Source of the DNA: a virus | Virus record (IMG/VR): IMGVR_UViG_3300046536_000256 | Coordinates: 169,284 to 233,283 of that record | DNA length: 64,000 nt | Reading direction: 5' to 3' (one strand) | Shown here: positions 1-64,000 of the stretch, piece by piece | Layout: each line of letters opens with the position of its first letter | Numbering within the stretch: position 1 is the stretch's first letter | Position numbers and translations under genes: made by a program | The notes under the pieces: generated by a model | What the model saw: the letters and a program-made list of their open reading frames with translations, nothing else | Databases searched by the model: none | What the model was told of the DNA's origin: nothing

Positions 1-846
1 TTTAGCGAAGAAGGGTGAAACGCTGCGCAACAAATCGCGCGTGGTAAGAGAGTCTTCCAACCCCACGTCGACAGGAAGAAGACAGCCAGAAACATACCGT
101 CCAATCCAGCTGGATTCTTCGATAGGGAAAGAATACTCCTTCCGTGTAGGAATGCCCGACTCTTCCCATTCTTCAACCTTGTGGTCGTAAGGAATATGCG
201 TGACGATCCGGGAAGCCCAGTTGACGTGCCCAGCGCCGTTAGGAATGAGCATCTCCTTCACCTCAGGGATCAGGCTGTTGTAGACCTCTTTCTTCGACAT
301 CTCGAAGATCGGTGACCGGAACGGAACCCCGATGTTGTCAGAGTTACTCAACGGCCCGATGATCTCAGGCAACATGAGCAATGCTCGGTAATCGGCTTCC
401 GTGAAATCAATCTCGTTAAACGAGGACTCCGCGGCGTCTTGTTTAAGCCAACCGATCCATACCGACGGGATGTTTGTGTCGATGTATTCACGACGAATGG
501 CCATCATCCCCAGCACAACAGCGAACTGCTGAGTCACGTCGAAGGTCACCACGGAACGGAACTTGTCTTGACGCGGAACATACGGACACACCGGCATGTG
601 CATGATGTCCTTGATCTCGCCCTTGAAGCGCCACTGCGCTTTAGGACGGTAATCCTGGTCATCCCGGATCAGTTCTTTGAACACCTCGATAATCCGTTCC
701 ATGGCGATGATCTCGCTCATGCGGGTTTCGAGGTTGTTGTTCACGTTGATCAGGCAAAGGTTGACTTTGAAGCCGCGCTCCAATGCCATCTGTAACAGGT
801 ATACCGATTCAACCCCACCGCTGAACGCAATATTTACAGTCGTCAT
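1..846 (-). CDS. PP-loop ATPase (QueC-like fold), 3' end beyond window
   Basis: Open from an ATG at 846 to the window edge (282 codons, no stop), so the C-terminus is missing. The N-terminus has a hydrophobic strand followed by SGGVES (residues 9-14), the PP-loop signature SGGxxS of ATP-pyrophosphatases that adenylate a substrate, such as QueC, ExsB and tRNA thiolases. A second strand (VNLCLINVNNN) follows, and further on come SVWIGW and PFRSPIFEMSKKEV, which sit like the substrate and dimer segments of QueC. I do not see the CxxC zinc cluster of true QueC in the part present. Some phages use QueC relatives to make 7-deazaguanine DNA bases, but the substrate here is unknown. A terminator separates it from the preceding gene. 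Confidence 0.75.
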   Translation of the reverse strand, partial: MTTVNIAFSGGVESVYLLQMALERGFKVNLCLINVNNNLETRMSEIIAMERIIEVFKELIRDDQDYRPKAQWRFKGEIKDIMHMPVCPYVPRQDKFRSVVTFDVTQQFAVVLGMMAIRREYIDTNIPSVWIGWLKQDAAESSFNEIDFTEADYRALLMLPEIIGPLSNSDNIGVPFRSPIFEMSKKEVYNSLIPEVKEMLIPNGAGHVNWASRIVTHIPYDHKVEEWEESGIPTRKEYSFPIEESSWIGRYVSGCLLPVDVGLEDSLTTRDLLRSVSPFFAK

Positions 847-868
847 GTTTACCCCAATCAAAAATAAT

Positions 869-895
869 CCCCTCCCCACCGAGGCAGGGAGGGAA
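869..895 (-). terminator. Hairpin terminator after Nudix gene
   Basis: Imperfect G/C-rich inverted repeat between the stop of the 907..2070 gene and the PP-loop gene start. Read on the minus strand the stem is followed by TTATTTTTG, a Rho-independent pattern. Confidence 0.6.
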
Positions 896-906
896 TGGAG
901 CCGCAA

Positions 907-2070
907 TTACGCTTCGCTGGCTTCGGTGGTTACCAGGTGTTGCTTGGTGTTGACTTCGATGGTCTCGCCATCATGCTTGGTGACACTGAGGTCGACCGTG
1001 AAGTAATGACCTTCCTGATCTTGACCGGCCAACGGTGTTACTTCGACACGGAATTTGTCGGTGATAAAGGCGCCCAGCTTTTCGTTGATCAGGTCAACGG
1101 TCAGCTTCTCGGTCGCCTTCGCAGCTTCCGCAATGGAAATACTGGTGTCGGCGGTTACCGAATCCCAAGCCGCTTTGGCGATTTCTTCCAACTGGGTACG
1201 GATATGGATATCGACGGTGGTGGTCGCGATAACCGGTTCTTCCGGAACTTCGCGAGTGGTACCGTCGACGTTGTGGAAGGTGGACAGGATGTAAGCTTCC
1301 AGCGCCTTGATCTGGCCAACAATCATCTGCGACCACGGCTCGAACGGTGTTTCCGGATTGCTGAACATTGGATCGTTCAGCAGATCGTCAACGCTAGCCC
1401 AGGCCACGGCGTCGTTCTGTGGTTCGCGCATTTCGAACGACGCCACTTCGTTGGAAGCGTCCAGAGCGTAGACCACGCCGAAGTGAATGTTACCGACATA
1501 ATCAGGTTCAGGACTGCTGTCCATGACGAAACCGACTTTCTGGAAACCAACAGTGTTGGCAGCGCCGACGATGCCAGCGGTCAGGTCGAGACCGTCACGA
1601 GTTGCCAGCAGGACTTCTTCGATGTATTCGCGGATGTACGAATCGTCGATGGTTTCCAACATGTCGATGGCCGACGTTGGGATCAGCTCGTCGTTGTCGT
1701 GAATGGTGTGATAAGAAACGTCATCACCTTCGATGTGACCACCAGCGCCCAGGGACAGTTTGGAAGACAACCGGCCTTCGCCATTGGTCTTGTTACGTTT
1801 GTAAACCGCGAACAACAGACGCAGACGGCATTCGTCGGTGGTTTCAACCTTGTAGGTCAGGCCGTAAGCAATGGCCTGGCGCAGCAGTTGCAGCTTGTGG
1901 TTGAGCGCACGCACCGAACCCATGACACCTTGGTCCAGGTGTTTCAAAGCAGAGATCAGTACTCCCTGGTCCAACATGGTGAAAGCATTGTCGGGAGCAA
2001 CTTCAGCCAATACGTCCTTGTGAACGCCGTAGGTGAATTCGGAGTTTTTGGCGAGAGCTTTAACGAGCAT
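907..2070 (-). CDS. Nudix-fold domain protein
   Basis: 387 residues. AAGGA lies a few bases before the ATG. Residues about 80-200 look like a Nudix hydrolase: strand LRLLFAVYKR, then LGAGGHIE (residues 108-114), then REYIEEVLL (147-155), supplying the G...E and REuxEE parts of the Nudix box. They are separated by about 32 residues instead of the usual seven, so a loop is inserted inside the box. GFVMDSSPEPDYVGNIHFGV continues the fold. The C-terminal 130 residues form a second, unrecognised region. Nudix enzymes cleave nucleoside diphosphates linked to another group; the substrate cannot be told from sequence, and the insertion may have changed or abolished activity. Confidence 0.6.
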   Translation of the reverse strand: MLVKALAKNSEFTYGVHKDVLAEVAPDNAFTMLDQGVLISALKHLDQGVMGSVRALNHKLQLLRQAIAYGLTYKVETTDECRLRLLFAVYKRNKTNGEGRLSSKLSLGAGGHIEGDDVSYHTIHDNDELIPTSAIDMLETIDDSYIREYIEEVLLATRDGLDLTAGIVGAANTVGFQKVGFVMDSSPEPDYVGNIHFGVVYALDASNEVASFEMREPQNDAVAWASVDDLLNDPMFSNPETPFEPWSQMIVGQIKALEAYILSTFHNVDGTTREVPEEPVIATTTVDIHIRTQLEEIAKAAWDSVTADTSISIAEAAKATEKLTVDLINEKLGAFITDKFRVEVTPLAGQDQEGHYFTVDLSVTKHDGETIEVNTKQHLVTTEASEA

Positions 2071-2083
2071 GAGGATTCCTTAG

Positions 2084-3160
2084 TTAGCGGGTTTGATTAA
2101 GTTGTTTGATTTTGTGCTGGCCGTAGTTGTGGGCTTCTTCCCACTCCATCGGATGACTGTAACGTATATGAATAACATACCCTAGTGATAAATGTCCTGA
2201 AGACGTTTGGATATCGGCAGGAACATCTTCGCGTTCAGCCTGACTGCGATACTTTTCGGCCTTCAGTTGGACTATCAATTCCTGGCGCAACAAAACGGCA
2301 GAACCGTCTCGGACCGCATAGTAACCAGGTTGTTGATATTTCCAGGTAATCCAAGGGTTATCCACGTAGTTCTCTTGGTCTGGGCCGAAGGGACTTGGTT
2401 CATCTTTGTCCGGGATATAACGACCTGGGTCAGCGAGGGTTGACTGCATTGTGTTGCCCATGACCAACCTGTCTTCGGTGTCGATGACGTTGGGCATCAA
2501 CTTCGCATGATGAGGGTAGATCTGTTCCAGTTCTTGTGCCGATCGCTTGGAATCAATCATGAACTCTTCAGGCGACATCTCCTGCAACTGAATAAGCCGC
2601 TGAAGATACTCGGTGTATTTCTTATCGTCAGCAAAGGTCATGCGAAGCTTCACTTCCAGAGAGCGAACATAATCGTCCTCTGTCAGACTGGCGCGTAGCT
2701 TACCGAACGGACTTGGTTCACCCTCTCGCAGTTTGTTAAGAGTAGCGCTCAGGCTGATACGACGCAGCGCACGACCGATCAAACCACCCTTCCCTTCTGT
2801 AAGTTCACGAGCGGTAAGTAGGTTACCTTCGCCATCGGTAACAACCTGACTACCTTGGTGTTCAATGAGCTCACGGAGAACCCTTTCAACAAAGTCAGTG
2901 TCGTAATCGCTGGCCATACCGGTCCACACCACCGAACCAGAACGCAGGTGACAGATGCGAGTGAAGCCATTACCGCCACCCATCATGCCGGGAAGGATGC
3001 GGGACAGGTCACCACCATTCTCACAGATGGAGATCAGCTGAGTGGTCTTGTCGAAGAATACGGCATACTTCTTATCGGCTGTAACGAAGGGTGGGTAGTG
3101 GAATTCAAACAAACCCAGTTTATTCAGCTTAAGCAACAAGTCACGAACTTGACTGTACAT
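2084..3160 (-). CDS. Unknown protein, 358 aa
   Basis: I start it at the ATG at 3160 (MYSQVRDLLLKLNK), which has GGAAA upstream; a longer frame to 3220 would run through the hairpin at 3195-3220 and is unlikely. There is a Gly-rich stretch (GMMGGGNG, about residue 60), a basic segment near residues 130-150 and a soluble C-terminal half. No membrane segment and no family recognised. It is the first gene after the terminator that follows 3236..3676 and precedes the Nudix gene by 13 bases, so the two are probably co-transcribed. Confidence 0.75.
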   Translation of the reverse strand: MYSQVRDLLLKLNKLGLFEFHYPPFVTADKKYAVFFDKTTQLISICENGGDLSRILPGMMGGGNGFTRICHLRSGSVVWTGMASDYDTDFVERVLRELIEHQGSQVVTDGEGNLLTARELTEGKGGLIGRALRRISLSATLNKLREGEPSPFGKLRASLTEDDYVRSLEVKLRMTFADDKKYTEYLQRLIQLQEMSPEEFMIDSKRSAQELEQIYPHHAKLMPNVIDTEDRLVMGNTMQSTLADPGRYIPDKDEPSPFGPDQENYVDNPWITWKYQQPGYYAVRDGSAVLLRQELIVQLKAEKYRSQAEREDVPADIQTSSGHLSLGYVIHIRYSHPMEWEEAHNYGQHKIKQLNQTR

Positions 3161-3194
3161 AAAGTTTCCAACGAAAAATAAAGAAGGCAAACAT

Positions 3195-3220
3195 ATGGCT
3201 AGGGGAATGCCCCTAGCCAT
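3195..3220 (-). terminator. Perfect 11-bp hairpin terminator
   Basis: ATGGCTAGGGG and its exact complement separated by AATG, just after the stop of 3236..3676. Minus-strand flank is A/T-rich. Confidence 0.7.
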
Positions 3221-3235
3221 ACTTGCGGATGCCGA

Positions 3236-3676
3236 TTAACCGAAGAGCTTAGCGGCCAGCTCGTGGTTAGCCTGACGCTGGGTATCCAGCCAGGTTGCCG
3301 CTTCGCTGCTGTGAACGTAGTTCACAGCAGTGGTAGAGTGACCGAACAGGAATTCATCACCGACTTGTTGACGCAGGTGATGCTGGGTGTTCACGGAGAA
3401 CGGGCCGAAGGCGAGAGTGCCGTCGAGGGTGGTGAGTTTGTCGTTTTCAGCGAACTGGGTACGGGCGATTTCAGCAGTAGCTTGTTCGGCCACAGCGCTG
3501 AGGTCATTGATCCAGTTAACGTGCTGAGCGACGGATTCGGTGGTGATGCCTTCTGGCAGTTCCAGCTTTTCGGCGTCGAAGGTTACGTGGTTGGTAGCCT
3601 TGTCGTAGTTACCGAATTCGACCATGCTCTTAACTTGCAGGTCCATGGATTCGCCATAAGTTTTGTTAACAGTCAT
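3236..3676 (-). CDS. Unknown early protein, 146 aa
   Basis: Starts at the ATG at 3676 with AGAGGC upstream. Soluble and mildly acidic, with helical segments around residues 50-75 (Ala/Glu-rich) and 115-146. No family recognised. It is second in the short unit driven by the early-type element at 3951-3968 and is closed by the hairpin at 3195-3220. An early role, for example on a host target, is inferred only from promoter type. Confidence 0.8.
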   Translation of the reverse strand: MTVNKTYGESMDLQVKSMVEFGNYDKATNHVTFDAEKLELPEGITTESVAQHVNWINDLSAVAEQATAEIARTQFAENDKLTTLDGTLAFGPFSVNTQHHLRQQVGDEFLFGHSTTAVNYVHSSEAATWLDTQRQANHELAAKLFG

Positions 3677-3712
3677 AATTGCCTCTGTATCAGAAAGAAG
3701 GTGGATGAAGGA

Positions 3713-3865
3713 TTAGCGAGACGCTACTTGAACCTTGTGAAATTTACCGTGCGAAATGCGGTCCAACAAACGTTCGCTTGCAAGCTGTTGGCTGACAGCG
3801 GAACCGTTAGAGAAAACGATGCCGTGCTTATCAACCAGTACAAACAACTTCTTGAATTCGGACAT
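3713..3865 (-). CDS. Small early protein, 50 aa
   Basis: Short frame starting at ATG 3865 (MSEFKKLFVLVDKHG) and ending in TAA at 3713. It is basic, with no membrane segment. The start lies about 85 bases downstream of the early-type promoter and 37 bases separate its stop from the next gene. The ribosome binding site is poor (GAGATCT). Support is mainly position between promoter and gene and absence of a competing frame. Confidence 0.6.
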   Translation of the reverse strand: MSEFKKLFVLVDKHGIVFSNGSAVSQQLASERLLDRISHGKFHKVQVASR

Positions 3866-3950
3866 TACTAGATCTCGTTATAGTGTCGTAAAGTTACAAC
3901 AAAGGAATGTGTTCACTCCTCCCCAGGTATTAACCTGCGTTGTCAAGAAA

Positions 3951-3968
3951 GTAATATAGGTGTGAAAT
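3951..3968 (-). promoter_or_regulatory. Early-type promoter (TATATTAC element)
   Basis: Minus strand reads ATTTCACACCTATATTAC, matching the repeated element TTTCAGACCTATATTAC found before other minus-strand units in this window. It lies directly after a terminator and faces the 3865 and 3676 genes. Confidence 0.7.
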
Positions 3969-3971
3969 ATT

Positions 3972-4003
3972 CCAGCTCGAGCAACGTTAATTACTCGAGC
4001 TGG
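3972..4003 (-). terminator. Hairpin terminator after 4013..5026
   Basis: Perfect 10-bp inverted repeat CCAGCTCGAG / CTCGAGCTGG with a 12-base loop between the stop of the 337-residue gene and the promoter at 3951-3968. It insulates the early unit from read-through. Confidence 0.7.
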
Positions 4004-4012
4004 GGTTGGGGT

Positions 4013-5026
4013 TTACAGCTGTGCTTCTTCCAGCGTTTGGATCGACTCGGCGTAGTTGTACACCGAGGCCACTTGCTTCACACTGAACGTGCGGCCGGCG
4101 TCGTGCATCTTCTTCGCGAACACCACCAGCCAGTCTTTGAACTCACTGGTGTAGTCGATGTCTTTCGGCAACACGACGTTCATGCCGTTGTAGTGCTGCG
4201 CGCAGACTTCGATGGTGGTCGACGGATCGGCGTCGTCAGGGTCAACCTCCAGCAGGAACGCAGAGGGGTCGACACCGGTTTCGGCTTTGGTGGCACCGGA
4301 CAGTTCGGCGTAGAGCGCGGCGCTGTCGGCATGGTCTTGATTCACCTGAACCACTACGTCCAGGATATCGAACAGATCCCAGTGGTTCATGGTCACGCCT
4401 TCGAACGCTTCGAAGTACTTGCCCGCTTGGTACAGGTGATCGATGAAGAACTTCGGCGTAAAGCCTTCGGTCTTCAGCAGGATGGACAGGTCAATGGTTT
4501 GGTCGATGTACATCAGGTGTGGCTTCTCGCCATTCACCGACAGGTCGAACTGTGCCGACAGGTAATCCATCAGCAGCTTGGCTTGGACGTCGACGTTGGT
4601 TTCAAGAGCGAACTTGACCAGCGCGTCGTCGTAACCAATAAGGCGGGTGGCCACGAGCAAGAACAGCTCGGTGCTGGACTTGAATTCGGTTGCAGCAATA
4701 CGGTTGCTGATCGCGATGTTGGTCGGGTTTTCGCTGGCCACAGTATCTTTGGTCCAGGCTGTCAGGCGACTGCCGGTAGAGATCATGTGCAGCTTGACGA
4801 CCTTGGCGATGTAAGTCTTGACCGCTTCGGACTTCTCAGGGCTGGTGAAGACACCCTTAATGAAGTGACGGTCGGTGCTTGCGTCGAAAGAACGATCCCA
4901 TTCTTCTTGGCCAGTCCGGTGCAACGCTTGAATGATCTTGGCGCCATTAACAACGTCGCGCATGCGCAGAATGAATGCATTGTAATCCATCAACGTATTC
5001 ATGTTGGCTTGTGGAACTACGCTCAT
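4013..5026 (-). CDS. Unknown protein, 337 aa
   Basis: ATG at 5026 preceded by AGGAGAAATTAG, a good ribosome binding site. Soluble, mostly alpha-helical by composition, acidic near residues 255-275 (VDPDDADPS). No catalytic motif or membrane segment seen. It lies downstream of the prohead protease gene behind its own hairpin and upstream of another, so it is probably a single-gene unit or the tail of the assembly operon. No function assigned. Confidence 0.8.
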   Translation of the reverse strand: MSVVPQANMNTLMDYNAFILRMRDVVNGAKIIQALHRTGQEEWDRSFDASTDRHFIKGVFTSPEKSEAVKTYIAKVVKLHMISTGSRLTAWTKDTVASENPTNIAISNRIAATEFKSSTELFLLVATRLIGYDDALVKFALETNVDVQAKLLMDYLSAQFDLSVNGEKPHLMYIDQTIDLSILLKTEGFTPKFFIDHLYQAGKYFEAFEGVTMNHWDLFDILDVVVQVNQDHADSAALYAELSGATKAETGVDPSAFLLEVDPDDADPSTTIEVCAQHYNGMNVVLPKDIDYTSEFKDWLVVFAKKMHDAGRTFSVKQVASVYNYAESIQTLEEAQL

Positions 5027-5102
5027 CTAATTTCTCCTAGGAATGATCTCGGCCCCGTCGGGCAATAAGAAAGATACGCCGGTACATAAAAATAGCAAAT
5101 AG

Positions 5103-5134
5103 CTAAGACCAGCAGGTTTCCCTGCCGGCCTTAG
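5103..5134 (-). terminator. Hairpin terminator after prohead protease
   Basis: 14-bp stem with two mismatches (CTAAGACCAGCAGG paired with CCTGCCGGCCTTAG) and TTTC loop. The minus-strand continuation CTATTTGCTATTTTTATG is T-rich. Confidence 0.65.
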
Positions 5135-5144
5135 TATCACGGAT

Positions 5145-5993
5145 TTAACCGAAGATGCTCATCGAGTTGGATTGGATCAACTGAATAGGCTTGCGAACTT
5201 GCAGGCGCTTCAATTGCTCAACCATCTCGTTCACCCGGCTGAAGCTTTCCGAACCTTCGAAACGCGCCATCATGGCCACGTCTTTCATGTTCGTCTCGCA
5301 CACATGGATAACTTCATCAATGGTGGTGGAGACTTCAACAAACTGAGCCCCTTCGATTTCTTGCAGGTAGCTCTCCAGACCAGCTGTGAGGTGCTTGCAA
5401 GCACGAAGGACACCTTGTTCCACAACCATGTCGTAAGTACTGTGGTACTCGACCTCACGCACCATGTCACCCATGCGTTGCGGTTTGGTCACAGAACGAA
5501 GACTGATAGCGGCGTTGATGTCCGGGTTGGTGAGTGCGTCCGCTGTCCAGTCTTTGTACGGACCGAATGGCGTCAGCTCTACTTCGTTGTAAACAGGAGC
5601 GCTGTCGTTACCGGTCATGACCCAGTGGATCTTCCGGATGTGCGCACACACGTTTTGCATCTCGATCGTGCGCAAACGGTTGATCCATTGAAAGACCTCC
5701 GTGATCTGTGTACGAACGATCTGGCCGTTGATGCGTTCCAGGAAGTACTGAGGAGGGTGCCCCAGCTCACAATACACCTGGCCTTCGCTGACGCGACGGT
5801 TCAGGTCACTATCAGGAGACATGCACTCCTTTAAGTACTGATTAAGACGGTACACAATACCGCCGCGGTTCGGGATGTTGAAACCACCAGCGTTCATCCG
5901 CCAGTAACCCGAACCATCGCTCATCGGCTTGAGAATGCCACGCTTGCCAGTATCGCCAAGCATGATGTTCCCAAAGGTAATGACCTGACTCAT
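5145..5993 (-). CDS. Prohead protease (S21-like, phiKZ gp175-type)
   Basis: 282 residues, ATG at 5993 overlapping the previous stop (ATGA) with GGAG upstream. It carries signatures of head-maturation serine proteases: GQVYCELGHPP with candidate catalytic His79, as in the ELxHP motif of T4 gp21-like proteases, and AAISLRSV with candidate nucleophile Ser164. His118 in CAHIRKIH lies between them. Such enzymes sit in the procapsid and cleave scaffold and inner-head proteins before DNA packaging. The position directly before two virion proteins and the RNAP beta gene agrees with phiKZ gp175 as I recall it. The fold assignment is by motif and context; the third catalytic residue is not settled. Confidence 0.75.
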   Translation of the reverse strand: MSQVITFGNIMLGDTGKRGILKPMSDGSGYWRMNAGGFNIPNRGGIVYRLNQYLKECMSPDSDLNRRVSEGQVYCELGHPPQYFLERINGQIVRTQITEVFQWINRLRTIEMQNVCAHIRKIHWVMTGNDSAPVYNEVELTPFGPYKDWTADALTNPDINAAISLRSVTKPQRMGDMVREVEYHSTYDMVVEQGVLRACKHLTAGLESYLQEIEGAQFVEVSTTIDEVIHVCETNMKDVAMMARFEGSESFSRVNEMVEQLKRLQVRKPIQLIQSNSMSIFG

Positions 5994-6715
5994 TTTGGAA
6001 CTCCTTTGATGATCTCTTCGAGATCGGTGACTTTGGTGTCAGGGTTAACGATAGCCGCCAAGGTGTTGTCCTGAAGATACCCGCCCAACAACTTCGAGAA
6101 GGTACCGTCAATCAGCATTGCACTGTTGTTGAGCCCCACGATCGCAGGAGGTCGTCCTTCCAGCATAGCTTTACTGTGCCGGTAAGCGATATCCAGGTTA
6201 TCCGGATCGCGGAACTGCAAGCCGATCAACACCCGCATGACTTGAGGGCTGCTACCCACCTTGCCACCGCACTCGTACTGAGCATAGTCGTAAAGGGAGG
6301 TCAGGTCGTCCTTGTTCATGTACCAAGGGATCTTGGCGTAGAGGTTGAACTCGAGGTAGTACTGGTGAGGTTTGTTGGGGTCCTGCAACACGTCCAGGTT
6401 CTCGATTAAGGTGTCACCCTTACCGAACTCCAAGATGAGGTACTGAACCCCGTTAATGGCCGCTTCACGAATGCTGAGAGGCACCAGTGTAATGTCCATC
6501 ATCGCCAAAAGGGGAGCGTAACACTCCCCCGGAATGACCAACCCCAGTACAGCCGAAGTCCAAACAGTCTCGCCCACAACCGCCATACCGTTTTCCACAA
6601 ACCGTTTAGGGATATGGATTTCCATTGGACGATTCGCAATAACCGAACCGTCGTCTAGAACTGTGTAGGCTTTGTGGATCTTGGCATCGTCTCTGACTAG
6701 ATGGCTGATTTCCAT
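5990..6715 (-). CDS. Virion-associated protein candidate, 241 aa
   Basis: Between the prohead protease (4-base overlap) and the 516-residue virion candidate (5-base gap), so translated from the same message. Soluble, mixed alpha/beta, with no recognised motif. In phiKZ the gene in this place (gp176) belongs to the head/protease cluster, which is the only basis for calling it virion-associated. Confidence 0.8.
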   Translation of the reverse strand: MEISHLVRDDAKIHKAYTVLDDGSVIANRPMEIHIPKRFVENGMAVVGETVWTSAVLGLVIPGECYAPLLAMMDITLVPLSIREAAINGVQYLILEFGKGDTLIENLDVLQDPNKPHQYYLEFNLYAKIPWYMNKDDLTSLYDYAQYECGGKVGSSPQVMRVLIGLQFRDPDNLDIAYRHSKAMLEGRPPAIVGLNNSAMLIDGTFSKLLGGYLQDNTLAAIVNPDTKVTDLEEIIKGVPK

Positions 6716-6720
6716 GGCAC

Positions 6721-8271
6721 TTATTTCCCGAGGGAGTGACGAACGATCAGCTTGATCAGAGCCAGGTGCAGACGCTCACGCTTGGCGGCGGTGTCTTCTT
6801 GCGTTTCAACCGAAACGTAGGTGGCTTCCACAATGTCAGCCGCCAGGTTGCAGTTAACCGCACGCAAGAAAGCGGGAACCAGACCGCCAGCCATCAAGGC
6901 TTGCAAGACCACGTTGTCGTGACCCACTTCGACGTCGATGGGACCACCGCCACCTTGACCTGCCGCAGCCAGAGCTGTCGATACAGCGTAGTACGCCTTC
7001 TCGTATTCCAAGCCGATCTTGGCGGTGAACCACTCTTCCACCATGAACTTGCCGTCGCACAGGCTACGGACACGGTCATTCAGTTTCGGAGTTTCCAGCA
7101 GGAACTTCAGCGAACGAGCACGAGCAGCCTGGATGAACAAGGTTTTCGCCTTGGTACCCAGAGTCTGGTCGATCGACTTGTAGTAAGCACTCGCCCATTG
7201 CTTCACTACTTCCGGAGAAGCCAGTGTAGCGGCTGGGTTCAAGTCGGTCTTGTTGAACTTGGCGTAAGTAATCGCCACCAACCACTCGTTAAAGCTGATA
7301 CCGTTTTGCTCCAGTGTCTCCAGCGCTTGAGCGGTGTAGAAGATCTGCACGCTGCCGCTGATGAACTTGGCGCCTTCGTAGTCCTTGGACGGGTGATCCG
7401 CCATGCGCAGAGGCTCGATCTCACCGATGGCCACAACGCGGCTACGGTAGGCCTTCGCCACTTGCTTCAGGCTGATCAGGTAACGGGTCATACCGTTCCA
7501 CAGCAGGTTAACGAACTCGCGGTAGTCAGCGAGCGAACCCGACGCCAACCACTTCACCGGGCTTTCGTCGGTAACCATTTTGGTCAGCACGACATACATC
7601 TTGAGCAGCTTGTTGATTTCCAAGCTCTGGATGACGGAGAAGTTGAACACGTTGTTCTTGTTGGAGAACATGCGACTCAGCTCGTAGACGTCGGTTACCG
7701 TGTTGGCGGCGCGCGACAGGTCGTACTCGTCGTTAGACAAGATCTCGACCACGTCCGGGTGAGAAGTGTTGATGTAGGTCGCGATCTCTTCCGCGCTGGC
7801 GTAGTTAAACGACAGACGGCTCAGCACGTCCAACGAAACGTTGGTGAAGTCCAGGGCGCTGTTCTTCACTTCGGTCGGGTAGATCTGCGAGTCGAAGAAC
7901 GGATCGTCAACGTTGACGTAGCTGTACGACAAGCGGCTGAAGCACAGGTCCTGCAAGCGGTCTGAGGTGTAGAGAATGCTCAGCTCGCTGGCCAAGGCCT
8001 TAGCAAAAGGCACACCGTAGTCCTTGATCATGTCAAAGCCACCACGAATCACGGAAGCCAGTTTGTCGCTGGTGGCCTCCATGACCGGGGTGTGTGCGGT
8101 GGTTTCGCCGGTGACCTGAGGGATCTCAGTGCGGAACGCTTCGGTGTACGCGGCAGAGCCATAGCTCTGTTCGTTCAAACCGACGATCAGATCCTTAACA
8201 CGGATCGGGGTGTCGGAGTTGTGAGCGACCGCGATGGATTCGGCAAGGGAAAGGCTAGAAGAACGAATCAT
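6721..8271 (-). CDS. Virion structural protein candidate (phiKZ gp177-like position)
   Basis: 516 residues. The ATG at 8271 overlaps the stop of the upstream 57-residue gene (ATGA) and has AGGGGAT upstream. Helix-rich and soluble, with a Gly-rich turn near residue 445 (GQGGGG). No enzyme motif. It lies between the endolysin/small gene pair and the protease cluster. A head or internal virion role is inferred from neighbours only. Confidence 0.8.
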   Translation of the reverse strand: MIRSSSLSLAESIAVAHNSDTPIRVKDLIVGLNEQSYGSAAYTEAFRTEIPQVTGETTAHTPVMEATSDKLASVIRGGFDMIKDYGVPFAKALASELSILYTSDRLQDLCFSRLSYSYVNVDDPFFDSQIYPTEVKNSALDFTNVSLDVLSRLSFNYASAEEIATYINTSHPDVVEILSNDEYDLSRAANTVTDVYELSRMFSNKNNVFNFSVIQSLEINKLLKMYVVLTKMVTDESPVKWLASGSLADYREFVNLLWNGMTRYLISLKQVAKAYRSRVVAIGEIEPLRMADHPSKDYEGAKFISGSVQIFYTAQALETLEQNGISFNEWLVAITYAKFNKTDLNPAATLASPEVVKQWASAYYKSIDQTLGTKAKTLFIQAARARSLKFLLETPKLNDRVRSLCDGKFMVEEWFTAKIGLEYEKAYYAVSTALAAAGQGGGGPIDVEVGHDNVVLQALMAGGLVPAFLRAVNCNLAADIVEATYVSVETQEDTAAKRERLHLALIKLIVRHSLGK

Positions 8272-8441
8272 GCTTTATCCCCTGTCACAACAGCATTAAT
8301 AGCTTTGCTGATGGCTTCGTCTTGAATGGTCTGTTCCAATGGAGCGATGAACTCCAGGCCGACCTTGTTGATAGTGCTCTTCACGAGTTCCACCGTGTTG
8401 GCGATAGACACCGTGTCTTGAATGAAAGTTTGCTGATTCAT
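8268..8441 (-). CDS. Small protein, 57 aa, coupled to downstream gene
   Basis: ATG at 8441 (MNQQTFIQDTV), TGA overlapping the next gene's ATG. AAAGGG lies 12 bases before the start, which is rather far. It is predicted to be one or two amphipathic helices without a real membrane segment. It follows the endolysin gene by 30 bases, but I see no holin features. Function unknown. Confidence 0.7.
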   Translation of the reverse strand: MNQQTFIQDTVSIANTVELVKSTINKVGLEFIAPLEQTIQDEAISKAINAVVTGDKA

Positions 8442-8471
8442 GGTGAACAGACCCTTTACGGAAGAATGGGA

Positions 8472-9356
8472 TTAAGCGGCGATGACACGGTTAACAGTGT
8501 CCATGCCCTGGTAATATACGTCGTACAGACGAGAGTTGATCTCACCCACGGTGATCTGACCGTCTTTGTCGTAGTCGAAACCACAGTTCTGACGATAGCC
8601 GGTAGTCTCGACATCTTTGCGGAAGATAACCGTGTCCGCTGTCTTACCGACGGCTGCCGGATAGAAGATGGTGAGATAGAAGTCTTCCAGTTGGGAGAAG
8701 ACCTTACCGCGCTTTGCCCACAGGTCGAAGTAGGCGAAGACCCACTTGAGCTGTTCGACCTGTGGCAAGACCCGCAATGCGGCTGTGCTGGTGTTGAGAT
8801 CGCCGGCGGCCATGTCGCCGAACTGGATCAGACCGAAGTACTTGGCACCTGCGCCGTTCTGAATAGTCGGGCTGAATGTACCACCCGTCTCGAAGCACAT
8901 GCACGACATCAACCAGTCGACAGCAGCATCTGGCCAGCCGCGCTGTTTACAACCAGCAATGACCGCGTCCAGAAACTCCTTCGACACCTTGGTGGACCAA
9001 GCAGCCTTATAAAGAGGCAAGCGGTTCTGTTGACGATAGGACTGGCACACTTGCTGAATTGCCGCAAGAGTGCCTGCCCCGAAGACACCGTCTACTTTAC
9101 CGGTGTACAAACCAGCAGCCTTCAACAGGTCCTGGAATTTCACAACAGCTTGGACCATTGCGTCACCAGGGATGGTGGAAGCCGGGATGCTAGGCAACAC
9201 ATTCCCGGTTTGTTGACGATAGAACGCCGATACCAAAGAGGTAGCCGCGGTCATGCTTCCTGGACCCACTTGACCATCAATTGCGCCAGTGTAAACCCGG
9301 GTCTCTTTCATCAGCACTTGCAAGCTGCGCAACCCGTTGAAGTTTCTGTAGTTCAT
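8472..9356 (-). CDS. Modular endolysin: two peptidoglycan-binding repeats plus transglycosylase domain
   Basis: 294 residues from the ATG at 9356, which has GAGGTAAG upstream and begins two bases after the beta stop. Residues 5-45 and 65-108 are two PG_binding_1-type repeats (TRVYTGAIDGQVGPGSM and AGLYTGKVDGVFGAGTL). The catalytic part begins near residue 120; CMCFETGGTFSP holds the likely catalytic Glu156 and AKYFGLIQFG follows, as in the lytic transglycosylase endolysins of phiKZ and EL. It cleaves the glycan backbone of murein at lysis; there is no signal peptide, so a holin or other export is needed. The C-terminus has an EF-hand-like loop (Asp261, Asp263, Asp265, Gly266, Glu272), unusual for an endolysin. 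Confidence 0.88.
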   Translation of the reverse strand: MNYRNFNGLRSLQVLMKETRVYTGAIDGQVGPGSMTAATSLVSAFYRQQTGNVLPSIPASTIPGDAMVQAVVKFQDLLKAAGLYTGKVDGVFGAGTLAAIQQVCQSYRQQNRLPLYKAAWSTKVSKEFLDAVIAGCKQRGWPDAAVDWLMSCMCFETGGTFSPTIQNGAGAKYFGLIQFGDMAAGDLNTSTAALRVLPQVEQLKWVFAYFDLWAKRGKVFSQLEDFYLTIFYPAAVGKTADTVIFRKDVETTGYRQNCGFDYDKDGQITVGEINSRLYDVYYQGMDTVNRVIAA

Positions 9357-9357
9357 T

Positions 9358-12300
9358 TTACTTACCTCGATAAACAGCGACGGCCAATTTGGTGAATGCA
9401 ATGGTGAGTTCATTACTAACCAGTTTGTTCCGGAAGCTCAACACCATTCGGTTGAACATACCTTTCAAACTGGTCTTGATCAGAACCTCGCGACCATCTT
9501 CAGTCATCAGGGGTCTGTGCATGATCCGACCCACGGTGCCTTTCATTTGGTTCGCGATGACGTATTTGTCAGCGTTTGTACTTGGATCCATGGATTCAAC
9601 CAAGATGGTAATGAACGCTTTACCCGGCGACAGAATCGGCTTGTTAACGTTCAAACTGTTAGACACAGCACCCTTGGTAACATCAGAACCTTCGATCTCG
9701 GCTTTCTTCTTGCGGGCTTTGTCTTGAGCGTTGATGAACTTCCTCACGCTGTCCGACATTTCTTCAAGCGGTGAGTTGTACACCACCTCGATTTTGATGA
9801 CCTTACCGTGATGCTTGGAACGCACTTGTTTGATACCCAGTTTGTTCACTTCGGCAATGAGCACGGCTTCAGCAACATCCGCCACCAAGTGGGCGTCTTC
9901 AACGTTGCATAAAATCGAGTCATAGTCAACAGAATCACCCACTTTGACTTCCAAGCTGATGTTCTGAACCACATCGATCGCAAAGCGCATCCCCTTGATG
10001 TACGGAGTCACACCTTCCATTGCCAGTTCTTTCGCAATAGCAATGGAGTCTTCGTACACGTCTTGGTCTTCCACCATGGCAATCCGCACCATGCGACCCG
10101 CTTTCCAAGCCACTTGACCCGGGCAGAAAGGATCACGAGCAAACCACTGCTCATCCCAACCCAAGACATCGCCTTTCTGGAAAGTATCGCCAACCTTCAG
10201 GTCAGTGATCCGGGTATGACGATGGTACTCACCCGCAGCCTCACCGATTTCCAACCCCAGAGGGTAGACGTCAGTGGTCCCGTCCTTATAGGTCACTCTG
10301 AGAGCGTCCTCAGCGAGCTCTGTGACCTTCCCTGCATCAGCAGCAACCTTGCTGTACAGATCAGACGTACGGTGCGCTACGACGTTCTCGTAGCCTGTAC
10401 GGAGGATGTTCGGCGTGTAGTTCATTGCACTGACCGCCTGACTCGCTTGAGTCGAGGTAAAGGTCGACCGTTTAGGGTCATCGTGCCCAACGCCGTACTG
10501 AAGGTTACCCGTCACCGATACCAGCCCGGAATTGGACCCCTTGTCATCCTTAGCGATGTTACCCCGGAAGTCTTTAATGCGAGGGTCAGAAGAAAGGTAG
10601 GTTACGAAGCCTACTTTACCGCTGTCCTTGTTCGCCTCCGAGATGACCCCCTTGTACGTGTCAAGTTGTTGCCGGGCGCGCTTGACCATGGTGATCTCGC
10701 TACGACCGCCGACCCCACCAAAGGTAACCTCTTCCTGATCCTTCAACTGGTGAATCGGGTTCACCTCTTCCACCAAGTTCACCGAGGTATCGGTAATGAT
10801 GTTGAGGATGACCGCTTCAGGATTGATGTCAATGGAGTGCTTGCGCTCTTTGCCTTTGTTCCGGTACATACGGATGGCTTTAACCATCTCCCGGTACACA
10901 TGGCCCGCAAACCGCTCATACCCAACAATGCGTTGTTCGTCCAGCTCAACCTCATGACGAGAGAAGTCCGTTTCCAGCAACTTCACCGCGTCAATCAGCA
11001 GGTAGTGGAACGAAGTCGCGTAGCCCAACCGCGCCAGCTCTTCCTTGGTCACCGGATCGATAAACAGGTCAAACAGGTTCTTCATTTCCTTGAACTGCTG
11101 CGGCTTAACCTTTGGATCGCCCATCAACGGAACCCAGATACCTTTCTCGTTGAGATCGGTACGACTGAAGTTGCTGATGTTGTTCAGCTTCGGCATGCCA
11201 CCAAAGATCAGACTGGCCAACTTCTCACGACGGTTAAAGATCAGGTACTCGTCGTTGAACGCGATCGCGTACTCATCCTCACTGAGCTTAGGACGGGTGC
11301 CCATCGGAACAGAGCGGGTAGTAGCCCCAGTAACCTCAATCAGTTTGTCAATACCGAAGTAGTAACACAGCACAACGCCCATAGGGAAGTAGTAACCGCT
11401 GATGTTGATCACGGCATACTCAATCGGCGCTTTCGCCGTAGAGACACCCATTAGGCCTTCCACGGTGTTGATCTCGGTGTCCCCTTGGAAGAGGTTACCG
11501 AAACTGTCCACCCACAGCGGCTGCTTGTCCTTCACCCCTACCAGGAAAGCATCTTTCTTGGTGTACTTCTTGAACTCAGGGTGTTGAGTCAGCAGATCGT
11601 CAATACGGAAGTCGAGGGTAATGTCCCCAACCGTGATGAACACAAACTTCTTGGCCAGAATGGAGTAAATGCGTGGCGACGTGTATTCAGCACTGTAACC
11701 TGAACCTTGGCTGTACGTCAGGAAGGCAGGACCACCTTCAGGCTTAATACCCCGAATACGAATCTGCTTCACCAACCACAGGCCGTAATCGTCCACCACC
11801 TTCTGACTACGCAGCACCATGAGCTTGCGGTCATAGTAGCTGGTCAAGGCGACCTTAAAGGCGTTGATCTTGCGGAGTGGCAGTTCCATGCGTTGCAGCT
11901 GCATGTGTTGCTTCACGCCGTCCACGGTAAAAGTCCCGTCCTTCTGCACTTTAGGCAAACGGATTTGGTGGGTGCTCTGCGTACCGTCCACAGGGTGCAA
12001 CTGGATACGCAGGACGTCGTACGAACCTTCAACCCCGGAGATCACTTCCTGCTTGTAGTCCGCCACAGCAACACCGGCGTTCTGAATGCCCACAACCATC
12101 TTGGCGATGTCTTTGTGCAGGAAGCGTTGAGCGTACTCTTGTTTCAACACGGCGGAACGACTGCGGAGCATGCTGTCGTCAAGAACGGTGATGAAGTTAC
12201 CCTCGATCTTACCGTCCAACGAATCGATCTCCTCAGGAGAGATCTGCATGAACTCCCCCAACGTCTGACCGTTGCCCATTTCGATGTGCTGGTACGCAGA

Positions 12301-13683
12301 CCCCTTACGCATGAAGAAGTTCTGTTCAGAGACCGTCAAGGAGCCATCACGAGCCCGTTCTTCCAGAGCCGCTTTAATACCAGCCTCAGGAGTAGGGAAT
12401 GCATCTTTCTTGGTAGAGATTTCCACCGTGGTGGTTTCTACTTCCAGCAGAGCATCGTCTACGTGACTTGTCCAATCCCCAGCAGCTTCATCAATTGGAT
12501 GTTCTGCCTCATCTCCTTGCCCTTCCACCAGTGGACTGTTATTTCCCTGGTGACTCCCGAAAACATCAAGGATGCTACGATCAACAGAATGATCATCCAC
12601 AGGCGCATGCGAGCCAGTAGGCGTGGCTGCTTTTCCGTCACCGGATGCTCGTCCTTGCCCTTGCGCAGCTCCCTTCTCTCCTTGATCCACTGAAGCGTCG
12701 TTTTCCGCTCCTGGGGTTGGGGTTCCTGTTCCATCTTTCTTCTCCTCGTCAGAAATCTCCTTCTCGCTGACCGACCCACGCACTAGGTTCATCAACGCCA
12801 AGTAGAACCGCTTGGTAACGTTGATGCGTTTAGGCGAAACCCCTTCAGGTTTTTGTGCGCCTTCCTTGACGTGTGTGTCCAGTTCTTCGAGCCAGGACTT
12901 GATCGTTTTGATGTTGATGATCAAAGCCTTGCTGTTGGCGGTAAAGATAAAGTGAAGGTCGTCTTCCGCCTGAGGGGTTAACTTACCAAACAAACTGTAC
13001 TCATACTCGCCTTGCAGGAACGCCAACAAATCTAGCAGCCAGTAGCACCCTTCGGCTTTAGTTACCCGAAGAGACTGGTTACTAGGAACCGGAAGACCCT
13101 CTTTAAAGCTCCCAATATACTTTGCATAGTCGACCATCAAATCTTTGTAAGAAGGAATGTTAATAGGCAGTTCAAACCGCAGGAACTGCTTACGTGTTTG
13201 CGCGCGCTCAGCCTCGGTGTTCATGCCTTCAACCAGCATGTTCAACCGGTTGTAATGAATCTCGAAGTTGACAAAGGTAGCAGCACGCTGCGCCCAGGTC
13301 TTATCGGCAATGCCGTAGTTCTTGACGATCAGCACATCGTTGCGGCGATAAACCGTATTGATGTCTTTGGTCCAATTGTAGTTGTAGTGACTGGCGCGGT
13401 AAGACTGAATCGCCTTCTTGACATCAAACGCCAACACACGGCCATGCCCCATCACCGGAGTGAAACGAGGCACGAACTCAATGAACACATCTTCAGGGAA
13501 GTTCGAGATGAAAGCTTCCGACACAGAAGGACCAAACTCTGTAGCCAGCTTCGGCACGAAATGCACCAAGGCTTGCTTCGGCATGACAATCTCGCTCACG
13601 CCGATAAAGTTAGGCTCCATGAGCTCCTGTTTCTTCCGCTGTACAAACAGTTTAAAGAACTCACTGTACGTAAGAAGCCGCAT
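9358..13683 (-). CDS. Virion RNA polymerase beta subunit (phiKZ gp178-like)
   Basis: 1441 residues, ATG at 13683 with AGGAGT upstream. The C-terminal third has cellular beta-subunit landmarks in order: FQKGDVLGWDEQWFA, then EDQDVYEDSIAIA (like NFEDSI of bacterial beta), KHHGKVIKIEV, and ADKYVIANQMKGTVG (like the GDKxxxRHGNKG lobe). The chain therefore looks like a complete beta. Residues about 305-405 form a hydrophilic Gly/Glu/Ser/Thr/Pro-rich linker, and another gene is nested there. In phiKZ the virion RNAP is packaged, injected and transcribes early genes without host sigma factors. It is followed two bases later by the endolysin and preceded two bases earlier by beta-prime, so all three share a late message. 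Confidence 0.9.
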   Translation of the reverse strand: MRLLTYSEFFKLFVQRKKQELMEPNFIGVSEIVMPKQALVHFVPKLATEFGPSVSEAFISNFPEDVFIEFVPRFTPVMGHGRVLAFDVKKAIQSYRASHYNYNWTKDINTVYRRNDVLIVKNYGIADKTWAQRAATFVNFEIHYNRLNMLVEGMNTEAERAQTRKQFLRFELPINIPSYKDLMVDYAKYIGSFKEGLPVPSNQSLRVTKAEGCYWLLDLLAFLQGEYEYSLFGKLTPQAEDDLHFIFTANSKALIINIKTIKSWLEELDTHVKEGAQKPEGVSPKRINVTKRFYLALMNLVRGSVSEKEISDEEKKDGTGTPTPGAENDASVDQGEKGAAQGQGRASGDGKAATPTGSHAPVDDHSVDRSILDVFGSHQGNNSPLVEGQGDEAEHPIDEAAGDWTSHVDDALLEVETTTVEISTKKDAFPTPEAGIKAALEERARDGSLTVSEQNFFMRKGSAYQHIEMGNGQTLGEFMQISPEEIDSLDGKIEGNFITVLDDSMLRSRSAVLKQEYAQRFLHKDIAKMVVGIQNAGVAVADYKQEVISGVEGSYDVLRIQLHPVDGTQSTHQIRLPKVQKDGTFTVDGVKQHMQLQRMELPLRKINAFKVALTSYYDRKLMVLRSQKVVDDYGLWLVKQIRIRGIKPEGGPAFLTYSQGSGYSAEYTSPRIYSILAKKFVFITVGDITLDFRIDDLLTQHPEFKKYTKKDAFLVGVKDKQPLWVDSFGNLFQGDTEINTVEGLMGVSTAKAPIEYAVINISGYYFPMGVVLCYYFGIDKLIEVTGATTRSVPMGTRPKLSEDEYAIAFNDEYLIFNRREKLASLIFGGMPKLNNISNFSRTDLNEKGIWVPLMGDPKVKPQQFKEMKNLFDLFIDPVTKEELARLGYATSFHYLLIDAVKLLETDFSRHEVELDEQRIVGYERFAGHVYREMVKAIRMYRNKGKERKHSIDINPEAVILNIITDTSVNLVEEVNPIHQLKDQEEVTFGGVGGRSEITMVKRARQQLDTYKGVISEANKDSGKVGFVTYLSSDPRIKDFRGNIAKDDKGSNSGLVSVTGNLQYGVGHDDPKRSTFTSTQASQAVSAMNYTPNILRTGYENVVAHRTSDLYSKVAADAGKVTELAEDALRVTYKDGTTDVYPLGLEIGEAAGEYHRHTRITDLKVGDTFQKGDVLGWDEQWFARDPFCPGQVAWKAGRMVRIAMVEDQDVYEDSIAIAKELAMEGVTPYIKGMRFAIDVVQNISLEVKVGDSVDYDSILCNVEDAHLVADVAEAVLIAEVNKLGIKQVRSKHHGKVIKIEVVYNSPLEEMSDSVRKFINAQDKARKKKAEIEGSDVTKGAVSNSLNVNKPILSPGKAFITILVESMDPSTNADKYVIANQMKGTVGRIMHRPLMTEDGREVLIKTSLKGMFNRMVLSFRNKLVSNELTIAFTKLAVAVYRGK
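12459..12734 (-). CDS. Nested membrane-protein gene inside RNAP beta linker
   Basis: A 91-codon frame in a different phase from the beta gene. Its ATG at 12734 has an almost ideal ribosome binding site (GAGGAGAAGAAAG directly upstream). The product has a strongly charged N-terminus (residues 1-44, many Arg/Lys), one hydrophobic segment at residues 45-60 (MRLWMIILLIVASLMF context) and a 30-residue tail with HWW and Lys/Arg. Positive-inside favours N-in, C-out topology. The overlapped beta residues are exactly the low-complexity linker, where constraint is weak, as expected for overprinting. It could be a lysis accessory (spanin- or holin-like), but there is no homology to show it, and it may be chance. 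Confidence 0.5.
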   Translation of the reverse strand: MEQEPQPQERKTTLQWIKERRELRKGKDEHPVTEKQPRLLARMRLWMIILLIVASLMFSGVTREITVHWWKGKEMRQNIQLMKLLGIGQVT

Positions 13684-13685
13684 TG

Positions 13686-15302
13686 TTACTCCTCAAGACC
13701 GCTCGTAGCAGCCTTCAACATAAACAGAATCGGTTCGTTGACAGGGTCATAAAGGAAACGACCACTGCCACTGATGTAGTACTCGCGCTTACCGAACAAA
13801 GCATTGACTTCAGTCTTGCTGTCCTCGGCGTTCACGCTGTTGCTGTTCAACTGGTCACCGTCGTGGTCGGAGTCATAGCCCGCTTCACGAGAAGGGTCAA
13901 CCGACATGGCATCGAAGTAATCGGGGGTTTCTGTCCGATGTGGGTAACGGGTACAGGTTTCCAGCACTTCCCAATCGGGAGTACGGATGGTCCGAGTCTT
14001 TGCGCCTGTGATGGTCACTAGGTTCACCCGCGCCGGCACGATGGAACCGATACCAATGATCGGGTAACGTGTCTGTTGAGTGATCTGATCCATGACGGTT
14101 TGTTGGCACGACAGGTAGAACAGCTCCATGTACGTGATGGGTTTGACGAACTTACGATCCTTACCTTCAGGCAGGTCGTTGATGTCATAAAGCACACAGA
14201 CATCTTCGCCATCATCATAAACAAGGGCTAGGTAGTGTTTCTCTACCACGATCTCTTTGTTGCGCAAGTGCACGTTGGAGAAGCCGTTGAAGAGTTTGTT
14301 CAACCCGGTAAAGGTTGACCATTTCTCCACCACACTCGGGGCCACTTCGACGTACTCGTATTCGAGGGTCTTGGTGTTCACCAACTTCACTGTCTGCGAA
14401 CCTGGGGTAAAGATGTTCTGCAAGTACTTGCTCAGGAGAGCATGCACACAGACGTACTGGTTGTTCAGCAGCGCCTGATACAGACCGATGTCCGTCGAGT
14501 TAGGGTTAACTCCGTTAGGCTTGAACAAGTCAGCCCGGGAGACCTTACGCGCTGTAATAACGTTACGAGTCCCCGACACCACACCACGCGTTGACAGCCG
14601 CTTCTGAAACAAGCCACCTTTACCTTCAGTCAAACCGAAGAGGTACTGGTCGATGTCGTTGAATGCACTTTGCAAGCCCCAACGCACGTTGTCGTACAGT
14701 GGGTTCTCGGCATCCCGTTGACTTCCTAGGCTAATGACCCGGGTCTTGAAGATCAACTTACGGTACAGTTCGGTGATCTCGGGTTCAGTCGGAGTGCCGT
14801 TAGCTTGGAACTGAATGTCCCGTAAACCAGCCGGAATCACCAAGACCTTATTGCTCACCGAGATGTCGCGGAATTGGGTAACCAATTTCACCCGCTGCTT
14901 ACGTTTATAGGAATCGGTGCTGGCCGGGACGATTTCGTAGAAGTGACGCATAAAGAAAGCGAAACCGGTTTCACCGTCCAGCAGGTTGGATTTTATGAAA
15001 TCCTTCGCCTCTGGATCCCATACCGCGTATTCCGTTCCTTTGAGAATACTGAGGTACAAAGATTTTATTTGTGTCAGTGCTTTGAAGTAGGTTGGGTTGA
15101 AGAGCCCGAGCTTTGTGTCAATGTACGCTTCAGTCTTATCGCGCTCTTTACTACCCAGCTTACCGAAGATCTCTAAGGAGTACAGACCCTCGTCGTTCAG
15201 GTTCTGGGTCATCCCTTCAAAGGCGTCCGTAGACGTGACTTCTTTGAAGACACCCGGCACGATAGACTTGGGGTCTAGCAGTTTAAGGTTTGTGGGTTTC
15301 AT
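13686..15302 (-). CDS. Virion RNA polymerase beta-prime N-terminal subunit (phiKZ gp180-like)
   Basis: 538 residues. GKGGLFQKRLSTRGVVSGTRNVITA resembles the conserved GRFRxNLxGKRVxxSGRxVI region of beta-prime when read with gaps. GYDSDHDGDQ (Asp479, Asp481, Asp483) is the NADFDGD metal-binding triad of the active centre, with Asn replaced by Asp. The chain ends about 50 residues later, so the trigger loop and C-terminal parts must come from other genes outside the window, as in the split beta-prime of phiKZ-like virion polymerases. It is transcribed away from the 15332 gene; the 29-base gap between the divergent starts includes a ribosome binding site for each, and any promoters must overlap them. 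Confidence 0.88.
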   Translation of the reverse strand: MKPTNLKLLDPKSIVPGVFKEVTSTDAFEGMTQNLNDEGLYSLEIFGKLGSKERDKTEAYIDTKLGLFNPTYFKALTQIKSLYLSILKGTEYAVWDPEAKDFIKSNLLDGETGFAFFMRHFYEIVPASTDSYKRKQRVKLVTQFRDISVSNKVLVIPAGLRDIQFQANGTPTEPEITELYRKLIFKTRVISLGSQRDAENPLYDNVRWGLQSAFNDIDQYLFGLTEGKGGLFQKRLSTRGVVSGTRNVITARKVSRADLFKPNGVNPNSTDIGLYQALLNNQYVCVHALLSKYLQNIFTPGSQTVKLVNTKTLEYEYVEVAPSVVEKWSTFTGLNKLFNGFSNVHLRNKEIVVEKHYLALVYDDGEDVCVLYDINDLPEGKDRKFVKPITYMELFYLSCQQTVMDQITQQTRYPIIGIGSIVPARVNLVTITGAKTRTIRTPDWEVLETCTRYPHRTETPDYFDAMSVDPSREAGYDSDHDGDQLNSNSVNAEDSKTEVNALFGKREYYISGSGRFLYDPVNEPILFMLKAATSGLEE

Positions 15303-15331
15303 TCAAATTTCCCTTAATTAGGAGTTAGCAC

Positions 15332-18300
15332 ATGGCTGACGATTATAGTTCGGATTGGGGCGATGATCCCTTTTCGGGGGACATGGATTTTGACAGTGAT
15401 TTTGACAGCCCGTCCAACCATGGCTTCCTGCGTTCATTTACCACAGGGTTTCTGAAAGGCTTGGTTGATAAGACCGTCGGTGATACTGACGCCCGAATCG
15501 ACACCTTGAAGATGGTGTTACCGCGCTCTTATCTGGGAGCGTTCAGCACACTAGGTGAGTTGAACCGCCGACGCACTGAGTTGATGCAAGAGATCAAGGG
15601 GGACTCCTACGAGTCCGTAAAAGACCTGCAATACCTTGCCGGACGCGCGGCAGATAAGCTCCGCAAGGTAGCTCCTAATAGAATCGCTGACGGTTTTCAG
15701 GAGTTCAGCAAAAACGATTTCAGTGATTGGGAGCGCTCTAGCAGCAGTTCTAGCAGTGATAGCGGACCTAGTCTGGCCGACACCACCGATGACGATGTAA
15801 AGGAAGCTCTGGCTGCTGCTGACGCAAACTCCATTCTGGAACGCGAAACAGTAATTGGCGCTGCCGGCACTATCACCGACATGATGGCTAACGTCGGGGG
15901 TCGTACCCTGGCTAACCTCTCGGCAATGGGTGCGGGTACCGTTCGGACGAATCAGTTGCTGGAACAAGTCGTTGATTATCAGCGCCGGGTTCAAGCGCGT
16001 AATGATTCCCTGAAACTCAACATCATGACTCGGTCGTACTTGACAGACGCTAAGTTCTACAAGTTCGTTGAGGCAAGTAACCACCGTATTGTTGCTGAAC
16101 TGAAGAAGATCAGCGAAAGCTCGGCTAAGTCGGACTACGAGAAGACCACCCACTCCCAAGCGGTACGTAAGAGTGTGCGGGAATCCGTGTTCAACACCGT
16201 CAAGGCCAAGGTCGGTGGTATTGCTGGGTTTATCGACGAGAAGTTCGGTAAGACCGCTCGAGGTCAATTCGGCAGAGACATCAATGAACTGACCAGCTCG
16301 GTACGCATGGCCGCCGAGATGACTGAAGGGATGAACATCAACCTCGGTGACATCCTGGGTACTGCGGCAGCGGGTATCTTCATCAATAACCTTCCACGGA
16401 TGATGAAGAGCGGCAAAGCCCAAGGTTATCTGAACGAGTTCAAGAAGAAGTTCCCGAAACAAGCCAAGTGGGCGGAAGACGCTTACATCCGTATTGGTGA
16501 CTTGGGTCACGTTGCGTCTTACACCTTGAGCAACGCTGAAGGCCTGACGAACACCATGGCGAAGTATTACCAAGGTGGCAACAGCTTCTCTGAGGCAGAC
16601 AGCTACGAAGAGTACTTGGAAACTCTTCCGCCTGGCGAGAAGCCGATGATCAAGTTCGATTGGACGATCTTGAACAAAGCAAAGCGGCTCGGTAATAAGA
16701 GCATCTCGGGCGTGTTCAACAACATGTCCAAGTCCAACGGCACGCGTTACAACATGGCGCGCCGTACGTTGGAAGATAGCTTTGAACAGACGCTGTGGAA
16801 CAAACGTTCTGATCGCACCTTGAACGAAATCCTGCCGCGGTGGTTAAGCCAGATTCACTTGTCCATCGAGAAGTTCCGGACCGGTAAAGATGACATGCGC
16901 GAAATGACCTACGACTATGTCAAGGGTAAGTTCGTTAGCCACAACCAGAAAATCAGCACCGTGCTCAACCAAGTGCTGGACAAGCGTCAGTTCAGTGCAC
17001 AGGCTGACATGGCGAATGGCTTGGCTGATCGGTTGGACAGCGACAACGCGATGAGTCCTGCCGCCAAGAAGGAGCTGGCGTTCCGTTTGGCGCACGATGG
17101 CGATATGGAGTTGGGGCTTAACCCTTACAACTACCTGCACACTGATAAGGAACACGGTGTCGCTCCGGAGATCGCTAAAGAAATCAAGGAGATGATCCAA
17201 GCTCAATTCGGTATCACCGATGAGCACATCAAAAAGTTCCAAAACGGGACTGACGTGGACCGTGGGAAACTGTTGACGTACATGCCAACGGAAGCGGGTC
17301 GGGCTAAACTTGCTGACCTTGCTCCTCAGGCTCAAACGTTGGCTGCCTTTACCCCGGACATTGTTAACCGTCTGGACTTGTACAAGTCGAATGGGTTTTA
17401 CGAGCCATTAAAGGAAGCGGGCATCGTCAAGTCTGAAAACGGCTGGGACACGGTGAACATGGACATGATGCGGTCTACGTTGCGAGACTTCATTAATGAT
17501 CCTAAACGCGAAACCGCGCAATCCGTTCCTGACGAGGCTCCGTTGCCAAGTCGTGTGTTTGGTGGCGGTGGCGGTCCAACACCACCGGGTCCTGGTCCTA
17601 CGCCTGAGTTCCAGTGGCCGGCGTATCCGAAGTTCGAGTGGCCAGAGTTCCCAGCACTTCCTGCGTGGCCGGCTTATCCACCGTTGCCGGGTCCAGCAGG
17701 TCCTTCTCTGGGCCCTACACCTCCAAGCAATCCTGGTCCTAGTGTTCTCCCGCCGGCTGAACCTCAATCGGTCACGCTGAACGGGATGGAGGACCTAACC
17801 AAGTCTCTGGCGGGTCTGGGTGACTTGAAAGCCAGCATGGATCAGTTGGGTAAATCCTTCTCGGGTTATCGTCCTCCTGAAAATGACGCGGTCTTTGATG
17901 TCAAGCCGATTGTCGATGGCTTCGAAGGGGTAAACAAACGCCTTGAAGCGCTGATGGTTAGCGCCAATGCCCGGAACCAAACCCTGTCTGACATTCTCCT
18001 GCGACAACCTCCGAAACAGAAGGAAGTCTCGGACAGTGATGACAAGGAGATGAACCGGGAAAAGAGAGGTATCCTGGAGAAACTCAAAGGGACTTCCTTC
18101 CGCGACATCTTTAACAATGGCGTGGACAAAATCCTGGATAATCAACCGCTGATTCTGGGTGGGTTACTCGGCGGCTTGGCGGGCATGGCGGTGTACAACC
18201 CGAAAGGGGCTGCCCTGCTGGCGGGTGGCGCGGCTGTTGCAACGGCTTATATGAAGATCAAGAGTCTGTCCACAGCACGTTCGGCGAAAGCTACCGAAGA

Positions 18301-21300
18301 CTTGTACGAAGAAGGGAGCGAGACACCTATCCTGGAAGCGAACAAGCTGTTGAAGGGTGACTACCTGGACATGACGTCGGGTTTCATCATCGACAGCTGG
18401 GACAAGATCACGGGCAGCCTGAAGGACATCACCAACAACACCATTATTGGCGCGCGTCGTCTGGCGGGCAAACTGTTTAACCAAGAGAACAAGGAAGTGT
18501 TCATCTCTGGGTTAAGCAAGATGCGGGATGCCATGATGAAAGCGTGGAACGCTATGGACCCTTTCTCCCGGGTCAAGCGTTGGGGCAATGCGTTGAAGAC
18601 GCGTTTCTACCAGATGGACGTGTATAAGGAAGGGGACGACTCACCGACACTCGTTGGGAAACGTTTTGCGTCGGGTGCTTACTGCAAGCGTAACGAGTCC
18701 GGGGAACTGGTCGTCATCAACGGCTGGAATGAGATCGATGGTCCGGTGTTCACGCCTGAGGGTGATGTCATCATCACCAAGGAAGAGTACGACCGTGGGT
18801 TGAGAACCTCCATGGGCGTCAGTGTCAACAAGCTTCAAGATGGTTCCAAGAAATTGGGTCGTCTGGGTCTTGACTTCCTGGGCAAGATGAAAGACAAAGC
18901 CTCTCCATTCATGAAGGGTGCTTACGACAAGGGTAAAAGCGCGCTGACGGTGAACTACGCACCGATCGTAAACGCTGTAGACCGCATCTACAACCTGTTG
19001 CTGAAACACTGGGGCTACCAGCAGGAAGAAGGGATTGAACTCCCTGAAGCGGCTCCTGCGCAGGCTGAGGTCGTGGACAGCACTGCTACTCCGGTCAAAG
19101 TTGGTATTGCCGCCAATGATGATGTAACAGTTGACCCTCAGGCTCCGATGCCGAAGCACGCAACTATCCAGCCGAAGTCTACACTGGACGCTGCGGTCGA
19201 TGTGGTTAAGGAGAAGCTCACAGCTAACACCCCTCACGGCCGCCTGAACTCTTTGGCCGATAAGAAGGAACAAGCCAAGGAGAAGAAGGAAGACGCCACC
19301 AAAGATGCGATTATTCATATCGCGCAGAACTTTGGTTTCGGTGAGAAGAAAGGGGATGACAAGAAGAAACCGACTGGACTGTTTGGATTGCTGGCAAGTG
19401 GCTTTAGCGCTATCGCCGGTGGGATGTGGGGGATTACCAAATTCTTCACGCGTAACCTGCTGGGTGGCTTTAAGACCTTGTTCAGCTTTGGTTCGTTGGG
19501 TCTGAAAGTCCTGCCTGTCCTGGCGACGGGTATTACCGCCGTGGCTAAGGGGATCTTCACCCTGATCAAAACCCGCAGCATTAGTGATGCGGGCGCTGAC
19601 ATGTGGGACACCGTGCGTGGTCGTAAGACGGGTGCCCGCAGTGCGCGTGGTCGTCGTCCTCCACGTACTCACGCCCAACGTCTAAAGACCGGTGGTAAGT
19701 TGTTGGGTGCCGGTATGGCGATTGACATGGCGGGCGAGTATCTACAGGACGCTGGGATTGTCGATGAAGGCTCCACTACCGATAAGGTGATTAACGCAGC
19801 CAGTACTGCCGCCGAAGTGGCGGGTGCTTACCAAACCGTAGTGGGTGTGGGCGGTGCGCTGGGTGTTGACCTTGGCGTGGGCGCTTTGGCGACTGGTGCA
19901 GGGGCTGCTGCTGCAACTGGAGCATCGTGGCTTGCCGGTACTAGCGCCGCGGGCTGGGTGGCTAGCATGGGTATCGCAGCTGCTCCTATGCTGTTGAACC
20001 CGTATGTGTTGGCAGCCGTTGGTGTGGCCGCGGCTGGGTACGGGATCTACCGGTATATAAACCGAGGAGAGGGGAAGCAGACAGAGCTTCGTTTGACTCA
20101 GTACGGTGTTTCCGATACCGACTCTGATCTGGCGAAGAAGATCCTTAAAGCTGAAGAGATGATGTCGAGTCACGTCGTCATTGGTAACGGTCGCGCTTCG
20201 TTCTCGAAGCAGAGTCCAATCAATGAAGTGATTCAGATGTTCGTCACCGACCCGAAGAACAACAAGGAAGTGGGTGATGTGTTCACCTGGTTCAACGGTC
20301 GATTCAAACCCGTGATGCTGACGTACATGGCGTGTCTTGATACTGTCAAGATAAAATCGTTTAAGGAATACGACGAGGCCAAGACTCAGGACGTCTACAA
20401 GGTGGCGAAACAGGCTCACCAAGGACTTAGCGGACTTCAGCCGTACCCGTACTCGATCACCGCGAAGATTGACTCCGATACCCCACTTCTGGGCGAGAAG
20501 GCAACCCTGATCCGGGTTAACAACTTACTGGAAGACTTGAAAGAGTACATCGATCGCAAAACCCCTTCGGATGATCTGACTGCTATCACCACGCCTAAGT
20601 TCCAGACCAAGGCAGGCCTGGAGAAAGAGAAGGCGGAACTTCAGGCCAAGCTTGATGCGCCGCGTGGGTTCTTTGACAGCGACAAAAAGATTGCATCGAT
20701 TGGTAAAGCGGAAGACCGACTGAAACAAGTGGACGAGGAAATCAAACGCCTCAACGACTCGTACAAAGTGGGTGGTATTGTCGGGCAGATTTACATCAAG
20801 GACTTGATGCCTGACGACAAAGCCATGGACCTGATGACCGCCATTCGCGTGGCGTGCTACGGCAACGACCAGGACGTTACTTGGCGCGTTGAAGCAGTGC
20901 TTAAGCTGGAGCGGTACTGCGAGCCGTTGTTCAGGGACACGGGCGATACCATGGAGTTCACTGGGCAGATTGGGGACATCTTCAACCTGTTCAAAGATTC
21001 CTTCCGTGTGGATAAGGGTGAAGCGGACGATTGGTGCCTGTGGTTCCGTGACCGGTTCTTGCCGGTTCTGACGAACTACATGACCGTCATGAAGAAGTAT
21101 CGTCGTGGTCGTCCGGCCGTGGTGTGGAAAACTTTGTCGGCAACGGCACGGTATGAAATCTCCAAGGCACTGGTAGAGACCAAAGGGAAAGGAACCCTGT
21201 GGTTTGACTTCCCTATCTGGAGCGTACGCGCCTCACCGTTCAAAGACAGTGCATCGCCTGATAAGCCTGAGAAGGTTGATCGGATGCTTAAGCTGTTGGG

Positions 21301-23389
21301 TGAAGCCAGTACTGCCGCTAAACTGAAAGACCCTGAAGGTGAAGCTGGTAAAACGAACGCACAGACCTGGGCGAAGACAATCTCTCCGCACAAAGTCGGT
21401 GGTGACTTCCAACCTGAGGCTGCTAACGTCGATGACATTAGTAAAGCCAAGACTCGTCGTGATGTAGGGTTGAATGGTCAGTTCGGGACCAACGGGATCA
21501 GTTCCGGTAGCATCTACGGACCAGGGGGTGTGTACAAGACCCCTGAGAACAAGTATGGGTTCATTCCGCTGGGCGGCGATAGCGACACCAGTCACCTGGA
21601 CATGTCGGGCGTCAAAGCGCAAGAAGGCAATGACAAAGGGGTCAAGGTTCCGAAGAAGCTGGCTCAGCAAATCCTGATTCGGGAAATGTTGAAACAAGGC
21701 TTTACGGATCCTCGGGAGATTGCAGAAGTACTGGCGTTGACCGACTACGAGTCGCAGGGTTATCAGAACACCACTGAGAGCCTGAAGTACTCGGACCCTC
21801 GTCGTTTGGTTGAGATGTTCAAAGAAGTTAAGAACGTTGACCAAGCCCGGATGTTGATTGACCAAGGTGAAGTAGCAATTGCCAACACTGTTTACGGTGG
21901 CGGTAAGGGCGCGTCGATGGGTAACCGTGAACCAGGAGACGGTTGGAAGTACCGAGGACGTGGCTTCATCCAGCTGACGGGTAAGAACAACTACGATAAA
22001 GTCGGACAAGAGTTGGGGATCGACCTGGTTAACCACCCAGAACTCGCTTCTACCGACCCGAACGTCATGGCCGCCGTGGCGGTTAACTTCTTCAAGAACA
22101 GCAAGCTGATGCGAAGCATCAGTCAGACCGGTGACTTTGGTCAGGCTGCTGCCGGGCTTAACCCTGGTGCTACACTTCCAGGGATGCCTAAACGGTATCA
22201 GCTGTACTTGTCGTACTTGGAACAGTTGCAGAAAGGTGAGCTCTCCACAACCACAGGTACCGCTGAAGATCCTGCGGCTGCTGAAAGTACAACGGCCGGT
22301 GACATGTACGGCGGTTCGAAAGGCGGCGGTGGTTCCTCCACGTCTAGCGGTGGTGGTTCGGTGCCTGCTATCGGTAGTCCTAACCTGCCTTCCCTAACCA
22401 ACTCACCTTCGGGTGGCTCGGCTTCGGGTAACTACAAAACACCTGCTCCGGCTGGTGGTGGCGGTTACGGTAGCAACCCTGCAACAGGTCCTAGCGGTGG
22501 TGGTGATCTGCTGGTTAACAGTAACGCTCGCGGTTCGAGTGGGCTTCGTCTGAAGTCTCCAGAAACCGTAGGCGGTGGGCAAGTGCACCCGGGTCTAACC
22601 CGTCTGTGCCAAATCATTCAACAGCGAGTCCCGGGCTTCAAGGAATTCACTGCACTGAACGATGCTTACCACGTCAACAAAGGTTCTCAAGGGGCTCACC
22701 CTAAAGGGCTGGCGGCTGACTTTACGTTGACCAACGGCATTGCTGGGAGTGATCAAGCTGCAGCGATGGTGAACCAGGTTCTGCAACAAGCAGGTCTGCA
22801 ACCGGGCACTGAGTTCTTGGTCATCAACGAGTACAAGAAGAAGACCGCGATCGGCACAGGCGGTCACGTCCACGCAGGCTTTAAAACGCCGGCAGCGGCG
22901 CAGAAGTTCTTGGATGCAGCGGGTGGTGCTCAGACCAATGGTCCGGATACTACAGGTGGCGGTGAAGTGGCCCCTACTGAGGCACCTAATCGCGCACAAC
23001 CAACGTTGCCACCAAGTGCGGGTCCTGGCGCAGACGGCGCAGATGGCGGTTCCACAGCTCCAGGTGGGCAGCCTCCAGGCGTCGAAGCGGGACCAGGTCG
23101 TACAGGGTTGCCACTGCCTTCATCTCCTCCACCTCAACAGCCGCTTCCAGAGGGTTACCGAGGACCGGCTCCTACCCAGGCGCCACCACCTGCACCTGTT
23201 GCAGCACCACCGGCAGCTGCACCGTCAGTGGATAACAGTGCGGAGTTGGCTGAGTTGATGAAGTCACTAGTAGCCGCAACACAATCTTCCGGGGGCGACA
23301 ATGCTGCTTTGTTGAAAGCCGTCCTGGACCAACTGGTTCAACTGAACAAGAAGGGGACTCCAGCTCCTCAAGGCGTGAAGGTGAACTAA
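15332..23389 (+). CDS. Giant virion protein with GH19 glycosidase and M15-like peptidase domains (phiKZ gp181-like)
   Basis: 2685 residues, ATG preceded by TTAGGAG. The N-terminus is acidic. Residues 50-720 are helical. Residues about 740-820 are Pro/Trp/Gly-rich with repeated WPxYP/WPEFP units. Hydrophobic Gly/Ala segments occur near 940-980 and 1500-1580. Residues about 2100-2300 match GH19 chitinase/lysozyme: LTDYESQGYQN, GDGWKYRGRGFIQLTGKNNY, then NPGATLPGMPKR. Residues about 2410-2530 resemble M15 peptidases: GAHPKGLAADF and GGHVHAGF supply H-x(6)-D and HxH zinc ligands. Gly/Ser/Pro-rich linkers surround both domains. phiKZ gp181 is a virion peptidoglycan hydrolase; this one probably opens the wall during injection, cutting both glycan and peptide. 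The late position and single long frame fit a tail component. Confidence 0.85.
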   Translation: MADDYSSDWGDDPFSGDMDFDSDFDSPSNHGFLRSFTTGFLKGLVDKTVGDTDARIDTLKMVLPRSYLGAFSTLGELNRRRTELMQEIKGDSYESVKDLQYLAGRAADKLRKVAPNRIADGFQEFSKNDFSDWERSSSSSSSDSGPSLADTTDDDVKEALAAADANSILERETVIGAAGTITDMMANVGGRTLANLSAMGAGTVRTNQLLEQVVDYQRRVQARNDSLKLNIMTRSYLTDAKFYKFVEASNHRIVAELKKISESSAKSDYEKTTHSQAVRKSVRESVFNTVKAKVGGIAGFIDEKFGKTARGQFGRDINELTSSVRMAAEMTEGMNINLGDILGTAAAGIFINNLPRMMKSGKAQGYLNEFKKKFPKQAKWAEDAYIRIGDLGHVASYTLSNAEGLTNTMAKYYQGGNSFSEADSYEEYLETLPPGEKPMIKFDWTILNKAKRLGNKSISGVFNNMSKSNGTRYNMARRTLEDSFEQTLWNKRSDRTLNEILPRWLSQIHLSIEKFRTGKDDMREMTYDYVKGKFVSHNQKISTVLNQVLDKRQFSAQADMANGLADRLDSDNAMSPAAKKELAFRLAHDGDMELGLNPYNYLHTDKEHGVAPEIAKEIKEMIQAQFGITDEHIKKFQNGTDVDRGKLLTYMPTEAGRAKLADLAPQAQTLAAFTPDIVNRLDLYKSNGFYEPLKEAGIVKSENGWDTVNMDMMRSTLRDFINDPKRETAQSVPDEAPLPSRVFGGGGGPTPPGPGPTPEFQWPAYPKFEWPEFPALPAWPAYPPLPGPAGPSLGPTPPSNPGPSVLPPAEPQSVTLNGMEDLTKSLAGLGDLKASMDQLGKSFSGYRPPENDAVFDVKPIVDGFEGVNKRLEALMVSANARNQTLSDILLRQPPKQKEVSDSDDKEMNREKRGILEKLKGTSFRDIFNNGVDKILDNQPLILGGLLGGLAGMAVYNPKGAALLAGGAAVATAYMKIKSLSTARSAKATEDLYEEGSETPILEANKLLKGDYLDMTSGFIIDSWDKITGSLKDITNNTIIGARRLAGKLFNQENKEVFISGLSKMRDAMMKAWNAMDPFSRVKRWGNALKTRFYQMDVYKEGDDSPTLVGKRFASGAYCKRNESGELVVINGWNEIDGPVFTPEGDVIITKEEYDRGLRTSMGVSVNKLQDGSKKLGRLGLDFLGKMKDKASPFMKGAYDKGKSALTVNYAPIVNAVDRIYNLLLKHWGYQQEEGIELPEAAPAQAEVVDSTATPVKVGIAANDDVTVDPQAPMPKHATIQPKSTLDAAVDVVKEKLTANTPHGRLNSLADKKEQAKEKKEDATKDAIIHIAQNFGFGEKKGDDKKKPTGLFGLLASGFSAIAGGMWGITKFFTRNLLGGFKTLFSFGSLGLKVLPVLATGITAVAKGIFTLIKTRSISDAGADMWDTVRGRKTGARSARGRRPPRTHAQRLKTGGKLLGAGMAIDMAGEYLQDAGIVDEGSTTDKVINAASTAAEVAGAYQTVVGVGGALGVDLGVGALATGAGAAAATGASWLAGTSAAGWVASMGIAAAPMLLNPYVLAAVGVAAAGYGIYRYINRGEGKQTELRLTQYGVSDTDSDLAKKILKAEEMMSSHVVIGNGRASFSKQSPINEVIQMFVTDPKNNKEVGDVFTWFNGRFKPVMLTYMACLDTVKIKSFKEYDEAKTQDVYKVAKQAHQGLSGLQPYPYSITAKIDSDTPLLGEKATLIRVNNLLEDLKEYIDRKTPSDDLTAITTPKFQTKAGLEKEKAELQAKLDAPRGFFDSDKKIASIGKAEDRLKQVDEEIKRLNDSYKVGGIVGQIYIKDLMPDDKAMDLMTAIRVACYGNDQDVTWRVEAVLKLERYCEPLFRDTGDTMEFTGQIGDIFNLFKDSFRVDKGEADDWCLWFRDRFLPVLTNYMTVMKKYRRGRPAVVWKTLSATARYEISKALVETKGKGTLWFDFPIWSVRASPFKDSASPDKPEKVDRMLKLLGEASTAAKLKDPEGEAGKTNAQTWAKTISPHKVGGDFQPEAANVDDISKAKTRRDVGLNGQFGTNGISSGSIYGPGGVYKTPENKYGFIPLGGDSDTSHLDMSGVKAQEGNDKGVKVPKKLAQQILIREMLKQGFTDPREIAEVLALTDYESQGYQNTTESLKYSDPRRLVEMFKEVKNVDQARMLIDQGEVAIANTVYGGGKGASMGNREPGDGWKYRGRGFIQLTGKNNYDKVGQELGIDLVNHPELASTDPNVMAAVAVNFFKNSKLMRSISQTGDFGQAAAGLNPGATLPGMPKRYQLYLSYLEQLQKGELSTTTGTAEDPAAAESTTAGDMYGGSKGGGGSSTSSGGGSVPAIGSPNLPSLTNSPSGGSASGNYKTPAPAGGGGYGSNPATGPSGGGDLLVNSNARGSSGLRLKSPETVGGGQVHPGLTRLCQIIQQRVPGFKEFTALNDAYHVNKGSQGAHPKGLAADFTLTNGIAGSDQAAAMVNQVLQQAGLQPGTEFLVINEYKKKTAIGTGGHVHAGFKTPAAAQKFLDAAGGAQTNGPDTTGGGEVAPTEAPNRAQPTLPPSAGPGADGADGGSTAPGGQPPGVEAGPGRTGLPLPSSPPPQQPLPEGYRGPAPTQAPPPAPVAAPPAAAPSVDNSAELAELMKSLVAATQSSGGDNAALLKAVLDQLVQLNKKGTPAPQGVKVN

Positions 23390-23397
23390 CCGTGATA

Positions 23398-23419
23398 CGG
23401 GGGAGATCATCCTCCCCCG
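23398..23419 (+). terminator. Hairpin terminator after giant lysin gene
   Basis: CGGGGGAG / CTCCCCCG, perfect 8-bp stem with a 6-base loop, followed by TTTCCTTTAT. Begins nine bases after the stop codon. Confidence 0.8.
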
Positions 23420-23442
23420 TTTCCTTTATAGAGCGAATGTCT

Positions 23443-25608
23443 ATGGCACAGGTAAGCACGCGAGATCGTGACATTATCACGAAATCGTTTCGTATGCTGA
23501 CCCGAGGGATTCCTCCGAGTCAGTTGTTAGAAAAACTCGACTGGGATAATTACTTCAACGTATTCTCCAGTGCAACCGGCGACAACCGTTACATCAACCC
23601 AATTGCTCAGTTCAGTCCGGCTACAGACCCTCGTTACGGTCGTCTCATGATTACACCTGAAGGCGGCATGGGGAGCATGTGGAAGGACATGTACGAAGAT
23701 AACATCACCTTGCTTACTCTTACAGCGGGTGTACCTCAATTTGCAGGGCTGCTCAGTTTCATCACCAACATGTTCAGCCCTACCGCAGCGATCATTGCCA
23801 ACAAAGGTCGTGCACCCGGTCTAGCGTTCTACATGGGGCAAGCGGCAGGCTCCATTGCGTTCTGGCCAATGCAGTTACTGTCGGTCAGTGTTCAGTTCCT
23901 GGCCTTCCTCATGGATTCGCCGAAGAACAACTTCTACACCATCAAACCGGCGATGGGTGCTTACACCATGGCGGCCACAGGCGTGCTCAACGACCTGATG
24001 GTTAAGCTAGGTTACATCGATCCAATCTTGCCTAAACGTGCGCAAGAGCAACAAGACCCGCTGTACGGCCTCAAGCCCGATTACGACAACAGCAACTCGG
24101 TAGCTGCTCTGAGCCTGCTGATGCCGGATTGTGTGAATAAGGACGGTACCATCGACTTGATGCGTCTGGTCATGAAGGGTACCCGCAAACATCGGAAGAT
24201 GTTGAAGAAGCTGACCGAACTGGATAACGACACCTCGACGACACCCGATGACAAGTTGGATCGGGCTAAGCAGTTGATGGAAGAGATTAGCTTTGGTCCG
24301 GAAGTGTACTCCGGTGCTCCGTCTCAGGATTACGTTGAAGCGGAGATGGGTACGGTTGGTAAGGTCCGCGGCGAAGATGAGGGTAACTTCATTGAACAGG
24401 ACGGTGCCTACACCAACAAGGATGCTTACAACAACACCAACAACGCCGATCAAGCGGTGGCCAACTTAGGTGTAGGTCAGTCGGCAACAGCGGGCGGCAG
24501 TCCTAGTGGGATGCAGGACATGTCGTCAGCCGGGTCTTATGGCGCACCCGCGCAGACTAACCCCAACGAACGAGCAGGACGTCCTACTGCGGCCACCCCT
24601 GGGGCTAACCCAGACGTCGCGGGCGGACAACAGGCTTACTACGAGGACAACCCGAACGACCGTACCTGGGCGGGTGACGTTCTTGACTTGGTTCAAACGG
24701 CTATCTACGGTGGTATGGATGCAGTCACATTTCGGGTCGAAACTAGTAATGGCGCTGTTAGCGATAGCTTTAGCAGTAACCATGGGCCTTCACCAATGGC
24801 GGAGAAGTTCAACTCTCTTGTGTCTTCGTCTAACGACTTCAAATTCGACGTGGCTGGCGGTGCAACGGGGATCGGCATCATCGACTCCGTGGTTAACACA
24901 ATCAAGGAAGGTGCGATTGGTGCCCTGTCAGGTTCCGTTATTGGGAGCATTCCGCTCGCGCTAGTTAACAACTCGTACGTGAAGATTCCCGATCATTGGA
25001 CCGGGGCTACCAGTGGGTTGCACGTTGAAAGTTATGAAATGAACTTCCAATGTAACTACGCCCACCCGTACGAACAGATCATGAAGATCTGGGTGCCGTT
25101 TGCGCTGATCCTTCCATTGGTGGCGCCGTTCACGTCGGGCGGTTCGATGTACACCGCGCCGTTCTATGTGAAAGCCTTCTGCCAATCCCGTTCGATCATC
25201 CGCACTGGGCTGGTAACTTCGGCTCGTTTCGTATTTGGTGAAGGGGAAGCCGGTTGGACCAAAGACCGTAAGCCGTTGAACCTCAAGATCACTCTTGAGA
25301 TCGCGGACATGGAACCTCTGGTGTCTGTGCCAATCGACCGTTCCATGAGCCTGCTGGACTTGACTAACCCAGCCAACGTTGTGCAACGTATCCTCACTGA
25401 CGATACCGCCTACAACAACTACCTGAGTCGTTTGACTGGTGTGAGTTACTTGGACACTGTCTTGCGTTATGCCCGTATCAACCGTCAGTTGACCGGCGTG
25501 GTGTTGGACATGAAACAAAGCATCCGTGCAGACAACATTGCATCGAAGCTGTCTGACTCGGTAGTGGCTGACTTGGCCCGTATCTTTACTAAACCCATGT
25601 CTCGTTGA
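23443..25608 (+). CDS. Virion structural protein candidate, 721 aa
   Basis: I take the ATG at 23443 (MAQVSTRDRD), which has GAG nine bases upstream; the frame is open from 23392 but an earlier start would lie in the terminator. Residues about 90-175 contain hydrophobic stretches (AGLLSFITNMF, SIAFWPMQLLSVSVQFLAFLM). A Gly/Asn/Pro-rich middle part follows, and a second Gly/Ala hydrophobic segment lies near residues 480-505. There is no catalytic motif. It follows the giant lysin on the same strand, matching phiKZ gp182 by position, so a tail or injection-associated virion protein is likely. Confidence 0.8.
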   Translation: MAQVSTRDRDIITKSFRMLTRGIPPSQLLEKLDWDNYFNVFSSATGDNRYINPIAQFSPATDPRYGRLMITPEGGMGSMWKDMYEDNITLLTLTAGVPQFAGLLSFITNMFSPTAAIIANKGRAPGLAFYMGQAAGSIAFWPMQLLSVSVQFLAFLMDSPKNNFYTIKPAMGAYTMAATGVLNDLMVKLGYIDPILPKRAQEQQDPLYGLKPDYDNSNSVAALSLLMPDCVNKDGTIDLMRLVMKGTRKHRKMLKKLTELDNDTSTTPDDKLDRAKQLMEEISFGPEVYSGAPSQDYVEAEMGTVGKVRGEDEGNFIEQDGAYTNKDAYNNTNNADQAVANLGVGQSATAGGSPSGMQDMSSAGSYGAPAQTNPNERAGRPTAATPGANPDVAGGQQAYYEDNPNDRTWAGDVLDLVQTAIYGGMDAVTFRVETSNGAVSDSFSSNHGPSPMAEKFNSLVSSSNDFKFDVAGGATGIGIIDSVVNTIKEGAIGALSGSVIGSIPLALVNNSYVKIPDHWTGATSGLHVESYEMNFQCNYAHPYEQIMKIWVPFALILPLVAPFTSGGSMYTAPFYVKAFCQSRSIIRTGLVTSARFVFGEGEAGWTKDRKPLNLKITLEIADMEPLVSVPIDRSMSLLDLTNPANVVQRILTDDTAYNNYLSRLTGVSYLDTVLRYARINRQLTGVVLDMKQSIRADNIASKLSDSVVADLARIFTKPMSR

Positions 25609-25615
25609 AACAGAC

Positions 25616-25652
25616 ATAACCCTACCCAGACGCAATGTCTGGGTAGGGTTAT
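25616..25652. terminator. Bidirectional hairpin terminator
   Basis: Perfect 16-bp stem ATAACCCTACCCAGAC and its complement with loop GCAAT between convergent genes 23443..25608 (+) and 25664..26767 (-). Confidence 0.85.
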
Positions 25653-25663
25653 AGTTGCTTGTC

Positions 25664-26767
25664 TTATTTCGTGTACACGGGTGCATTTTTCAGCGAGCGT
25701 TTCAGTTCAGTCACCGCGCTTTGTTCAATGAACATACCCGCCGTAGCAATCATGGGGATCAAGTCCTCTACAGTGCTGAGTAAGGTGATCATGTCGGCAC
25801 TGGCGGTGTTGATCAAGGCTAGGTCGTAGGCTTCACCGAACTGGGTGTACGTCATCCACCAGTTTGGACCACATACCCGCGACAGAACCGATAACAGCTT
25901 ATCCCGAAGAGCGGGGTAGTCACCTGGGTAAACATCGTCGTCGAATTTAAAGCTACGGAACAGGGTCTTGATGAATTCAGGGTAACCCGCATTAACCGCG
26001 TTAATACCCGCTTGGTCCAACAGCGCCAGCACCGCATCAATACTGACAATGTCACCCCGAGCAATCATGGTCCGAACCGTGTCCACCATGATCTGTTGTG
26101 CGGTGCGTCGGTCCTTGTACAGGTCATAGATCGACTTGTAACTGTCGCTCATGCCAAGACCCGCCGCCATCTTCATGACCGAGTTGTACATCGCGTACTG
26201 CACACTGGTATCAATGAACTCGTTGATCCCGGTGAACTTGTTAATCATGGCCAGGGTTTCACGACCCACCGAAGTTCGCCAGTTGCTGTTGATTCGGTAA
26301 CCATTGCCATCGGTGGTAATGATGCCGTTAATGTTGACCCCGGTGAGTGATTTGAATTCACCCGTGACCATCGATGCCAGTTTACGCATGGCCGAGGTCT
26401 TACCGCTCACCGGCACACCCATCTCTGAAGAAGCCGACGACAGGATCGCGTCGTCGCTGAGGGTAACACCGTTGGGACCAATCTTGATCGCCTTGGTAAT
26501 TGCCTTGGTGTTCAGCAAGCCACCCGAGAGCATACCGATGATGCCATCCAGCTCGGACACTGCACTGGATTTGTAACTGGTGATGGTTCCCAGGACTGTG
26601 GTGTCTTGGGGTTTAACCAGCGCCACACCTTCTTTCAATTTGTCCCCGGTAACATCCATCGGGGATAACACGCCTTCCTTCACCGTCCCCATTTGGGTGT
26701 TGGTGGTCTTCTTGAAAATGTTGAGACTGTCGCCAAGGTCCAGCCCGTCAAAGATACTACCTGCCAT
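25664..26767 (-). CDS. Structural protein candidate, 367 aa
   Basis: Start at ATG 26767 (MAGSIFDGLDLGDS), which has AAGGAGCTCTGAC upstream; the frame extends to 26839 but without a binding site. Soluble, helical, with Gly/Ala-rich turns and several conserved-looking Asp-Gly pairs. No motif recognised. It lies between the convergent virion gene and an early unit. A structural role is inferred from its neighbour only. Confidence 0.78.
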   Translation of the reverse strand: MAGSIFDGLDLGDSLNIFKKTTNTQMGTVKEGVLSPMDVTGDKLKEGVALVKPQDTTVLGTITSYKSSAVSELDGIIGMLSGGLLNTKAITKAIKIGPNGVTLSDDAILSSASSEMGVPVSGKTSAMRKLASMVTGEFKSLTGVNINGIITTDGNGYRINSNWRTSVGRETLAMINKFTGINEFIDTSVQYAMYNSVMKMAAGLGMSDSYKSIYDLYKDRRTAQQIMVDTVRTMIARGDIVSIDAVLALLDQAGINAVNAGYPEFIKTLFRSFKFDDDVYPGDYPALRDKLLSVLSRVCGPNWWMTYTQFGEAYDLALINTASADMITLLSTVEDLIPMIATAGMFIEQSAVTELKRSLKNAPVYTK

Positions 26768-26839
26768 GTCAGAGCTCCTTAAACAAAAAAAAAATAAAGG
26801 AAGTGGAGAGGTGAGCGGCCGAAGCCACCCACCTTTCAC

Positions 26840-27286
26840 TCATGCTTTTGGATCGGCAGGGTCTTCGGACTTCTTAGCCCGATGACTGCCCATGACCCCG
26901 ATAGTTTCTTCAACAGTGTGGACGTTCCCCTCCTCGTCCGTCACCGTGATGGTTATCACGCACGACTTCATACGTAAAATTGACAGGCCTTCCAGAAGTT
27001 TGTTAAATGTAAGGGTGGGTTTCTGGAAGTAGGTGTCTTTGATGTTGCCGGCGCGGGTGATGCGGTCTGCCTTTGCTTTCTCACGGTCATCGGTGGTGAT
27101 AACCCAGTCTAAGTAATCCCGTAGGAGTTGAGTCCACTTACGGGGGTTCATGTCAAGCTTTTTCAGGAGTCCCCGAAAGAGCCGTGCTGGCGTGTCCTGT
27201 AGTTGGTTGTCTTCCACATACTTGTGAGACACACTACTTAGCCTGGCAGCCTTTAAATCCTTATCGTTCTTTTTCATGGATACCAT
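26840..27286 (-). CDS. Unknown early protein, 148 aa
   Basis: Start at 27286 (MVSMKKNDKD), with GGAG five bases ahead; Met4 is an alternative. Overlaps the end of the previous gene by 26 bases, implying coupled translation. Basic N-terminal two-thirds (KADRITRAGNIK) then a strand-rich segment (SCVITITVTDEEG) and a charged tail. Not recognised. Second and last gene of the unit behind the early-type promoter at 27903-27920. Confidence 0.75.
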   Translation of the reverse strand: MVSMKKNDKDLKAARLSSVSHKYVEDNQLQDTPARLFRGLLKKLDMNPRKWTQLLRDYLDWVITTDDREKAKADRITRAGNIKDTYFQKPTLTFNKLLEGLSILRMKSCVITITVTDEEGNVHTVEETIGVMGSHRAKKSEDPADPKA

Positions 27287-27869
27287 TTATCTCCAAATAG
27301 AGTACGATACGCAGGGCTTGTATGAGGTCAAGTACCAGGAACTTGAAATACTTACTCGATAGAAATTCCTGGGTGCTGTAACTCACGGCAAGTTCTTTAG
27401 CGGTGTACACATGCCCATCGTTTGAACTGGGGTTCATCTTGGTGTAGAGATCCAGTAACGAGATCGTTCCACCGATGAACGCTTCGAAACTGTGTCTATT
27501 GCTGTACCAGTCTAGGAAAGGACTGGGGGCGTCTTTCATGGTGTCTTTAAAGTAATCCGCGACCTTAGGACCACCTATCCCACTTAGGCGCTCTAACAGC
27601 TTGTGAGCCTCACCAGAAGTCTTTGTGTAAGCAACCAGCGCCAGTCTATTGTACTCGGTGAAGTTCTCTTCCAGCGTGAAGTCAAAGCCTTCCAGCGAAT
27701 CGTATAGAACCGCAATGTTTGTTGAGAACCGAATCGTGGGTGAACCAAAGCTCTTTTCTACCTTATCCAATTTCTCAAGGAGCTGTTGAGTCAGGTTATG
27801 TTGGATCTTCTTACCTACGAAGGGCCAGTGGGACATGAGCCTCAACAACGCCAGCTTAGTTATTGCCAT
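27261..27869 (-). CDS. Unknown early protein, 202 aa
   Basis: ATG at 27869 with GGGAGATAGTTTGA upstream. Largely helical, with a hydrophobic C-terminal helix (KFLVLDLIQALRIVLYL, about residues 173-190) that could pack against a membrane or a partner. No known motif. First gene after the promoter element at 27903-27920, so expected among the first phage proteins made. Confidence 0.8.
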   Translation of the reverse strand: MAITKLALLRLMSHWPFVGKKIQHNLTQQLLEKLDKVEKSFGSPTIRFSTNIAVLYDSLEGFDFTLEENFTEYNRLALVAYTKTSGEAHKLLERLSGIGGPKVADYFKDTMKDAPSPFLDWYSNRHSFEAFIGGTISLLDLYTKMNPSSNDGHVYTAKELAVSYSTQEFLSSKYFKFLVLDLIQALRIVLYLEINGIHEKER

Positions 27870-27902
27870 TCAAACTATCTCCCAATTCTCTTATCTACTG
27901 TA

Positions 27903-27920
27903 GTAATATAGGTCTGAAAT
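27903..27920 (-). promoter_or_regulatory. Early-type promoter (TATATTAC element)
   Basis: Minus strand ATTTCAGACCTATATTAC, an exact form of the repeated element, 34 bases before the ATG at 27869. It also abuts the start of the divergent plus gene at 27925. Confidence 0.75.
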
Positions 27921-27924
27921 TATT

Positions 27925-28425
27925 ATGGACGAACAATACGAACCAAAACCCCCTGCGAATACCGAGCCTTCCCTTGAAATGATTGCAATCATGGAGAAGA
28001 TGCGGAAAGCCTTGGCGGACAATCCAGAAGACATTGATCAGACAGAAATGATCAAGGTCATCCAGGAGAACCGCGCGCACATCCTGCAATACGCCATGGG
28101 TCAGTATCTGCAAAACCCCAAGTCTGCTTCGTTGCTGGAAGGGGTAAGCTCTCTCATCAGCCAAATGGAAGCCACCGTACGGAACGACCGTAAGGAACGC
28201 ACCAAGAAGAAAGATGCCGAGAACAACGTGCTGTCGTTCAACCAGATGCTGGATGCAATGAAGAGCATCTCGAATGGTCAGGTGCTTGTCCCGCACTTCG
28301 ACATGTCCGACTTCATTCTGGATCCGAACAAAACTCTGTTGACAGTCGTGGATGTAGCCCCGATCAAACCAGAGGAACTGGTACAAGGCAACGAACTTAT
28401 CGATATTGATGGTAACGCAGTTTAA
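27925..28425 (+). CDS. Unknown late protein, 166 aa, no Shine-Dalgarno
   Basis: MDEQYEPKPPANTEP start, helical and highly charged (RNDRKERTKKKD at about residues 90-101), acidic C-terminus. The opposite strand is also open, but its product looks random and would cross the terminator at 28436. No ribosome binding site precedes the ATG; the four bases TATG span the start. Some late phiKZ transcripts begin at TATG and lack a leader, which could apply here. Convergent with 28479..29222. Function unknown. Confidence 0.65.
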   Translation: MDEQYEPKPPANTEPSLEMIAIMEKMRKALADNPEDIDQTEMIKVIQENRAHILQYAMGQYLQNPKSASLLEGVSSLISQMEATVRNDRKERTKKKDAENNVLSFNQMLDAMKSISNGQVLVPHFDMSDFILDPNKTLLTVVDVAPIKPEELVQGNELIDIDGNAV

Positions 28426-28435
28426 CATAAATAAC

Positions 28436-28468
28436 CTAACAGTACCGGGGACGACCCGGTACTGTTAG
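28436..28468. terminator. Bidirectional hairpin terminator
   Basis: Perfect 14-bp stem CTAACAGTACCGGG with loop GACGA between two convergent genes. Confidence 0.85.
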
Positions 28469-28478
28469 TGGTTACTAT

Positions 28479-29222
28479 TTACGGCTTCGGTGGAGCGTAG
28501 TCGTAGAAGGCATGACTGATCGGAACCAGCTTAACCACCTGAGCGACGGTCAGTGAGTACGCAAAGATGCGATCCGCTACCGGCCCTGCAAACGCCTCTA
28601 CCTCGCGGGACAAGATATCGGGAATGACGAAGGTCGTTTTGGGGATTGGTTGCTGCATCAGTTTGGTCTGGAAAGCCTTGTAAGGCTCGTCCATGATGTC
28701 GTACTTGAAGACGTAGTTGTACTGCTGGTAGAAGAACGGCTCGGCGCTACGGGTGTCGATGTTCTGAAGCTTGATCTCGAACCGACCACCAAACAACGTG
28801 TTGCAATGGTCCAAGAAGGCCGTTTCCATTGCATCGTCGAACGCGTAAGGGAAAGTGTTGATGTACAACGTCACCCCTTTAATGTCCAACGGTTTCTCGT
28901 CAAGGTGCTCCAGTTCAATGATCTTGCGAAACATCGACCAGCACAGGGCGGTTGGGTAGTACATCAACCAGTGCTCAAGCTTGGCTTCTGCCAGCAACGC
29001 ATCCACCTTGGCTTTCGTAACTCCAAAAGTCGGATACTCAAAGAGATCCATGCGACGCTCGGCGTAAGTGCGATTGATGTGCAGACTCCACAATCGATCG
29101 CCTTCGCGCACCCGCAGGTTATCGTCGTTAACGATGCCTTCGGTCATCAGCCACTGCATCAAACCACGCCGCATGTCGTACATGCTTTGAACTTCGGTGT
29201 AAACCTTGATGTTCCGATTCAT
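28479..29222 (-). CDS. Structural protein candidate, 247 aa
   Basis: Last gene of a minus-strand series 30709 to 28479 with one-base to few-base spacing. Soluble, rich in aromatic residues (many Tyr/Phe/Trp), ending in APPKP. No motif found. The compact arrangement with three other small genes, and no early promoter, suggests a tail or head accessory set, as inference only. Confidence 0.78.
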   Translation of the reverse strand: MNRNIKVYTEVQSMYDMRRGLMQWLMTEGIVNDDNLRVREGDRLWSLHINRTYAERRMDLFEYPTFGVTKAKVDALLAEAKLEHWLMYYPTALCWSMFRKIIELEHLDEKPLDIKGVTLYINTFPYAFDDAMETAFLDHCNTLFGGRFEIKLQNIDTRSAEPFFYQQYNYVFKYDIMDEPYKAFQTKLMQQPIPKTTFVIPDILSREVEAFAGPVADRIFAYSLTVAQVVKLVPISHAFYDYAPPKP

Positions 29223-29659
29223 TACGCCGCTCCTGCCGGGGCCGGTGCCACAGCGTCTTTAGGCATCACCACATCAGTGATCACAATGGCGTCCAGATAA
29301 ACACGGAAGGCCAAGGCGATGACGTAACTGGTGTTCAAGTGGCTTTCTACCTTGAACTCAGCGGCCTCGCCACCCGGCGTGCTCTTCAGGATCATCGCAT
29401 AGGCTTCAGCGAACTGCTTAATAGCGTCCTGATCATCTTGGAGCTCGGTGAGCACCTGTAACTGAATGTTCAACCAACGGTCGTAGGTGTCAGGTGCCTT
29501 GGCCACGGTTTCGATGAAGTTCTTGTACGCCAGTTCAAACATCACCAACGGCTTGTGGAACATGCTCCCCATGGGAACAATGATTTCCTTTCGGCCATCT
29601 TTGTTGATGTCGACGTAGACACGAGCAATCACCATCTTCAGCGCTATTAGCTTATCCAT
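29222..29659 (-). CDS. Unknown protein, 145 aa
   Basis: Start at ATG 29659 (MDKLIALKMV), which overlaps the previous stop by eight bases and has GGATAAGCG upstream; an earlier in-frame start would sit deep in the neighbour. Contains DINKDGRKE, reminiscent of a calcium-binding DxNxDG turn but incomplete, and an Ala/Pro-rich C-terminus. Co-transcribed with flanking genes; function unknown. Confidence 0.75.
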   Translation of the reverse strand: MDKLIALKMVIARVYVDINKDGRKEIIVPMGSMFHKPLVMFELAYKNFIETVAKAPDTYDRWLNIQLQVLTELQDDQDAIKQFAEAYAMILKSTPGGEAAEFKVESHLNTSYVIALAFRVYLDAIVITDVVMPKDAVAPAPAGAA

Positions 29660-30335
29660 AACGCTTATCCATGTTGTTGTCGATGTGCCGGCCACGCATG
29701 ATGTGGTGAGCAGTTTCCAGCACCTTCACAATGCTGCCTTTACGCAGGCTGCTGTTGGTGTTGGTTTTGCCCGTGGTCAACAGGTCGTTTTTGTAGGCCT
29801 TCAACGCATCCAGGTCACCGCCCTTAACGTTGTAGAGTTCGTTGGCCATGGTGTACAAGCCCAGGTTACGCAGTACCGTGATTTCCGGTTGGCTGATACC
29901 TGTGCTGCGGGAATCCCCCATGACCTGGCCGGTGAGGTCGTCGATGCTGTAGTCGTCCTTCGCCGCACCAAACTTCTTGACGAGCATCTGACGCTGCTTA
30001 CGTGCTTCAGCAGTACCGATGATCGCCGAGTAGTCAGTCATCGACTTAATGCCGGTGTCTTCGTCATAAACGATCAAACGCTGAACCGCATTAACCCCGT
30101 ACTCTTTGCAGAGCTTCAGCAGGTTATCGAAGTCCAGCTTTTCTTTTGGATCAAAGCTGCTGGCCCAGATGGAGAGAGGCATACCAGCTTCAAGCTTGTC
30201 TACAAACTCCGCCATCTGTTTATCGGACATGGGGGTGAACAGGCGCTCGTAAATAACCTTGTTTCCCCCACCCTTTGTTAACTTTGCCATGAAGGTGTAG
30301 ACGAAGTCTTCGAAGGCTCTGCGATTGCCTGCCAT
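29652..30335 (-). CDS. Unknown protein, 227 aa
   Basis: ATG at 30335, two bases after the stop of the upstream gene. Basic C-terminus (RGRHIDNNMDKRYG) and charged helices; QVMGDSRSTGISQPEI in the middle is a distinctive stretch, but I cannot place it in a family. Member of the four-gene minus-strand series. Confidence 0.75.
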   Translation of the reverse strand: MAGNRRAFEDFVYTFMAKLTKGGGNKVIYERLFTPMSDKQMAEFVDKLEAGMPLSIWASSFDPKEKLDFDNLLKLCKEYGVNAVQRLIVYDEDTGIKSMTDYSAIIGTAEARKQRQMLVKKFGAAKDDYSIDDLTGQVMGDSRSTGISQPEITVLRNLGLYTMANELYNVKGGDLDALKAYKNDLLTTGKTNTNSSLRKGSIVKVLETAHHIMRGRHIDNNMDKRYG

Positions 30336-30337
30336 GA

Positions 30338-30709
30338 TTACTTCCTTGGGTATTTGTAGTGGGTCGAAGTCTTGCTGGCCGTGGTAACTACTTCTTTGGC
30401 CGCCAGGATGAACGGATCGTTTTCGTTGACGCTAATCACCATCAGTTCATCGAAGAACAAAACGGAGTTTTCCAACGTTTGACTGAACAATGTTTTGTTA
30501 CGGTCTTCAACGTCCAACGTCGGAATGGATTTGTCGATGTTGCTAATCCCGTACTTGCCGGTCACGGTGTACAGCGTTGCGTCGCCCTGTCTTTTAATAA
30601 GAACGCGTTCCTTCAGAAGACTGACATACTCTACAGGGTCTTTACACAGGTTTACAAAGTTGCTGTCCGCTACGACCAAAATAATGCTTGCGCAAGGGAT
30701 CGGGTCCAT
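30338..30709 (-). CDS. Unknown protein, 123 aa
   Basis: First of the four-gene series 30709-28479, 69 bases downstream of the RecA-like gene stop. Strand-rich N-terminus (ASIILVVADSNF), no motif or membrane segment. Start chosen at the only in-frame ATG near the 5' end. Confidence 0.72.
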   Translation of the reverse strand: MDPIPCASIILVVADSNFVNLCKDPVEYVSLLKERVLIKRQGDATLYTVTGKYGISNIDKSIPTLDVEDRNKTLFSQTLENSVLFFDELMVISVNENDPFILAAKEVVTTASKTSTHYKYPRK

Positions 30710-30777
30710 TAGTCTACATCCTCAAGTCTGTAAAGGCGAAGGAGTGCCATGTAGTATGAGCACTCCCCGCTGCGTTA

Positions 30778-32223
30778 TTATTTCTTTTTATCGAGCCAGT
30801 ACGGCTTGCGTTCACCCAGAGCGATCTTCAACAACTCCATGGTGGAAACGGTGAACTTCTTGATGTCCGGGTTAGTGAACCAGTAGTCCACAGTGTTTTC
30901 CAGGATATCGTTCCAATCAATGCCTTGTTCTTTGATCTTGTTGTACAGCTCTTGCGGGGTGATGCGGTACTTGTGGTCGAGTTTCAACCAGAAGGTTTGC
31001 ATGAACCACATCTGATAGCAGATCCCCAGCGCGCGGTAGAACTTCTTGTCATCGATCGACTTCTTCCACACCGTGGTGCGACCGACCTTGCATTCCGGGT
31101 ACAGAACACAGGCATGACTGATAACACTGCCTTCAAGCCCGAACATGCCGGAGGATTTCATAGCATGATACATGCTGAGCCCCTCTTGGATCCCTAGACT
31201 TTGGGAACCAATAAAGAACAGGCTACTACCGCTAGAGCCACTCTTGTTACGATAAACACTAGTTGAGTAGAAAAGCAGATCAGGGTTTTCTTTTGCATCT
31301 TTGTCAATTACCACGTCAGCGCCGAATGGATTAGGGTACATCCATTCTTGACCGGATTTAAGTGCAGAACCGCGGATGATACGATAACCAATTTGCGGAA
31401 TACGGAGGAGGGATTTAGGGCCCTTGAGTTTCTTACCTTGACCGATGAAGACGGTTTCTTTTTCCAGCGGCTGACCAGTCATGTTGACGATATCAGTCAC
31501 TTGCGCGGTGGTCACTTGGTACGCGCCGAACTCACCACCCAACACGTCGCAGTCTTCGTAGACGATACGCCGCTGGTTACCGATCACCAAGTCACGCGTC
31601 TTCTGCGCGCCGCCAGTGTCAACTTCTTCTTCCTGGAACTTGGCCGATGTTTTGGCGAAGTGCATTTCCGAGATAGAGTCAGTGACGGTGAGGATTGGCG
31701 AGATGATCTTCATGATCAAGCCATCGTTACCGGCGTACGGAGTAGCGATGTAGATGTCGTGCTTTTCCTTGATCGCTTGCTTCACATCAGCATGACGGTC
31801 TTTGAACCACTGGTGAACGAAGTTACCGTCGCACGGGTTCTCGATATCATTCCGGCTGAAGTAGAAGAAACGAACGTCCATGATCTGGTCGTAGAAGTAA
31901 CCCGGGATCCCCATCTCACGGTCCACTTCATCGGCCAGACGGCTGACACTGAAGGTCGCTTCGATATCGAAGAAAGCCACAATCGAAGTATGATAGCGAA
32001 CCAGTGTACGCGCCATCATCAAAACACACTGCCCGGTCTTCTGGGTGTTGTTGCCACCGGTGACCGCGTTGTTACGACAGATACCACCGTTCATGTAGGT
32101 GATACCGTCAGGACCGACCAAGAACTCGCCGTTGATCATGTCCATCAGCGGGGAGTACTGGAGCGTCGCGATAACGGTGTTGGAGGACTTCTGTTTTAAT
32201 GCGAAACTATGTGGAGTTGCCAT
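30778..32223 (-). CDS. RecA/UvsX-like recombinase ATPase
   Basis: 481 residues. The core order matches RecA-family ATPases: GGNNTQKT at residues 56-63 in the Walker A place, AFFDIEATFSVSRLADEV (84-100) in the position of the IDTEHALD segment, LTVTDSISEM (178-187) as Walker B, and VTTAQVTDI downstream. Such proteins form filaments on single-stranded DNA and drive strand exchange in phage replication and repair. The Gly before the Walker Lys is Gln61, a departure from GxxxxGKT. It is longer than host RecA, with a C-terminal extension ending in basic residues. It is divergent from 32330..33130, and a gene of this type stands here in phiKZ as I recall. Confidence 0.72.
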   Translation of the reverse strand: MATPHSFALKQKSSNTVIATLQYSPLMDMINGEFLVGPDGITYMNGGICRNNAVTGGNNTQKTGQCVLMMARTLVRYHTSIVAFFDIEATFSVSRLADEVDREMGIPGYFYDQIMDVRFFYFSRNDIENPCDGNFVHQWFKDRHADVKQAIKEKHDIYIATPYAGNDGLIMKIISPILTVTDSISEMHFAKTSAKFQEEEVDTGGAQKTRDLVIGNQRRIVYEDCDVLGGEFGAYQVTTAQVTDIVNMTGQPLEKETVFIGQGKKLKGPKSLLRIPQIGYRIIRGSALKSGQEWMYPNPFGADVVIDKDAKENPDLLFYSTSVYRNKSGSSGSSLFFIGSQSLGIQEGLSMYHAMKSSGMFGLEGSVISHACVLYPECKVGRTTVWKKSIDDKKFYRALGICYQMWFMQTFWLKLDHKYRITPQELYNKIKEQGIDWNDILENTVDYWFTNPDIKKFTVSTMELLKIALGERKPYWLDKKK

Positions 32224-32262
32224 CTACTAAGTATCCCCAATATTTTATGACTTTAACGAGAG

Positions 32263-32298
32263 GGGCCTAAATGCCCGAACCATGGGCAAAATCGGCCC
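32263..32298. other. Intergenic two-part hairpin
   Basis: Between divergent genes: GGGCC (32263) pairs with GGCCC (32294) and an inner TGCCC/GGGCA pair lies within. Too loose for a clear terminator; may be a leader structure of the 32330 gene. Confidence 0.35.
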
Positions 32299-32329
32299 TT
32301 TCTAAACTATACTGATGCCGAGGTCAGTG

Positions 32330-33130
32330 ATGGAAAATTACATCCAGCTTGTCAAAAACCCAGCACCCTTTACTGTTCAAGGCTTCGAAGCACTCAGCAT
32401 TGGTGAGAGCTTCAGTTTGTTCTTCAAGGAGATCAATACATCCGTAGACCGTCGCCTTGCCGCTTTGAGCAAGTCAGTCCACAAGGTCGACATCGGTGGC
32501 GCTGAGAACAACGTAAAAACCAAAAAGCTGTTATTCGTCAAACACTCCGGTGTACAGCTCCTGACCCCACAAGGTTATCGTTCCGGCATGGCCAACATGG
32601 CATCCCACAGCAAAGCAGTCTGCGGTGGTGTCTACATCATCAGCAGCCTGAAAACGGAAGCGTCTAGACTATATCATTGGTTGAAGCAAATCCTGAAGTC
32701 GGGTCGTCTGGACACTTCGTTCCGCTGGACCGTCACTGACTTTGATCAAGCTCTGGGCCAAGCCACGAACTTCATCAAGAACTTGCCGGACCAAGACCGC
32801 CAGTCGACCTTCGCCATGGGCCAAGTGTACGTCAGCTTCGAAGAGTTCTTTGAAGTAGCGTCCAACTTCAACAACGCCGTCAACATGCTGAATGCTCGTG
32901 ACATCGAACTCACTGCTAAAGAGCTGAGCAACGTGTACGACCTCGGCAGCATCCTGGTGGCCAAGATCCATGCCAACGACATCGTGCTGGCCGAGACTGC
33001 GATCAGCGATATCGAGAGCGTGGTGAACCGGTTTGTGGAACTGACCAACATTGCCGGCGCGATGATGGTGCTGCTGAACGAATTGACCGCGGTCTTCACT
33101 GACCAAGCCAAGACCATCAGCAAGCTGTAA
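32330..33130 (+). CDS. Virion structural protein candidate, 266 aa
   Basis: Start at ATG 32330 (MENYIQLVKN), with GAGG six bases upstream; an earlier ATG at 32315 lacks one. Long helices throughout, low Cys/Trp, repeated Ile/Val-Asp patterns like a rod or core protein. Single-gene plus-strand unit closed by a strong hairpin. No catalytic motif. Assignment as structural is inference from composition and late-type placement. Confidence 0.75.
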   Translation: MENYIQLVKNPAPFTVQGFEALSIGESFSLFFKEINTSVDRRLAALSKSVHKVDIGGAENNVKTKKLLFVKHSGVQLLTPQGYRSGMANMASHSKAVCGGVYIISSLKTEASRLYHWLKQILKSGRLDTSFRWTVTDFDQALGQATNFIKNLPDQDRQSTFAMGQVYVSFEEFFEVASNFNNAVNMLNARDIELTAKELSNVYDLGSILVAKIHANDIVLAETAISDIESVVNRFVELTNIAGAMMVLLNELTAVFTDQAKTISKL

Positions 33131-33180
33131 AACGGGCATAAGCGGACCATAACCCAAAAAAAATAAACCACACTCCGAAT

Positions 33181-33205
33181 GGGTTACCGGATTATCCGGT
33201 AACCC
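33181..33205. terminator. Hairpin terminator
   Basis: Perfect 10-bp stem GGGTTACCGG / CCGGTAACCC between convergent genes 32330..33130 and 33214..33981. Confidence 0.75.
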
Positions 33206-33213
33206 ATAAGGGG

Positions 33214-33981
33214 TTATAGTCCGACAGAGAGAGCTTTACGTACTTCCTCACTTATCCCATTAGGAAGAGAGTTAACCTCGTCCTTGGTGGCATAAGTGAA
33301 AATGCACCCTCTGTGTCTTTTACTACGTCCCTTACAACAGGCGGTAACATTGGGTGGCTTAAACCCGTTCTCCAGAATAGCTTTCTTCCCAGCAAGGACA
33401 AACTCCAAACCGGCATACTCCCCGAACACCACGACACCTTTATTGGGGCGAAGTGGTACTGGGTTAAGACCGAGCGCGTGAGCGTGAGCCATGTTACCAA
33501 TAGGTGTTGTCCATTCGAGGTTGTCTAAACTGAAGTTAGTCTTCACCGCATTGACATGGTTTACTTCTAGCCTATTGGGATGGGTACCACCAAGTTCCGG
33601 CGGTATAGGGATAAATGCACAGGCCAAAGCCCTATGTAGTTTGAATGACTCACTACCCATCTCGGTCTGTATACAAACATCGATATACTTATTATTTACA
33701 AGATATGGGTATAAAGGTTTGGGTATCCTCCCTCTTAGAGAGCACACGTTACCTTTGTTACTGATCAAAATCTTGTACGGTCTACGAACTAACTCCGGCG
33801 ACTTAGCCTGAGGTGAATTGGCATTTTTGTAATAAACAAAGGGAACCCATACTTCATAGTCGGGGTCTAGTTCAAGCTGTGCTTTCAAGGCATTGTGAAG
33901 AATAGAAAGATTGAAAGGATAATGAGTTTGTTCATATCGAAGAAGTTCCTCCTTCGTGAACAGATCCTTAACAGTCCTCAT
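33214..33981 (-). CDS. HNH homing endonuclease (free-standing)
   Basis: 255 residues from ATG 33981; the frame reaches 34011 but that part overlaps the promoter. Near residues 65-110 is an NUMOD4-like strand region (RPYKILISNKGNVCSLRG). LHRALACAFIP (115-125), VNHVNAVKTNFSLDN (140-154) and NLEWTT (154-159) form the HNH core with its His and Asn residues. The C-terminal VTACCKGRSKRHRGCIF is a DNA-binding IENR/NUMOD helix. Such genes cut intron- or gene-less relatives and spread by repair. It is inserted between terminators and has its own early-type promoter; no intron is visible around it. Base use is more A/T-rich than neighbours, consistent with transfer. Confidence 0.88.
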   Translation of the reverse strand: MRTVKDLFTKEELLRYEQTHYPFNLSILHNALKAQLELDPDYEVWVPFVYYKNANSPQAKSPELVRRPYKILISNKGNVCSLRGRIPKPLYPYLVNNKYIDVCIQTEMGSESFKLHRALACAFIPIPPELGGTHPNRLEVNHVNAVKTNFSLDNLEWTTPIGNMAHAHALGLNPVPLRPNKGVVVFGEYAGLEFVLAGKKAILENGFKPPNVTACCKGRSKRHRGCIFTYATKDEVNSLPNGISEEVRKALSVGL

Positions 33982-34014
33982 GTTGATGCTCGCTTCATTG
34001 GTTAGATACACTCC

Positions 34015-34032
34015 AATGATGTAGGTCTGAAA
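34015..34032 (-). promoter_or_regulatory. Early-type promoter, degenerate core
   Basis: Minus strand TTTTCAGACCTACATCAT: the TTTCAGACC half is intact, the TATATTAC half is TACATCAT. About 34 bases before the HNH ATG. Confidence 0.55.
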
Positions 34033-34052
34033 AACGCTGAAACATAATAGAG

Positions 34053-34094
34053 GGTTAGTCGGAACCAGGGATTATCCCCAGTCCCAACGCCCTT
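34053..34094 (-). terminator. Probable terminator after RNase H-like gene
   Basis: Long imperfect inverted repeat (GGGTTAG..GGAACCAGGG against CCCCAGTCCC..GCCC) directly downstream of the 34111 stop. Several mismatches, hence low confidence. Confidence 0.4.
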
Positions 34095-34110
34095 CAGGGG
34101 TTATAGCTGT

Positions 34111-35610
34111 TTACGCTTTTCTACCGAGTTCACCCAGAGTGAGTACCCGCAGGTTAGCAATCGCACTGGTATGAACGTAGATGAACTCTTCAGTCACCAC
34201 CAGCGTGCTGTAACGCAAGCCCAGTTCGTTGCGTGTATCCGTGACCACCCAGACTTCTACGTTTGGATCTTCCACGGAGTTAAACGCGTTACGCTCAGGG
34301 ATGTCGTAACCGACTGACAACAAGATCGGTACCGGTCTGATCGAGTTCCGGTGTTCGACGTTAACCTTGATCGTGGAACGCAACTGATTGAAGTCAGGAT
34401 GCACCTTGAGCTTGGTTACGCCTTTACCGTTAACTTCCTTGACATAGATCATGTCAGTGATGTTGTAGAACTTCGCATGACCAAAGACGTTGTTCTCGTC
34501 CTTCTTCAGCCAAGACTCCATGATTACGTCCATCCCCACCAAGAAATCTCGGATACGGTAGGACATCATGGTTGGCTTGATCAGCTCGATCAGCACCGGC
34601 CGCCCGTTCTGTTTAACAAACGGAGACACCAGTTGATGCTTGACCGGAACCGCAGGCACTGTGTCCACCAACCGTGCTACGTCTTTCGACACGACATGGT
34701 TGAGGTCACCCGCTGACAAGTAGCCATCCGGGTTCTCAATGCGCTTCACCGTGAAGTTGAAGAGCTTGTCGAGAATCTCGATTGGACGCTTGGTGTACAG
34801 CTTGGAATACGTAACGTCCGGTGTCAGCTTGCCGTAGTAGTTCTTGTCCGGCTCAACCTTACCGAAGTTGTAGACCCGATACCCGTGCTGCTCTTCAATG
34901 AACTTCTCAGGATCGTGCGACTCGAAATACCAACGAGAAGCACTGACGATCTTGTTGAAGTCCACTTCAGGGTTCTCGTAGTCTTTACGACTCTGAACGA
35001 TCAGCTTGGAATCCTTGTCGTATCCCCACTGAGAGATCACCTCGGCCAGATCCAACTGCTTCTGTGCGTCACGGTTACCCATGCCACCTTCGGCAGACCC
35101 GGTGAAATCGAAGAACAGTTTGCGATCTTTGTCGCTGGTAATCTGTTCCATCTCAATCACGACCATCTGGGCTAAGGTCTTCTCGGTGTTATTGAGCGTG
35201 TGTTTGCCAACTTGTGGATCCACCTCGGACAGCAGCGGAGCCTTGATCTTGGAGATCAGTTCCATCTCTTTATGAGGCGTAACGACCCACAGGTTCTTAA
35301 GGCCTTTAACGTTAGCGTGGTGCAGGATCTCCCAGAAGCCTTTCAGCATGGCTTCCATTTGCGTGTGGGCATTGGGAACGACCAGTGTGAGGATATCCTC
35401 CACGACTACCACGGTGTTGGGTTTCTGTGGATTGCCGGTGTAGTAGCCAGTGGAGGTTGGTACGTCTTTGGCTAGTTTCTTTTTCCCCTCCTGGTTTCGG
35501 TCGTAGGTATACCCGTGACCACCCAGGAAGTAATGCTTTCGCTTCCCTACCTCGGTGACGCTGGCAACCAGATAAACCACCATGTTTATCTCGGGGATTT
35601 TATCGTCCAT
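34111..35610 (-). CDS. RNase H-like fold protein candidate (phiKZ gp155-like position)
   Basis: 499 residues. The N-terminal 180 residues follow the RNase H strand-helix order: VVYLVASVTEVG, FLGGHGYTYD, NTVVVVEDILTL, helix HTQMEAMLKGFWEIL, strand LWVVTPHKEM, and later SAEGGMGNRDAQKQLDLA, like the last GxxGNxxAD motif. Two of the usual acidic residues (strand 1 and strand 4) are not evident, so it may be inactive or use other ligands. The C-terminal 300 residues are unrecognised. In phiKZ an RNase H-type protein lies near the RecA-like gene, which supports the call. If active it would remove RNA primers during replication. Confidence 0.5.
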   Translation of the reverse strand: MDDKIPEINMVVYLVASVTEVGKRKHYFLGGHGYTYDRNQEGKKKLAKDVPTSTGYYTGNPQKPNTVVVVEDILTLVVPNAHTQMEAMLKGFWEILHHANVKGLKNLWVVTPHKEMELISKIKAPLLSEVDPQVGKHTLNNTEKTLAQMVVIEMEQITSDKDRKLFFDFTGSAEGGMGNRDAQKQLDLAEVISQWGYDKDSKLIVQSRKDYENPEVDFNKIVSASRWYFESHDPEKFIEEQHGYRVYNFGKVEPDKNYYGKLTPDVTYSKLYTKRPIEILDKLFNFTVKRIENPDGYLSAGDLNHVVSKDVARLVDTVPAVPVKHQLVSPFVKQNGRPVLIELIKPTMMSYRIRDFLVGMDVIMESWLKKDENNVFGHAKFYNITDMIYVKEVNGKGVTKLKVHPDFNQLRSTIKVNVEHRNSIRPVPILLSVGYDIPERNAFNSVEDPNVEVWVVTDTRNELGLRYSTLVVTEEFIYVHTSAIANLRVLTLGELGRKA

Positions 35611-35652
35611 TGTGACCTGCTCTGATAGAAGTTGTTGTCGCGTATTAGATGC

Positions 35653-36123
35653 TTACCGGGGTAACTTTTTAAGGCCGCCCGGTGCGCACATTTTCAGGAG
35701 TACGTCGTTATTTATTTTCAGCCGCTCTGACTCAGCCAACGATCGCACTAAATATGGACGCAAGAAATTATTCTCGTCGTTCAACTTAATGTTGCTTTGG
35801 AACAACAGCAGGTTCTCCTGCTTCACCAACCTCAGTTGATTGCTCAAGCTGTCGTTGATACGTACGAAGGCCTTTAATGGACCACCTTCCGTGGGGTCAA
35901 AGAGCAGGTTCATCTTAGCGACGCCTGCCTCCATGTCGGATAATTCAACGCGTAGGTTAATGTTGGCCATGGATAAGCCAATCGCGGCCCAAGCCAAAAT
36001 AGCAATAAGGAAGACGGCAGACTTTAAAGCGGACGTAAGTTGTTCTTCGACCGTCTCTCCCTTTACAAAACGCAAGACAAATTCTATGAATCTGTCGGCT
36101 AGCTCCTTCAAGAGCCCAAACAT
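35653..36123 (-). CDS. Single-pass membrane protein with coiled coil (i-spanin-like topology)
   Basis: 156 residues, ATG at 36123 with AAGGAT upstream. Cytoplasmic N-terminus of about 33 residues, one membrane segment at residues 34-53 (AVFLIAILAWAAIGLSMA), then a long heptad-like, Asn/Leu-rich domain (about 90-145) and a C-terminal Cys. This is the layout of an Rz-type inner-membrane spanin, though the N-terminal part is longer than usual and no outer-membrane lipoprotein partner is seen embedded in it. Divergent from the structural gene at 36156. Function is inference. Confidence 0.7.
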   Translation of the reverse strand: MFGLLKELADRFIEFVLRFVKGETVEEQLTSALKSAVFLIAILAWAAIGLSMANINLRVELSDMEAGVAKMNLLFDPTEGGPLKAFVRINDSLSNQLRLVKQENLLLFQSNIKLNDENNFLRPYLVRSLAESERLKINNDVLLKMCAPGGLKKLPR

Positions 36124-36155
36124 AAGAGATATCCTTACTTTCTAGGTGGAAGATC

Positions 36156-37496
36156 ATGACAACGAGTTATCTTTCTTTTGGCAGCATAGCACAACTCCAT
36201 AACAACGGTCCATTGACAGCGTCGCCTATTGGTGAACTGTCTACCAAAGCACAGACTTACACTAAGGACCCTGGTCGGTTTTCGATCAAGGCTACCGCTA
36301 GTGAAACCGTACTGTTTAACTTCCTGTCCCAAACAGATAACGTCGATATCATCATGCCGCAAGCAATTGCGGAAGTACAGATCGGTATCGGGAACTGGCT
36401 CTACGCACAAGCCAAACTCGGTAACATCACCGGCAGCCGTCCCGTTACACTTGCTTTGTTGCAAGCCACCTTCAGCAACAACATCGAAATCACCGACATC
36501 GGTGAAATGGTTACCGATAACACTATCTGGTTCCCAAGTTTCGTACAGGGTAATCACATCGTAAACGGTGAATCGCAAAGTTTCTATCTGTGGTTCGCCA
36601 ACCAGTATTTCCTGGAACAATACCCACGCGTCATGTTCACCATCGTTCACCCGGTCCCACTGGCTGAAATCGATTCGTTGATGGACATGAACTACCAGCA
36701 ACTGGCGGCCCGGCTTCTCCTCGAGAACCCGAAGGTAGTTGCTGACCGTGAACACACACTCACCAACCAAGCCGAATGGCCTTACAGTGAGCGTGATGTT
36801 GTTGACTTCCAGATCATGGACCTTATCAACACCCCAAATTACGTCACGGGTTACTGGCGTTACTTGGAGTGGGGTAACGGTGCTGATTCGGAAGATCAAC
36901 TGTTCGATCAGATCAAACAGGAGATCCTGGCTAACTCCCAGTACCCAGAAGCAAGATGGGAAGACAAGATCCCTGATCTGTTCAACCCACTCGAGTTCTA
37001 CGTACTGCCGTACTTCAACCGTCTTGGTGTAGTGAACCGTACCAACGGCGCCAGCTCGCTGTCCCCAATTGTGGACAATGAAGCCATCCTCGACCTGGTC
37101 AACCACTTCCTGACACCGTTCATGACGGCAGACCACATCATAAAATCCACCCAGGTTCTTGCGTTCCTTTACAAATCAATGGCTTGTGCCTTTGTTGCGA
37201 AGATGAACAACCGTCCTGGCATGGAAAAGGTCAGCGCTATCGTCCCGGACTACCAGTTGATCCCGTCGACTGACTCCGACTTCGACCTGATGTCTGGCGC
37301 CACCCAAGAGTTCGTCCTGCAAATGGAGAACTTGCTGGCGGCTTCTGAAGTTGTCACCCCGTATACCCTTACCCCGCTCGGCATCACCCGCATCATTCGC
37401 TTCGGCAAAGTGTGTGTGGCGCGTCGTATCGGCAAAGTGAAATACATCGTCGTCACCCGCTGGCAGTACCTGGAAGACGGCATCATTGAGAGCTGA
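36156..37496 (+). CDS. Virion structural protein candidate, 446 aa
   Basis: ATG with AGGTGGAAGATC upstream. Soluble mixed alpha/beta protein with many aromatic residues, ending in a basic strand-rich segment (RIGKVKYIVVTRWQYL). No enzyme motif. First of two plus-strand genes five bases apart; likely baseplate or tail component judging from late-type context and composition, but no family recognised. Confidence 0.78.
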   Translation: MTTSYLSFGSIAQLHNNGPLTASPIGELSTKAQTYTKDPGRFSIKATASETVLFNFLSQTDNVDIIMPQAIAEVQIGIGNWLYAQAKLGNITGSRPVTLALLQATFSNNIEITDIGEMVTDNTIWFPSFVQGNHIVNGESQSFYLWFANQYFLEQYPRVMFTIVHPVPLAEIDSLMDMNYQQLAARLLLENPKVVADREHTLTNQAEWPYSERDVVDFQIMDLINTPNYVTGYWRYLEWGNGADSEDQLFDQIKQEILANSQYPEARWEDKIPDLFNPLEFYVLPYFNRLGVVNRTNGASSLSPIVDNEAILDLVNHFLTPFMTADHIIKSTQVLAFLYKSMACAFVAKMNNRPGMEKVSAIVPDYQLIPSTDSDFDLMSGATQEFVLQMENLLAASEVVTPYTLTPLGITRIIRFGKVCVARRIGKVKYIVVTRWQYLEDGIIES

Positions 37497-37501
37497 GTGA
37501 T

Positions 37502-38167
37502 ATGACAACTGAAACCAATGTGATCCCGTCGATTAATGCGGCGGGTCGATTCGAAGCACTGGCCCCGTTTGACAAGGTGGTGATCCCTTCTACTTTCTAC
37601 ACAGTAGAAGCCTTGCGAACTATCCACGAAATGCAGGCGTTGAAACTCAACCTGTACGACTTGGTGTTCGCCCCAATTGGTGTGGCGGAAACCGACTACA
37701 GCGTGGTGTTGGAACGAGCACGGTCGCAAGGTGCAGTGGTTGTTTCGCTGACTAACCGTTTCGGCCCAACAGTCTACGTGTTGAGTACGTACTTCAAATC
37801 CTTCCCGTTGATTGACGGCGTGGCTTACGAGCGTATGTGCTTGGTCGTGGACCTGGGTCCTTGTGCGCCTTCTACTAAGGACGCGATGGCTCAGGTGCAG
37901 ACACACGTTCAGTCGTACGTGAAAGCAGTACTGGGTCTGGACACCACGGTGAAACTGGGTACGGTGCCGACCATTGGTTACGTATCGGCTCAGGATGCAC
38001 TGTTGTTTGAAAACACGCGGAAGAACGCCATCACTGATGGTGACAACGACGTGTCGAAGATCAACGCCCTGCAAACCAAGTTGGTGCAGAAGGATGCCTA
38101 CATCGCTCAGTTGGAAGCGAAATTGGCGGCACTGATTCCTCCTCCGCCGCCTCCGGTAACACCGTAA
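37502..38167 (+). CDS. Structural protein candidate with C-terminal coiled coil and Pro tail, 221 aa
   Basis: Starts five bases after the 446-residue gene (GAG upstream), so it is coupled to it. A globular N-terminal part of about 170 residues is followed by heptad-like KINALQTKLVQKDAYIAQLE and a terminal poly-Pro run (PPPPPPVTP). Such tails often mediate trimer or partner contacts. No known family. Confidence 0.78.
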   Translation: MTTETNVIPSINAAGRFEALAPFDKVVIPSTFYTVEALRTIHEMQALKLNLYDLVFAPIGVAETDYSVVLERARSQGAVVVSLTNRFGPTVYVLSTYFKSFPLIDGVAYERMCLVVDLGPCAPSTKDAMAQVQTHVQSYVKAVLGLDTTVKLGTVPTIGYVSAQDALLFENTRKNAITDGDNDVSKINALQTKLVQKDAYIAQLEAKLAALIPPPPPPVTP

Positions 38168-38178
38168 AGCAAACATAT

Positions 38179-38219
38179 CCCCTAACCCATTCCCCTTTGT
38201 TGGCGGAATGGGTTAGGGG
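38179..38219. terminator. Bidirectional hairpin terminator
   Basis: Perfect 15-bp stem CCCCTAACCCATTCC with 11-base loop between convergent genes. Confidence 0.85.
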
Positions 38220-38228
38220 TATGGTCTG

Positions 38229-39731
38229 TTACTTAACGCGGCGAATGGTGCCCAGCGGGATACCGTCGGACAGGTCGGCTACTTCACGGTAGTCGTACGG
38301 ACGGATCAACGGGTTACCGGTGTTGATCAAGAACGCGTACAACGCTTCAATGAAGCTTTCAGTGTAACGGTTGAACAGGGTGTTCACGAAGTCCACCTCT
38401 GGGTCTTCACTACGGGTAGGGTGAGTACCTTCGTGATATTCCCAGGTGATCCAGCTGTTGAGGTCCAGCCCGATGTTGGCGCCAGTGGCAGCTTTGGTGG
38501 TGAGCTTGCGGATAACGTCGTTGGCGACGTCTTGCACCATTTGCTTACCGTATTCCGCACCGAAGCCGTAGATGCGCTTGGTGAAGTGTGTGGCGGCGTA
38601 CAGGATGACTTTCAGCTTCTCATCGAAGCCTTGCTGGATGATCGGGTGCTGACTGAGCATTGCGCGGGTGGTGGCGATCAGTCTGTTGACTTGCTTCTCG
38701 CAGTTGTTAATCTGCTTGGCGGCCACCAGCGCCTTCTTGTCCGGGGTACCGTTCCATTCGAAAATGGTGGTGCCGTTTTCACCCAATGCCACCTGACCGC
38801 TTTCCGGCAACAACGGGGCAACTTTGTCCAGAGTAATGCTCAGGGACTTGAAGTTGTTCTGTGCCTTGAACACCAGGTACAGGTCGTGGTCTTTCTCGAC
38901 GTTGGCGTTGACGAAGACGTTAGCCTTCATGGTTGCGTCACGCAGTTTACCGGTGATCTGCATCTTCAGCTTCTCGGAGAGATTCTCCAGAGCAATGAAG
39001 TCGCCGTTGACCAGATCGTCCATTGGGTCCTTCTCAAACATCGGCGTTTGGAAGAAGGACAGCGGGTACTCTATAGGGAGCTTGGAAACGTTGAGCAGCA
39101 TGCCACGGTCTTTCATGGCTTGCACTGGATTAGTCTCCAAGCACCAGCCGAGGGATTCATCGTCCAGTACAGCTTCCATCCAACGCTCGAAGCGGGATTC
39201 ACGCACGGCAAAGGTGTAGGAATCGGCTTCAGTCTGGTAACGAATAAAGCGAACTTCTTCTTCGCCTACCAAACCCTGATAGGTAAAGATGCACAGTTGC
39301 TGAGGCTGAACCGGGACGAGAACGGTGAAGAACTTGACCAAGCCGTCGTTGCGACGCTGAGCGGCTGGGGTCAGGTCGTTGGTGTAGGGGTGTGCGCGGT
39401 AAGGCAGCGGGTAGATCATGGTCATGTTGTTGACCACGAGCCCGTCATGCGGAACTTCTTGACCTTCCCACAATGCCGGAATGTTGACAAAACCTTTGTT
39501 GGCCAGATCGATCGCGACTTCGGTGAACCGCTGTTCTATTGACGGGCGGTTATCGAAAGCGTCTTGCATAAACTTGATGGTCGAGGCAGGGTCTGGATCG
39601 GCTTCGTCGATGTCGAGCTTAACCACCGGGTCGACCTTGTCGAGTTCGGCGACGGCGTCTTGCATGGTGGGTGCTTGAGCCTTAACAATTTCGTCAAACT
39701 TCTCAGCCATAGGTGATTGGATGTCAGTCAC
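38229..39731 (-). CDS. Virion structural protein candidate, 500 aa
   Basis: Starts at GTG 39731 (TDIQSPMAEKFDE follows), chosen because AGGAG stands seven bases upstream and the GTGA overlaps the previous stop; the later ATG at 39710 has no binding site. Acidic N-terminus, then a globular mixed protein with no catalytic motif. The ending SDGIPLGTIRRVK is basic. Probably an abundant structural or internal head protein from its single-gene late arrangement; not recognised. Confidence 0.78.
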   Translation of the reverse strand: MTDIQSPMAEKFDEIVKAQAPTMQDAVAELDKVDPVVKLDIDEADPDPASTIKFMQDAFDNRPSIEQRFTEVAIDLANKGFVNIPALWEGQEVPHDGLVVNNMTMIYPLPYRAHPYTNDLTPAAQRRNDGLVKFFTVLVPVQPQQLCIFTYQGLVGEEEVRFIRYQTEADSYTFAVRESRFERWMEAVLDDESLGWCLETNPVQAMKDRGMLLNVSKLPIEYPLSFFQTPMFEKDPMDDLVNGDFIALENLSEKLKMQITGKLRDATMKANVFVNANVEKDHDLYLVFKAQNNFKSLSITLDKVAPLLPESGQVALGENGTTIFEWNGTPDKKALVAAKQINNCEKQVNRLIATTRAMLSQHPIIQQGFDEKLKVILYAATHFTKRIYGFGAEYGKQMVQDVANDVIRKLTTKAATGANIGLDLNSWITWEYHEGTHPTRSEDPEVDFVNTLFNRYTESFIEALYAFLINTGNPLIRPYDYREVADLSDGIPLGTIRRVK

Positions 39732-39886
39732 TTCATTACTCCTGTCTTTAAAGGGTGTGCGTTCAGCCCATTACGTGGCTTTGTAGAAGATTGATCTTTC
39801 GGTATTTCAATACCTTGCAGCCGTGGTGGAATCTTTATAGACGCCACATACTGAGTCTCTGAATTCTGTTTTACTTTGGTATCCAT
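39728..39886 (-). CDS. Small basic protein, 52 aa, coupled to 38229..39731
   Basis: ATG at 39886 (MDTKVKQNSETQ) with AAGGAAT upstream; TGA overlaps the next gene's GTG. Polar and Lys/Pro-rich, no membrane segment. The overlap and binding site argue for a real gene. Unknown function. Confidence 0.65.
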   Translation of the reverse strand: MDTKVKQNSETQYVASIKIPPRLQGIEIPKDQSSTKPRNGLNAHPLKTGVMK

Positions 39887-39909
39887 ACGGGCTATTCCTT
39901 AAAGGACAA

Positions 39910-42765
39910 ATGATTATGTACAACCCATTCTCGGTTGGTGTAAAACAGACCGGAGTCTATGTTCATGTAACAGGGGTCTCGTTTTACAACCTGGCCAAGG
40001 ACATCGAGAAGTTCTACTCAACGGCACTTGTTACAAAGTATATGATTCGCCGTGAGACCTGGGACACGATCAAAGTCCACAATTTCTTTTTGGTTGAATT
40101 GCATTTCTTACTGGGCGAATTGCTTAAGTTAAAGACCCTGCGCAGCCGTCGTCGTGCTTTGAGTGAACTGCGACAATTACTGGAGACCGAGACTTGGATT
40201 AAGGACACGGTCACTCCTTCGGGCAAACCTTTCGACTTCAAACGATTGGACGCCTTTACCAAGAAGCCTTTCCCGAAACAACAGGAGTTCTTGGAACAGT
40301 ACCCGCTGATCTGTAAGAGTTACCACCTTAAAGGCATCCTGCTGGACTCTGTGCCGGGTTCGGGCAAAGCAATGCCTAAGAGTACCAATGTCAAGGTACC
40401 GGGCGGCTGGAAGCCTCTGGGGTTGATCCAGGTGGGTGACCAAGTGATGACCCCGAAAGGAACGGTCACTCAGGTAGCCGCGGTGCACCCACAAGGTGTT
40501 ACCGAAGTTTATCGCTTTCACTTCGAAGACGGGCGTTGGGCGGACTCTCACCCTGAACACTTGTGGCAGGTGGATGAGATCAGCTACGTTGATGGGGAAA
40601 CCATCATCACCCCCGACAACGTTACCACCACACAAGACATCTTGGATCATTTTCAGGATTACGAGTATCAGATCCCGTTGGTTGGCAAAATCAATGGCTT
40701 GCTGTGCGCTGAAGGGGTTGCCTCCATTGAGGTGGCTGAAGAGTTATTGCTATCAAGTATAGTGATGGACGATCCGGTTTTGGAACTGCCGTACGTTGAA
40801 CGGTTTAACATTGCTAAGGCGATGCTTGGTCGTTCGGGCTGCCAGATCTCTCCAAGGGGCGTTGCGTTCGTTACCACTAACGGAATGGCCGCTTCTAACT
40901 TCCAGTCGTTGATCTGGAGTTTGGGTGGCATCGCTGAGAAGACCGTGTTTAACGACACCAGCTTCCGGATAGATGTCTACCATCAGGACATTGAAGAGTT
41001 GGTCAAAGACCTGCTAGGTCCAAGTCTGCAATTGGATCAAGTCCTTGACTTGTCGGTCTACCAGAACCTGCGGCTGAAGATCGTGGGTGTTGAGAAACGG
41101 GCCAACGAAGAAACCCTCTGCATTACAGTGGATGACGCTGATCACTTGTTTGTGGTGGACGACTACATTGTCACGCACAACACCTTCACGTCGTTGATGT
41201 GGTCGCACCTACTGGGTGATAACAAGACCATCATCATCTGCCCGCTAAATATTGTGGACAGCGTGTGGATGGCTCAGATCAAGGAGCACTTCAAAGTCAC
41301 TCCTCGGATCTGGAACAGCAAGATGGGGATCCCGCTGAACGGTAACTACGATTACTACATCGTACACTACGACGCGCTGGTGGGTCCTCGTTTCGCTTAC
41401 CTGCGGGAATGGATGAAGGACATACTCAGAACGGACAAGAAAAAGTTCAAACTGATTGTGGACGAGTCGCAGAACTTTAACGAGATCACGGCGAAACAAA
41501 CCCAGAACCTGATTGAGTTGGCTGACCTACAATTGTTCAGTGATGCTCTGCCGGTGTCTGGGACGCCGTTCAAGGCGTTGGGGAGCGAAATCTACCCCAT
41601 GCTCTGCATCTTCGACTTGCACTTCGACAGCATCGCTAGGGAGTTCTTTAAAGCGTCGTATGGGCGTAACCGACCTTCGCTCATGGGAATGTTGTCTCAC
41701 CGGATTGGGCGGAGTAAGTTTACCATCCCTGAGTTGTTAGGATTGGGTGATGCGCCAGCGATTGAGATCGTCAAGGTACAGGTCCCGAACAGTGACAAGT
41801 ACACGCTCGACTCGATCAAGCTGGAGATGCAGGTCTACATCCAGGAACGGGTGGCTTTCTACGAAGAACAGATGCCTAAATACATCGCCTTCTTCAATGA
41901 AATCCTGAAAGACTACGAGTTCGACAACATGAAGAATCCGCACGAACTGGAGAACCTGAAGAAGTACCGGGTGATCGTGAAACGGTTCCGTGAGAAAGGG
42001 TACAGCAGCTTTACTGACTCACAGGACAGCATGTTCTGTAAACGGGTAGAGGAGGACATCGAGAAGCGGCTTAGAGGTAAAGATCTCGCAGATTTCCGTA
42101 ATGTGAAGTCCGCAGTGAAGTACCTAGGGTTGAAACTTCGGGGTGAAGCACTCGGTAACGTTCTCGGTCGCGCGCGCATCAATGCGATCAAAGAAACCAT
42201 TGAACACGCCAAGCTCGAAGACTACATCAACGACGTTGAGAAGAAGACGGTGATCTTTACCTCTTACGTTGACGTCCTGAAGCTCTGTGACGAGTACCTG
42301 ACGCGAAAAGGCTTCACTGGGATCACAGTGTACGGTGAAAACAGTAAAGACCGTGACGCGGCGATTAAGCGCTTTGCAGAAGACCCTCGGGTTAACCCAT
42401 TGACCGCGGTGTACGACTCCCTTAAGGAAGGTTACCCGTTGTTGATGGCTAACCAAGAGTTGTTGCTCAATGCCCCATGGCGTGACTTTGAACTGAAACA
42501 AGTTCAAGCCCGCATCTGGCGTACAGGGCAAGATGCTCCATGCTTCTTCCGGATGTTCGATATGGACACTGGGGATAAGGTCAACATCACTACACGCAGT
42601 ATCAACGTGATGGAATGGTCGAAGGAACAGGTCGACGCCTTGTTGGGTCGTAGTGAAGGGCATGCCTTGCTTGCTGACGTTACGGGCGAGGAGATGTTTG
42701 ACATGAGTGACGAAGCGTTTAGTCGTCCAATGTTCCGCAGTAACAGTGTGTTGGATCTGTTCTAA
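39910..42765 (+). CDS. SNF2-type superfamily 2 helicase with in-frame intein
   Basis: 951 residues, AAAGGA before the ATG. After intein removal 680 residues remain. Residues 147-153 plus Thr425 make the Walker A (SVPGSGK then TFTS). KTIIICPLNIVD is motif Ia, IVDESQNFNEI motif II (DESQ), VSGTPFKALG motif III. The C-terminal lobe has KKTVIFTSYVDVLKLC and QVQARIWRTGQDAP, the QxxxRxxRxGQ motif VI typical of SNF2 proteins. These translocate on double-stranded DNA using ATP; in phiKZ-like phages they are thought to act in replication or transcription. It needs protein splicing to become active. It follows the divergent 39886 unit and ends at a strong hairpin. Confidence 0.88.
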   Translation: MIMYNPFSVGVKQTGVYVHVTGVSFYNLAKDIEKFYSTALVTKYMIRRETWDTIKVHNFFLVELHFLLGELLKLKTLRSRRRALSELRQLLETETWIKDTVTPSGKPFDFKRLDAFTKKPFPKQQEFLEQYPLICKSYHLKGILLDSVPGSGKAMPKSTNVKVPGGWKPLGLIQVGDQVMTPKGTVTQVAAVHPQGVTEVYRFHFEDGRWADSHPEHLWQVDEISYVDGETIITPDNVTTTQDILDHFQDYEYQIPLVGKINGLLCAEGVASIEVAEELLLSSIVMDDPVLELPYVERFNIAKAMLGRSGCQISPRGVAFVTTNGMAASNFQSLIWSLGGIAEKTVFNDTSFRIDVYHQDIEELVKDLLGPSLQLDQVLDLSVYQNLRLKIVGVEKRANEETLCITVDDADHLFVVDDYIVTHNTFTSLMWSHLLGDNKTIIICPLNIVDSVWMAQIKEHFKVTPRIWNSKMGIPLNGNYDYYIVHYDALVGPRFAYLREWMKDILRTDKKKFKLIVDESQNFNEITAKQTQNLIELADLQLFSDALPVSGTPFKALGSEIYPMLCIFDLHFDSIAREFFKASYGRNRPSLMGMLSHRIGRSKFTIPELLGLGDAPAIEIVKVQVPNSDKYTLDSIKLEMQVYIQERVAFYEEQMPKYIAFFNEILKDYEFDNMKNPHELENLKKYRVIVKRFREKGYSSFTDSQDSMFCKRVEEDIEKRLRGKDLADFRNVKSAVKYLGLKLRGEALGNVLGRARINAIKETIEHAKLEDYINDVEKKTVIFTSYVDVLKLCDEYLTRKGFTGITVYGENSKDRDAAIKRFAEDPRVNPLTAVYDSLKEGYPLLMANQELLLNAPWRDFELKQVQARIWRTGQDAPCFFRMFDMDTGDKVNITTRSINVMEWSKEQVDALLGRSEGHALLADVTGEEMFDMSDEAFSRPMFRSNSVLDLF
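40369..41181 (+). other. Intein (class 3 signature) in helicase Walker A motif
   Basis: Helicase residues 154-424 (271 residues) interrupt GSGK/TFTS. The first residue is Ala, not Cys/Ser. Block A is STNVKVPGGWKPLGLIQVGD. Block B ends EHLWQV with Trp at intein position 66. Block F is TLCITVDDADHLFVV with Cys251. Block G is IVTHN with Thr269, His270, Asn271, followed by Thr+1. Trp-Cys-Thr with no nucleophile at position 1 is the class 3 pattern, where the block F Cys forms the first branched intermediate. Between B and F, GLLCAEGVAS and FQSLIWSLGG look like worn LAGLIDADG blocks without clear catalytic acids, so homing activity has probably decayed. Confidence 0.85.
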
Positions 42766-42782
42766 GACAAAAAAAATAAACT

Positions 42783-42817
42783 AATAACCAGAGAGGCTTA
42801 ATGCCTCTCTGGTTATT
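42783..42817. terminator. Bidirectional hairpin terminator
   Basis: Perfect 15-bp stem AATAACCAGAGAGGC with loop TTAAT between the helicase gene and the convergent small gene 42824..43117. Confidence 0.85.
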
Positions 42818-42823
42818 AACTGC

Positions 42824-43117
42824 TTATAGTGCAAAGAGTTTCTTAAAGAACAAGGATAGCCAACCACTGCGGTTCTCGGCAACTGCATCTTGTTCAAATT
42901 CTTTCTGTAGGTGTACAATTTGTTTAGCAATCTTGCTAACCTCTCGAGTCAAAGCCTTAGAGTTTTCTGAGTACAGCATGGCTTTATCACGAGTAAGAGC
43001 CGTCATACCCTTCACGCGCAGTTCTTCTGCACGCTTGGTCAGCTCTTCCGATTCACGATTAAGGTCTTCGATAATTCGTCCATGGGTTGCTGCGGTCACA
43101 CCAGATTTGCGGTACAT
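42824..43117 (-). CDS. Helical-hairpin early protein, 97 aa
   Basis: Predicted two-helix coiled coil: NRESEELTKRAEELRVKG, a turn with ALTRDKAMLYSENSKAL, second helix to about residue 75, then an aromatic C-terminus (GWLSLFFKKLFAL) that could bind a membrane or partner. Shares its helix - R(D/E) - helix layout with five neighbours. Last gene of the unit from the promoter at 43703. No known family. Confidence 0.78.
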   Translation of the reverse strand: MYRKSGVTAATHGRIIEDLNRESEELTKRAEELRVKGMTALTRDKAMLYSENSKALTREVSKIAKQIVHLQKEFEQDAVAENRSGWLSLFFKKLFAL

Positions 43118-43141
43118 AACCGTTCCTTTTTGGTAGAGTGA

Positions 43142-43378
43142 TTAATCCATCGCCAAGAGTTTCCCCATGGCAACTTTGATTTGGGCTTGCGTTTTAGTAG
43201 CCATTGCAGCAAAGCGATCAGACTCAACCGCAGTCCTTGCATTGTAGGCTTGCTGGGTGAGGTTGTACGACTCTTCTTCCAGCTCGGCGATTTCATCTTG
43301 CAACATAAAGCGCATGCGGACGATGTTAACCTGAGCGTCCATTTGAACGTTGTTGAAACCTGGGATAATGCGGATCAT
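43142..43378 (-). CDS. Helical-hairpin early protein, 78 aa
   Basis: ATG at 43378, 14 bases after the stop of the gene before it. LQDEIAELEEESYNLTQQAY forms helix one and SDRFAAMATKTQAQIKVAMG helix two. Acidic first helix. Member of the same small-protein group. Function unknown. Confidence 0.78.
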   Translation of the reverse strand: MIRIIPGFNNVQMDAQVNIVRMRFMLQDEIAELEEESYNLTQQAYNARTAVESDRFAAMATKTQAQIKVAMGKLLAMD

Positions 43379-43392
43379 TGTGTTGTTCCTAA

Positions 43393-43656
43393 TTAGTTAG
43401 CGAGTGCGCCGTACATGCCGGTGTATTCGGCAATCATGATGTCCAGCTTCTGTTGCGCTTCCTTGTGCATGGTCCGCGCAACGAATTGGTCACGAGGGTC
43501 AGCCATGGAAGTGATGCAGTCTTTGTAGCACTGCACGGTGAACGCTTGTGCTTCGATCTTCCAGCGCAGTTCCAGAGGGCTAGCACCAACTGGGTACTTA
43601 GGCAGGGAAGCTTTAACGGCTTTCTTTGCAACAGGAAACTGGATGACGTTGTTCAT
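43393..43656 (-). CDS. Helical-hairpin early protein, 87 aa
   Basis: First gene behind the promoter at 43703. N-terminus MNNVIQFPVAKKA is basic. KIEAQAFTVQCYKDC and DQFVARTMHKEAQQKLD are two helices joined by a short turn (ADPR). It belongs to the helical-hairpin group by layout. No known domain. Confidence 0.78.
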   Translation of the reverse strand: MNNVIQFPVAKKAVKASLPKYPVGASPLELRWKIEAQAFTVQCYKDCITSMADPRDQFVARTMHKEAQQKLDIMIAEYTGMYGALAN

Positions 43657-43702
43657 GCTTATTGCTCCATAAGGGGAAAGACATTAGTTGTCTTATCCTC
43701 CT

Positions 43703-43720
43703 AGTTATATAGGTCTGAAA
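43703..43720 (-). promoter_or_regulatory. Early-type promoter (TATATAAC variant)
   Basis: Minus strand TTTCAGACCTATATAACT, preceded by TTTAACTTACATTT, a run also present before the element at 44189. AGGAGG, 13 bases further on, is followed by the ATG at 43656 after about 40 bases. Confidence 0.72.
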
Positions 43721-43739
43721 CAAAATGTAAGTTAAATTA

Positions 43740-43774
43740 ATAACCCTATCCACCCAATGGGTGGATAGGGTTAT
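43740..43774 (-). terminator. Hairpin terminator after 43779..44141
   Basis: Perfect 16-bp stem ATAACCCTATCCACCC, loop AAT, four bases from the stop of the upstream unit and immediately ahead of the next promoter. Confidence 0.85.
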
Positions 43775-43778
43775 ACCG

Positions 43779-44141
43779 TCAGCCGAAGCACAGCTCTTCT
43801 TTAAAGGTAGGGCCGAGGTCCCATTCCCAGACGGAGATCTTCACCATGTTGTCTTCACACAGCGCCCATTCGCGGTAGCTCTCGACATGCTCGTCGAGTT
43901 CTTCCTTGGACTTGAAGTACTTGGTGGAGCCTTCCTTCTCCCAGCCCATTGGCCAGGTGCTGCAACGGGTAACGACCTTGTACTCGTCGTCCGGCGCCCA
44001 GCCTTCACCCTCGGCAATAACCTTGGCGAAGTGGGCTTTGAACACGTCACCGATCCACGCTGAAGTGAGTTCCCCATCAGGAGTGACGATGTGGACAGCA
44101 GACTTACCGGCAACTTGACTTACATGCATTACGTTGGTCAT
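43779..44141 (-). CDS. Unknown early protein, 120 aa
   Basis: Sole gene between promoter 44189 and terminator 43740. Acidic, Trp-rich (about eight Trp: STWPMGWEKEG, SVWEWDLG), probably a compact alpha/beta fold. ATG at 44141 is preceded by AGGAATTTATC. An independent unit suggests separate dosage control. No family recognised. Confidence 0.8.
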   Translation of the reverse strand: MTNVMHVSQVAGKSAVHIVTPDGELTSAWIGDVFKAHFAKVIAEGEGWAPDDEYKVVTRCSTWPMGWEKEGSTKYFKSKEELDEHVESYREWALCEDNMVKISVWEWDLGPTFKEELCFG

Positions 44142-44188
44142 GATAAATTCCTTGTGCGACAGAAAGATTTGTATTACTTACTAAACGA

Positions 44189-44206
44189 GTAATATAGATC
44201 CAAAAA
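44189..44206 (-). promoter_or_regulatory. Early-type promoter (TATATTAC element)
   Basis: Minus strand TTCTTTTTGGATCTATATTAC: the TATATTAC half is exact, the upstream half diverges (TTTTGGATC). The flank TTTAACTTACATTT matches that of the 43703 element. Confidence 0.65.
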
Positions 44207-44222
44207 GAAATGTAAGTTAAAT

Positions 44223-44256
44223 ATACTTCTACCCGCCAAACGGCGGGTAGAAGTAT
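44223..44256 (-). terminator. Hairpin terminator closing the 48523-44263 operon
   Basis: Perfect 15-bp stem ATACTTCTACCCGCC with four-base loop, just after the stop of 44263..44493. Confidence 0.85.
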
Positions 44257-44262
44257 AAGGGG

Positions 44263-44493
44263 TTATTTACAGGATCGGGATAGAGCTAACTTGTAAGCCA
44301 GGCTGCGAAGTTCACTCGCCTGGATAACCGCGTTCTCTCTTTCCCGAACGCTCGGAAGAAAAGGCATAGTGCGCATCAGGGCATCGGCTCGTCTGTGCAT
44401 GTCCTTAATCTGAGCATCACCTGTACCCCAACGCTTCAGTAACTTTCGTTTCCGTTGCTTGGGGAACCCGTCATACGACCGAAGCTTAACCAT
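44263..44493 (-). CDS. Basic helical-hairpin early protein, 76 aa
   Basis: Lys/Arg-rich N-terminus (KQRKRKLLKRWG) then IKDMHRRADALMRT and ERENAVIQASELRSLAYKLA. The second part has the helix - R(E) - helix form shared with the MGQVV pair upstream. The basic head may bind nucleic acid. Last gene of the longest early operon; overlaps the previous gene by eight bases. Confidence 0.75.
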   Translation of the reverse strand: MVKLRSYDGFPKQRKRKLLKRWGTGDAQIKDMHRRADALMRTMPFLPSVRERENAVIQASELRSLAYKLALSRSCK

Positions 44494-44848
44494 TCTTGTA
44501 AATGTCCAACAGTTCTTCTACTCCACGGATACCGGCTTCCATGGTAACCTGCTCGTTGGTACGGTGCTCCATCAAACGCATCAGCGACAGGACGCCATCA
44601 CGAGATGCGGCGTACACCAAGGGTGGGTCTTCCTTATCAATCCACACCATCAGCCAAACGTTCTTGAAGTAATCGGCAGGAACTTCACCCTGCTCATGTG
44701 GACCCAACAACCCCAGACGGCGTAGACACGTACGACGCCCAAGGATTACCTGGCCTTCACGCAGAACACCCACCACAACCTTTTCAGCCGGCACTTCTTT
44801 CTTTAAATCACTAGGACGTCGTTGCATGCCATTCCCCTTCTTGTTCAT
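44486..44848 (-). CDS. Unknown early protein, 120 aa
   Basis: Basic N-terminus (MNKKGNGMQRRPSDLKKE) followed by a strand-rich middle (VVVGVLREGQVILGRR) and a helical C-terminus. Met8 is an alternative start. Overlaps both neighbours by a few bases, so translation is coupled. No known family. Confidence 0.75.
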   Translation of the reverse strand: MNKKGNGMQRRPSDLKKEVPAEKVVVGVLREGQVILGRRTCLRRLGLLGPHEQGEVPADYFKNVWLMVWIDKEDPPLVYAASRDGVLSLMRLMEHRTNEQVTMEAGIRGVEELLDIYKNG

Positions 44849-45168
44849 TCCGCAAGTGTTAAAAGGATTACGTACTTGGTTACCGTGAATGCAAGCAGCC
44901 TACCCGTCAAAGCAGCTCGTCGAATATCAGCCGCCACCCGCACGAGTTCATCCACGGTGTACACCAGAAACATCCCAGCTGCATCCTCATCCAAGTCCAG
45001 CTCGTTATTGATGAATCCACAGGTCATCTCGTAGTGATGACACTCGTCGGTTGCCGCCCACCGCGGTAGTAAGGTGTTGAGAAGATCAACCATACATTCA
45101 GGGGTCAAACCGGCCTGCTCAATTCGATCAGGTATTTCCCCCAAGGGAATAGTTCGTGTAAGGGACAT
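44845..45168 (-). CDS. Unknown early protein, 107 aa
   Basis: Acidic helical protein with ending TKYVILLTLAE. TDECHHYEMTC has clustered Cys/His/Glu residues (about residues 40-50) that could bind a metal, but no defined finger. ATGA overlap with the next gene. Confidence 0.76.
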   Translation of the reverse strand: MSLTRTIPLGEIPDRIEQAGLTPECMVDLLNTLLPRWAATDECHHYEMTCGFINNELDLDEDAAGMFLVYTVDELVRVAADIRRAALTGRLLAFTVTKYVILLTLAE

Positions 45169-45171
45169 TGC

Positions 45172-45753
45172 TCACCCCCGCTGCATCTGCTCACAGTACT
45201 GTTCAACCCGCGCAGACGAAACACCTTGTTCGGTTAGGCTGGCAAAGAACTCTTTGGTGAATTCCTGGTGGACCTTACGCGGAATACCAGAGAACCCGCA
45301 CTCATGGAACAACAGGACCTTGCCAATAAAGGCTTTGATCTTCTGCTCTTCCATCCAGCCTTCAACGACGGAGTTGATGATCTCGTCTTCATCGTCCGGG
45401 TTCCACTTATCGTTCTCACGCAACCACTTCGGGTTAGCCTTGATCTCGATCCCGTAGATCTTGTTGTCGTCCATGATCATGCCATGGTTCCCTTCATCAC
45501 GAAGCTGCTTCATGAGGATAGGGAGGTCGCCCATTTCCCGGAAAGCTTCTTCCAGGAACTTCACCGGATACTTCGCGGTGCACACGTTGTGAATGATGCT
45601 GCGCTGGATGAAGGCAGGGATACCCGGCGTGATCTTCTTGGCCAGCTTCACCAACTTCTTAGGGTTGGTGGTCCAGTTAGCCTGGAAGTAACGCAGCACT
45701 TGGTTTTCTTGCTCTAGGGGCGGAAGGCTTTCATCTACCTTGAACTCGTTCAT
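45172..45753 (-). CDS. Unknown early protein, 193 aa
   Basis: Highly charged helical protein, rich in Glu, Lys and Trp (NPKWLRENDKWNPDDEDE). No membrane segment or catalytic motif. Starts four bases within the stop of the previous gene. Unknown. Confidence 0.78.
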   Translation of the reverse strand: MNEFKVDESLPPLEQENQVLRYFQANWTTNPKKLVKLAKKITPGIPAFIQRSIIHNVCTAKYPVKFLEEAFREMGDLPILMKQLRDEGNHGMIMDDNKIYGIEIKANPKWLRENDKWNPDDEDEIINSVVEGWMEEQKIKAFIGKVLLFHECGFSGIPRKVHQEFTKEFFASLTEQGVSSARVEQYCEQMQRG

Positions 45754-46130
45754 TGCGATTCTTTCCAGTTCTTGATAGCGTTGTGGAAACCTTCGACGAA
45801 GTTGGCGAAGTCCTGGTCACCCGTGATCGGGTGTTCGTTATGCTCATAATACAAGTGGGCTGCTTCGTTGTTTGGGATTACCGTTAACGAGTAACTACCC
45901 AAATGCTCGGGCAGGGCATCTTCAAGGACGATAAGTTCGAAGTCACCGACGTAGTAATCGCCTTCTTTCAACCGGGCGCCGAAGATGTTAGGGCCTACCC
46001 GTGTTGGGAGCACACTAACACTTTTGGCAACCCCCTTGTCATTCGAGAAGTTTACCAGCAGGCTATGGTCAGACGACGGAGCGCCTTCGGTCAGCCCTTC
46101 GCGCCACTTAGCAAATAACTCTTTGTCCAC
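45750..46130 (-). CDS. Unknown early protein, 126 aa
   Basis: Strand-rich middle (GDYYVGDFELIVLED, YSLTVIPNNEAAHLYYE) and a helical end. The N-terminus has MDKELFAKWREG. AGGAGTC lies before the ATG. Function unknown; member of the nine-gene tail of the 48523 operon. Confidence 0.78.
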   Translation of the reverse strand: MDKELFAKWREGLTEGAPSSDHSLLVNFSNDKGVAKSVSVLPTRVGPNIFGARLKEGDYYVGDFELIVLEDALPEHLGSYSLTVIPNNEAAHLYYEHNEHPITGDQDFANFVEGFHNAIKNWKESQ

Positions 46131-46140
46131 GAGGGACTCC

Positions 46141-46530
46141 TTACGAGAAGAGGTGGGTAATCATTTCCGATAGCGTGCGGCCACCAGAAGGTTCAGGACA
46201 CTGCTCTTTGTTCGCCCCAGTGATATTGTTGAAGTGAACATCGGCCAAGGTGTGGGTAACGAAGAACAAACCCTTTTCCATCCCAGCGGTTTCGCTGTAC
46301 ACGACATAAACAGTACGGCTGGCGCTTGGACGATCGGTACTAGCGGCTACCAGCTCTTGACGCCGCAGAATGGTCTTAGCTTGGGTAACCCGATCGACCC
46401 CTTCTTTCAAAAGACCAATGTCAGCGATCTTGAGTTGTGCGCCGGAGAACAACCCCTGCTTCAGCCCACCCAACTCTTCCAGCTTCTCGTTCAACAACGG
46501 GAGGCCGGTTGGAATTTTGTCATTGTTCAT
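46141..46530 (-). CDS. Unknown early protein, 129 aa
   Basis: Starts one base after the stop of the previous gene. N-terminal helix region (LLNEKLEELGGLKQG) then a strand-turn part (SRTVYVVYSETAGMEKGLFF). No family recognised. Co-transcribed early gene. Confidence 0.76.
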   Translation of the reverse strand: MNNDKIPTGLPLLNEKLEELGGLKQGLFSGAQLKIADIGLLKEGVDRVTQAKTILRRQELVAASTDRPSASRTVYVVYSETAGMEKGLFFVTHTLADVHFNNITGANKEQCPEPSGGRTLSEMITHLFS

Positions 46531-46531
46531 T

Positions 46532-46759
46532 TCAAAGCCCTTGTCTAATTTTGTCTTCGCGCCGAACGATGATCATTTGCAATTCGCTAATACGGATCAC
46601 CGCGCTTTCACGATCAATGTACGTTGCCATCATGTCGATGGAGTTACGGAGGGTTACAATTTGTTTCTTAAGGATGGCGAGTTCCGTCAACTCCTGCATG
46701 CCCGGCATCGTGTTGCCTTTCCGTTCACGGTACGGATGGATATCGACTACTTGTCCCAA
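46532..46759 (-). CDS. Helical-hairpin early protein, MGQVV paralogue A, 75 aa
   Basis: Begins MGQVVDIHPYRERKG, then MQELTELAILKKQIVTLRN and DRESAVIRISELQMII. Shares the N-terminal MGQVV and the MQEL helix with the next gene, so the two arose by tandem duplication. Likely a coiled-coil dimer. Function unknown. Confidence 0.78.
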   Translation of the reverse strand: MGQVVDIHPYRERKGNTMPGMQELTELAILKKQIVTLRNSIDMMATYIDRESAVIRISELQMIIVRREDKIRQGL

Positions 46760-46760
46760 T

Positions 46761-47027
46761 TTAACATTCCTTATAGTTGCCGGGTATTAAACGATCCTTG
46801 GGCGCCGATAAACCAACGCTAAGGAAATAGTACACGCGCCGTTCATTAACCTCTTCTATCAGTTCATTAGCCCGCTTCAGGATTTCCGCCCGATAGGCAA
46901 AAGACATCGTGGGTCTGAGTGACGCGAACAGTTGCTCCGCCCGGAAGATCAATAATCCGATTGCTTGCAACTCCTGCATGCGCTTGAGATCGCAATAGAT
47001 ATTCTTAAGCGGAACAACCTGTCCCAT
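46761..47027 (-). CDS. Helical-hairpin early protein, MGQVV paralogue B, 88 aa
   Basis: Begins MGQVVPLKNIYCDLK, then MQELQAIGLLIFRAEQLF and YRAEILKRANELIEEVNERR, with a longer C-terminus than paralogue A (residues 66-88). One base separates the two genes. GGAGGG lies upstream of its ATG. Confidence 0.78.
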   Translation of the reverse strand: MGQVVPLKNIYCDLKRMQELQAIGLLIFRAEQLFASLRPTMSFAYRAEILKRANELIEEVNERRVYYFLSVGLSAPKDRLIPGNYKEC

Positions 47028-47036
47028 AACCCCTCC

Positions 47037-47231
47037 TTACTTGTAAAAATGGATAATAACCAACACAACATAAAACAGATATACCAGCAAAGCGAACGCA
47101 CCAATGAAGGCGGTAATAAAACGGGCAACATGTACAAACAAACTGTTATCCACTTTACCGAACCGCTTCCACCAGTACCACGCACCCCCTGAACAAAAGA
47201 GGACGAGTAAGGTCATATAGACGAACTGCAT
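47037..47231 (-). CDS. Two-pass membrane protein, 64 aa
   Basis: I start at ATG 47231, which overlaps the upstream stop as TGATG; an earlier GTG at 47255 has no binding site. Two hydrophobic segments (residues 2-20, FVYMTLLVLFCSGGAWYWW, and 35-62, FITAFIGAFALLVYLFYVV) with a basic loop (KRFGKV) facing the cytoplasm. Size and shape would suit a small holin or an early membrane effector; early placement argues against lysis timing. Confidence 0.72.
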   Translation of the reverse strand: MQFVYMTLLVLFCSGGAWYWWKRFGKVDNSLFVHVARFITAFIGAFALLVYLFYVVLVIIHFYK

Positions 47232-48523
47232 CAGAACTTCGCCTGTTCGATCCACTCTGCATTGCAGGCAAAGAACTCTTCCGGAGATTTATACTCCTGA
47301 GTAACTTCACCGTTTTCCCAGATCTTGAGGTTAGCCGACATGAAGTTGGCCTGTACCTTGTTACCACGCTTCGACAACAACCGACCGAGATCGTTGATGT
47401 CTTCTTTCTCCAGCGCGTAGAGCGGACAGAAGTTCGTTTGTTCGCCAACCTTCCAGTTTACGAAGAGGGCGATGTCACGGTTGAACTTCGGTGTCTTCGA
47501 AAGGTAGATCGCCGGCAAGCCAAGTTCAGCCAGATCGTCGACGTCACCCACGAAAGGAATACCGCCCACATTACTAACCGCCAACCGACCGTAGTTCCTT
47601 TCATCGATGATCACCGGTTGGCACAGCTTTTGTGCCACGTCCATGTTGGCTTGGTTCGTCATTTCCTGACTCCCCGGTGTCGGGACGATCTGAGGGATCT
47701 CGTCTATGACAAGAGGGGCCAGATCCACATAACGACGCAAGACGTTGTAAAGACCGCCTTGCTCATGAACCCACCTTTCCAACGCCACAGCCCGACCGCC
47801 CTCTGAAGCGTTTTCGAGTTTCCTCATCACTTCTTCAAGGGTGAGGTTTGTGAGTGGATTGGTGGCTACCCGTGGGCGAATGGGATCATCACCATCGAAG
47901 TCCAGATTAGGTCGCTCAGGATCAATGATGGCTTTACTTGAAAGCACGGCGTGCGCAGCCAAGTAGGCAGGACTGGTTTTATCCACCCCTTTCAACAGTT
48001 CAGTGATAGAGTCGTCGTCGTTGATATCCAGACGAGGGACATGTCTCTCGCCAATCCACCGGCGTCGCTCAGCGAACTCGCTACGAGGCGAGATTCCGTT
48101 ATCACTGTCCTTCTTCGCCTGCTCAATGATCGGGTAGAGGCTCTCCGGCAAAGGCTGCTGCAAGTAGTGCTTGGCGGTATCCCGGATCTGCTGTATGCGC
48201 CGAGGGTCCAGTTCGTCAGGGAACGCACAGACAAAACTGATTTCTTCACCAGCAACCAACAGACGGTGAATAAACAGCCCGCGACGCGTGGTAACGTACA
48301 CTACCAGATTACCGGTGCATTCGTGCTTGTTCCGCACTACCAGCGCGATATGAGCAAGGGTGTTGTTGCGGGTATCAACCAGCGTACGGAGATAACGATC
48401 ACCCTCATTCAAAGCCGGCGGGGTGAAGTCGTACTCGTCGTACGGAATGCCATCGCTGTCACGTCCCTTCGCGCACTTGTAGTCCATGTAAGGGTTCCTT
48501 ACTTCATTATTCTCGTGTGCCAT
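47231..48523 (-). CDS. Unknown early protein, 430 aa
   Basis: First gene of the longest early operon, 50 bases downstream of the promoter at 48573, with AGGAAAATTACACC before the ATG. Soluble, acidic, no membrane segment. Stretches such as HIALVVRNKHECTGNLVVYVTTRRGLFI resemble a beta-sheet core but match no family I know. By position among the first and most expressed phage proteins. Confidence 0.8.
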   Translation of the reverse strand: MAHENNEVRNPYMDYKCAKGRDSDGIPYDEYDFTPPALNEGDRYLRTLVDTRNNTLAHIALVVRNKHECTGNLVVYVTTRRGLFIHRLLVAGEEISFVCAFPDELDPRRIQQIRDTAKHYLQQPLPESLYPIIEQAKKDSDNGISPRSEFAERRRWIGERHVPRLDINDDDSITELLKGVDKTSPAYLAAHAVLSSKAIIDPERPNLDFDGDDPIRPRVATNPLTNLTLEEVMRKLENASEGGRAVALERWVHEQGGLYNVLRRYVDLAPLVIDEIPQIVPTPGSQEMTNQANMDVAQKLCQPVIIDERNYGRLAVSNVGGIPFVGDVDDLAELGLPAIYLSKTPKFNRDIALFVNWKVGEQTNFCPLYALEKEDINDLGRLLSKRGNKVQANFMSANLKIWENGEVTQEYKSPEEFFACNAEWIEQAKF

Positions 48524-48572
48524 GGTGTAATTTTCCTAAGAGAATGAAAAGACATGAATGGGTCTTACAGGA

Positions 48573-48592
48573 TAATAATGTAGGTTTGAAAT
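48573..48592 (-). promoter_or_regulatory. Early-type promoter, degenerate core
   Basis: Minus strand TTATTTCAAACCTACATTAT: close to TTTCAGACCTATATTAC with three changes. It faces the 48523 operon. Confidence 0.6.
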
Positions 48593-48672
48593 AACATACA
48601 GATTAACAGTATTTAAACCCTAGTGATTTTATGCTTCACCCCACCCACCCAGTAATTATCTGTGGATTTCCT

Positions 48673-49260
48673 ATGACCTTCCCAAACCAACAATTGTTTT
48701 TGGAACGGTTCGTCGCTACTAATAAAGTCAGATATAGTGATAAACCACAATTCGTCAACTTGCTAAACAGTCTGACCCTGGACGCAATCACCTTCAGCAA
48801 TCCTCGTAAAGAAACTCTTCCGTCGGGCGAGGTTAAGCACCTCACCGATATGGCTGTTCCTGGGGCTTTCAATGCCTTTAACCAGAAGTTCCTCCCGGGT
48901 AACTACCCCGATCACGGTGTGGCTATGTTGGTTTCCCCGGACCCCCTGAGTACCGATGACTTACCCAAGGAGTTAACTCCCGGGATTTACTGGCAGTTCA
49001 CTGGGGTTGGCGAAGAGAAGCAAGGTGCTGTTCTTGTCCCCAAGGACGGCAAAAACGAACCGGCTATTATTGCGCTTATTAAACAAAATTGCCTGTTTGA
49101 CTTGCAGGATGCGGACATCACGGTCAGTGGCGATCTCTCTTCCGTCACGCTTGACTCCGCGACCATTGTCGGCTCACTCCTCGTGGTAGAAAGTCTCGGC
49201 ATACCAGCCAATGCAGTCTACGACGGTACCTACACTTTTGACGGGACACTCACCTACTAA
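48673..49260 (+). CDS. Tail-associated protein candidate, 195 aa
   Basis: I choose ATG 48673 (MTFPNQQLFL), with GTGGAT upstream; the frame is open from ATG 48631, which has TATG but no binding site. The C-terminal third (DADITVSGDLSSVTLDSATIV) has a repeating beta-strand pattern as in trimeric fibre stalks. Lies 97 bases before the large fibre gene. Function unproven. Confidence 0.65.
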   Translation: MTFPNQQLFLERFVATNKVRYSDKPQFVNLLNSLTLDAITFSNPRKETLPSGEVKHLTDMAVPGAFNAFNQKFLPGNYPDHGVAMLVSPDPLSTDDLPKELTPGIYWQFTGVGEEKQGAVLVPKDGKNEPAIIALIKQNCLFDLQDADITVSGDLSSVTLDSATIVGSLLVVESLGIPANAVYDGTYTFDGTLTY

Positions 49261-49357
49261 AGACAGGGGTTCTCGGAATAAGGAATCCAGAGCGGGCGGG
49301 TTGCAATATCACACCATTTCGTTTCACCCCGATTTAACACCTTAAAGGAATCGACTC

Positions 49358-52300
49358 ATGGCTGACATTACCGACGAGAGCGTATTTGATCCAGTACCGC
49401 TCATCGAAGTTGGGCAAAAAGTAAAAGGCGGTGCTGATGGGCCAGCAAACACCCCGCTCGTTGTGCTGGCTAACCGTACCAAGTACCTGAAGGATCAACT
49501 GGAATCGTTGATCAGTGCCGGTATAAATGTCATTGGTAGCTTGAGCAGTGTGGACGATCTGCACGCTATCGACACCACCAACATGGCTGTGGGTTCGGCT
49601 TATTTTGCCGAAGGCCAGTTGTGGGCGTGGAACTTGATTGAGTGGGTGGGTTCTGGCTCCTTGCTGGGTCCACGCGGTATCAACGTCTTGGGTTCTTGGG
49701 ATGACGCAACCCCGCTCCCAGACCCAACCGCTAACAAGGCGGGTGATGCTTACACTTGGAACGGTGATGTTTGGCTTCTTGTCCCACAGCCAGGCGGCTG
49801 GGTCAACATCGGTCTGAGAGGCGTCGCTGGTAAGAGTGCTTACGAGTCCGCCGTTGATAATGGCGAGACTGGATCTGAGATTGAATGGCTGGGTAACTTG
49901 GTTGGTAAAAGTGCCTATCAATCTTGGCTGGATCTGGGTCACATTGGTAGCGAAGCCGACTTCTTAACGGGTCTGAGAGGTGCCTCTGCTTACGACACTT
50001 GGATCGGTGAAGGTAACGTCGGTAATCCTGGCGCTTTCTTGGCTGCATTGAAAGGTGAGAGCGGTACCGTTAAGGTCTTGGGTAGTTTCGACAACCTGGC
50101 TGAGCTGTACGCTCTTCCAACCCAAGGTCTTGCTGATGGCTCTGGGTACTTCGCTGAAGGTCAGCTGTGGGTTTGGAACTTGATCGAATGGATCGGTTCT
50201 GGCTCGCTGTTGGGACCCCGTGGTATTACCTTGCTCGGCACCTGGCCTAACGGTCCAGCCTTGCCGGACGTTAGCTCTTCGGCGGTAGGTGATGCCTACA
50301 TGTGGAGGAGTGATATCTGGTTGCTGGTTCCGGGTTACGACGGCACCGCCCCACCAGTAGGCGAAGATCCACCACTACCGATCTGGGTGTCGATTGGTCT
50401 GGAAGGTCCGGTGGGTCAAAGTGCTTATGAAGCCGCTGTTGAAGTTGGCTTCGCTGGCACCAAGCCCCAGTGGCTGGCATCGTTAATCGGTAAGTCTGCT
50501 TATCAAACGTGGTTGGACTTAGGTAACGTTGGCGACCGGCAAGCGTTTCTCAACACACTGGTCTCTACCGAACCGGGTCCTCGTGGCCTTGAAGGCCCAG
50601 CTAAAGCACCTTTTGAAGTGATGGGTTCCAAGGCATCCGTTGGTCAGCTTCCTACTCCGGGTACCGCTGACGAAGCCTGGTATGTGGGTAGCCACCTGTA
50701 CGTTTGGGTAACGACTCAAACCCAGTATGTCGACTTGGGTTCTGTGGGCGGTCTGTCCGCTTACGAACTGGCGGTATCGGATGGTTTCGGTGGTAACCTA
50801 CAACAGTGGCTCGACTCGCTTAAGTCGACTGTTGCGGGTCCTATCGGTCCTCGTGGTCAAAACCTGAACGTTAAGGGTACCGTTCCAAACCAAAGCGCTT
50901 TGGGGAATATTCAAGGTGTCGTTGAACAGGACGCTTACGCACTGGCTGATACCGGTGATCTGTGGGTCTTTGTCGACGCTGCTTGGAAGAACCTCGGTCC
51001 CTTCCGTGGTAAGAGCATCTACCAGGTTTGGTTGGATAATGGGCACAGCGGTGATGAGGCTACTTACTTAGCATCGTTGCAAGGTCGTAATGGTACCAAC
51101 GGTGTCAACATCATCGTCAAAGGTTCGGTCGCTACCTTCACTGCACTGACCGCCACACCTGCCGAACAAGATGTGTACTCGGTTCGTGACGAGAACACTC
51201 TCTACGCTTACGTGGGCGGTGGCTGGATTCCGCTGGGTACCTTTAAGGGTGCTGATGGCGCTCCTGGCACTGACGGCGCTAACGGCTCTTCTATCACAAT
51301 CGTCAAGGTCCTGACTCCTGGTGATCAGGCTGTACCGGACCCAGTGGCGAACGCAGGTAAAGCCTACGTTGACCTGAACGGTCATATCCAGCTTTCCATT
51401 GGCGGGGTGTGGCTGGACAGTGGTCCTGTCGGCGCTACGGGTGACCGCGGTCCTCAGGGTCACGGGGTTAACCTGCGTGGTACCGTTACTGGTCCAACCT
51501 ACCTCCCTCGTGTGGATCAGGGCGCTGTAGACGGTGACGGCTACTTCATCGAAAGCAGCAAGCTGCTCTACGTGATGACCGACGGTCAGTGGGAAGGTCC
51601 GTTCGACATCATCGGTCCTGAAGGTCCTCCTGGCGCAGACGGCGAGAAAGGTGAAGCCGGTACTTCGATTAACATCTTGGGTGCTTACCCTACGCTGGCT
51701 GATCTGGCAACGGCTCATCCAACAGGTAACTTGGGTGATGGCTATCTGGTTGGTAACAACCTGGCTATCTGGACTACCGCTAACGGCGGTGAGTGGATTG
51801 ACATCGGTCTGGTCCGTGGTCCTCAGGGTATCCAAGGGGTTCAAGGTCCTATCGGTATCGGTAAGAAAGGCGACAAGGGTGATAAAGGTTCGTCCTGGAT
51901 TACTCTGCCTGCTGGCGTTGATGAGCCGGGTCTTGGTTTCACTGGTAACATCGGTGACTGGGCCGTCTCGGATACCTTCAAGGTCTACTACAAGTCGGCT
52001 GTAACTGGCTGGACTTACTGGGGTCGTTTGGTAGCGGGTGATGTTAACTCGCCGTTGCTGTCTGTCGGTAAAGTAGTGCGGCTGGGCAACGAGTGGGTAC
52101 CGCTGTTGGTAGACGAAGCACCCGCAATGATCAACGGTAAGGTTTACGTTCGTTCGTTGAAGGCTGGTTCTACTACCAATGAAGGTGAGTGGACTGAGTT
52201 GGTATTCCCGCCTCAAATCAGCGAACCTGCTGCTGATGGGCAACCGTATATGCGCATGCGTGCTAACGGGCAACCTGTTGGTAGCTGGGCGTTGTACACC

Positions 52301-53266
52301 GCTCCTACGTTGGCTAGTTTGGGGGGTGTGCCGACTTCGGCGTTGGGTACCACGGTTGCGCAACTTGTGGCTGGTGTTGTTCCTGCAAGTCAGCTGCCTA
52401 GCTACGTCGATGACGTTCTGGAGTTTGCTAACCAAGCGGCCTTCCCTGCTACTGGTGAGTCCGGGAAGATCTACATTTCCCTTGCAACGAACGCCCAGTT
52501 CCGTTGGTCGGGCAGTGTCTATATCGGGTTGGTGGCGTCGCCTGGAACCACGGATGCTGTAGTAGAAGGGGCGACTAACCTCTACTTCACGCAAGCTCGA
52601 GTTCGGTCGACACCTCTGACTGGGTTTAGCCTGGCTACTAACAGCGCTGTTGTGGCGACAGACACCGTGATCACGGCGTTCGGTAAGGTGCAAGCGCAGA
52701 TCAACGCGTTCGTACCTGGTTTTGCCGATACCCCGGTAGACACTAACCTCTACGCTCGTAAAGGTGATCACACTTGGTCTATCATCACCCCGGGCTTTGC
52801 GGACACCCCATCGGACACCAACCTGTACCTCCGTAAGGGGGACCACACTTGGTCGTTGTACACCGGCGTTACCGCACCGGCTAACGATGGCCACCAGTGG
52901 ATCTACAAAGCCAGCGCTTGGGCGTCGTTCGATCGTTACGATCTGCCAGTTCAGGCGATCTCTGCGACGGCCACCGTTGACCCAGCCACCAACCTATTTG
53001 CTAAAGTGGATAACAGTGCGGCTACTGCCAAAACTATCACCTTGGGCGATGGTCCAAAAGCTGGTGGTGCAATCGGTGCTCGCGCGCTGACTGTGGTCAT
53101 GAAAATCAACGGTGCTGCGGGTGTCATTACCTTTGCTGCTACTGGTGCAACAGTACTGGTTTGGAACGGTGGGTCTCCACCTACCCTGACCGGTAGCCGC
53201 ACGATCCTTACCTTCCTTTGGGACGGCGTGGAATGGACTGGTGCGTCTGGTGCTGTAGTGCCTTAA
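49358..53266 (+). CDS. Long tail fibre with repeated modules and collagen-like segment
   Basis: 1302 residues with AAAGGAATCGACTC before the ATG. Residues about 48-230 and 232-410 are a tandem duplication (GSAYFAEGQLWAWNLIEW against GSGYFAEGQLWVWNLIEW; GKSAYQSWLDLGHIG against GKSAYQTWLDLGNVG). More GxSAYE..W/L units and Gly-x-y stretches follow (GPQGIQGVQGPIGIGKKGDK near 825-845). DAVVEGATNLYFTQARVR near 1070-1085 is a fibre motif seen in other phage tail proteins. The C-terminus is beta-rich. Such proteins trimerise and reach for the host surface; receptor specificity probably lies in the C-terminal 250 residues. Followed by a terminator and an adhesin gene. Confidence 0.85.
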   Translation: MADITDESVFDPVPLIEVGQKVKGGADGPANTPLVVLANRTKYLKDQLESLISAGINVIGSLSSVDDLHAIDTTNMAVGSAYFAEGQLWAWNLIEWVGSGSLLGPRGINVLGSWDDATPLPDPTANKAGDAYTWNGDVWLLVPQPGGWVNIGLRGVAGKSAYESAVDNGETGSEIEWLGNLVGKSAYQSWLDLGHIGSEADFLTGLRGASAYDTWIGEGNVGNPGAFLAALKGESGTVKVLGSFDNLAELYALPTQGLADGSGYFAEGQLWVWNLIEWIGSGSLLGPRGITLLGTWPNGPALPDVSSSAVGDAYMWRSDIWLLVPGYDGTAPPVGEDPPLPIWVSIGLEGPVGQSAYEAAVEVGFAGTKPQWLASLIGKSAYQTWLDLGNVGDRQAFLNTLVSTEPGPRGLEGPAKAPFEVMGSKASVGQLPTPGTADEAWYVGSHLYVWVTTQTQYVDLGSVGGLSAYELAVSDGFGGNLQQWLDSLKSTVAGPIGPRGQNLNVKGTVPNQSALGNIQGVVEQDAYALADTGDLWVFVDAAWKNLGPFRGKSIYQVWLDNGHSGDEATYLASLQGRNGTNGVNIIVKGSVATFTALTATPAEQDVYSVRDENTLYAYVGGGWIPLGTFKGADGAPGTDGANGSSITIVKVLTPGDQAVPDPVANAGKAYVDLNGHIQLSIGGVWLDSGPVGATGDRGPQGHGVNLRGTVTGPTYLPRVDQGAVDGDGYFIESSKLLYVMTDGQWEGPFDIIGPEGPPGADGEKGEAGTSINILGAYPTLADLATAHPTGNLGDGYLVGNNLAIWTTANGGEWIDIGLVRGPQGIQGVQGPIGIGKKGDKGDKGSSWITLPAGVDEPGLGFTGNIGDWAVSDTFKVYYKSAVTGWTYWGRLVAGDVNSPLLSVGKVVRLGNEWVPLLVDEAPAMINGKVYVRSLKAGSTTNEGEWTELVFPPQISEPAADGQPYMRMRANGQPVGSWALYTAPTLASLGGVPTSALGTTVAQLVAGVVPASQLPSYVDDVLEFANQAAFPATGESGKIYISLATNAQFRWSGSVYIGLVASPGTTDAVVEGATNLYFTQARVRSTPLTGFSLATNSAVVATDTVITAFGKVQAQINAFVPGFADTPVDTNLYARKGDHTWSIITPGFADTPSDTNLYLRKGDHTWSLYTGVTAPANDGHQWIYKASAWASFDRYDLPVQAISATATVDPATNLFAKVDNSAATAKTITLGDGPKAGGAIGARALTVVMKINGAAGVITFAATGATVLVWNGGSPPTLTGSRTILTFLWDGVEWTGASGAVVP

Positions 53267-53271
53267 CCATA

Positions 53272-53309
53272 ACGCATGCGGCCTCCCTTCGGGGAGGTCT
53301 GTATGCGTG
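53272..53309 (+). terminator. Hairpin terminator after tail fibre
   Basis: Nested stem: ACGCAT..ATGCGT outer, CCTCCC-TTCG-GGGAGG inner, starting five bases after the fibre stop. No T tract. Confidence 0.6.
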
Positions 53310-53334
53310 ACACTTATTGACTCGGTGAATCAAG

Positions 53335-54549
53335 ATGATGGAAGTAATGTTGAGCACCGTTCCCCGCGGAGGGTTAGCGGATAACAGTGATTTACCATTT
53401 CCGGCAGGGACTCCCTTTAAAGGTGTTGTAAGAACCACCGACTTCATTACCGGGGATGCTTTGGCAACGGCAATTGCTTTGACCCTCGGTACCTCTAAGG
53501 ACAGCGATGCGGGCTGGCTACACTTCATTGACCCCGACACCAGCCTAGAGTTCTACGTTGCCAAGAAGACCATGCGGTACAATTTGAGTTGGGAGCAAAT
53601 CAACGCCGCGCAAATCAACAAAGAAATCACCATCAATGGTGATGTCTACATCTGTCGTTTCATCACCTCGATGGTTAACCCTAACCTAGCGGTATCCGAC
53701 GCTAACGCCGGTGGTGAATGGAACACGTACATGTACCCACTCTACGGCGGGGATAGAAGGGCTGAGCTTCCAGCAGGAACTCCTGTTTGGGGGTATTACA
53801 CTGCGGATATGCTGGGTATTTCGCCTATTAAGCAGTCGTCGGGTAACGGCCTCCACTCTGTTTGTTCCGAGCCTGTTACTAACGGCGGGCACGCTACTCG
53901 GGGCGACACGTGGACTAACTCCAGTGTTCCTTGCATCATGGGGTTGTGGTATGTCGTAACGAACACCCCACAAGTCTGGTATGGCTGGCGTCCGGTCTTG
54001 GTGAAGAAGTCTACTTTGCCACCGAGTGTCTACCAGGGTGTAGTTTCTGCTGCTTCGTTTATTACACCGTCTGCTCTGTCTACTCTGGTCAGTTACAGCT
54101 TCGGTACCTTGATGGACGACGCCACCCCATGGCTACACTTCAAGGAAACGAATGGCAAAGAAGTCTGGGTCGCTCAAAAGTCTATCCGCGATAAGTGTAC
54201 TCGTGCCAGTCTGAACACTGCTGGGTTGGGTAACACGGCCGCCGGTAAACTGGTGACGATTGGTGGTAAGAACTATAAATGCCGCCTGTTGACTGAGGCG
54301 GAATGGAACCGCTACATGTACGGCGTGTATGACAACAGCACTGTTACTGTGAACACACAGTTCTGGGCTCAGTTCAGCAACACCGACCTGACCGTAGGTA
54401 ACAACGCTGTGGTTGCAGGTGGGTTAGCACACACCTATGACGGTACTACTCGTGGTTACCCTAACATTTCTGCGGCTTGGGCAACCAACGACGGTTCTCC
54501 AGGAACTTCTGGCTATGCCTGGCGACCAATTCTCGAACTGGTCCCTTAG
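53335..54549 (+). CDS. Tail adhesin with two tandem modules, paralogue A
   Basis: 404 residues. Residues about 25-215 and 220-404 are two copies of one module: each begins (F/Y)xGVVxxxxFIT..AL, holds WLHF and EW(N)xYMY, and ends YxWRPxL. The closing WRPILELVP is like C-type lectin-type or formylglycine-enzyme-like sugar-binding folds in composition, though I claim no family. Close relative of 55804..57060 on the other strand. Probably a receptor-binding protein following the long fibre. The start aligns with the paralogue's (MMEVML against MIETLL). Confidence 0.75.
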   Translation: MMEVMLSTVPRGGLADNSDLPFPAGTPFKGVVRTTDFITGDALATAIALTLGTSKDSDAGWLHFIDPDTSLEFYVAKKTMRYNLSWEQINAAQINKEITINGDVYICRFITSMVNPNLAVSDANAGGEWNTYMYPLYGGDRRAELPAGTPVWGYYTADMLGISPIKQSSGNGLHSVCSEPVTNGGHATRGDTWTNSSVPCIMGLWYVVTNTPQVWYGWRPVLVKKSTLPPSVYQGVVSAASFITPSALSTLVSYSFGTLMDDATPWLHFKETNGKEVWVAQKSIRDKCTRASLNTAGLGNTAAGKLVTIGGKNYKCRLLTEAEWNRYMYGVYDNSTVTVNTQFWAQFSNTDLTVGNNAVVAGGLAHTYDGTTRGYPNISAAWATNDGSPGTSGYAWRPILELVP

Positions 54550-54579
54550 CGGCTGAAATAATCAATGTAAGGAGTCAGC

Positions 54580-55236
54580 ATGACTATTGTTACAAGTACT
54601 ACTCGTTTGATCGAATCTGACAGCAAGGCTTATCCCCTTTACCTGGCCAACATGGCTACCTACGCCCCCAACACCTGTTTCGGGGCTACTGTTGACTCCG
54701 ATCTTTTGATCGCGTTCGGCATGGAAGTCGTCCATGAAACGGCGCAACCTATCGGCGACGTGATCACCGAAGGGCCGCCGGAACTTCGTCCGGACGGTAA
54801 CTGGTACCAGACGTGGGTAACTCGTTCGTTCAGTGAAGTCGAGTTGACTGACAAACTGGCCGAGCGTAAGGCAGTCCTGCTGGTGCAAGCAGAAACATTG
54901 CGAGTAACCGCCTTTGCTATCGGGTTCCCTTACACCTTCCCGGATAACAACGTTTATCACGTACAGGTACGGGCCTCTGACCGCGGTAACATCTCCGACA
55001 TGCGCACCATCGCTAAAGAGATGATCGAGGCTAACCAACCGATGACCTTTCCGTTCCGCGTGTACGAGAACATTCCCGTCGGACTGAGTGCTGAAGAGAT
55101 GGTCGCTTTGGCAAACCGTACCTTCCAACAGGTTGTGGCGGGGTATCAGGTTGGCTGGGATTACAAGGATGCGATCACCGCTGCTACGTCTTTCGAAACA
55201 CTTCCCGCTGCACCAACGGTCTTCTTCACCATGTAA
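54580..55236 (+). CDS. Tail-fibre accessory protein with DUF4376-like C-terminus, 218 aa
   Basis: Good binding site (AAGGAGTCAGC). After an N-terminal part of about 100 residues, the sequence ERKAVLLVQAETLRVTAF, then VYHVQVRASDRGNISDM and LSAEEMVALANRTFQQVVAGY resembles the DUF4376 segment found C-terminally in many phage tail-fibre assembly proteins. It sits between the two adhesin paralogues, in the place of a fibre chaperone. Confidence 0.68.
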   Translation: MTIVTSTTRLIESDSKAYPLYLANMATYAPNTCFGATVDSDLLIAFGMEVVHETAQPIGDVITEGPPELRPDGNWYQTWVTRSFSEVELTDKLAERKAVLLVQAETLRVTAFAIGFPYTFPDNNVYHVQVRASDRGNISDMRTIAKEMIEANQPMTFPFRVYENIPVGLSAEEMVALANRTFQQVVAGYQVGWDYKDAITAATSFETLPAAPTVFFTM

Positions 55237-55270
55237 AGATAACCCCCTAGTCTGTAATGGAGTTTGAACG

Positions 55271-55735
55271 ATGAGTACCTTTACCGGATTTAGCGCAATC
55301 GAACAGCTTCAATATGACAAACTTGCCAGTGCCATGTATGGCAAGGATATCTGGGACCTCATACCAGGGTTTCGTTATTACATCGGTAGTGTGGATTCCG
55401 GTAAGTACGTCGATGTAGAAACTGGATTCAAAACGGATGGCGCAACCATCCCTCGGTTTCTGTGGTGGATACTTCCGCCAATGGGTGAGTACAGTCAGGC
55501 GTGCACATTGCACGATAAACTGTGCCAGACGTACAAGGTTATACAAGTCATAAATGGCATCCCGACAGAAGTGGCGATCACCCGTAAAGAGGTCGATCGT
55601 ATCTTGAAGGAATCCATGGATGTACTTGAAGTCAAGCCTTGGAAAAAAGTCTTCATCATGACTGGCGTTAATATCTACCGCATTGTTAAAAACCCCACCG
55701 CTCCAAAGACCCCGTACCAAAGTTATGCTGCTTAG
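55271..55735 (+). CDS. DUF1353-type protein, 154 aa
   Basis: GFKTDGATIPRFLWWILPP followed by YSQACTLHDKLCQ is the DUF1353 signature (DxASIPR..., then HD). The family is common near phage tail and lysis genes and its function is unknown; the conserved Asp, His-Asp pair could be catalytic. GGAG lies before the ATG. Last gene of the plus-strand fibre module. Confidence 0.8.
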   Translation: MSTFTGFSAIEQLQYDKLASAMYGKDIWDLIPGFRYYIGSVDSGKYVDVETGFKTDGATIPRFLWWILPPMGEYSQACTLHDKLCQTYKVIQVINGIPTEVAITRKEVDRILKESMDVLEVKPWKKVFIMTGVNIYRIVKNPTAPKTPYQSYAA

Positions 55736-55748
55736 TGTTTGATCGAAT

Positions 55749-55786
55749 ATAACCCCTCCTACCCCGCAAAGGGTAGGAGGGGTTAT
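55749..55786. terminator. Bidirectional hairpin terminator
   Basis: Perfect 16-bp stem ATAACCCCTCCTACCC with loop CGCAAA between convergent 55271..55735 and 55804..57060. Confidence 0.85.
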
Positions 55787-55803
55787 AGTTGTTTCAAGCG
55801 GAC

Positions 55804-57060
55804 TTAAGGAACAAGTTCCAGAATAGGTCTCCAGCCGTAGCCTGGTTGTACAGAACTCGCAGGCTGATACCAGATACCCATGAACCCAGGATACCCACGC
55901 AACACGTACCCGCCCTGCGTACTGGCCTCTTGACAGGTAATAAGTTCGTAGTTCGTGGTTCCGCCATCCCAGCCCATATCAGCCGGGGCGTAGTTAGCCC
56001 ACGCCAAAGCAGCGCCACCAGCATACGAGGTAGTAACCCGTGAGAAGTAAGCGTCGTATTCACCGCCGGCTGTGTTAGTCGGGTTAGCCCCGCTACCACC
56101 GGTCATCAGACGAACCTTATACGTCAACCCGCCAATAACAACGGTCTTCGTACCAGTCACCGCACCTAATGCACTGAGTGCTTCCCAAGTGATCGTTTTA
56201 CGGATAGGCAGCTTAGGCATATAGAACGTCTTGCCGTTGTCAACGAACTTCAACCAAGCACTGGTGTCGTTGACCAAGGTGCCCGCGGTCAATCCAATCG
56301 CGGTGGCCAGCGCTGAACCACTGATGAAGTCAGTAGACAACACCTCTCCCCTGAACGGGGTTAGCGGGATAGTGGACTTCTTCACCAGCTTAGGACGCCA
56401 GCCATACCAGTTCTGCGGAGTGTTGGCAACAATGTACCAAAGCCCCATCATGTTGTTAGTATTGGCGTTACCGCCAGAGTTACTACCTCGTGAAGCATAG
56501 TTACCGGCACTAACAGCGTCTTGGCAAATAGTTCCGCTACCAAGCTCTGTTGAGTTAACCATCGTGGCAATACCCAGCATTGCAGCCGTGTAGTTACCCC
56601 ATACCGGCGTACCCCCAGGAAAATACTGTCGGTCAGCGTTGTTGTACAACGGGTACATGAAGTGGTTCCAATCACCACCGGCGTTCGCTTGGGCTAGACC
56701 GCCGCCGGGTGTGACTAGACCGGTTAACAACTTAATAACGTAGACATCACCATTGATGGTGATTTCTTTACCGCCGTTGCTGGTAGCCGCTTCAATATTC
56801 TCCCAAGAGGCATTGTAACGGATTGGCTTCTTAGCAATGTAAAGTTCTGTGCCATCCGTGTCGATAAAGTGTAACCATCCACCCGTGCTATTTATCGACC
56901 CTCCGGCTACTAACCCACAGAAACTTGCCAGTGCGTCACCAGTAATGAAGTTAGCAGAATGGACGACTCCCTTATACGGAGTACCGGTTGGAAAAGATAC
57001 ATCGGAATCGTCGTTAGCTACAATTGGGGATACTGGTCGATTTAACAATGTTTCTATCAT
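55804..57060 (-). CDS. Tail adhesin with two tandem modules, paralogue B
   Basis: 418 residues, related over its length to 53335..54549: TPYKGVVHSANFITGDALAS, GWLHFIDTDG, WYGWRPKLVKK, and the closing GYGWRPILELVP. Two modules again, at about residues 20-215 and 225-418. It is encoded on the opposite strand, so the pair forms a large diverged inverted repeat around 54580..55735. AGAGAGAACCCTT stands before the ATG. Probably a second receptor-binding protein or an alternative version. Confidence 0.75.
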   Translation of the reverse strand: MIETLLNRPVSPIVANDDSDVSFPTGTPYKGVVHSANFITGDALASFCGLVAGGSINSTGGWLHFIDTDGTELYIAKKPIRYNASWENIEAATSNGGKEITINGDVYVIKLLTGLVTPGGGLAQANAGGDWNHFMYPLYNNADRQYFPGGTPVWGNYTAAMLGIATMVNSTELGSGTICQDAVSAGNYASRGSNSGGNANTNNMMGLWYIVANTPQNWYGWRPKLVKKSTIPLTPFRGEVLSTDFISGSALATAIGLTAGTLVNDTSAWLKFVDNGKTFYMPKLPIRKTITWEALSALGAVTGTKTVVIGGLTYKVRLMTGGSGANPTNTAGGEYDAYFSRVTTSYAGGAALAWANYAPADMGWDGGTTNYELITCQEASTQGGYVLRGYPGFMGIWYQPASSVQPGYGWRPILELVP

Positions 57061-57150
57061 AAGGGTTCTCTCTTCGTTGCAATGCAGTAATTATTTGACG
57101 GTTTATATCCTTATACTTAAGCTATAGTGGACAAGCCTATAGAGTAGACG

Positions 57151-57170
57151 CCTTTATAGGAACGAAACAA
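57151..57170 (-). promoter_or_regulatory. Possible promoter before adhesin B
   Basis: Minus strand TTGTTTCGTTCCTATAAAGG, preceded by ACTTATGTTT; resembles the flank and the TTTC..CCTATA half of the early element but lacks TATTAC. Weak. Confidence 0.35.
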
Positions 57171-57185
57171 AAACATAAGTAAAGC

Positions 57186-57218
57186 TAACCCTCTCTACCC
57201 ATTGGGTAGAGAGGGTTA
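57186..57218 (-). terminator. Hairpin terminator after 57226..57429
   Basis: Perfect 15-bp stem TAACCCTCTCTACCC with three-base loop, eight bases after the stop, closing the right-hand minus-strand operon. Confidence 0.85.
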
Positions 57219-57225
57219 TAGCCGA

Positions 57226-57429
57226 TTAGACGATTTCGAGTTCCGATTCGAAGGCTTCAACCACACTGGACAAGTCGCCGGTGAAATCATCTTCAATGCT
57301 GGAGTCCAACGAACCAACCCAGTGCTCATCCACGGGGTCAAACTTAAGGCTCATCGTGGTACGATGATCAGCGCAATGACGGGCCAGTGCTTCCAAACGG
57401 TCTTCAAGTGAAACGTTAACATGGGGCAT
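57226..57429 (-). CDS. Unknown small acidic protein, 67 aa
   Basis: MPHVNVSLEDRLEALARH then an Asp/Glu/Ser-rich half (SLDSSIEDDFTGDLSS). Last gene before the terminator. AGAGGTAGAACGC lies before the ATG. No family recognised. Confidence 0.75.
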   Translation of the reverse strand: MPHVNVSLEDRLEALARHCADHRTTMSLKFDPVDEHWVGSLDSSIEDDFTGDLSSVVEAFESELEIV

Positions 57430-57444
57430 GCGTTCTACCTCTGG

Positions 57445-57813
57445 TTAAAATTGAGATTTACGTTCTTCTTTCCAACTCACCCGGTCGTCAAAGTATTTCA
57501 ACGACCGTTTACCCAGTACCACCTGACCGCAATTCCAGCGAATCAGTTCTTTGCTTTTACATAGGATTTTTACATCCGCACGTTTAACAAAGGACAATGC
57601 TTCCCCGAGAGCATGAACATGCTTCTTCTCGAGTGCATAGAAGTAATGAATACGGGAGTTGGTAATGACCACAGCGATGGTCAAGAAATGGTCAATGACA
57701 GGGCATGGCTCATCCAGCGGCTCGATCCCATACTGAGGGAAAAAGTCAGGACGGCCGATAATCTTTAACCCATTCAGTGAACCCAGGGCAGGTTTAGGGA
57801 TCGGGGTGCTCAT
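57445..57813 (-). CDS. Unknown protein, 122 aa
   Basis: Soluble, with strand IDHFLTIAVVITNSRIHYF and a basic C-terminus (SWKEERKSQF). Two bases from the previous gene's stop, so part of the same message. Not recognised. Confidence 0.75.
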   Translation of the reverse strand: MSTPIPKPALGSLNGLKIIGRPDFFPQYGIEPLDEPCPVIDHFLTIAVVITNSRIHYFYALEKKHVHALGEALSFVKRADVKILCKSKELIRWNCGQVVLGKRSLKYFDDRVSWKEERKSQF

Positions 57814-57815
57814 GA

Positions 57816-58313
57816 CTATCTCGGGGTTTTAGTGGCAAGGTACTGCCACGGTCCATTGGTCCAGAACGTATAGTTATCCGGAAGCTCGATAAAGATCAAA
57901 CCGATCGCAACATCGAGGGTGGTGTCGCCGTGCTGGTACCGAACCGTTACCTTTTGTTTATTGCTCCTAGCTCTACCAACTAAGGTTACCTTGTAATAAA
58001 CAGGCGCGCCTTCTTGTTTCGCCGAGGGGTGTTGTTGCCAGACTTCTTTACCAGAGTAATCCTCCAGCAACTTCCGCATCCGCGCCCGCGCTTCGTTACG
58101 ACCACGAAGCTGGATCTTCACTTCAGCCTGACGTTCCAAGTGGAGGTTAGTGTTGAACTTGCGTACGTGCCACTGGAGGCGGCTGACAGAACGAACGGAA
58201 TCTAGGTGAGGATAATCGAAGCTGCTTTCTTCACCGGCCTTGGCCAGAGCGAGGAGATCGTCATACATCTCACGACTAAGTACAACCTGATGAGGGTCGT
58301 TATTCACTTTCAT
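57816..58313 (-). CDS. Unknown basic protein, 165 aa
   Basis: Start at ATG 58313 (MKVNNDPHQVVLSREMYDD), with GGGGG upstream, rather than 58346, which lies inside the previous gene. Many Arg residues in the middle (RQAEVKIQLRGRNEARARMRK), possibly nucleic-acid binding. The N-terminal phrase VVLSREMYDDLLALA looks like an antitoxin-style or ribbon helix start but is too short to assign. Confidence 0.73.
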   Translation of the reverse strand: MKVNNDPHQVVLSREMYDDLLALAKAGEESSFDYPHLDSVRSVSRLQWHVRKFNTNLHLERQAEVKIQLRGRNEARARMRKLLEDYSGKEVWQQHPSAKQEGAPVYYKVTLVGRARSNKQKVTVRYQHGDTTLDVAIGLIFIELPDNYTFWTNGPWQYLATKTPR

Positions 58314-58692
58314 GATCGCCCCCGATAACTTGGACCGCGGGCGCACGATTAAACGCGAAGTCCTGAAGAGGAATACCCAACAGGAATTGACGCAGCGCTG
58401 TTTTGGTCAGGCGGAAGTCACGATTGCCATCCTCGAACTCCGCCACTGGCTTAACCCGCAGGGTGTGAGTAAACACATCGCGCACAATCTCGATCTCGGC
58501 GATGGGGTTACCCTTCTTACCCTCGATCTTGATCACAGTACGCCCGTCGATGTTGTAGTCGTTGTACGTGAGCACAAAGCTGGAAACGACATACTTTTGT
58601 TTCGACGGATGGATAGCCTTGATAGCCTGAGCCAACGCAGCACACTTCTCAAACTCGGACAGGCGCTCGTTGCCATATGGAAGTTCTTTCAT
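58300..58692 (-). CDS. Unknown protein, 130 aa
   Basis: Alpha/beta composition with YVVSSFVLTYNDYNIDGRTVI and a basic strand; no motif. Overlaps the next gene's start by 14 bases and starts two bases after the previous stop. Confidence 0.75.
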   Translation of the reverse strand: MKELPYGNERLSEFEKCAALAQAIKAIHPSKQKYVVSSFVLTYNDYNIDGRTVIKIEGKKGNPIAEIEIVRDVFTHTLRVKPVAEFEDGNRDFRLTKTALRQFLLGIPLQDFAFNRAPAVQVIGGDHESE

Positions 58693-58694
58693 AA

Positions 58695-59234
58695 TTACAT
58701 GTCCGCTCGTGAGTAAGCCTCAGACAGATCGCCTTGTAGCGTTTCGACTTGATCTTCCAACTCTTTGATACGAGCCTGAAGTTCAAGGACCTGAGCCTGG
58801 AGAACCTTCTCGTTGCCCAGCGACGCTTCCAGATGACGAGACAGCCAGCGGATACGTTCTTTGCCGGCAGTGAGATAAACAATAGACGAAGGCTTACCCG
58901 ACATGATCGCCCGGTGTTTGTCGTCCGAACTCATGTCGCCATAAAGGAACACTTCGTTTGCCAGCTCGTCATCGGTGTGATCACCCAGACATAGATCGCC
59001 ACGTTCTTTGTTGATCAGGTTAGGGAACGTATCTTCCCGACCCTCTAGGAACCAACGCGACGAAGGAGTAGGTCCCGCCAACAAGACAGGTACACCCAGT
59101 TCAGCCAAGACATTCGCCCGAGTACTGGATTTGGTGATTTCGAGAACTTGCTCGAAGCTCAACTCTGGCATACGAAACTCCTCACCACGAATACGAAGAG
59201 TACGGCCTTTAACTGGATTAGGACGATCGCCCAT
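58695..59234 (-). CDS. Unknown protein with C-terminal coiled coil, 179 aa
   Basis: ATG 59234 (MGDRPNPVKGRTL) has AAGGAATTATTTC upstream; the frame extends to 59276 without a binding site. The last 55 residues (HLEASLGNEKVLQAQVLE, then IKELEDQVETLQGDLSEAY) are a clear heptad coiled coil. The N-terminal part is basic. Probably forms dimers. Function unknown. Confidence 0.77.
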   Translation of the reverse strand: MGDRPNPVKGRTLRIRGEEFRMPELSFEQVLEITKSSTRANVLAELGVPVLLAGPTPSSRWFLEGREDTFPNLINKERGDLCLGDHTDDELANEVFLYGDMSSDDKHRAIMSGKPSSIVYLTAGKERIRWLSRHLEASLGNEKVLQAQVLELQARIKELEDQVETLQGDLSEAYSRADM

Positions 59235-59268
59235 GAAATAATTCCTTGTGCACAAATAAGGTTGAAAG

Positions 59269-59298
59269 CCCTCCATCCCCGGTTAGGAGGACAGAGGG
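59269..59298 (-). terminator. Possible weak terminator
   Basis: Imperfect repeat CCCTCCATCC / GGAGGACAGAGGG in the 69-base gap after 59304..60119. Confidence 0.35.
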
Positions 59299-59303
59299 AT
59301 AGA

Positions 59304-60119
59304 TCAGGCAGTTGCTAATAACGTGGTTTGTTCCAGACGCTGAGCCAGTTGCTGGCGCTCGCGGGCGTTCATATGTTCAACGCAGCGAGGTGCAGCACGG
59401 CGGTCACGCTTTTCTTGCTTCTCGAGTACCCGCAGTGTGCGGTTGATTTGTGCTTTTGGATACTCGTTGAGGTCATACCCGTACACGTAGCCGTCAACAC
59501 TGATACGACAATCGTCGTGGTTCTCAGGGTCGAAGTAGATACGGCACGGCAGGTCCAGCTTATCGGCAGTACGAATGGTCGTCCGCAGGATAGTCAGGTC
59601 CTGGTGAACAGCACTCATGATCTTCGGGAAGAAGTCAGCGATGATAGCCGCAGTCTTCTCGTAGATACGAGGGCCTTTGATCAGGTTGTTGGTCAGCAGT
59701 TCGAAGACTGCTTCTTCGATGGTTATCGACGAACGCGGGATGTAGAAGGTAAACGATACGCTACCCCGCACAACAACGTAATGCGTCCGTTCAGTACACC
59801 CGATGGTGATCAAACGGAAGTCACCCTTATTACCCTCGATCATGCCATACGAAATGATCGGGTGTTCCAGTACAACCTTCAGCACGCGATCCGCTGGATC
59901 TTCATGCAGATGAGCGCGGAAGGTTGGTTTACCCGTACGCGTGACTACCCCCAACGTACGTTCTTCCGTGGACTGCGCGAAATCGTTATCGATGCCGAGG
60001 TCCGACAGCAACGAGAAAGCTTCGTCATCACACGGATGATTGGTAGCTTGCAAAACAATTGCGAGAGGACTCGCGACATAGTTGTGGCTGATCTGATTTT
60101 TCTTAGCTTGAGACTGCAT
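59304..60119 (-). CDS. Unknown protein, 271 aa
   Basis: Starts MQSQAKKNQISHNYV with AAGGAGCGGTAGC upstream. Mixed alpha/beta in the first 180 residues; C-terminus strongly basic and helical (LEKQEKRDRRAAPRC). No enzyme motif recognised. Confidence 0.78.
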   Translation of the reverse strand: MQSQAKKNQISHNYVASPLAIVLQATNHPCDDEAFSLLSDLGIDNDFAQSTEERTLGVVTRTGKPTFRAHLHEDPADRVLKVVLEHPIISYGMIEGNKGDFRLITIGCTERTHYVVVRGSVSFTFYIPRSSITIEEAVFELLTNNLIKGPRIYEKTAAIIADFFPKIMSAVHQDLTILRTTIRTADKLDLPCRIYFDPENHDDCRISVDGYVYGYDLNEYPKAQINRTLRVLEKQEKRDRRAAPRCVEHMNARERQQLAQRLEQTTLLATA

Positions 60120-60145
60120 GCTACCGCTCCTTAGTTAAATGCCTG

Positions 60146-60667
60146 TTACAACCACTTGATGCTAACGCTGCTGGGGCCAACACTTTCTTCTGGGTTTTTG
60201 ACATCGTTAAATGGATGCGTCATCCGGGTGCTGGACTTGTTGGTGTTCAGCACTTCGATTTCCCCACACAGTTCCATTTGAACGTTGTCCAGAATACGGT
60301 GTTCCTGTGTAATATGTGCGTCCCAGACTAATTTGTCTGTTGTGAGAGTTGCAGGCTTGACAACGCGCTCCTGGCCTTCGAAAACAGGTCGGTACACAAA
60401 GAAGTTCATGTGAGGGAGTTTATCCTTCTCAAAGAACCTCGCAACATTAGGGAAAACCCCAACGAAGCATGCCTCAACCGTAGGAGATACTGAAATCGCC
60501 TTCATAGGAGGCTCTGGATACGCCCAGGAGGAATCTTCCGCCTCCCCAGGTGTATCTGAGCCTGCCTGTGTCCCCGGCGTCCAGTTCCCCTCTAGGTCTC
60601 CATTAAAGCTGATATGGTACAATTGGAGACCGCAGAGTAAACGGCTACGAACGAATCGAGGAGTCAT
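60146..60667 (-). CDS. Unknown protein with ART-like start, 173 aa
   Basis: LCGLQLYHISFNGDLEG followed about 35 residues later by KAISVSPTVEACFVGVFPN resembles the first strand and the serine-containing strand of small ADP-ribosyltransferase or RNA 2'-phosphotransferase-like phage proteins. I see no confident catalytic Glu. ATGA overlap with the upstream gene. The call is tentative. Confidence 0.68.
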   Translation of the reverse strand: MTPRFVRSRLLCGLQLYHISFNGDLEGNWTPGTQAGSDTPGEAEDSSWAYPEPPMKAISVSPTVEACFVGVFPNVARFFEKDKLPHMNFFVYRPVFEGQERVVKPATLTTDKLVWDAHITQEHRILDNVQMELCGEIEVLNTNKSSTRMTHPFNDVKNPEESVGPSSVSIKWL

Positions 60668-61356
60668 TGCTCACGAACCTTTCGCAATCGCCGGAACATC
60701 TTGGCGCGTGTTTCGTCATCGAGACCAAGGCCCGACGGGATCTGGCCGATGTAGTCGGTGTGTTTCATTCGAAGCACAGGTACCGAGAGCGCTTCAATTT
60801 CTTCCTTCGTCAGCCCTTTGTTAAGGCCTCGTTCGGGGAACTTGAAACCTACGCTCTTGTTCGGGCTGGTGAGCGCCGAGACACTCGGTTCTTGTCCACG
60901 GCGGAAGCCACCGAGGAACGGTTTAACCACAACCACGTTCTTCGCTGGCTCTTGACCGGGGAACAACGGCTTACGGGAAACCGTACCAGAGCTGTGGTGA
61001 TACCACGGGCGACTGAAGTCAGCAATCTTCCCCCGCAGCTCCTGTCGGTTGATCTGCACACGATCCTGGTTAAGGATGCGTTGTGGTTCTTTGATGGCAA
61101 GGAAATCGTTAGGACGCGCGTAGTGTTGCTCGTCACGCTCCAGCTTGTACATCATGGTGACTTCACGCTGATACAGGTCGGCTTCATTATCCATCACGAC
61201 CTCACCGGCGAAATCACCGGCATAGTAGTAACGTGGCTGGGTGATCATCGCCTTGCGGCCATCGGTGCTTTCGCCAGCAACGTTGGTATCTTTAATAATA
61301 AACCCGCCAACCACCAATTGGTTAAAGCGGATCCCCAGACCGGTTGTGCTTTTCAT
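60664..61356 (-). CDS. Unknown basic protein, 230 aa
   Basis: ATG 61356 (MKSTTGLGIRFNQ) with GGAGAAC upstream, preferred over 61380. The Gly/Arg/Pro-rich middle looks flexible (FLGGFRRGQEPSVSALTSP), and the end is basic (RAKMFRRLRKVREQ). Overlaps the previous gene by 35 bases. Not recognised. Confidence 0.74.
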   Translation of the reverse strand: MKSTTGLGIRFNQLVVGGFIIKDTNVAGESTDGRKAMITQPRYYYAGDFAGEVVMDNEADLYQREVTMMYKLERDEQHYARPNDFLAIKEPQRILNQDRVQINRQELRGKIADFSRPWYHHSSGTVSRKPLFPGQEPAKNVVVVKPFLGGFRRGQEPSVSALTSPNKSVGFKFPERGLNKGLTKEEIEALSVPVLRMKHTDYIGQIPSGLGLDDETRAKMFRRLRKVREQ

Positions 61357-61564
61357 AATAGTTCTCCAAGACCTTGTCAATATGTTCCCGAGAGGGATGA
61401 GTCATTTCGCGTTGCTTGCGACTTCTGTAATCAAAGCCACCGTTCCATACCACCCAGCCCGCCACAATAAGCCGACTCTGGATAAAGTACACCAGAGCAG
61501 GTTTGGGCCGGTTGTGGTAGTACATCTGATTCATTACAATCCCGAGTGTGTTAGCTAGCCTCAT
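61322..61564 (-). CDS. Unknown basic protein, 80 aa
   Basis: ATG at 61564 forms an ATGA overlap with the previous stop; Met11 is an alternative. One moderately hydrophobic stretch (ALVYFIQSRLIVAGWVVW, about residues 23-40) may be a membrane anchor. Basic C-terminus. Confidence 0.65.
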   Translation of the reverse strand: MRLANTLGIVMNQMYYHNRPKPALVYFIQSRLIVAGWVVWNGGFDYRSRKQREMTHPSREHIDKVLENYYEKHNRSGDPL

Positions 61565-62334
61565 TTTAATGCTTCTTGCTTAAACAGTTCGTTGACGTTG
61601 ATCTTGATACCCTCAACTTCACGACCAGTGGGGACCTTGTTACCTTGGTCATCTATCAAGTACGAACCATCGGCGTTGCGAGTGTATTCGGGAATCATCA
61701 GCTTACCGGCATAAGCACCCCATCCATTTGCAACGTCACTCTTGCGAATGTCGTTACCTTGAACACGTGCGATAACCGGATCATTCACTTGTCGCCAAAA
61801 GTAGTGCGCGACAACCGCTTTGACGTATTCCTTGGAAGGCAGTACCCATGACGCAGCCTTCGTGTGGAACCGTTTGTATTCCTTATCCGCCAAGATCCAG
61901 ATAACCTTACCGGCAACAACCAAACCACCGTTGTCGAAACCCAAATAAGGTTGACCTCGTTTCTTACTCATGACCAGAGCGCCCTTGGCGATCGCGTAAT
62001 CACTCGATACACCTTGCTTCACCTGAACGTAGCCGTTCTGCGGCGTTTCCGTGACACGCACGTAAGCACCCCAGAGCTCGTTGATTTCCTCTTGGCTGAG
62101 ATATACATCGTAAACAGAACGAGCTTCGAGGTAAGGTATATTACTCAGAAGCTGGTTGAGGTCAGGCTGATAACCATGACGACCCCAGTCAATGTGTCCA
62201 ACGGTCCCCACGTTAACCGCTGGAGCACGTCTAGAGGCCCCGGTGTAGTACAGAATCTTCTCCTCTTCCGGTGACAACGGGTTACGAAGAAGAGCCTCTA
62301 GGGAAAGAGAAGACTTGCCAATTGAATTATTCAT
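61561..62334 (-). CDS. Unknown protein with EF-Tu-like degenerate P-loop segment, 257 aa
   Basis: NVGTVGHIDWGRHG at residues 41-54 is very like the GTPase P-loop of EF-Tu (NxGTxGHVDHGKT), with Lys and Thr replaced by Arg and His. Nothing else of a GTPase follows: there is no DxxG or NKxD. The rest is soluble and alpha/beta, with GYVQVKQGVSSDYAIAKGAL. So it is not a working GTPase of this class; the segment may be chance, a remnant, or a mimic. Overlaps both neighbours by one to four bases. Confidence 0.75.
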   Translation of the reverse strand: MNNSIGKSSLSLEALLRNPLSPEEEKILYYTGASRRAPAVNVGTVGHIDWGRHGYQPDLNQLLSNIPYLEARSVYDVYLSQEEINELWGAYVRVTETPQNGYVQVKQGVSSDYAIAKGALVMSKKRGQPYLGFDNGGLVVAGKVIWILADKEYKRFHTKAASWVLPSKEYVKAVVAHYFWRQVNDPVIARVQGNDIRKSDVANGWGAYAGKLMIPEYTRNADGSYLIDDQGNKVPTGREVEGIKINVNELFKQEALK

Positions 62335-62783
62335 TACTGCCCCAGAACGTCGTTCATGATTTTGATGGTGAGCCGAAGTTTCCCTAGGTTCTCTTCCGTC
62401 TCCGGATAGTCCCGTGGGATCAACTTGATCTCCTTGGCCGCCGAGAAGACCTGTGGTCCCGTGCCGGTCAGCAACATCACCTTGAGGATCTGATCCCGCG
62501 TCCCTTGGTGCGGCTGATTGTGCACGTTGTGCGTAGGGAACAGAATCGGTCTGCCCTCCCGGGCTTCAGCAACCGCCTGCATGATCCAGCGGTTGTAGTC
62601 GGGGTACTTCAACATCAAAGGAACCAAGTAACGCTCGTAGGCCTTCTTGAACAAAGGACCTGGTTCATCAGCGGCGTTCTTTGGAACAGCTTCGCCCTTT
62701 GTCAGCGAAATAAAGTTAAAAGCTATGTCTTTGGTTTCATTCAACAGGTCGTAACACTGTGCATCGTTTAAAGGCTGACCCAT
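62334..62783 (-). CDS. Unknown protein, 149 aa
   Basis: Start ATG 62783 (MGQPLNDAQCYDLL), with GGAG upstream. Helical, soluble, no motif. Its stop overlaps the start of the next gene by one base. Confidence 0.75.
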   Translation of the reverse strand: MGQPLNDAQCYDLLNETKDIAFNFISLTKGEAVPKNAADEPGPLFKKAYERYLVPLMLKYPDYNRWIMQAVAEAREGRPILFPTHNVHNQPHQGTRDQILKVMLLTGTGPQVFSAAKEIKLIPRDYPETEENLGKLRLTIKIMNDVLGQ

Positions 62784-62795
62784 TATTAACTCCAA

Positions 62796-63041
62796 TTATT
62801 TAGCGACGTAGTCGGGCATGGGGAGTCCCAGGAAATGATTACGGATGGCTTCCTCCAACCATTCCTCATGACCTGGTTCCCCGTGTCTAATCTTTTCAAA
62901 CAATGCAGGGATCAATTTCAGCAAAGCAACAGCTTTATCTCCACAATCGTCAACATCTCGATCGTGAGACTTAGCGAAACCAATGGTGTAACCTAAATCG
63001 TCAATGACTTGGTCGATGTGCTCTTGTAATTCCTGCGACAT
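62796..63041 (-). CDS. Unknown acidic protein, 81 aa
   Basis: MSQELQEHIDQVIDDLG helical N-terminus, acidic overall, C-terminus HFLGLPMPDYVAK. AGGATC lies before the ATG. Twelve bases separate it from the next gene. No family recognised. Confidence 0.75.
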   Translation of the reverse strand: MSQELQEHIDQVIDDLGYTIGFAKSHDRDVDDCGDKAVALLKLIPALFEKIRHGEPGHEEWLEEAIRNHFLGLPMPDYVAK

Positions 63042-63065
63042 AACTGATCCTAATTGCGGGTAGAG

Positions 63066-63488
63066 TTATATCATGAGCGGTAAAGAGGAAAAGAAAGGCC
63101 TTAGTGCTGCGGCGAATTGAACAGCGCTTGCCCGTTTGTCCTTCTTCAGTGCCTGGTCCAACAACTGCCAAGCGTGTTCATAATCCCGGCAAGAACCAGT
63201 GGTTAGATACGTGGTGTGGCGATTGGAGGCGAGCCAATAGTAACGTGTTTGCGCACCGTCACTAATCGAGACCAGTCGGTTTCCGTCGCATTCAGTCACC
63301 GCGTAAAACGTAATGGGGTTCTTCAGTCCATGGCGCAACGTGATGTACTTATTCATTACGTGATGCCGACGCAGCAGTGTACTGGAAATACTGGTGGGAA
63401 TGCCGAGTCGTTTACTGACCGTCAGTTGACGGGTGGACTGTCTGAACTTTGGGAAAACGCCGGTTACCAGATACTCTTTTGAAAGCAT
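63066..63488 (-). CDS. Unknown protein, 140 aa
   Basis: Strong binding site AGGAGGTGACGCC before ATG 63488. Basic first half (RQSTRQLTVSKRLG), strand-rich centre. No family recognised. Confidence 0.76.
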   Translation of the reverse strand: MLSKEYLVTGVFPKFRQSTRQLTVSKRLGIPTSISSTLLRRHHVMNKYITLRHGLKNPITFYAVTECDGNRLVSISDGAQTRYYWLASNRHTTYLTTGSCRDYEHAWQLLDQALKKDKRASAVQFAAALRPFFSSLPLMI

Positions 63489-63507
63489 GGCGTCACCTCC
63501 TGGGTGG

Positions 63508-64000
63508 TTAGTTGATTATCGTACGTTCCTGGCTCTTTGGATCGTCAGGGGTCTGTTGTTTATCGAGTGGTTGACAGAACCCGCCGTAAGTCGCCATAGC
63601 CATACCCTTGTCCATTACAAAGGCGTACTTCAGTGCGGGTTTGAGAATCTGTGTACCCCGTTCACCGTCAGAGAAACGGTAACCGATCCATTTCGGCTCA
63701 GCGTCCATGAGGATGTCGAGCCTGGAACCAGGAAGATTGATGGTGGTAACTTCCTGTACGTTGCTTTCCTGCACCCAACGCTGACCCCAAAGGGAATAAG
63801 CCGGGTAACTGTAAGTACGTTTGCCAGTGATGGTGAGGTTGCCCACCTTCAATGAGCAATCACGGGAATCAGAATACCGACTGATCACCAGATCCCGTTG
63901 GATGTACGCGTAAGCTGCAATGCCGAACACAGCAACGATCATGATGTTGACTGCCCAGATCAACAGACGCAAACGAAGACGTTGACCGCGGAGTCGTTTG
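63508..64000 (-). CDS. Membrane-anchored protein, 5' end beyond window
   Basis: The frame is open to the right edge. Before the first possible start in the window (TTG 63972) it continues as KRLRGQRLR, so the true start is probably outside. A basic head followed by a hydrophobic segment (LLIWAVNIMIVAVFGIAAYAY) gives N-in topology, with an approximately 125-residue external domain holding three Cys residues. Unknown role. Followed 20 bases later by the next gene. Confidence 0.7.
   Translation of the reverse strand, partial: KRLRGQRLRLRLLIWAVNIMIVAVFGIAAYAYIQRDLVISRYSDSRDCSLKVGNLTITGKRTYSYPAYSLWGQRWVQESNVQEVTTINLPGSRLDILMDAEPKWIGYRFSDGERGTQILKPALKYAFVMDKGMAMATYGGFCQPLDKQQTPDDPKSQERTIIN

Follow-up and report, generated by a model that had tools for sequence, protein, structure and literature searches.

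A putative membrane-protein gene overprinted on the virion RNA polymerase beta gene in a clade of phiKZ-related jumbo phages

Does a 91-codon open frame lying out of phase within the gene for a virion RNA polymerase (RNAP) subunit encode a protein and, if so, what would this protein do? The question is raised by a stretch of 64,000 nucleotides (hereafter, the window) from a 233,283-base IMG/VR virus record, in which the features that bear on it, all on the minus strand, are as follows.

8472-9356, minus strand: endolysin gene, directly downstream of beta (PG_binding_1; start set by comparing relatives)
9358-13683, minus strand: virion RNAP beta gene, the container of the nested gene (phrog_3148 over residues 4-1441)
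12459-12734, minus strand: nested gene for a predicted 91-residue single-pass membrane protein (conserved frame and synonymous constraint)
12552-12608, minus strand: hydrophobic segment of the nested product, residues 43-61, with an S-L-M-F-S small-xxx-small stretch (Kyte-Doolittle)
12742-12746, minus strand: AGGAG, possible ribosome binding site with a 7-base spacer, by itself not above chance
13686-15302, minus strand: second RNAP subunit gene, directly upstream of beta (phrog_2986)

The container gene encodes a protein of 1441 residues that matches phrog_3148, the phage RNAP beta subunit, from end to end (E=0) and is homologous over its full length to the virion RNAP beta of phiKZ-related phages. 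In a tblastn search with beta, the best public relatives belong to the Pseudomonas phage EL group (59.5%), followed by Erwinia phage RisingSun (57.5%). The nested frame consists of 91 codons and a TAG, begins with the ATG at 12734-12732, is in frame +1 of the beta gene and covers beta codons 317-408. The initial annotation had described a 91-codon frame out of phase with beta and a single transmembrane segment in its product; the coordinates, the ATG and the position inside beta are all as claimed, and the one segment, at residues 43-61, has a Kyte-Doolittle 19-residue mean of 2.11.

The beta linker over which the frame lies is rich in acidic residues, and the open frame, the basic N-terminus and the Shine-Dalgarno sequence are cheap by-products of this composition. 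When the window beta is recoded synonymously at random, 76% of the trials keep a +1 frame of 70 or more codons open, and 15% yield such a frame with a hydrophobic segment (Kyte-Doolittle at least 1.5); the respective means over 50 clade betas are 62% and 16%, and the linkers of betas without the nested gene are sometimes open too, so that openness alone was rejected as evidence. The Shine-Dalgarno sequence, previously rated as very strong, is indeed present but fails as support for a gene and was rejected in this capacity: matches of at least five bases precede 12 of the 32 distinct starts compared with 12.7 expected, that is, occur at the chance level, and are found in 23% of the synonymous recodings for the window (matches of at least four bases precede 27 of 32 starts, with 18.4 expected). 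The charged N-terminus fares similarly, in that the basic stretch exists but, as a by-product of the acidic beta linker, carries little weight. The recoding values and the matches of five or more bases are in line with a chance open frame, in which the acidic linker would give a basic +1 frame and a short conserved beta motif would supply the hydrophobic stretch. A single case of this kind is not convincing, and the frame rises above the chance expectation because of its conservation, a deficit of synonymous changes and a constraint that starts at the ATG.

The conservation is extensive within one group of phages. Stops in close relatives had been named as an observation that would count against the frame; it is open, in the same phase and at the same place over the varying beta linker, in 50 of the 50 distinct clade betas, and in 49 of these it carries a hydrophobic segment over the threshold (the value for L029, 1.44, is just below 1.5). 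Among the more distant betas, 0 of 23 have a frame with such a segment; these two counts were made after dropping repeats (L010, L012, L028, L037, L039, L042, L046 and L054). Read directly, the frame is present in 9/9 betas of the first set, in 41/60 IMG/VR loci and in 8/12 further public phages, being absent in RAY, LucasX, FLC6 and KpHz_2. The 60 IMG/VR loci are those that could be read among 68, the partial ones (L022, L031, L033, L038, L047, L051, L056 and L062) being left out, and all 19 that lack the frame are at 34% beta identity or less. When all phage records were searched with the 91-residue query, the only matches were four weak ones from two phages with two records apiece (E 0.1 to 0.5), all inside RNAP beta genes and about 1 kb from the beta start, the same as in the window. 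The nested proteins have in common a basic stretch followed by a membrane segment whose last residue is F or L, an S or T after this segment (39/39 members) with a K or R four residues on (38/39), and an E/D-x-R-E motif in the tail. In the beta frame, the linker itself contains a motif (window 12540-12620, minus strand), S-I-L-D-V-F, with S-L-A-D-L-Y or similar in relatives; it overlaps the nested membrane segment, and look-alikes are seen in some betas without the nested gene.

The synonymous-site test that the initial annotation had proposed gives a strong signal that is limited to the overlap. For codons with an unchanged beta residue in 15 phylogenetically separate pairs, there are 82 synonymous beta changes in the overlap compared with 311.9 expected (Z -17.1). 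Windows of 41 codons with midpoints at codons 331-391 have ratios of 0.14 to 0.25, and in no other part of the beta gene does Z fall below -4.4. Between the window and locus L011, the overlap contains 0 synonymous changes, with 21.7 expected. In this pair, the variation at beta bases 1, 2 and 3 is 0.261, 0.098 and 0.054 within the overlap, where the beta first base (the nested third) is the most variable and the beta third (the nested second) the least, and shows the reverse pattern outside (0.077, 0.045 and 0.312). The protein sequence of beta, in contrast, is less conserved here, with identity over the pairs of 0.30-0.76 in the overlap compared with 0.74-0.94 outside. The constraint has edges at the start and near the stop: the ratio falls from 0.82 over the five codons that precede the predicted ATG to 0.22 over the five that begin with it; near the other end, it rises from 0.33 (codons ten to six from the stop) to 1.05 in the final five, the last nested residues thus being free (12 of the 15 pairs; the three from the pEt-SU/N1M2/AH04 subclade, in which the start is unclear, were left out). 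No comparable trough was found in ten control pairs from clades without the nested gene, two of which are nearly identical and say little. A mild dip was seen at beta codons 400-440 in one close pair without the nested gene, L050/L064 (e.g. 3 vs 12), and is weaker in two other pairs of the same clade.

The synonymous deficit, the shifted codon-position pattern, the edges and the controls without a trough are, taken together, strong comparative proof that the nested frame is translated into a protein. The same features speak against a chance frame, which is very improbable and could be upheld only by assuming a non-coding element of exactly the same extent and phase. The nested frame is almost certainly a real overprinted protein-coding gene under strong purifying selection, and the original proposal of an overprinted membrane-protein gene over a variable beta linker is thus borne out by the relatives, the synonymous constraint and its sharp boundaries.

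The product is probably a small single-pass membrane protein with the N-terminus inside and the C-terminus outside. The mean net charge of the 39 members is +6.7 before the membrane segment compared with +2.0 after it, and the N-terminal side has the higher charge in 31 of the 39, several of the exceptions coming from the subclade with the unclear start; in the window protein itself, the charge is even, +3 on each side. The AlphaFold2 model, of low confidence (pLDDT 66, pTM 0.28), consists of helices at residues 13-26 and 45-84. Cysteines are lacking in the window protein and in 32 of the 39 members, the other seven having one each. Two spanin assignments were rejected, that of an outer-membrane spanin (Rz1-like) because there is no lipobox cysteine in the window protein, and that of an inner-membrane spanin (Rz-like) because the tail after the segment, of about 30 residues in the window protein, is too short for a long periplasmic coiled coil.

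The distribution of the nested gene across the betas compared places it in one clade of phiKZ-related jumbo phages, to which it appears to be confined. A quick beta tree of 55 rows, from which the linker columns were excluded, groups the 35 nested rows in a single clade (SH-aLRT 100), with RAY as its neighbour; the branches around RAY are long, which makes its exact place unsure. The simplest reading of the tree is one gain and no loss among the 35 nested rows, and the gene would have been gained once in the clade or else lost in the sister lineage (RAY). EL and OBP are counted among the chimallin-encoding phages (PMC10299810), and the clade therefore lies among relatives of nucleus-forming phages.

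A standalone homologue was not found when profile A2 was compared with 28 records: no match in the 18 records without the nested gene was better than E 0.1, whereas the nested copy was recovered in 10/10 nested phages given, with E 2.2e-20 or better. A second weak match was seen in pEt-SU (E 0.06), and in G000 no copy other than the nested one was found. Comparison of the 39 members with Pfam, PHROGs and NCBIfam identified no fitting family and no holin family; the lone SieB match (E 0.16, one of the 39) is noise. Because neither a standalone relative nor a known family was found, overprinting appears more likely as the origin than capture. This would be a gene born by overprinting, a clean case with a place in the phylogeny and 50 sequences available for tests, and it would have arisen in a large dsDNA virus, for which genome compression offers no obvious explanation. 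The initial annotation had regarded overprinting inside a virion polymerase gene as undescribed, which agrees with the open literature (no description of a gene nested inside an RNA polymerase gene was found in open-access papers, a search that left most subscription journals uncovered) and with 16 public records in which no gene is annotated at this place, namely, those of EL, RisingSun, pEt-SU, AH04, Miami, pTD1, OBP, N1M2, D9, CF8, AhC3_1, FishSpeaker, Sureiya, SXP01, Survivor and PS1. Well studied phages such as EL, OBP, RisingSun and Miami thus carry a conserved gene that is absent from the annotations of the records viewed, and changes in the beta linker of the clade phages affect two genes together. 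Having been kept by the relatives, the nested gene is probably important to the clade viruses, perhaps in bursting the cell.

A part in lysis, which the initial annotation had offered as a possibility, is plausible and draws indirect support from gene order. A homologous endolysin is encoded directly after beta in 48/48 nested loci and in 0/19 loci without the nested gene, a count over 67 rows that includes some repeats of one phage and leaves out L001, L002 and the twelve further public loci. The idea that the nested gene and the endolysin always go together was rejected on account of RAY, which has a homologous endolysin (36.8% identity, 3e-42) right after beta yet no nested frame; the 48 to 0 split is therefore in effect one event, and RAY must manage without the nested protein. 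The nested gene and the endolysin gene are about 3.1 kb apart and do not adjoin. EL188 and OBPgp279, the enzymes encoded directly after beta in EL and OBP of the same clade, have measured muralytic activity (PMC3352856); they are soluble enzymes, and neighbours, not homologues, of the nested protein. No strong N-terminal hydrophobic segment was found in the endolysins of the window and EL, so that an inner-membrane partner is to be expected, and the nested protein is a concrete candidate for opening the inner membrane. The endolysin open frame, 8472-9413, has an N-terminal extension that overlaps the end of beta (9354-9413, minus strand), but in relatives the endolysin begins with the M of MNYR, a position that corresponds to 9356 in the window and is probably the real start. 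The endolysin of AhC3_1 (L085:6751-8676), 641 residues long, matches that of the window at both ends and has an insertion of about 360 residues between these ends, with a weak LAGLIDADG_3 match (E 0.0038, below the cut-off), perhaps an intein.

Another membrane protein is encoded elsewhere in the window, at 35653-36123 on the minus strand: this protein of 156 residues (phrog_18283) has a single membrane segment and probably a coiled-coil tail, resembles an i-spanin or another lysis membrane protein and is present in 9/10 nested phages and in 0/6 records without the nested gene that were searched. No lipobox partner frame was seen beside its gene. Two-component spanins are listed for EL and OBP (PMC6139136), and the word ‘holin' is absent from a jumbo-phage review on a word search (PMC13282480).

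The best overall explanation, tentative as it is, combines an overprinted gene, an internal start and a holin-like role in lysis. Ribosomes initiating within the beta message would make the nested protein, its basic N-terminus would remain inside and one helix would cross the inner membrane, where the small-xxx-small stretch (S-L-M-F-S) might aid self-association, with the short tail and its E/D-x-R-E motif located outside. Acting late, in the manner of a class III holin, it would release or time the soluble endolysin of the next gene on that strand, which would couple lysis to virion polymerase production. The action in lysis is a candidate role suggested by position and is put forward with some reserve: no holin family is matched, RAY has the endolysin and lacks the nested frame, and the single-pass phrog_18283 protein could be the lysis membrane protein instead. 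It is rather unlikely that the nested protein is the unrecognised holin of the whole clade, having arisen a single time by overprinting of the polymerase linker. If it were, the amount of the lysis trigger would follow the amount of virion polymerase made, a cargo that each new particle must carry, and would serve as a clock linking burst time to virion production.

A real nested protein could instead serve the virion or membrane steps of early infection, for example, it might be packaged or injected together with the virion polymerase and anchor this enzyme or the incoming genome at the inner membrane. The location within a virion polymerase subunit gene, the retention in 35/35 nested tree rows and the packaging of vRNAP subunits in the capsids of RAY and relatives (PMC10299810) all fit such a role; relatives with the same polymerase, however, lack the nested gene, which is therefore not needed for virion polymerase function in general, and this role is rather unlikely. 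A further possibility, somewhat unlikely as well, although less so than the virion role, is another purpose at the host envelope, such as superinfection exclusion, lysis inhibition (as an antiholin) or counter-defence. Small single-pass membrane proteins often serve host-envelope purposes such as superinfection exclusion. Lysis inhibition, by an unclear mechanism, has been described for phiKZ (PMC7909554), although phages of the phiKZ type lack the nested gene. Most accessory host-directed genes are not kept in the way seen here, across hosts of many genera and without loss in 35 rows, and there is no family match to support such a purpose.

With respect to the preferred role in lysis, the nested protein can be compared with several known systems. 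Class III holins, for example, T of phage T4, have a single transmembrane domain and N-in/C-out topology; the nested protein is similar in having one membrane helix, a basic N-terminus predicted to be inside and an endolysin encoded nearby, and differs from T in its much shorter tail and the lack of a sequence match to any holin family. Because holin families are many and unrelated, this lack makes membership in class III less likely but does not bear on the way of working. The lysis protein E of phiX174, also in the membrane and about 90 residues long, is likewise encoded out of frame inside an unrelated gene, D; its membrane segment, however, is N-terminal and it acts by inhibiting MraY, whereas the segment of the nested protein is central, and the phiX174 genome is tiny compared with the giant genome of the window phage. 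Rz1 in Rz exemplifies the embedded two-component spanins, which are commonly missed by annotation, and Rz1 of lambda is, like the nested protein, a small envelope protein encoded wholly within frame +1 of another gene (PMC6139136). Lambda Rz1, however, is an outer-membrane lipoprotein encoded inside another lysis gene, whereas the nested protein has no lipobox cysteine and one membrane helix, and its container is an RNA polymerase gene.

Some other features of the beta locus are worth recording. In EL (L001), CF8 (L084), FishSpeaker (L086) and PS1 (L090), an insertion at a similar position divides beta into two parts, and in EL and FishSpeaker, an annotated HNH endonuclease gene lies between the upstream RNAP gene and beta. 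Antisense to beta, the plus strand of the window contains two long open frames, 10063-11454 (463 codons) and 11707-12693 (328 codons), which are probably by-products of the codon use of beta.

Follow-up and report, generated by a model that had tools for sequence, protein, structure and literature searches.

A predicted class 3 intein with a degraded endonuclease in the Walker A motif of an EL-like phage SNF2-type helicase

The DNA analysed here is a 64-kb window, positions 169284–233283 of a virus record of 233,283 bases. On its plus strand, at 39910–42765, lies an open reading frame identified by its Pfam domains and its similarity to Pseudomonas phage EL gp166 as the gene of an SNF2-type (RapA-like) helicase with an intein. 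The precursor has 951 aa, of which 680 aa are expected to remain after the predicted splicing. Both SNF2-rel_dom and Helicase_C are found above the Pfam gathering score, the protein matches PHROG 62, and the identity with EL gp166 is 58% over the whole length. Elsewhere in the window, two RNA polymerase beta-type subunits are encoded at 9358–15302 on the minus strand (PHROG 3148 and 2986), as in phiKZ-like phages. A 2685-aa protein (15332–23389, plus strand) matches a tail fibre family and has an endolysin-like stretch at residues 2116–2330.

The translation of 39910–42765 reads LLDSVPGSGK^AMPKSTNVKV...EHLWQV...ETLCITV...DDYIVTHN^TFTSLMWS, in which the carets enclose an insert placed in frame between K153 and T425 of the Walker A motif (GSGK^T). 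The N-extein side of this motif, GSGK, occupies residues 150–153 (40357–40368, plus strand), as seen from the translation and the alignment. The intein of 271 aa follows, from A154 to N424 of the precursor (40369–41181, plus strand), delimited by empty-site alignment, by the match to 6bs8 and 6rix and by an AlphaFold2 model. Next comes Thr425 (41182–41184, plus strand), which by translation and alignment is both the +1 residue and the Walker A Thr; it is the predicted second splicing nucleophile and would later be a residue of the P-loop. A sequence-only reading of this stretch had proposed a 271-aa insert at 40369–41181 that splits GSGK from T, and the translation shows these coordinates to be exact. 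Empty sites with exact junctions were found in Erwinia phage RisingSun (GSGKTFLSLI) and Klebsiella phage Miami (GSGKTFTSLM). The same reading had staked its boundaries on insert-free homologues aligning across 153/425, and the alignment to inteinless homologues does close there, with no gap and no extra residue in RisingSun or Miami. The site is also empty in Vibrio phages pTD1 and Aphrodite1 and in many metagenomic contigs, where the helicase G-x-GKT is uninterrupted; it is filled in EL, FishSpeaker, PDCC-1, PhiPA3, SL2 and others. Two trivial origins of the insert were ruled out: an RNA intron, as the reading frame stays open throughout the insert, which begins and ends with protein-splicing motifs, and an assembly artefact, as independent contigs carry the same insert at 62–80% identity.

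The N-terminal splicing (Hint) part of the insert (40369–40683, plus strand) was assigned by alignment with 6bs8 and from the model. It comprises block A, which starts with Ala and thus has no Cys, Ser or Thr nucleophile at position 1, and block B with His64-Leu65-Trp66 (40558–40566, plus strand), whose Trp is the W of the WCT triad. By alignment, the C-terminal splicing part comprises blocks F and G and spans 41059–41181 on the plus strand. Block F holds Cys251 (41119–41121, plus strand), the predicted splicing nucleophile, which falls on the 6bs8 catalytic Cys in the alignment, and block G holds Thr269-His270-Asn271 (41173–41181, plus strand). In class 3 numbering, the Cys stands at block F position 4, the Trp at B12, the His at B10 and the Thr at block G position 5, followed by His-Asn and by Thr at +1. 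The Ala start, Trp66 (EHLWQV), Cys251 (LCITV), Thr269 (VTHN) and the +1 Thr are thus all located where the first reading had seen them. A set of 55 phage inteins was taken from three host genes. All of them (55/55) have His64, Trp66, Cys251, Thr269, His270 and Asn271, and none begins with Cys, Ser or Thr. Because six residues are conserved without exception across inteins from three host genes, a chance origin of the triad is excluded.

Structural comparisons point the same way. A phmmer search against the PDB matched 6bs8, the Mycobacterium smegmatis DnaBi1 intein (E = 1.6e-5), with W66, C251 and THN in register, which bears out the expectation that the triad would fall on blocks B, F and G. 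The M. chimaera DnaB1 intein (6rix/6riy), like DnaBi1 a natural class 3 structure, was matched at E = 0.005–0.01. The gp41-1 intein (6qaz) was also matched, and its engineered WCT form 6riz was the best (E = 1.8e-8), again with W66, C251 and THN in register in the printed alignment. The AlphaFold2 model of the 271-aa intein was predicted with a pLDDT of 91.2 and a pTM of 0.90. Using Foldseek, this predicted model was found to resemble 6bs8_C, with a TM of 0.85 by 6bs8_C length (E = 7e-7), and PI-SceI-type full inteins, which indicates a Hint fold. By its motifs, its matches to solved class 3 structures and its predicted fold, the insert is, as had been claimed, a class 3 intein, and it lies within the P-loop of an SNF2-type phage helicase. 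It adds another example of an already known class. The view that class 3 inteins are uncommon has to be given up, as a 2020 catalogue counted 1,701 in nr, 82.5% of them with LAGLIDADG motifs (PMC7891396), and the class 3 motifs were present in all 80 relatives fetched here, THN, as part of a search pattern, not being counted as evidence.

Between the two splicing parts, at about residues 106–230 (40684–41058, plus strand), lies the remnant of a LAGLIDADG endonuclease, the C-terminal half-domain only, delimited by comparison with the model of the L048 intein from IMG/VR and by dN/dS. At the same site, the inteins of FishSpeaker (LLGDG and LLDTDG), PhiPA3 and L048 have both LAGLIDADG motifs; the L048 intein matches Pfam LAGLIDADG_3 and Hom_end, and its predicted model has both half-domains. 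The window intein is about 70–85 residues shorter than these full-length relatives. Its first motif is absent, and alignment with the three shows that the second has become IAKAMLGRSG (40810–40839, plus strand), in which the acidic residue of LLxGLxDTDG is lost; the pair of acidic motifs is therefore not there. The model of the intein contains one half-domain, with helices at 117–128, 142–155 and 172–184 and strands between them, and no Pfam endonuclease domain was matched in the 951-aa precursor. Judged from sequence and model, the endonuclease looks dead, one half being deleted and the other having no acidic residue; the loss of DNA cleavage is a deduction from homology.

The remnant has nevertheless not drifted freely. 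For the remnant (residues 106–230), six close pairs were compared: pairwise dN/dS, a rough measure here as dS is 0.7–1.7 and near saturation, was 0.06–0.16 in all but one of them, which gave 0.34 with an upper bootstrap limit of 0.62; the splicing parts gave 0.03–0.11 and both exteins 0.05–0.06. On the whole, the remnant changes faster than the splicing domain, yet it is under purifying selection and far from neutral (dN/dS about 0.1). The simplest explanation is that the intein fold needs it structurally. Strong constraint on the exteins and the splicing domain is expected if splicing must work for a helicase to be made. The endonuclease region had earlier been described as looking worn: it is indeed degraded, but the word is too loose for a domain that has lost one half and whose remaining half seems dead but is constrained.

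When the insert was used to search the entire record, two further class 3 inteins came up, both outside the window and both with the WCT triad. One, of 254 aa, interrupts a second SF2 helicase at GFGK^T (L014:1650-3962; G000:C1:115652-117961, minus strand). The other, of 314 aa, interrupts the large terminase at RQQGK^T (L015:1167-4466; G000:C1:152169-155465, minus strand). The ORF immediately upstream of the second helicase gene (319 aa; L014:3981-4940, minus strand) matches HNH_3 and may encode a free-standing homing endonuclease. The GFGK^T site is empty in several relatives. Regarding the three sites together, RisingSun, Miami and Aphrodite1 have the terminase intein only, PhiPA3 has only the one at the SNF2 site, and pTD1 has none.

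In an intein tree built without a class 1 outgroup, the site labels are strongly clustered (10 changes vs a shuffled mean of 29), and the three inteins of this genome fall in three site-specific clades. These separate clades rule out that a single intein was recently copied into all three genes. Jumps between genes are suggested elsewhere in the tree. The SNF2 and second-helicase inteins of the Shewanella phage FishSpeaker (L009 and L123) are sisters with a support of 100/98 and have intact endonuclease motifs, a pattern that probably reflects a recent transfer between the P-loops of two genes of the same phage. With weaker support, the inteins of EL gp39, an RNA polymerase, and of the EL second helicase lie near this pair. 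EL carries four class 3 inteins, in gp11, gp39, gp40 and gp166; InBase lists EL inteins in ORFs 11, 39 and 40. The gp39 intein (L154:709-3819) interrupts a GK^S of an RNA polymerase subunit and has both LAGLIDADG motifs. Inteinless relatives read NASGK^SLINN or GAGK^SLITN at this point, and the gene is not a P-loop ATPase.

Insertion sites were also compared in the best 80 relatives from a bacterial and archaeal genome collection. These were fetched with patterns from the intein alone and their flanks were thus not built in; they are the most similar ones, not a random sample, and were taken as bacterial by record title. The upstream residues are GK in 72, GR in 7 and GN in 1, while 75 have Thr at +1 and 5 have Ser. 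In seven relatives from actinobacterial records (L178, L195, L220, L225, L235, L238 and L242), the insertion point is PLAYMRGR^TLND, a GR^T that is not a Walker A motif, in proteins that are PhoH-like by motif.

The helicase tree comprises 78 proteins, 24 with and 54 without the intein, and the SNF2-site intein requires at least eight changes forced by strong branches. Close helicases can differ: G014 has the intein, whereas L054 does not. Within the EL-like clade, by contrast, all members (13/13) have it; the intein and extein trees share three subgroups, the order of which differs at a branch that is weak in the intein tree. The intein is therefore fixed and inherited with the gene in the EL-like clade, and sporadic elsewhere. 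In favour of a homing element that is still active, with a working LAGLIDADG endonuclease, are the same-site relatives, which keep both motifs or match LAGLIDADG_3 and are scattered over the tree. For the window intein, this is scarcely credible: it lacks the first half-domain and has AMLGRSG as its second motif, Pfam finds no endonuclease, and inheritance in the EL-like clade tracks the extein. In this one data set, intact endonuclease motifs are associated with sporadic occurrence and a dead endonuclease with vertical descent.

Almost certainly, the SNF2-type helicase of this EL-like phage is interrupted in its Walker A motif by a class 3 intein that splices in cis and whose endonuclease is dead. 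The chemistry of splicing can be proposed from homology. In the precursor, the Hint domain would break the P-loop. Cys251, helped by His64 and Thr269, would attack the Lys153-Ala154 bond, the N-extein would move to Thr425, and Asn271 would cyclise. Ligation of the exteins would yield GSGKTFTS, and the rejoined GSGKT loop would make the helicase competent for ATP. The homing endonuclease would once have given mobility; now that it appears dead, the intein would pass down with the gene. It was reported that the Swi2/Snf2 helicase of phiKZ-type jumbo phages is linked to the phage RNA polymerase, and a RapA-like role was suggested (PMC7824862). By analogy, the EL-like helicase may have such a role.

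Since the precursor has an interrupted P-loop, use of ATP should need splicing, and a block before splicing is very likely. The sequence-only reading went further and took splicing as a switch for helicase activity. According to this view, the intein would be retained because it acts as a switch after translation, with the helicase inactive until a certain condition arises. The position in the P-loop, which should prevent ATP binding before splicing, would suit such a role, and in M. smegmatis DnaB, H2O2 inhibits a class 3 intein of the P-loop via the catalytic Cys of that intein (PMC6195587). Fixation in the EL-like clade though the endonuclease looks dead, the constraint on the remnant and the presence of a class 3 intein in each of three P-loop ATPases of one genome can be read in the same direction. 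However, rare precise loss would equally give fixation with a dead endonuclease, and a folding need would equally explain the constraint. When the second Cys of the DnaBi1 disulfide (Cys48) was sought by alignment, Val47 was found instead. Two further cysteines, Cys113 and Cys158, lie in the linker or remnant and may offer an alternative disulfide. Furthermore, the same helicase does without an intein in relatives (54/78). The switch is thus unlikely, and regulated splicing goes beyond what is supported here; splicing is probably constitutive. The opposite possibility, a relic that no longer splices and leaves the helicase inactive, has a precedent in the class 3 intein pseudogene of Arthrobacter Arth_1007, which, however, has no block F Cys (PMC3196547). 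It is highly improbable here, as every catalytic residue is intact, the splicing residues are all kept in 13/13 clade members, and the exteins are under the strong constraint described above.

The annotation of these proteins deserves a remark. In the annotations examined, SNF2-site records of EL-like phages are not named as inteins; they are called 'putative ATP-dependent helicase domain' or 'DarB-like antirestriction'. The latter name stands in RefSeq on unlike intein-bearing proteins (L005, L007, L010, L011, L012 and L151), namely the SNF2 helicases of EL, PDCC-1, PhiPA3 and SL2, the second helicase of PS1 and a mycobacteriophage helicase. PHROG profiles 50, 510, 15 and 19299 match the intein alone. 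The 'DarB-like antirestriction' name has probably been passed on through the intein, which suggests that wrong protein names may spread in annotation via inteins.

Taken singly, the SNF2-helicase intein is ordinary; its value lies in the set of P-loop inteins to which it belongs. This set includes three related class 3 inteins in one genome, each at K^T of a Walker A motif, the probable jump between two FishSpeaker helicases, the entry at GK^S of an EL RNA polymerase, and sporadic inteins with an intact endonuclease beside fixed ones with a dead one. With such a set, the preference of inteins for P-loops becomes testable: it may lie in the target DNA, in a ready-made +1 Thr or in regulation. 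A bolder scenario is that the class 3 lineage spreads into GK^(T/S) codons of unrelated genes wherever these are present, and that in EL-like phages it has been domesticated, with the SNF2 helicase, the second helicase and the terminase each inactive until splicing and the half-endonuclease kept as a structural or sensing domain. As a whole, this is to be regarded as speculative and rather doubtful.

A literature search for inteins in phage EL or phiKZ-like helicases found no report in the titles, abstracts and passages covered. Among known systems, the Deinococcus radiodurans Snf2 intein, for which efficient splicing is reported in papers that cite the original work (Brace et al. 2010, cited in PMC3196547 and PMC5222942), is also a class 3 intein in an Snf2-family protein; its host is bacterial, and the likeness is drawn from these descriptions only. 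The mycobacteriophage TerL1-a intein separates two invariant Walker A residues, the Lys and the Thr (PMC5050341). By that paper's description, it shares the phage P-loop K/T site with the window intein, but in a terminase instead of a helicase. The M. smegmatis DnaBi1 intein is a class 3 P-loop intein in which the Walker A Ser is the +1 residue, and a dual role of this Ser has been described (PMC6195587). It shares the P-loop site with the SNF2-helicase intein, and in both, a Walker A residue serves as +1. DnaBi1 (6bs8) and M. chimaera DnaB1 (6rix/6riy) resemble the window intein in the WCT triad, the missing position-1 nucleophile and the Hint fold. Both are, however, mini-inteins in a replicative helicase, whereas the window intein has half a LAGLIDADG domain and resides in an SNF2-type helicase; DnaBi1 has the redox partner Cys48, and the window intein does not. 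The inteins of PhiPA3 gp233 and L048 have the gene family, the site and the WCT triad in common with the window intein, but are longer (344–345 aa), have both LAGLIDADG motifs and are sporadically distributed. The closest counterparts are EL gp166 and the other SNF2-site inteins of EL-like phages, which share the gene, the GSGK^T site and the half-endonuclease architecture. EL gp166 differs from the window protein by sequence divergence only, the intein being 42% and the whole protein 58% identical.
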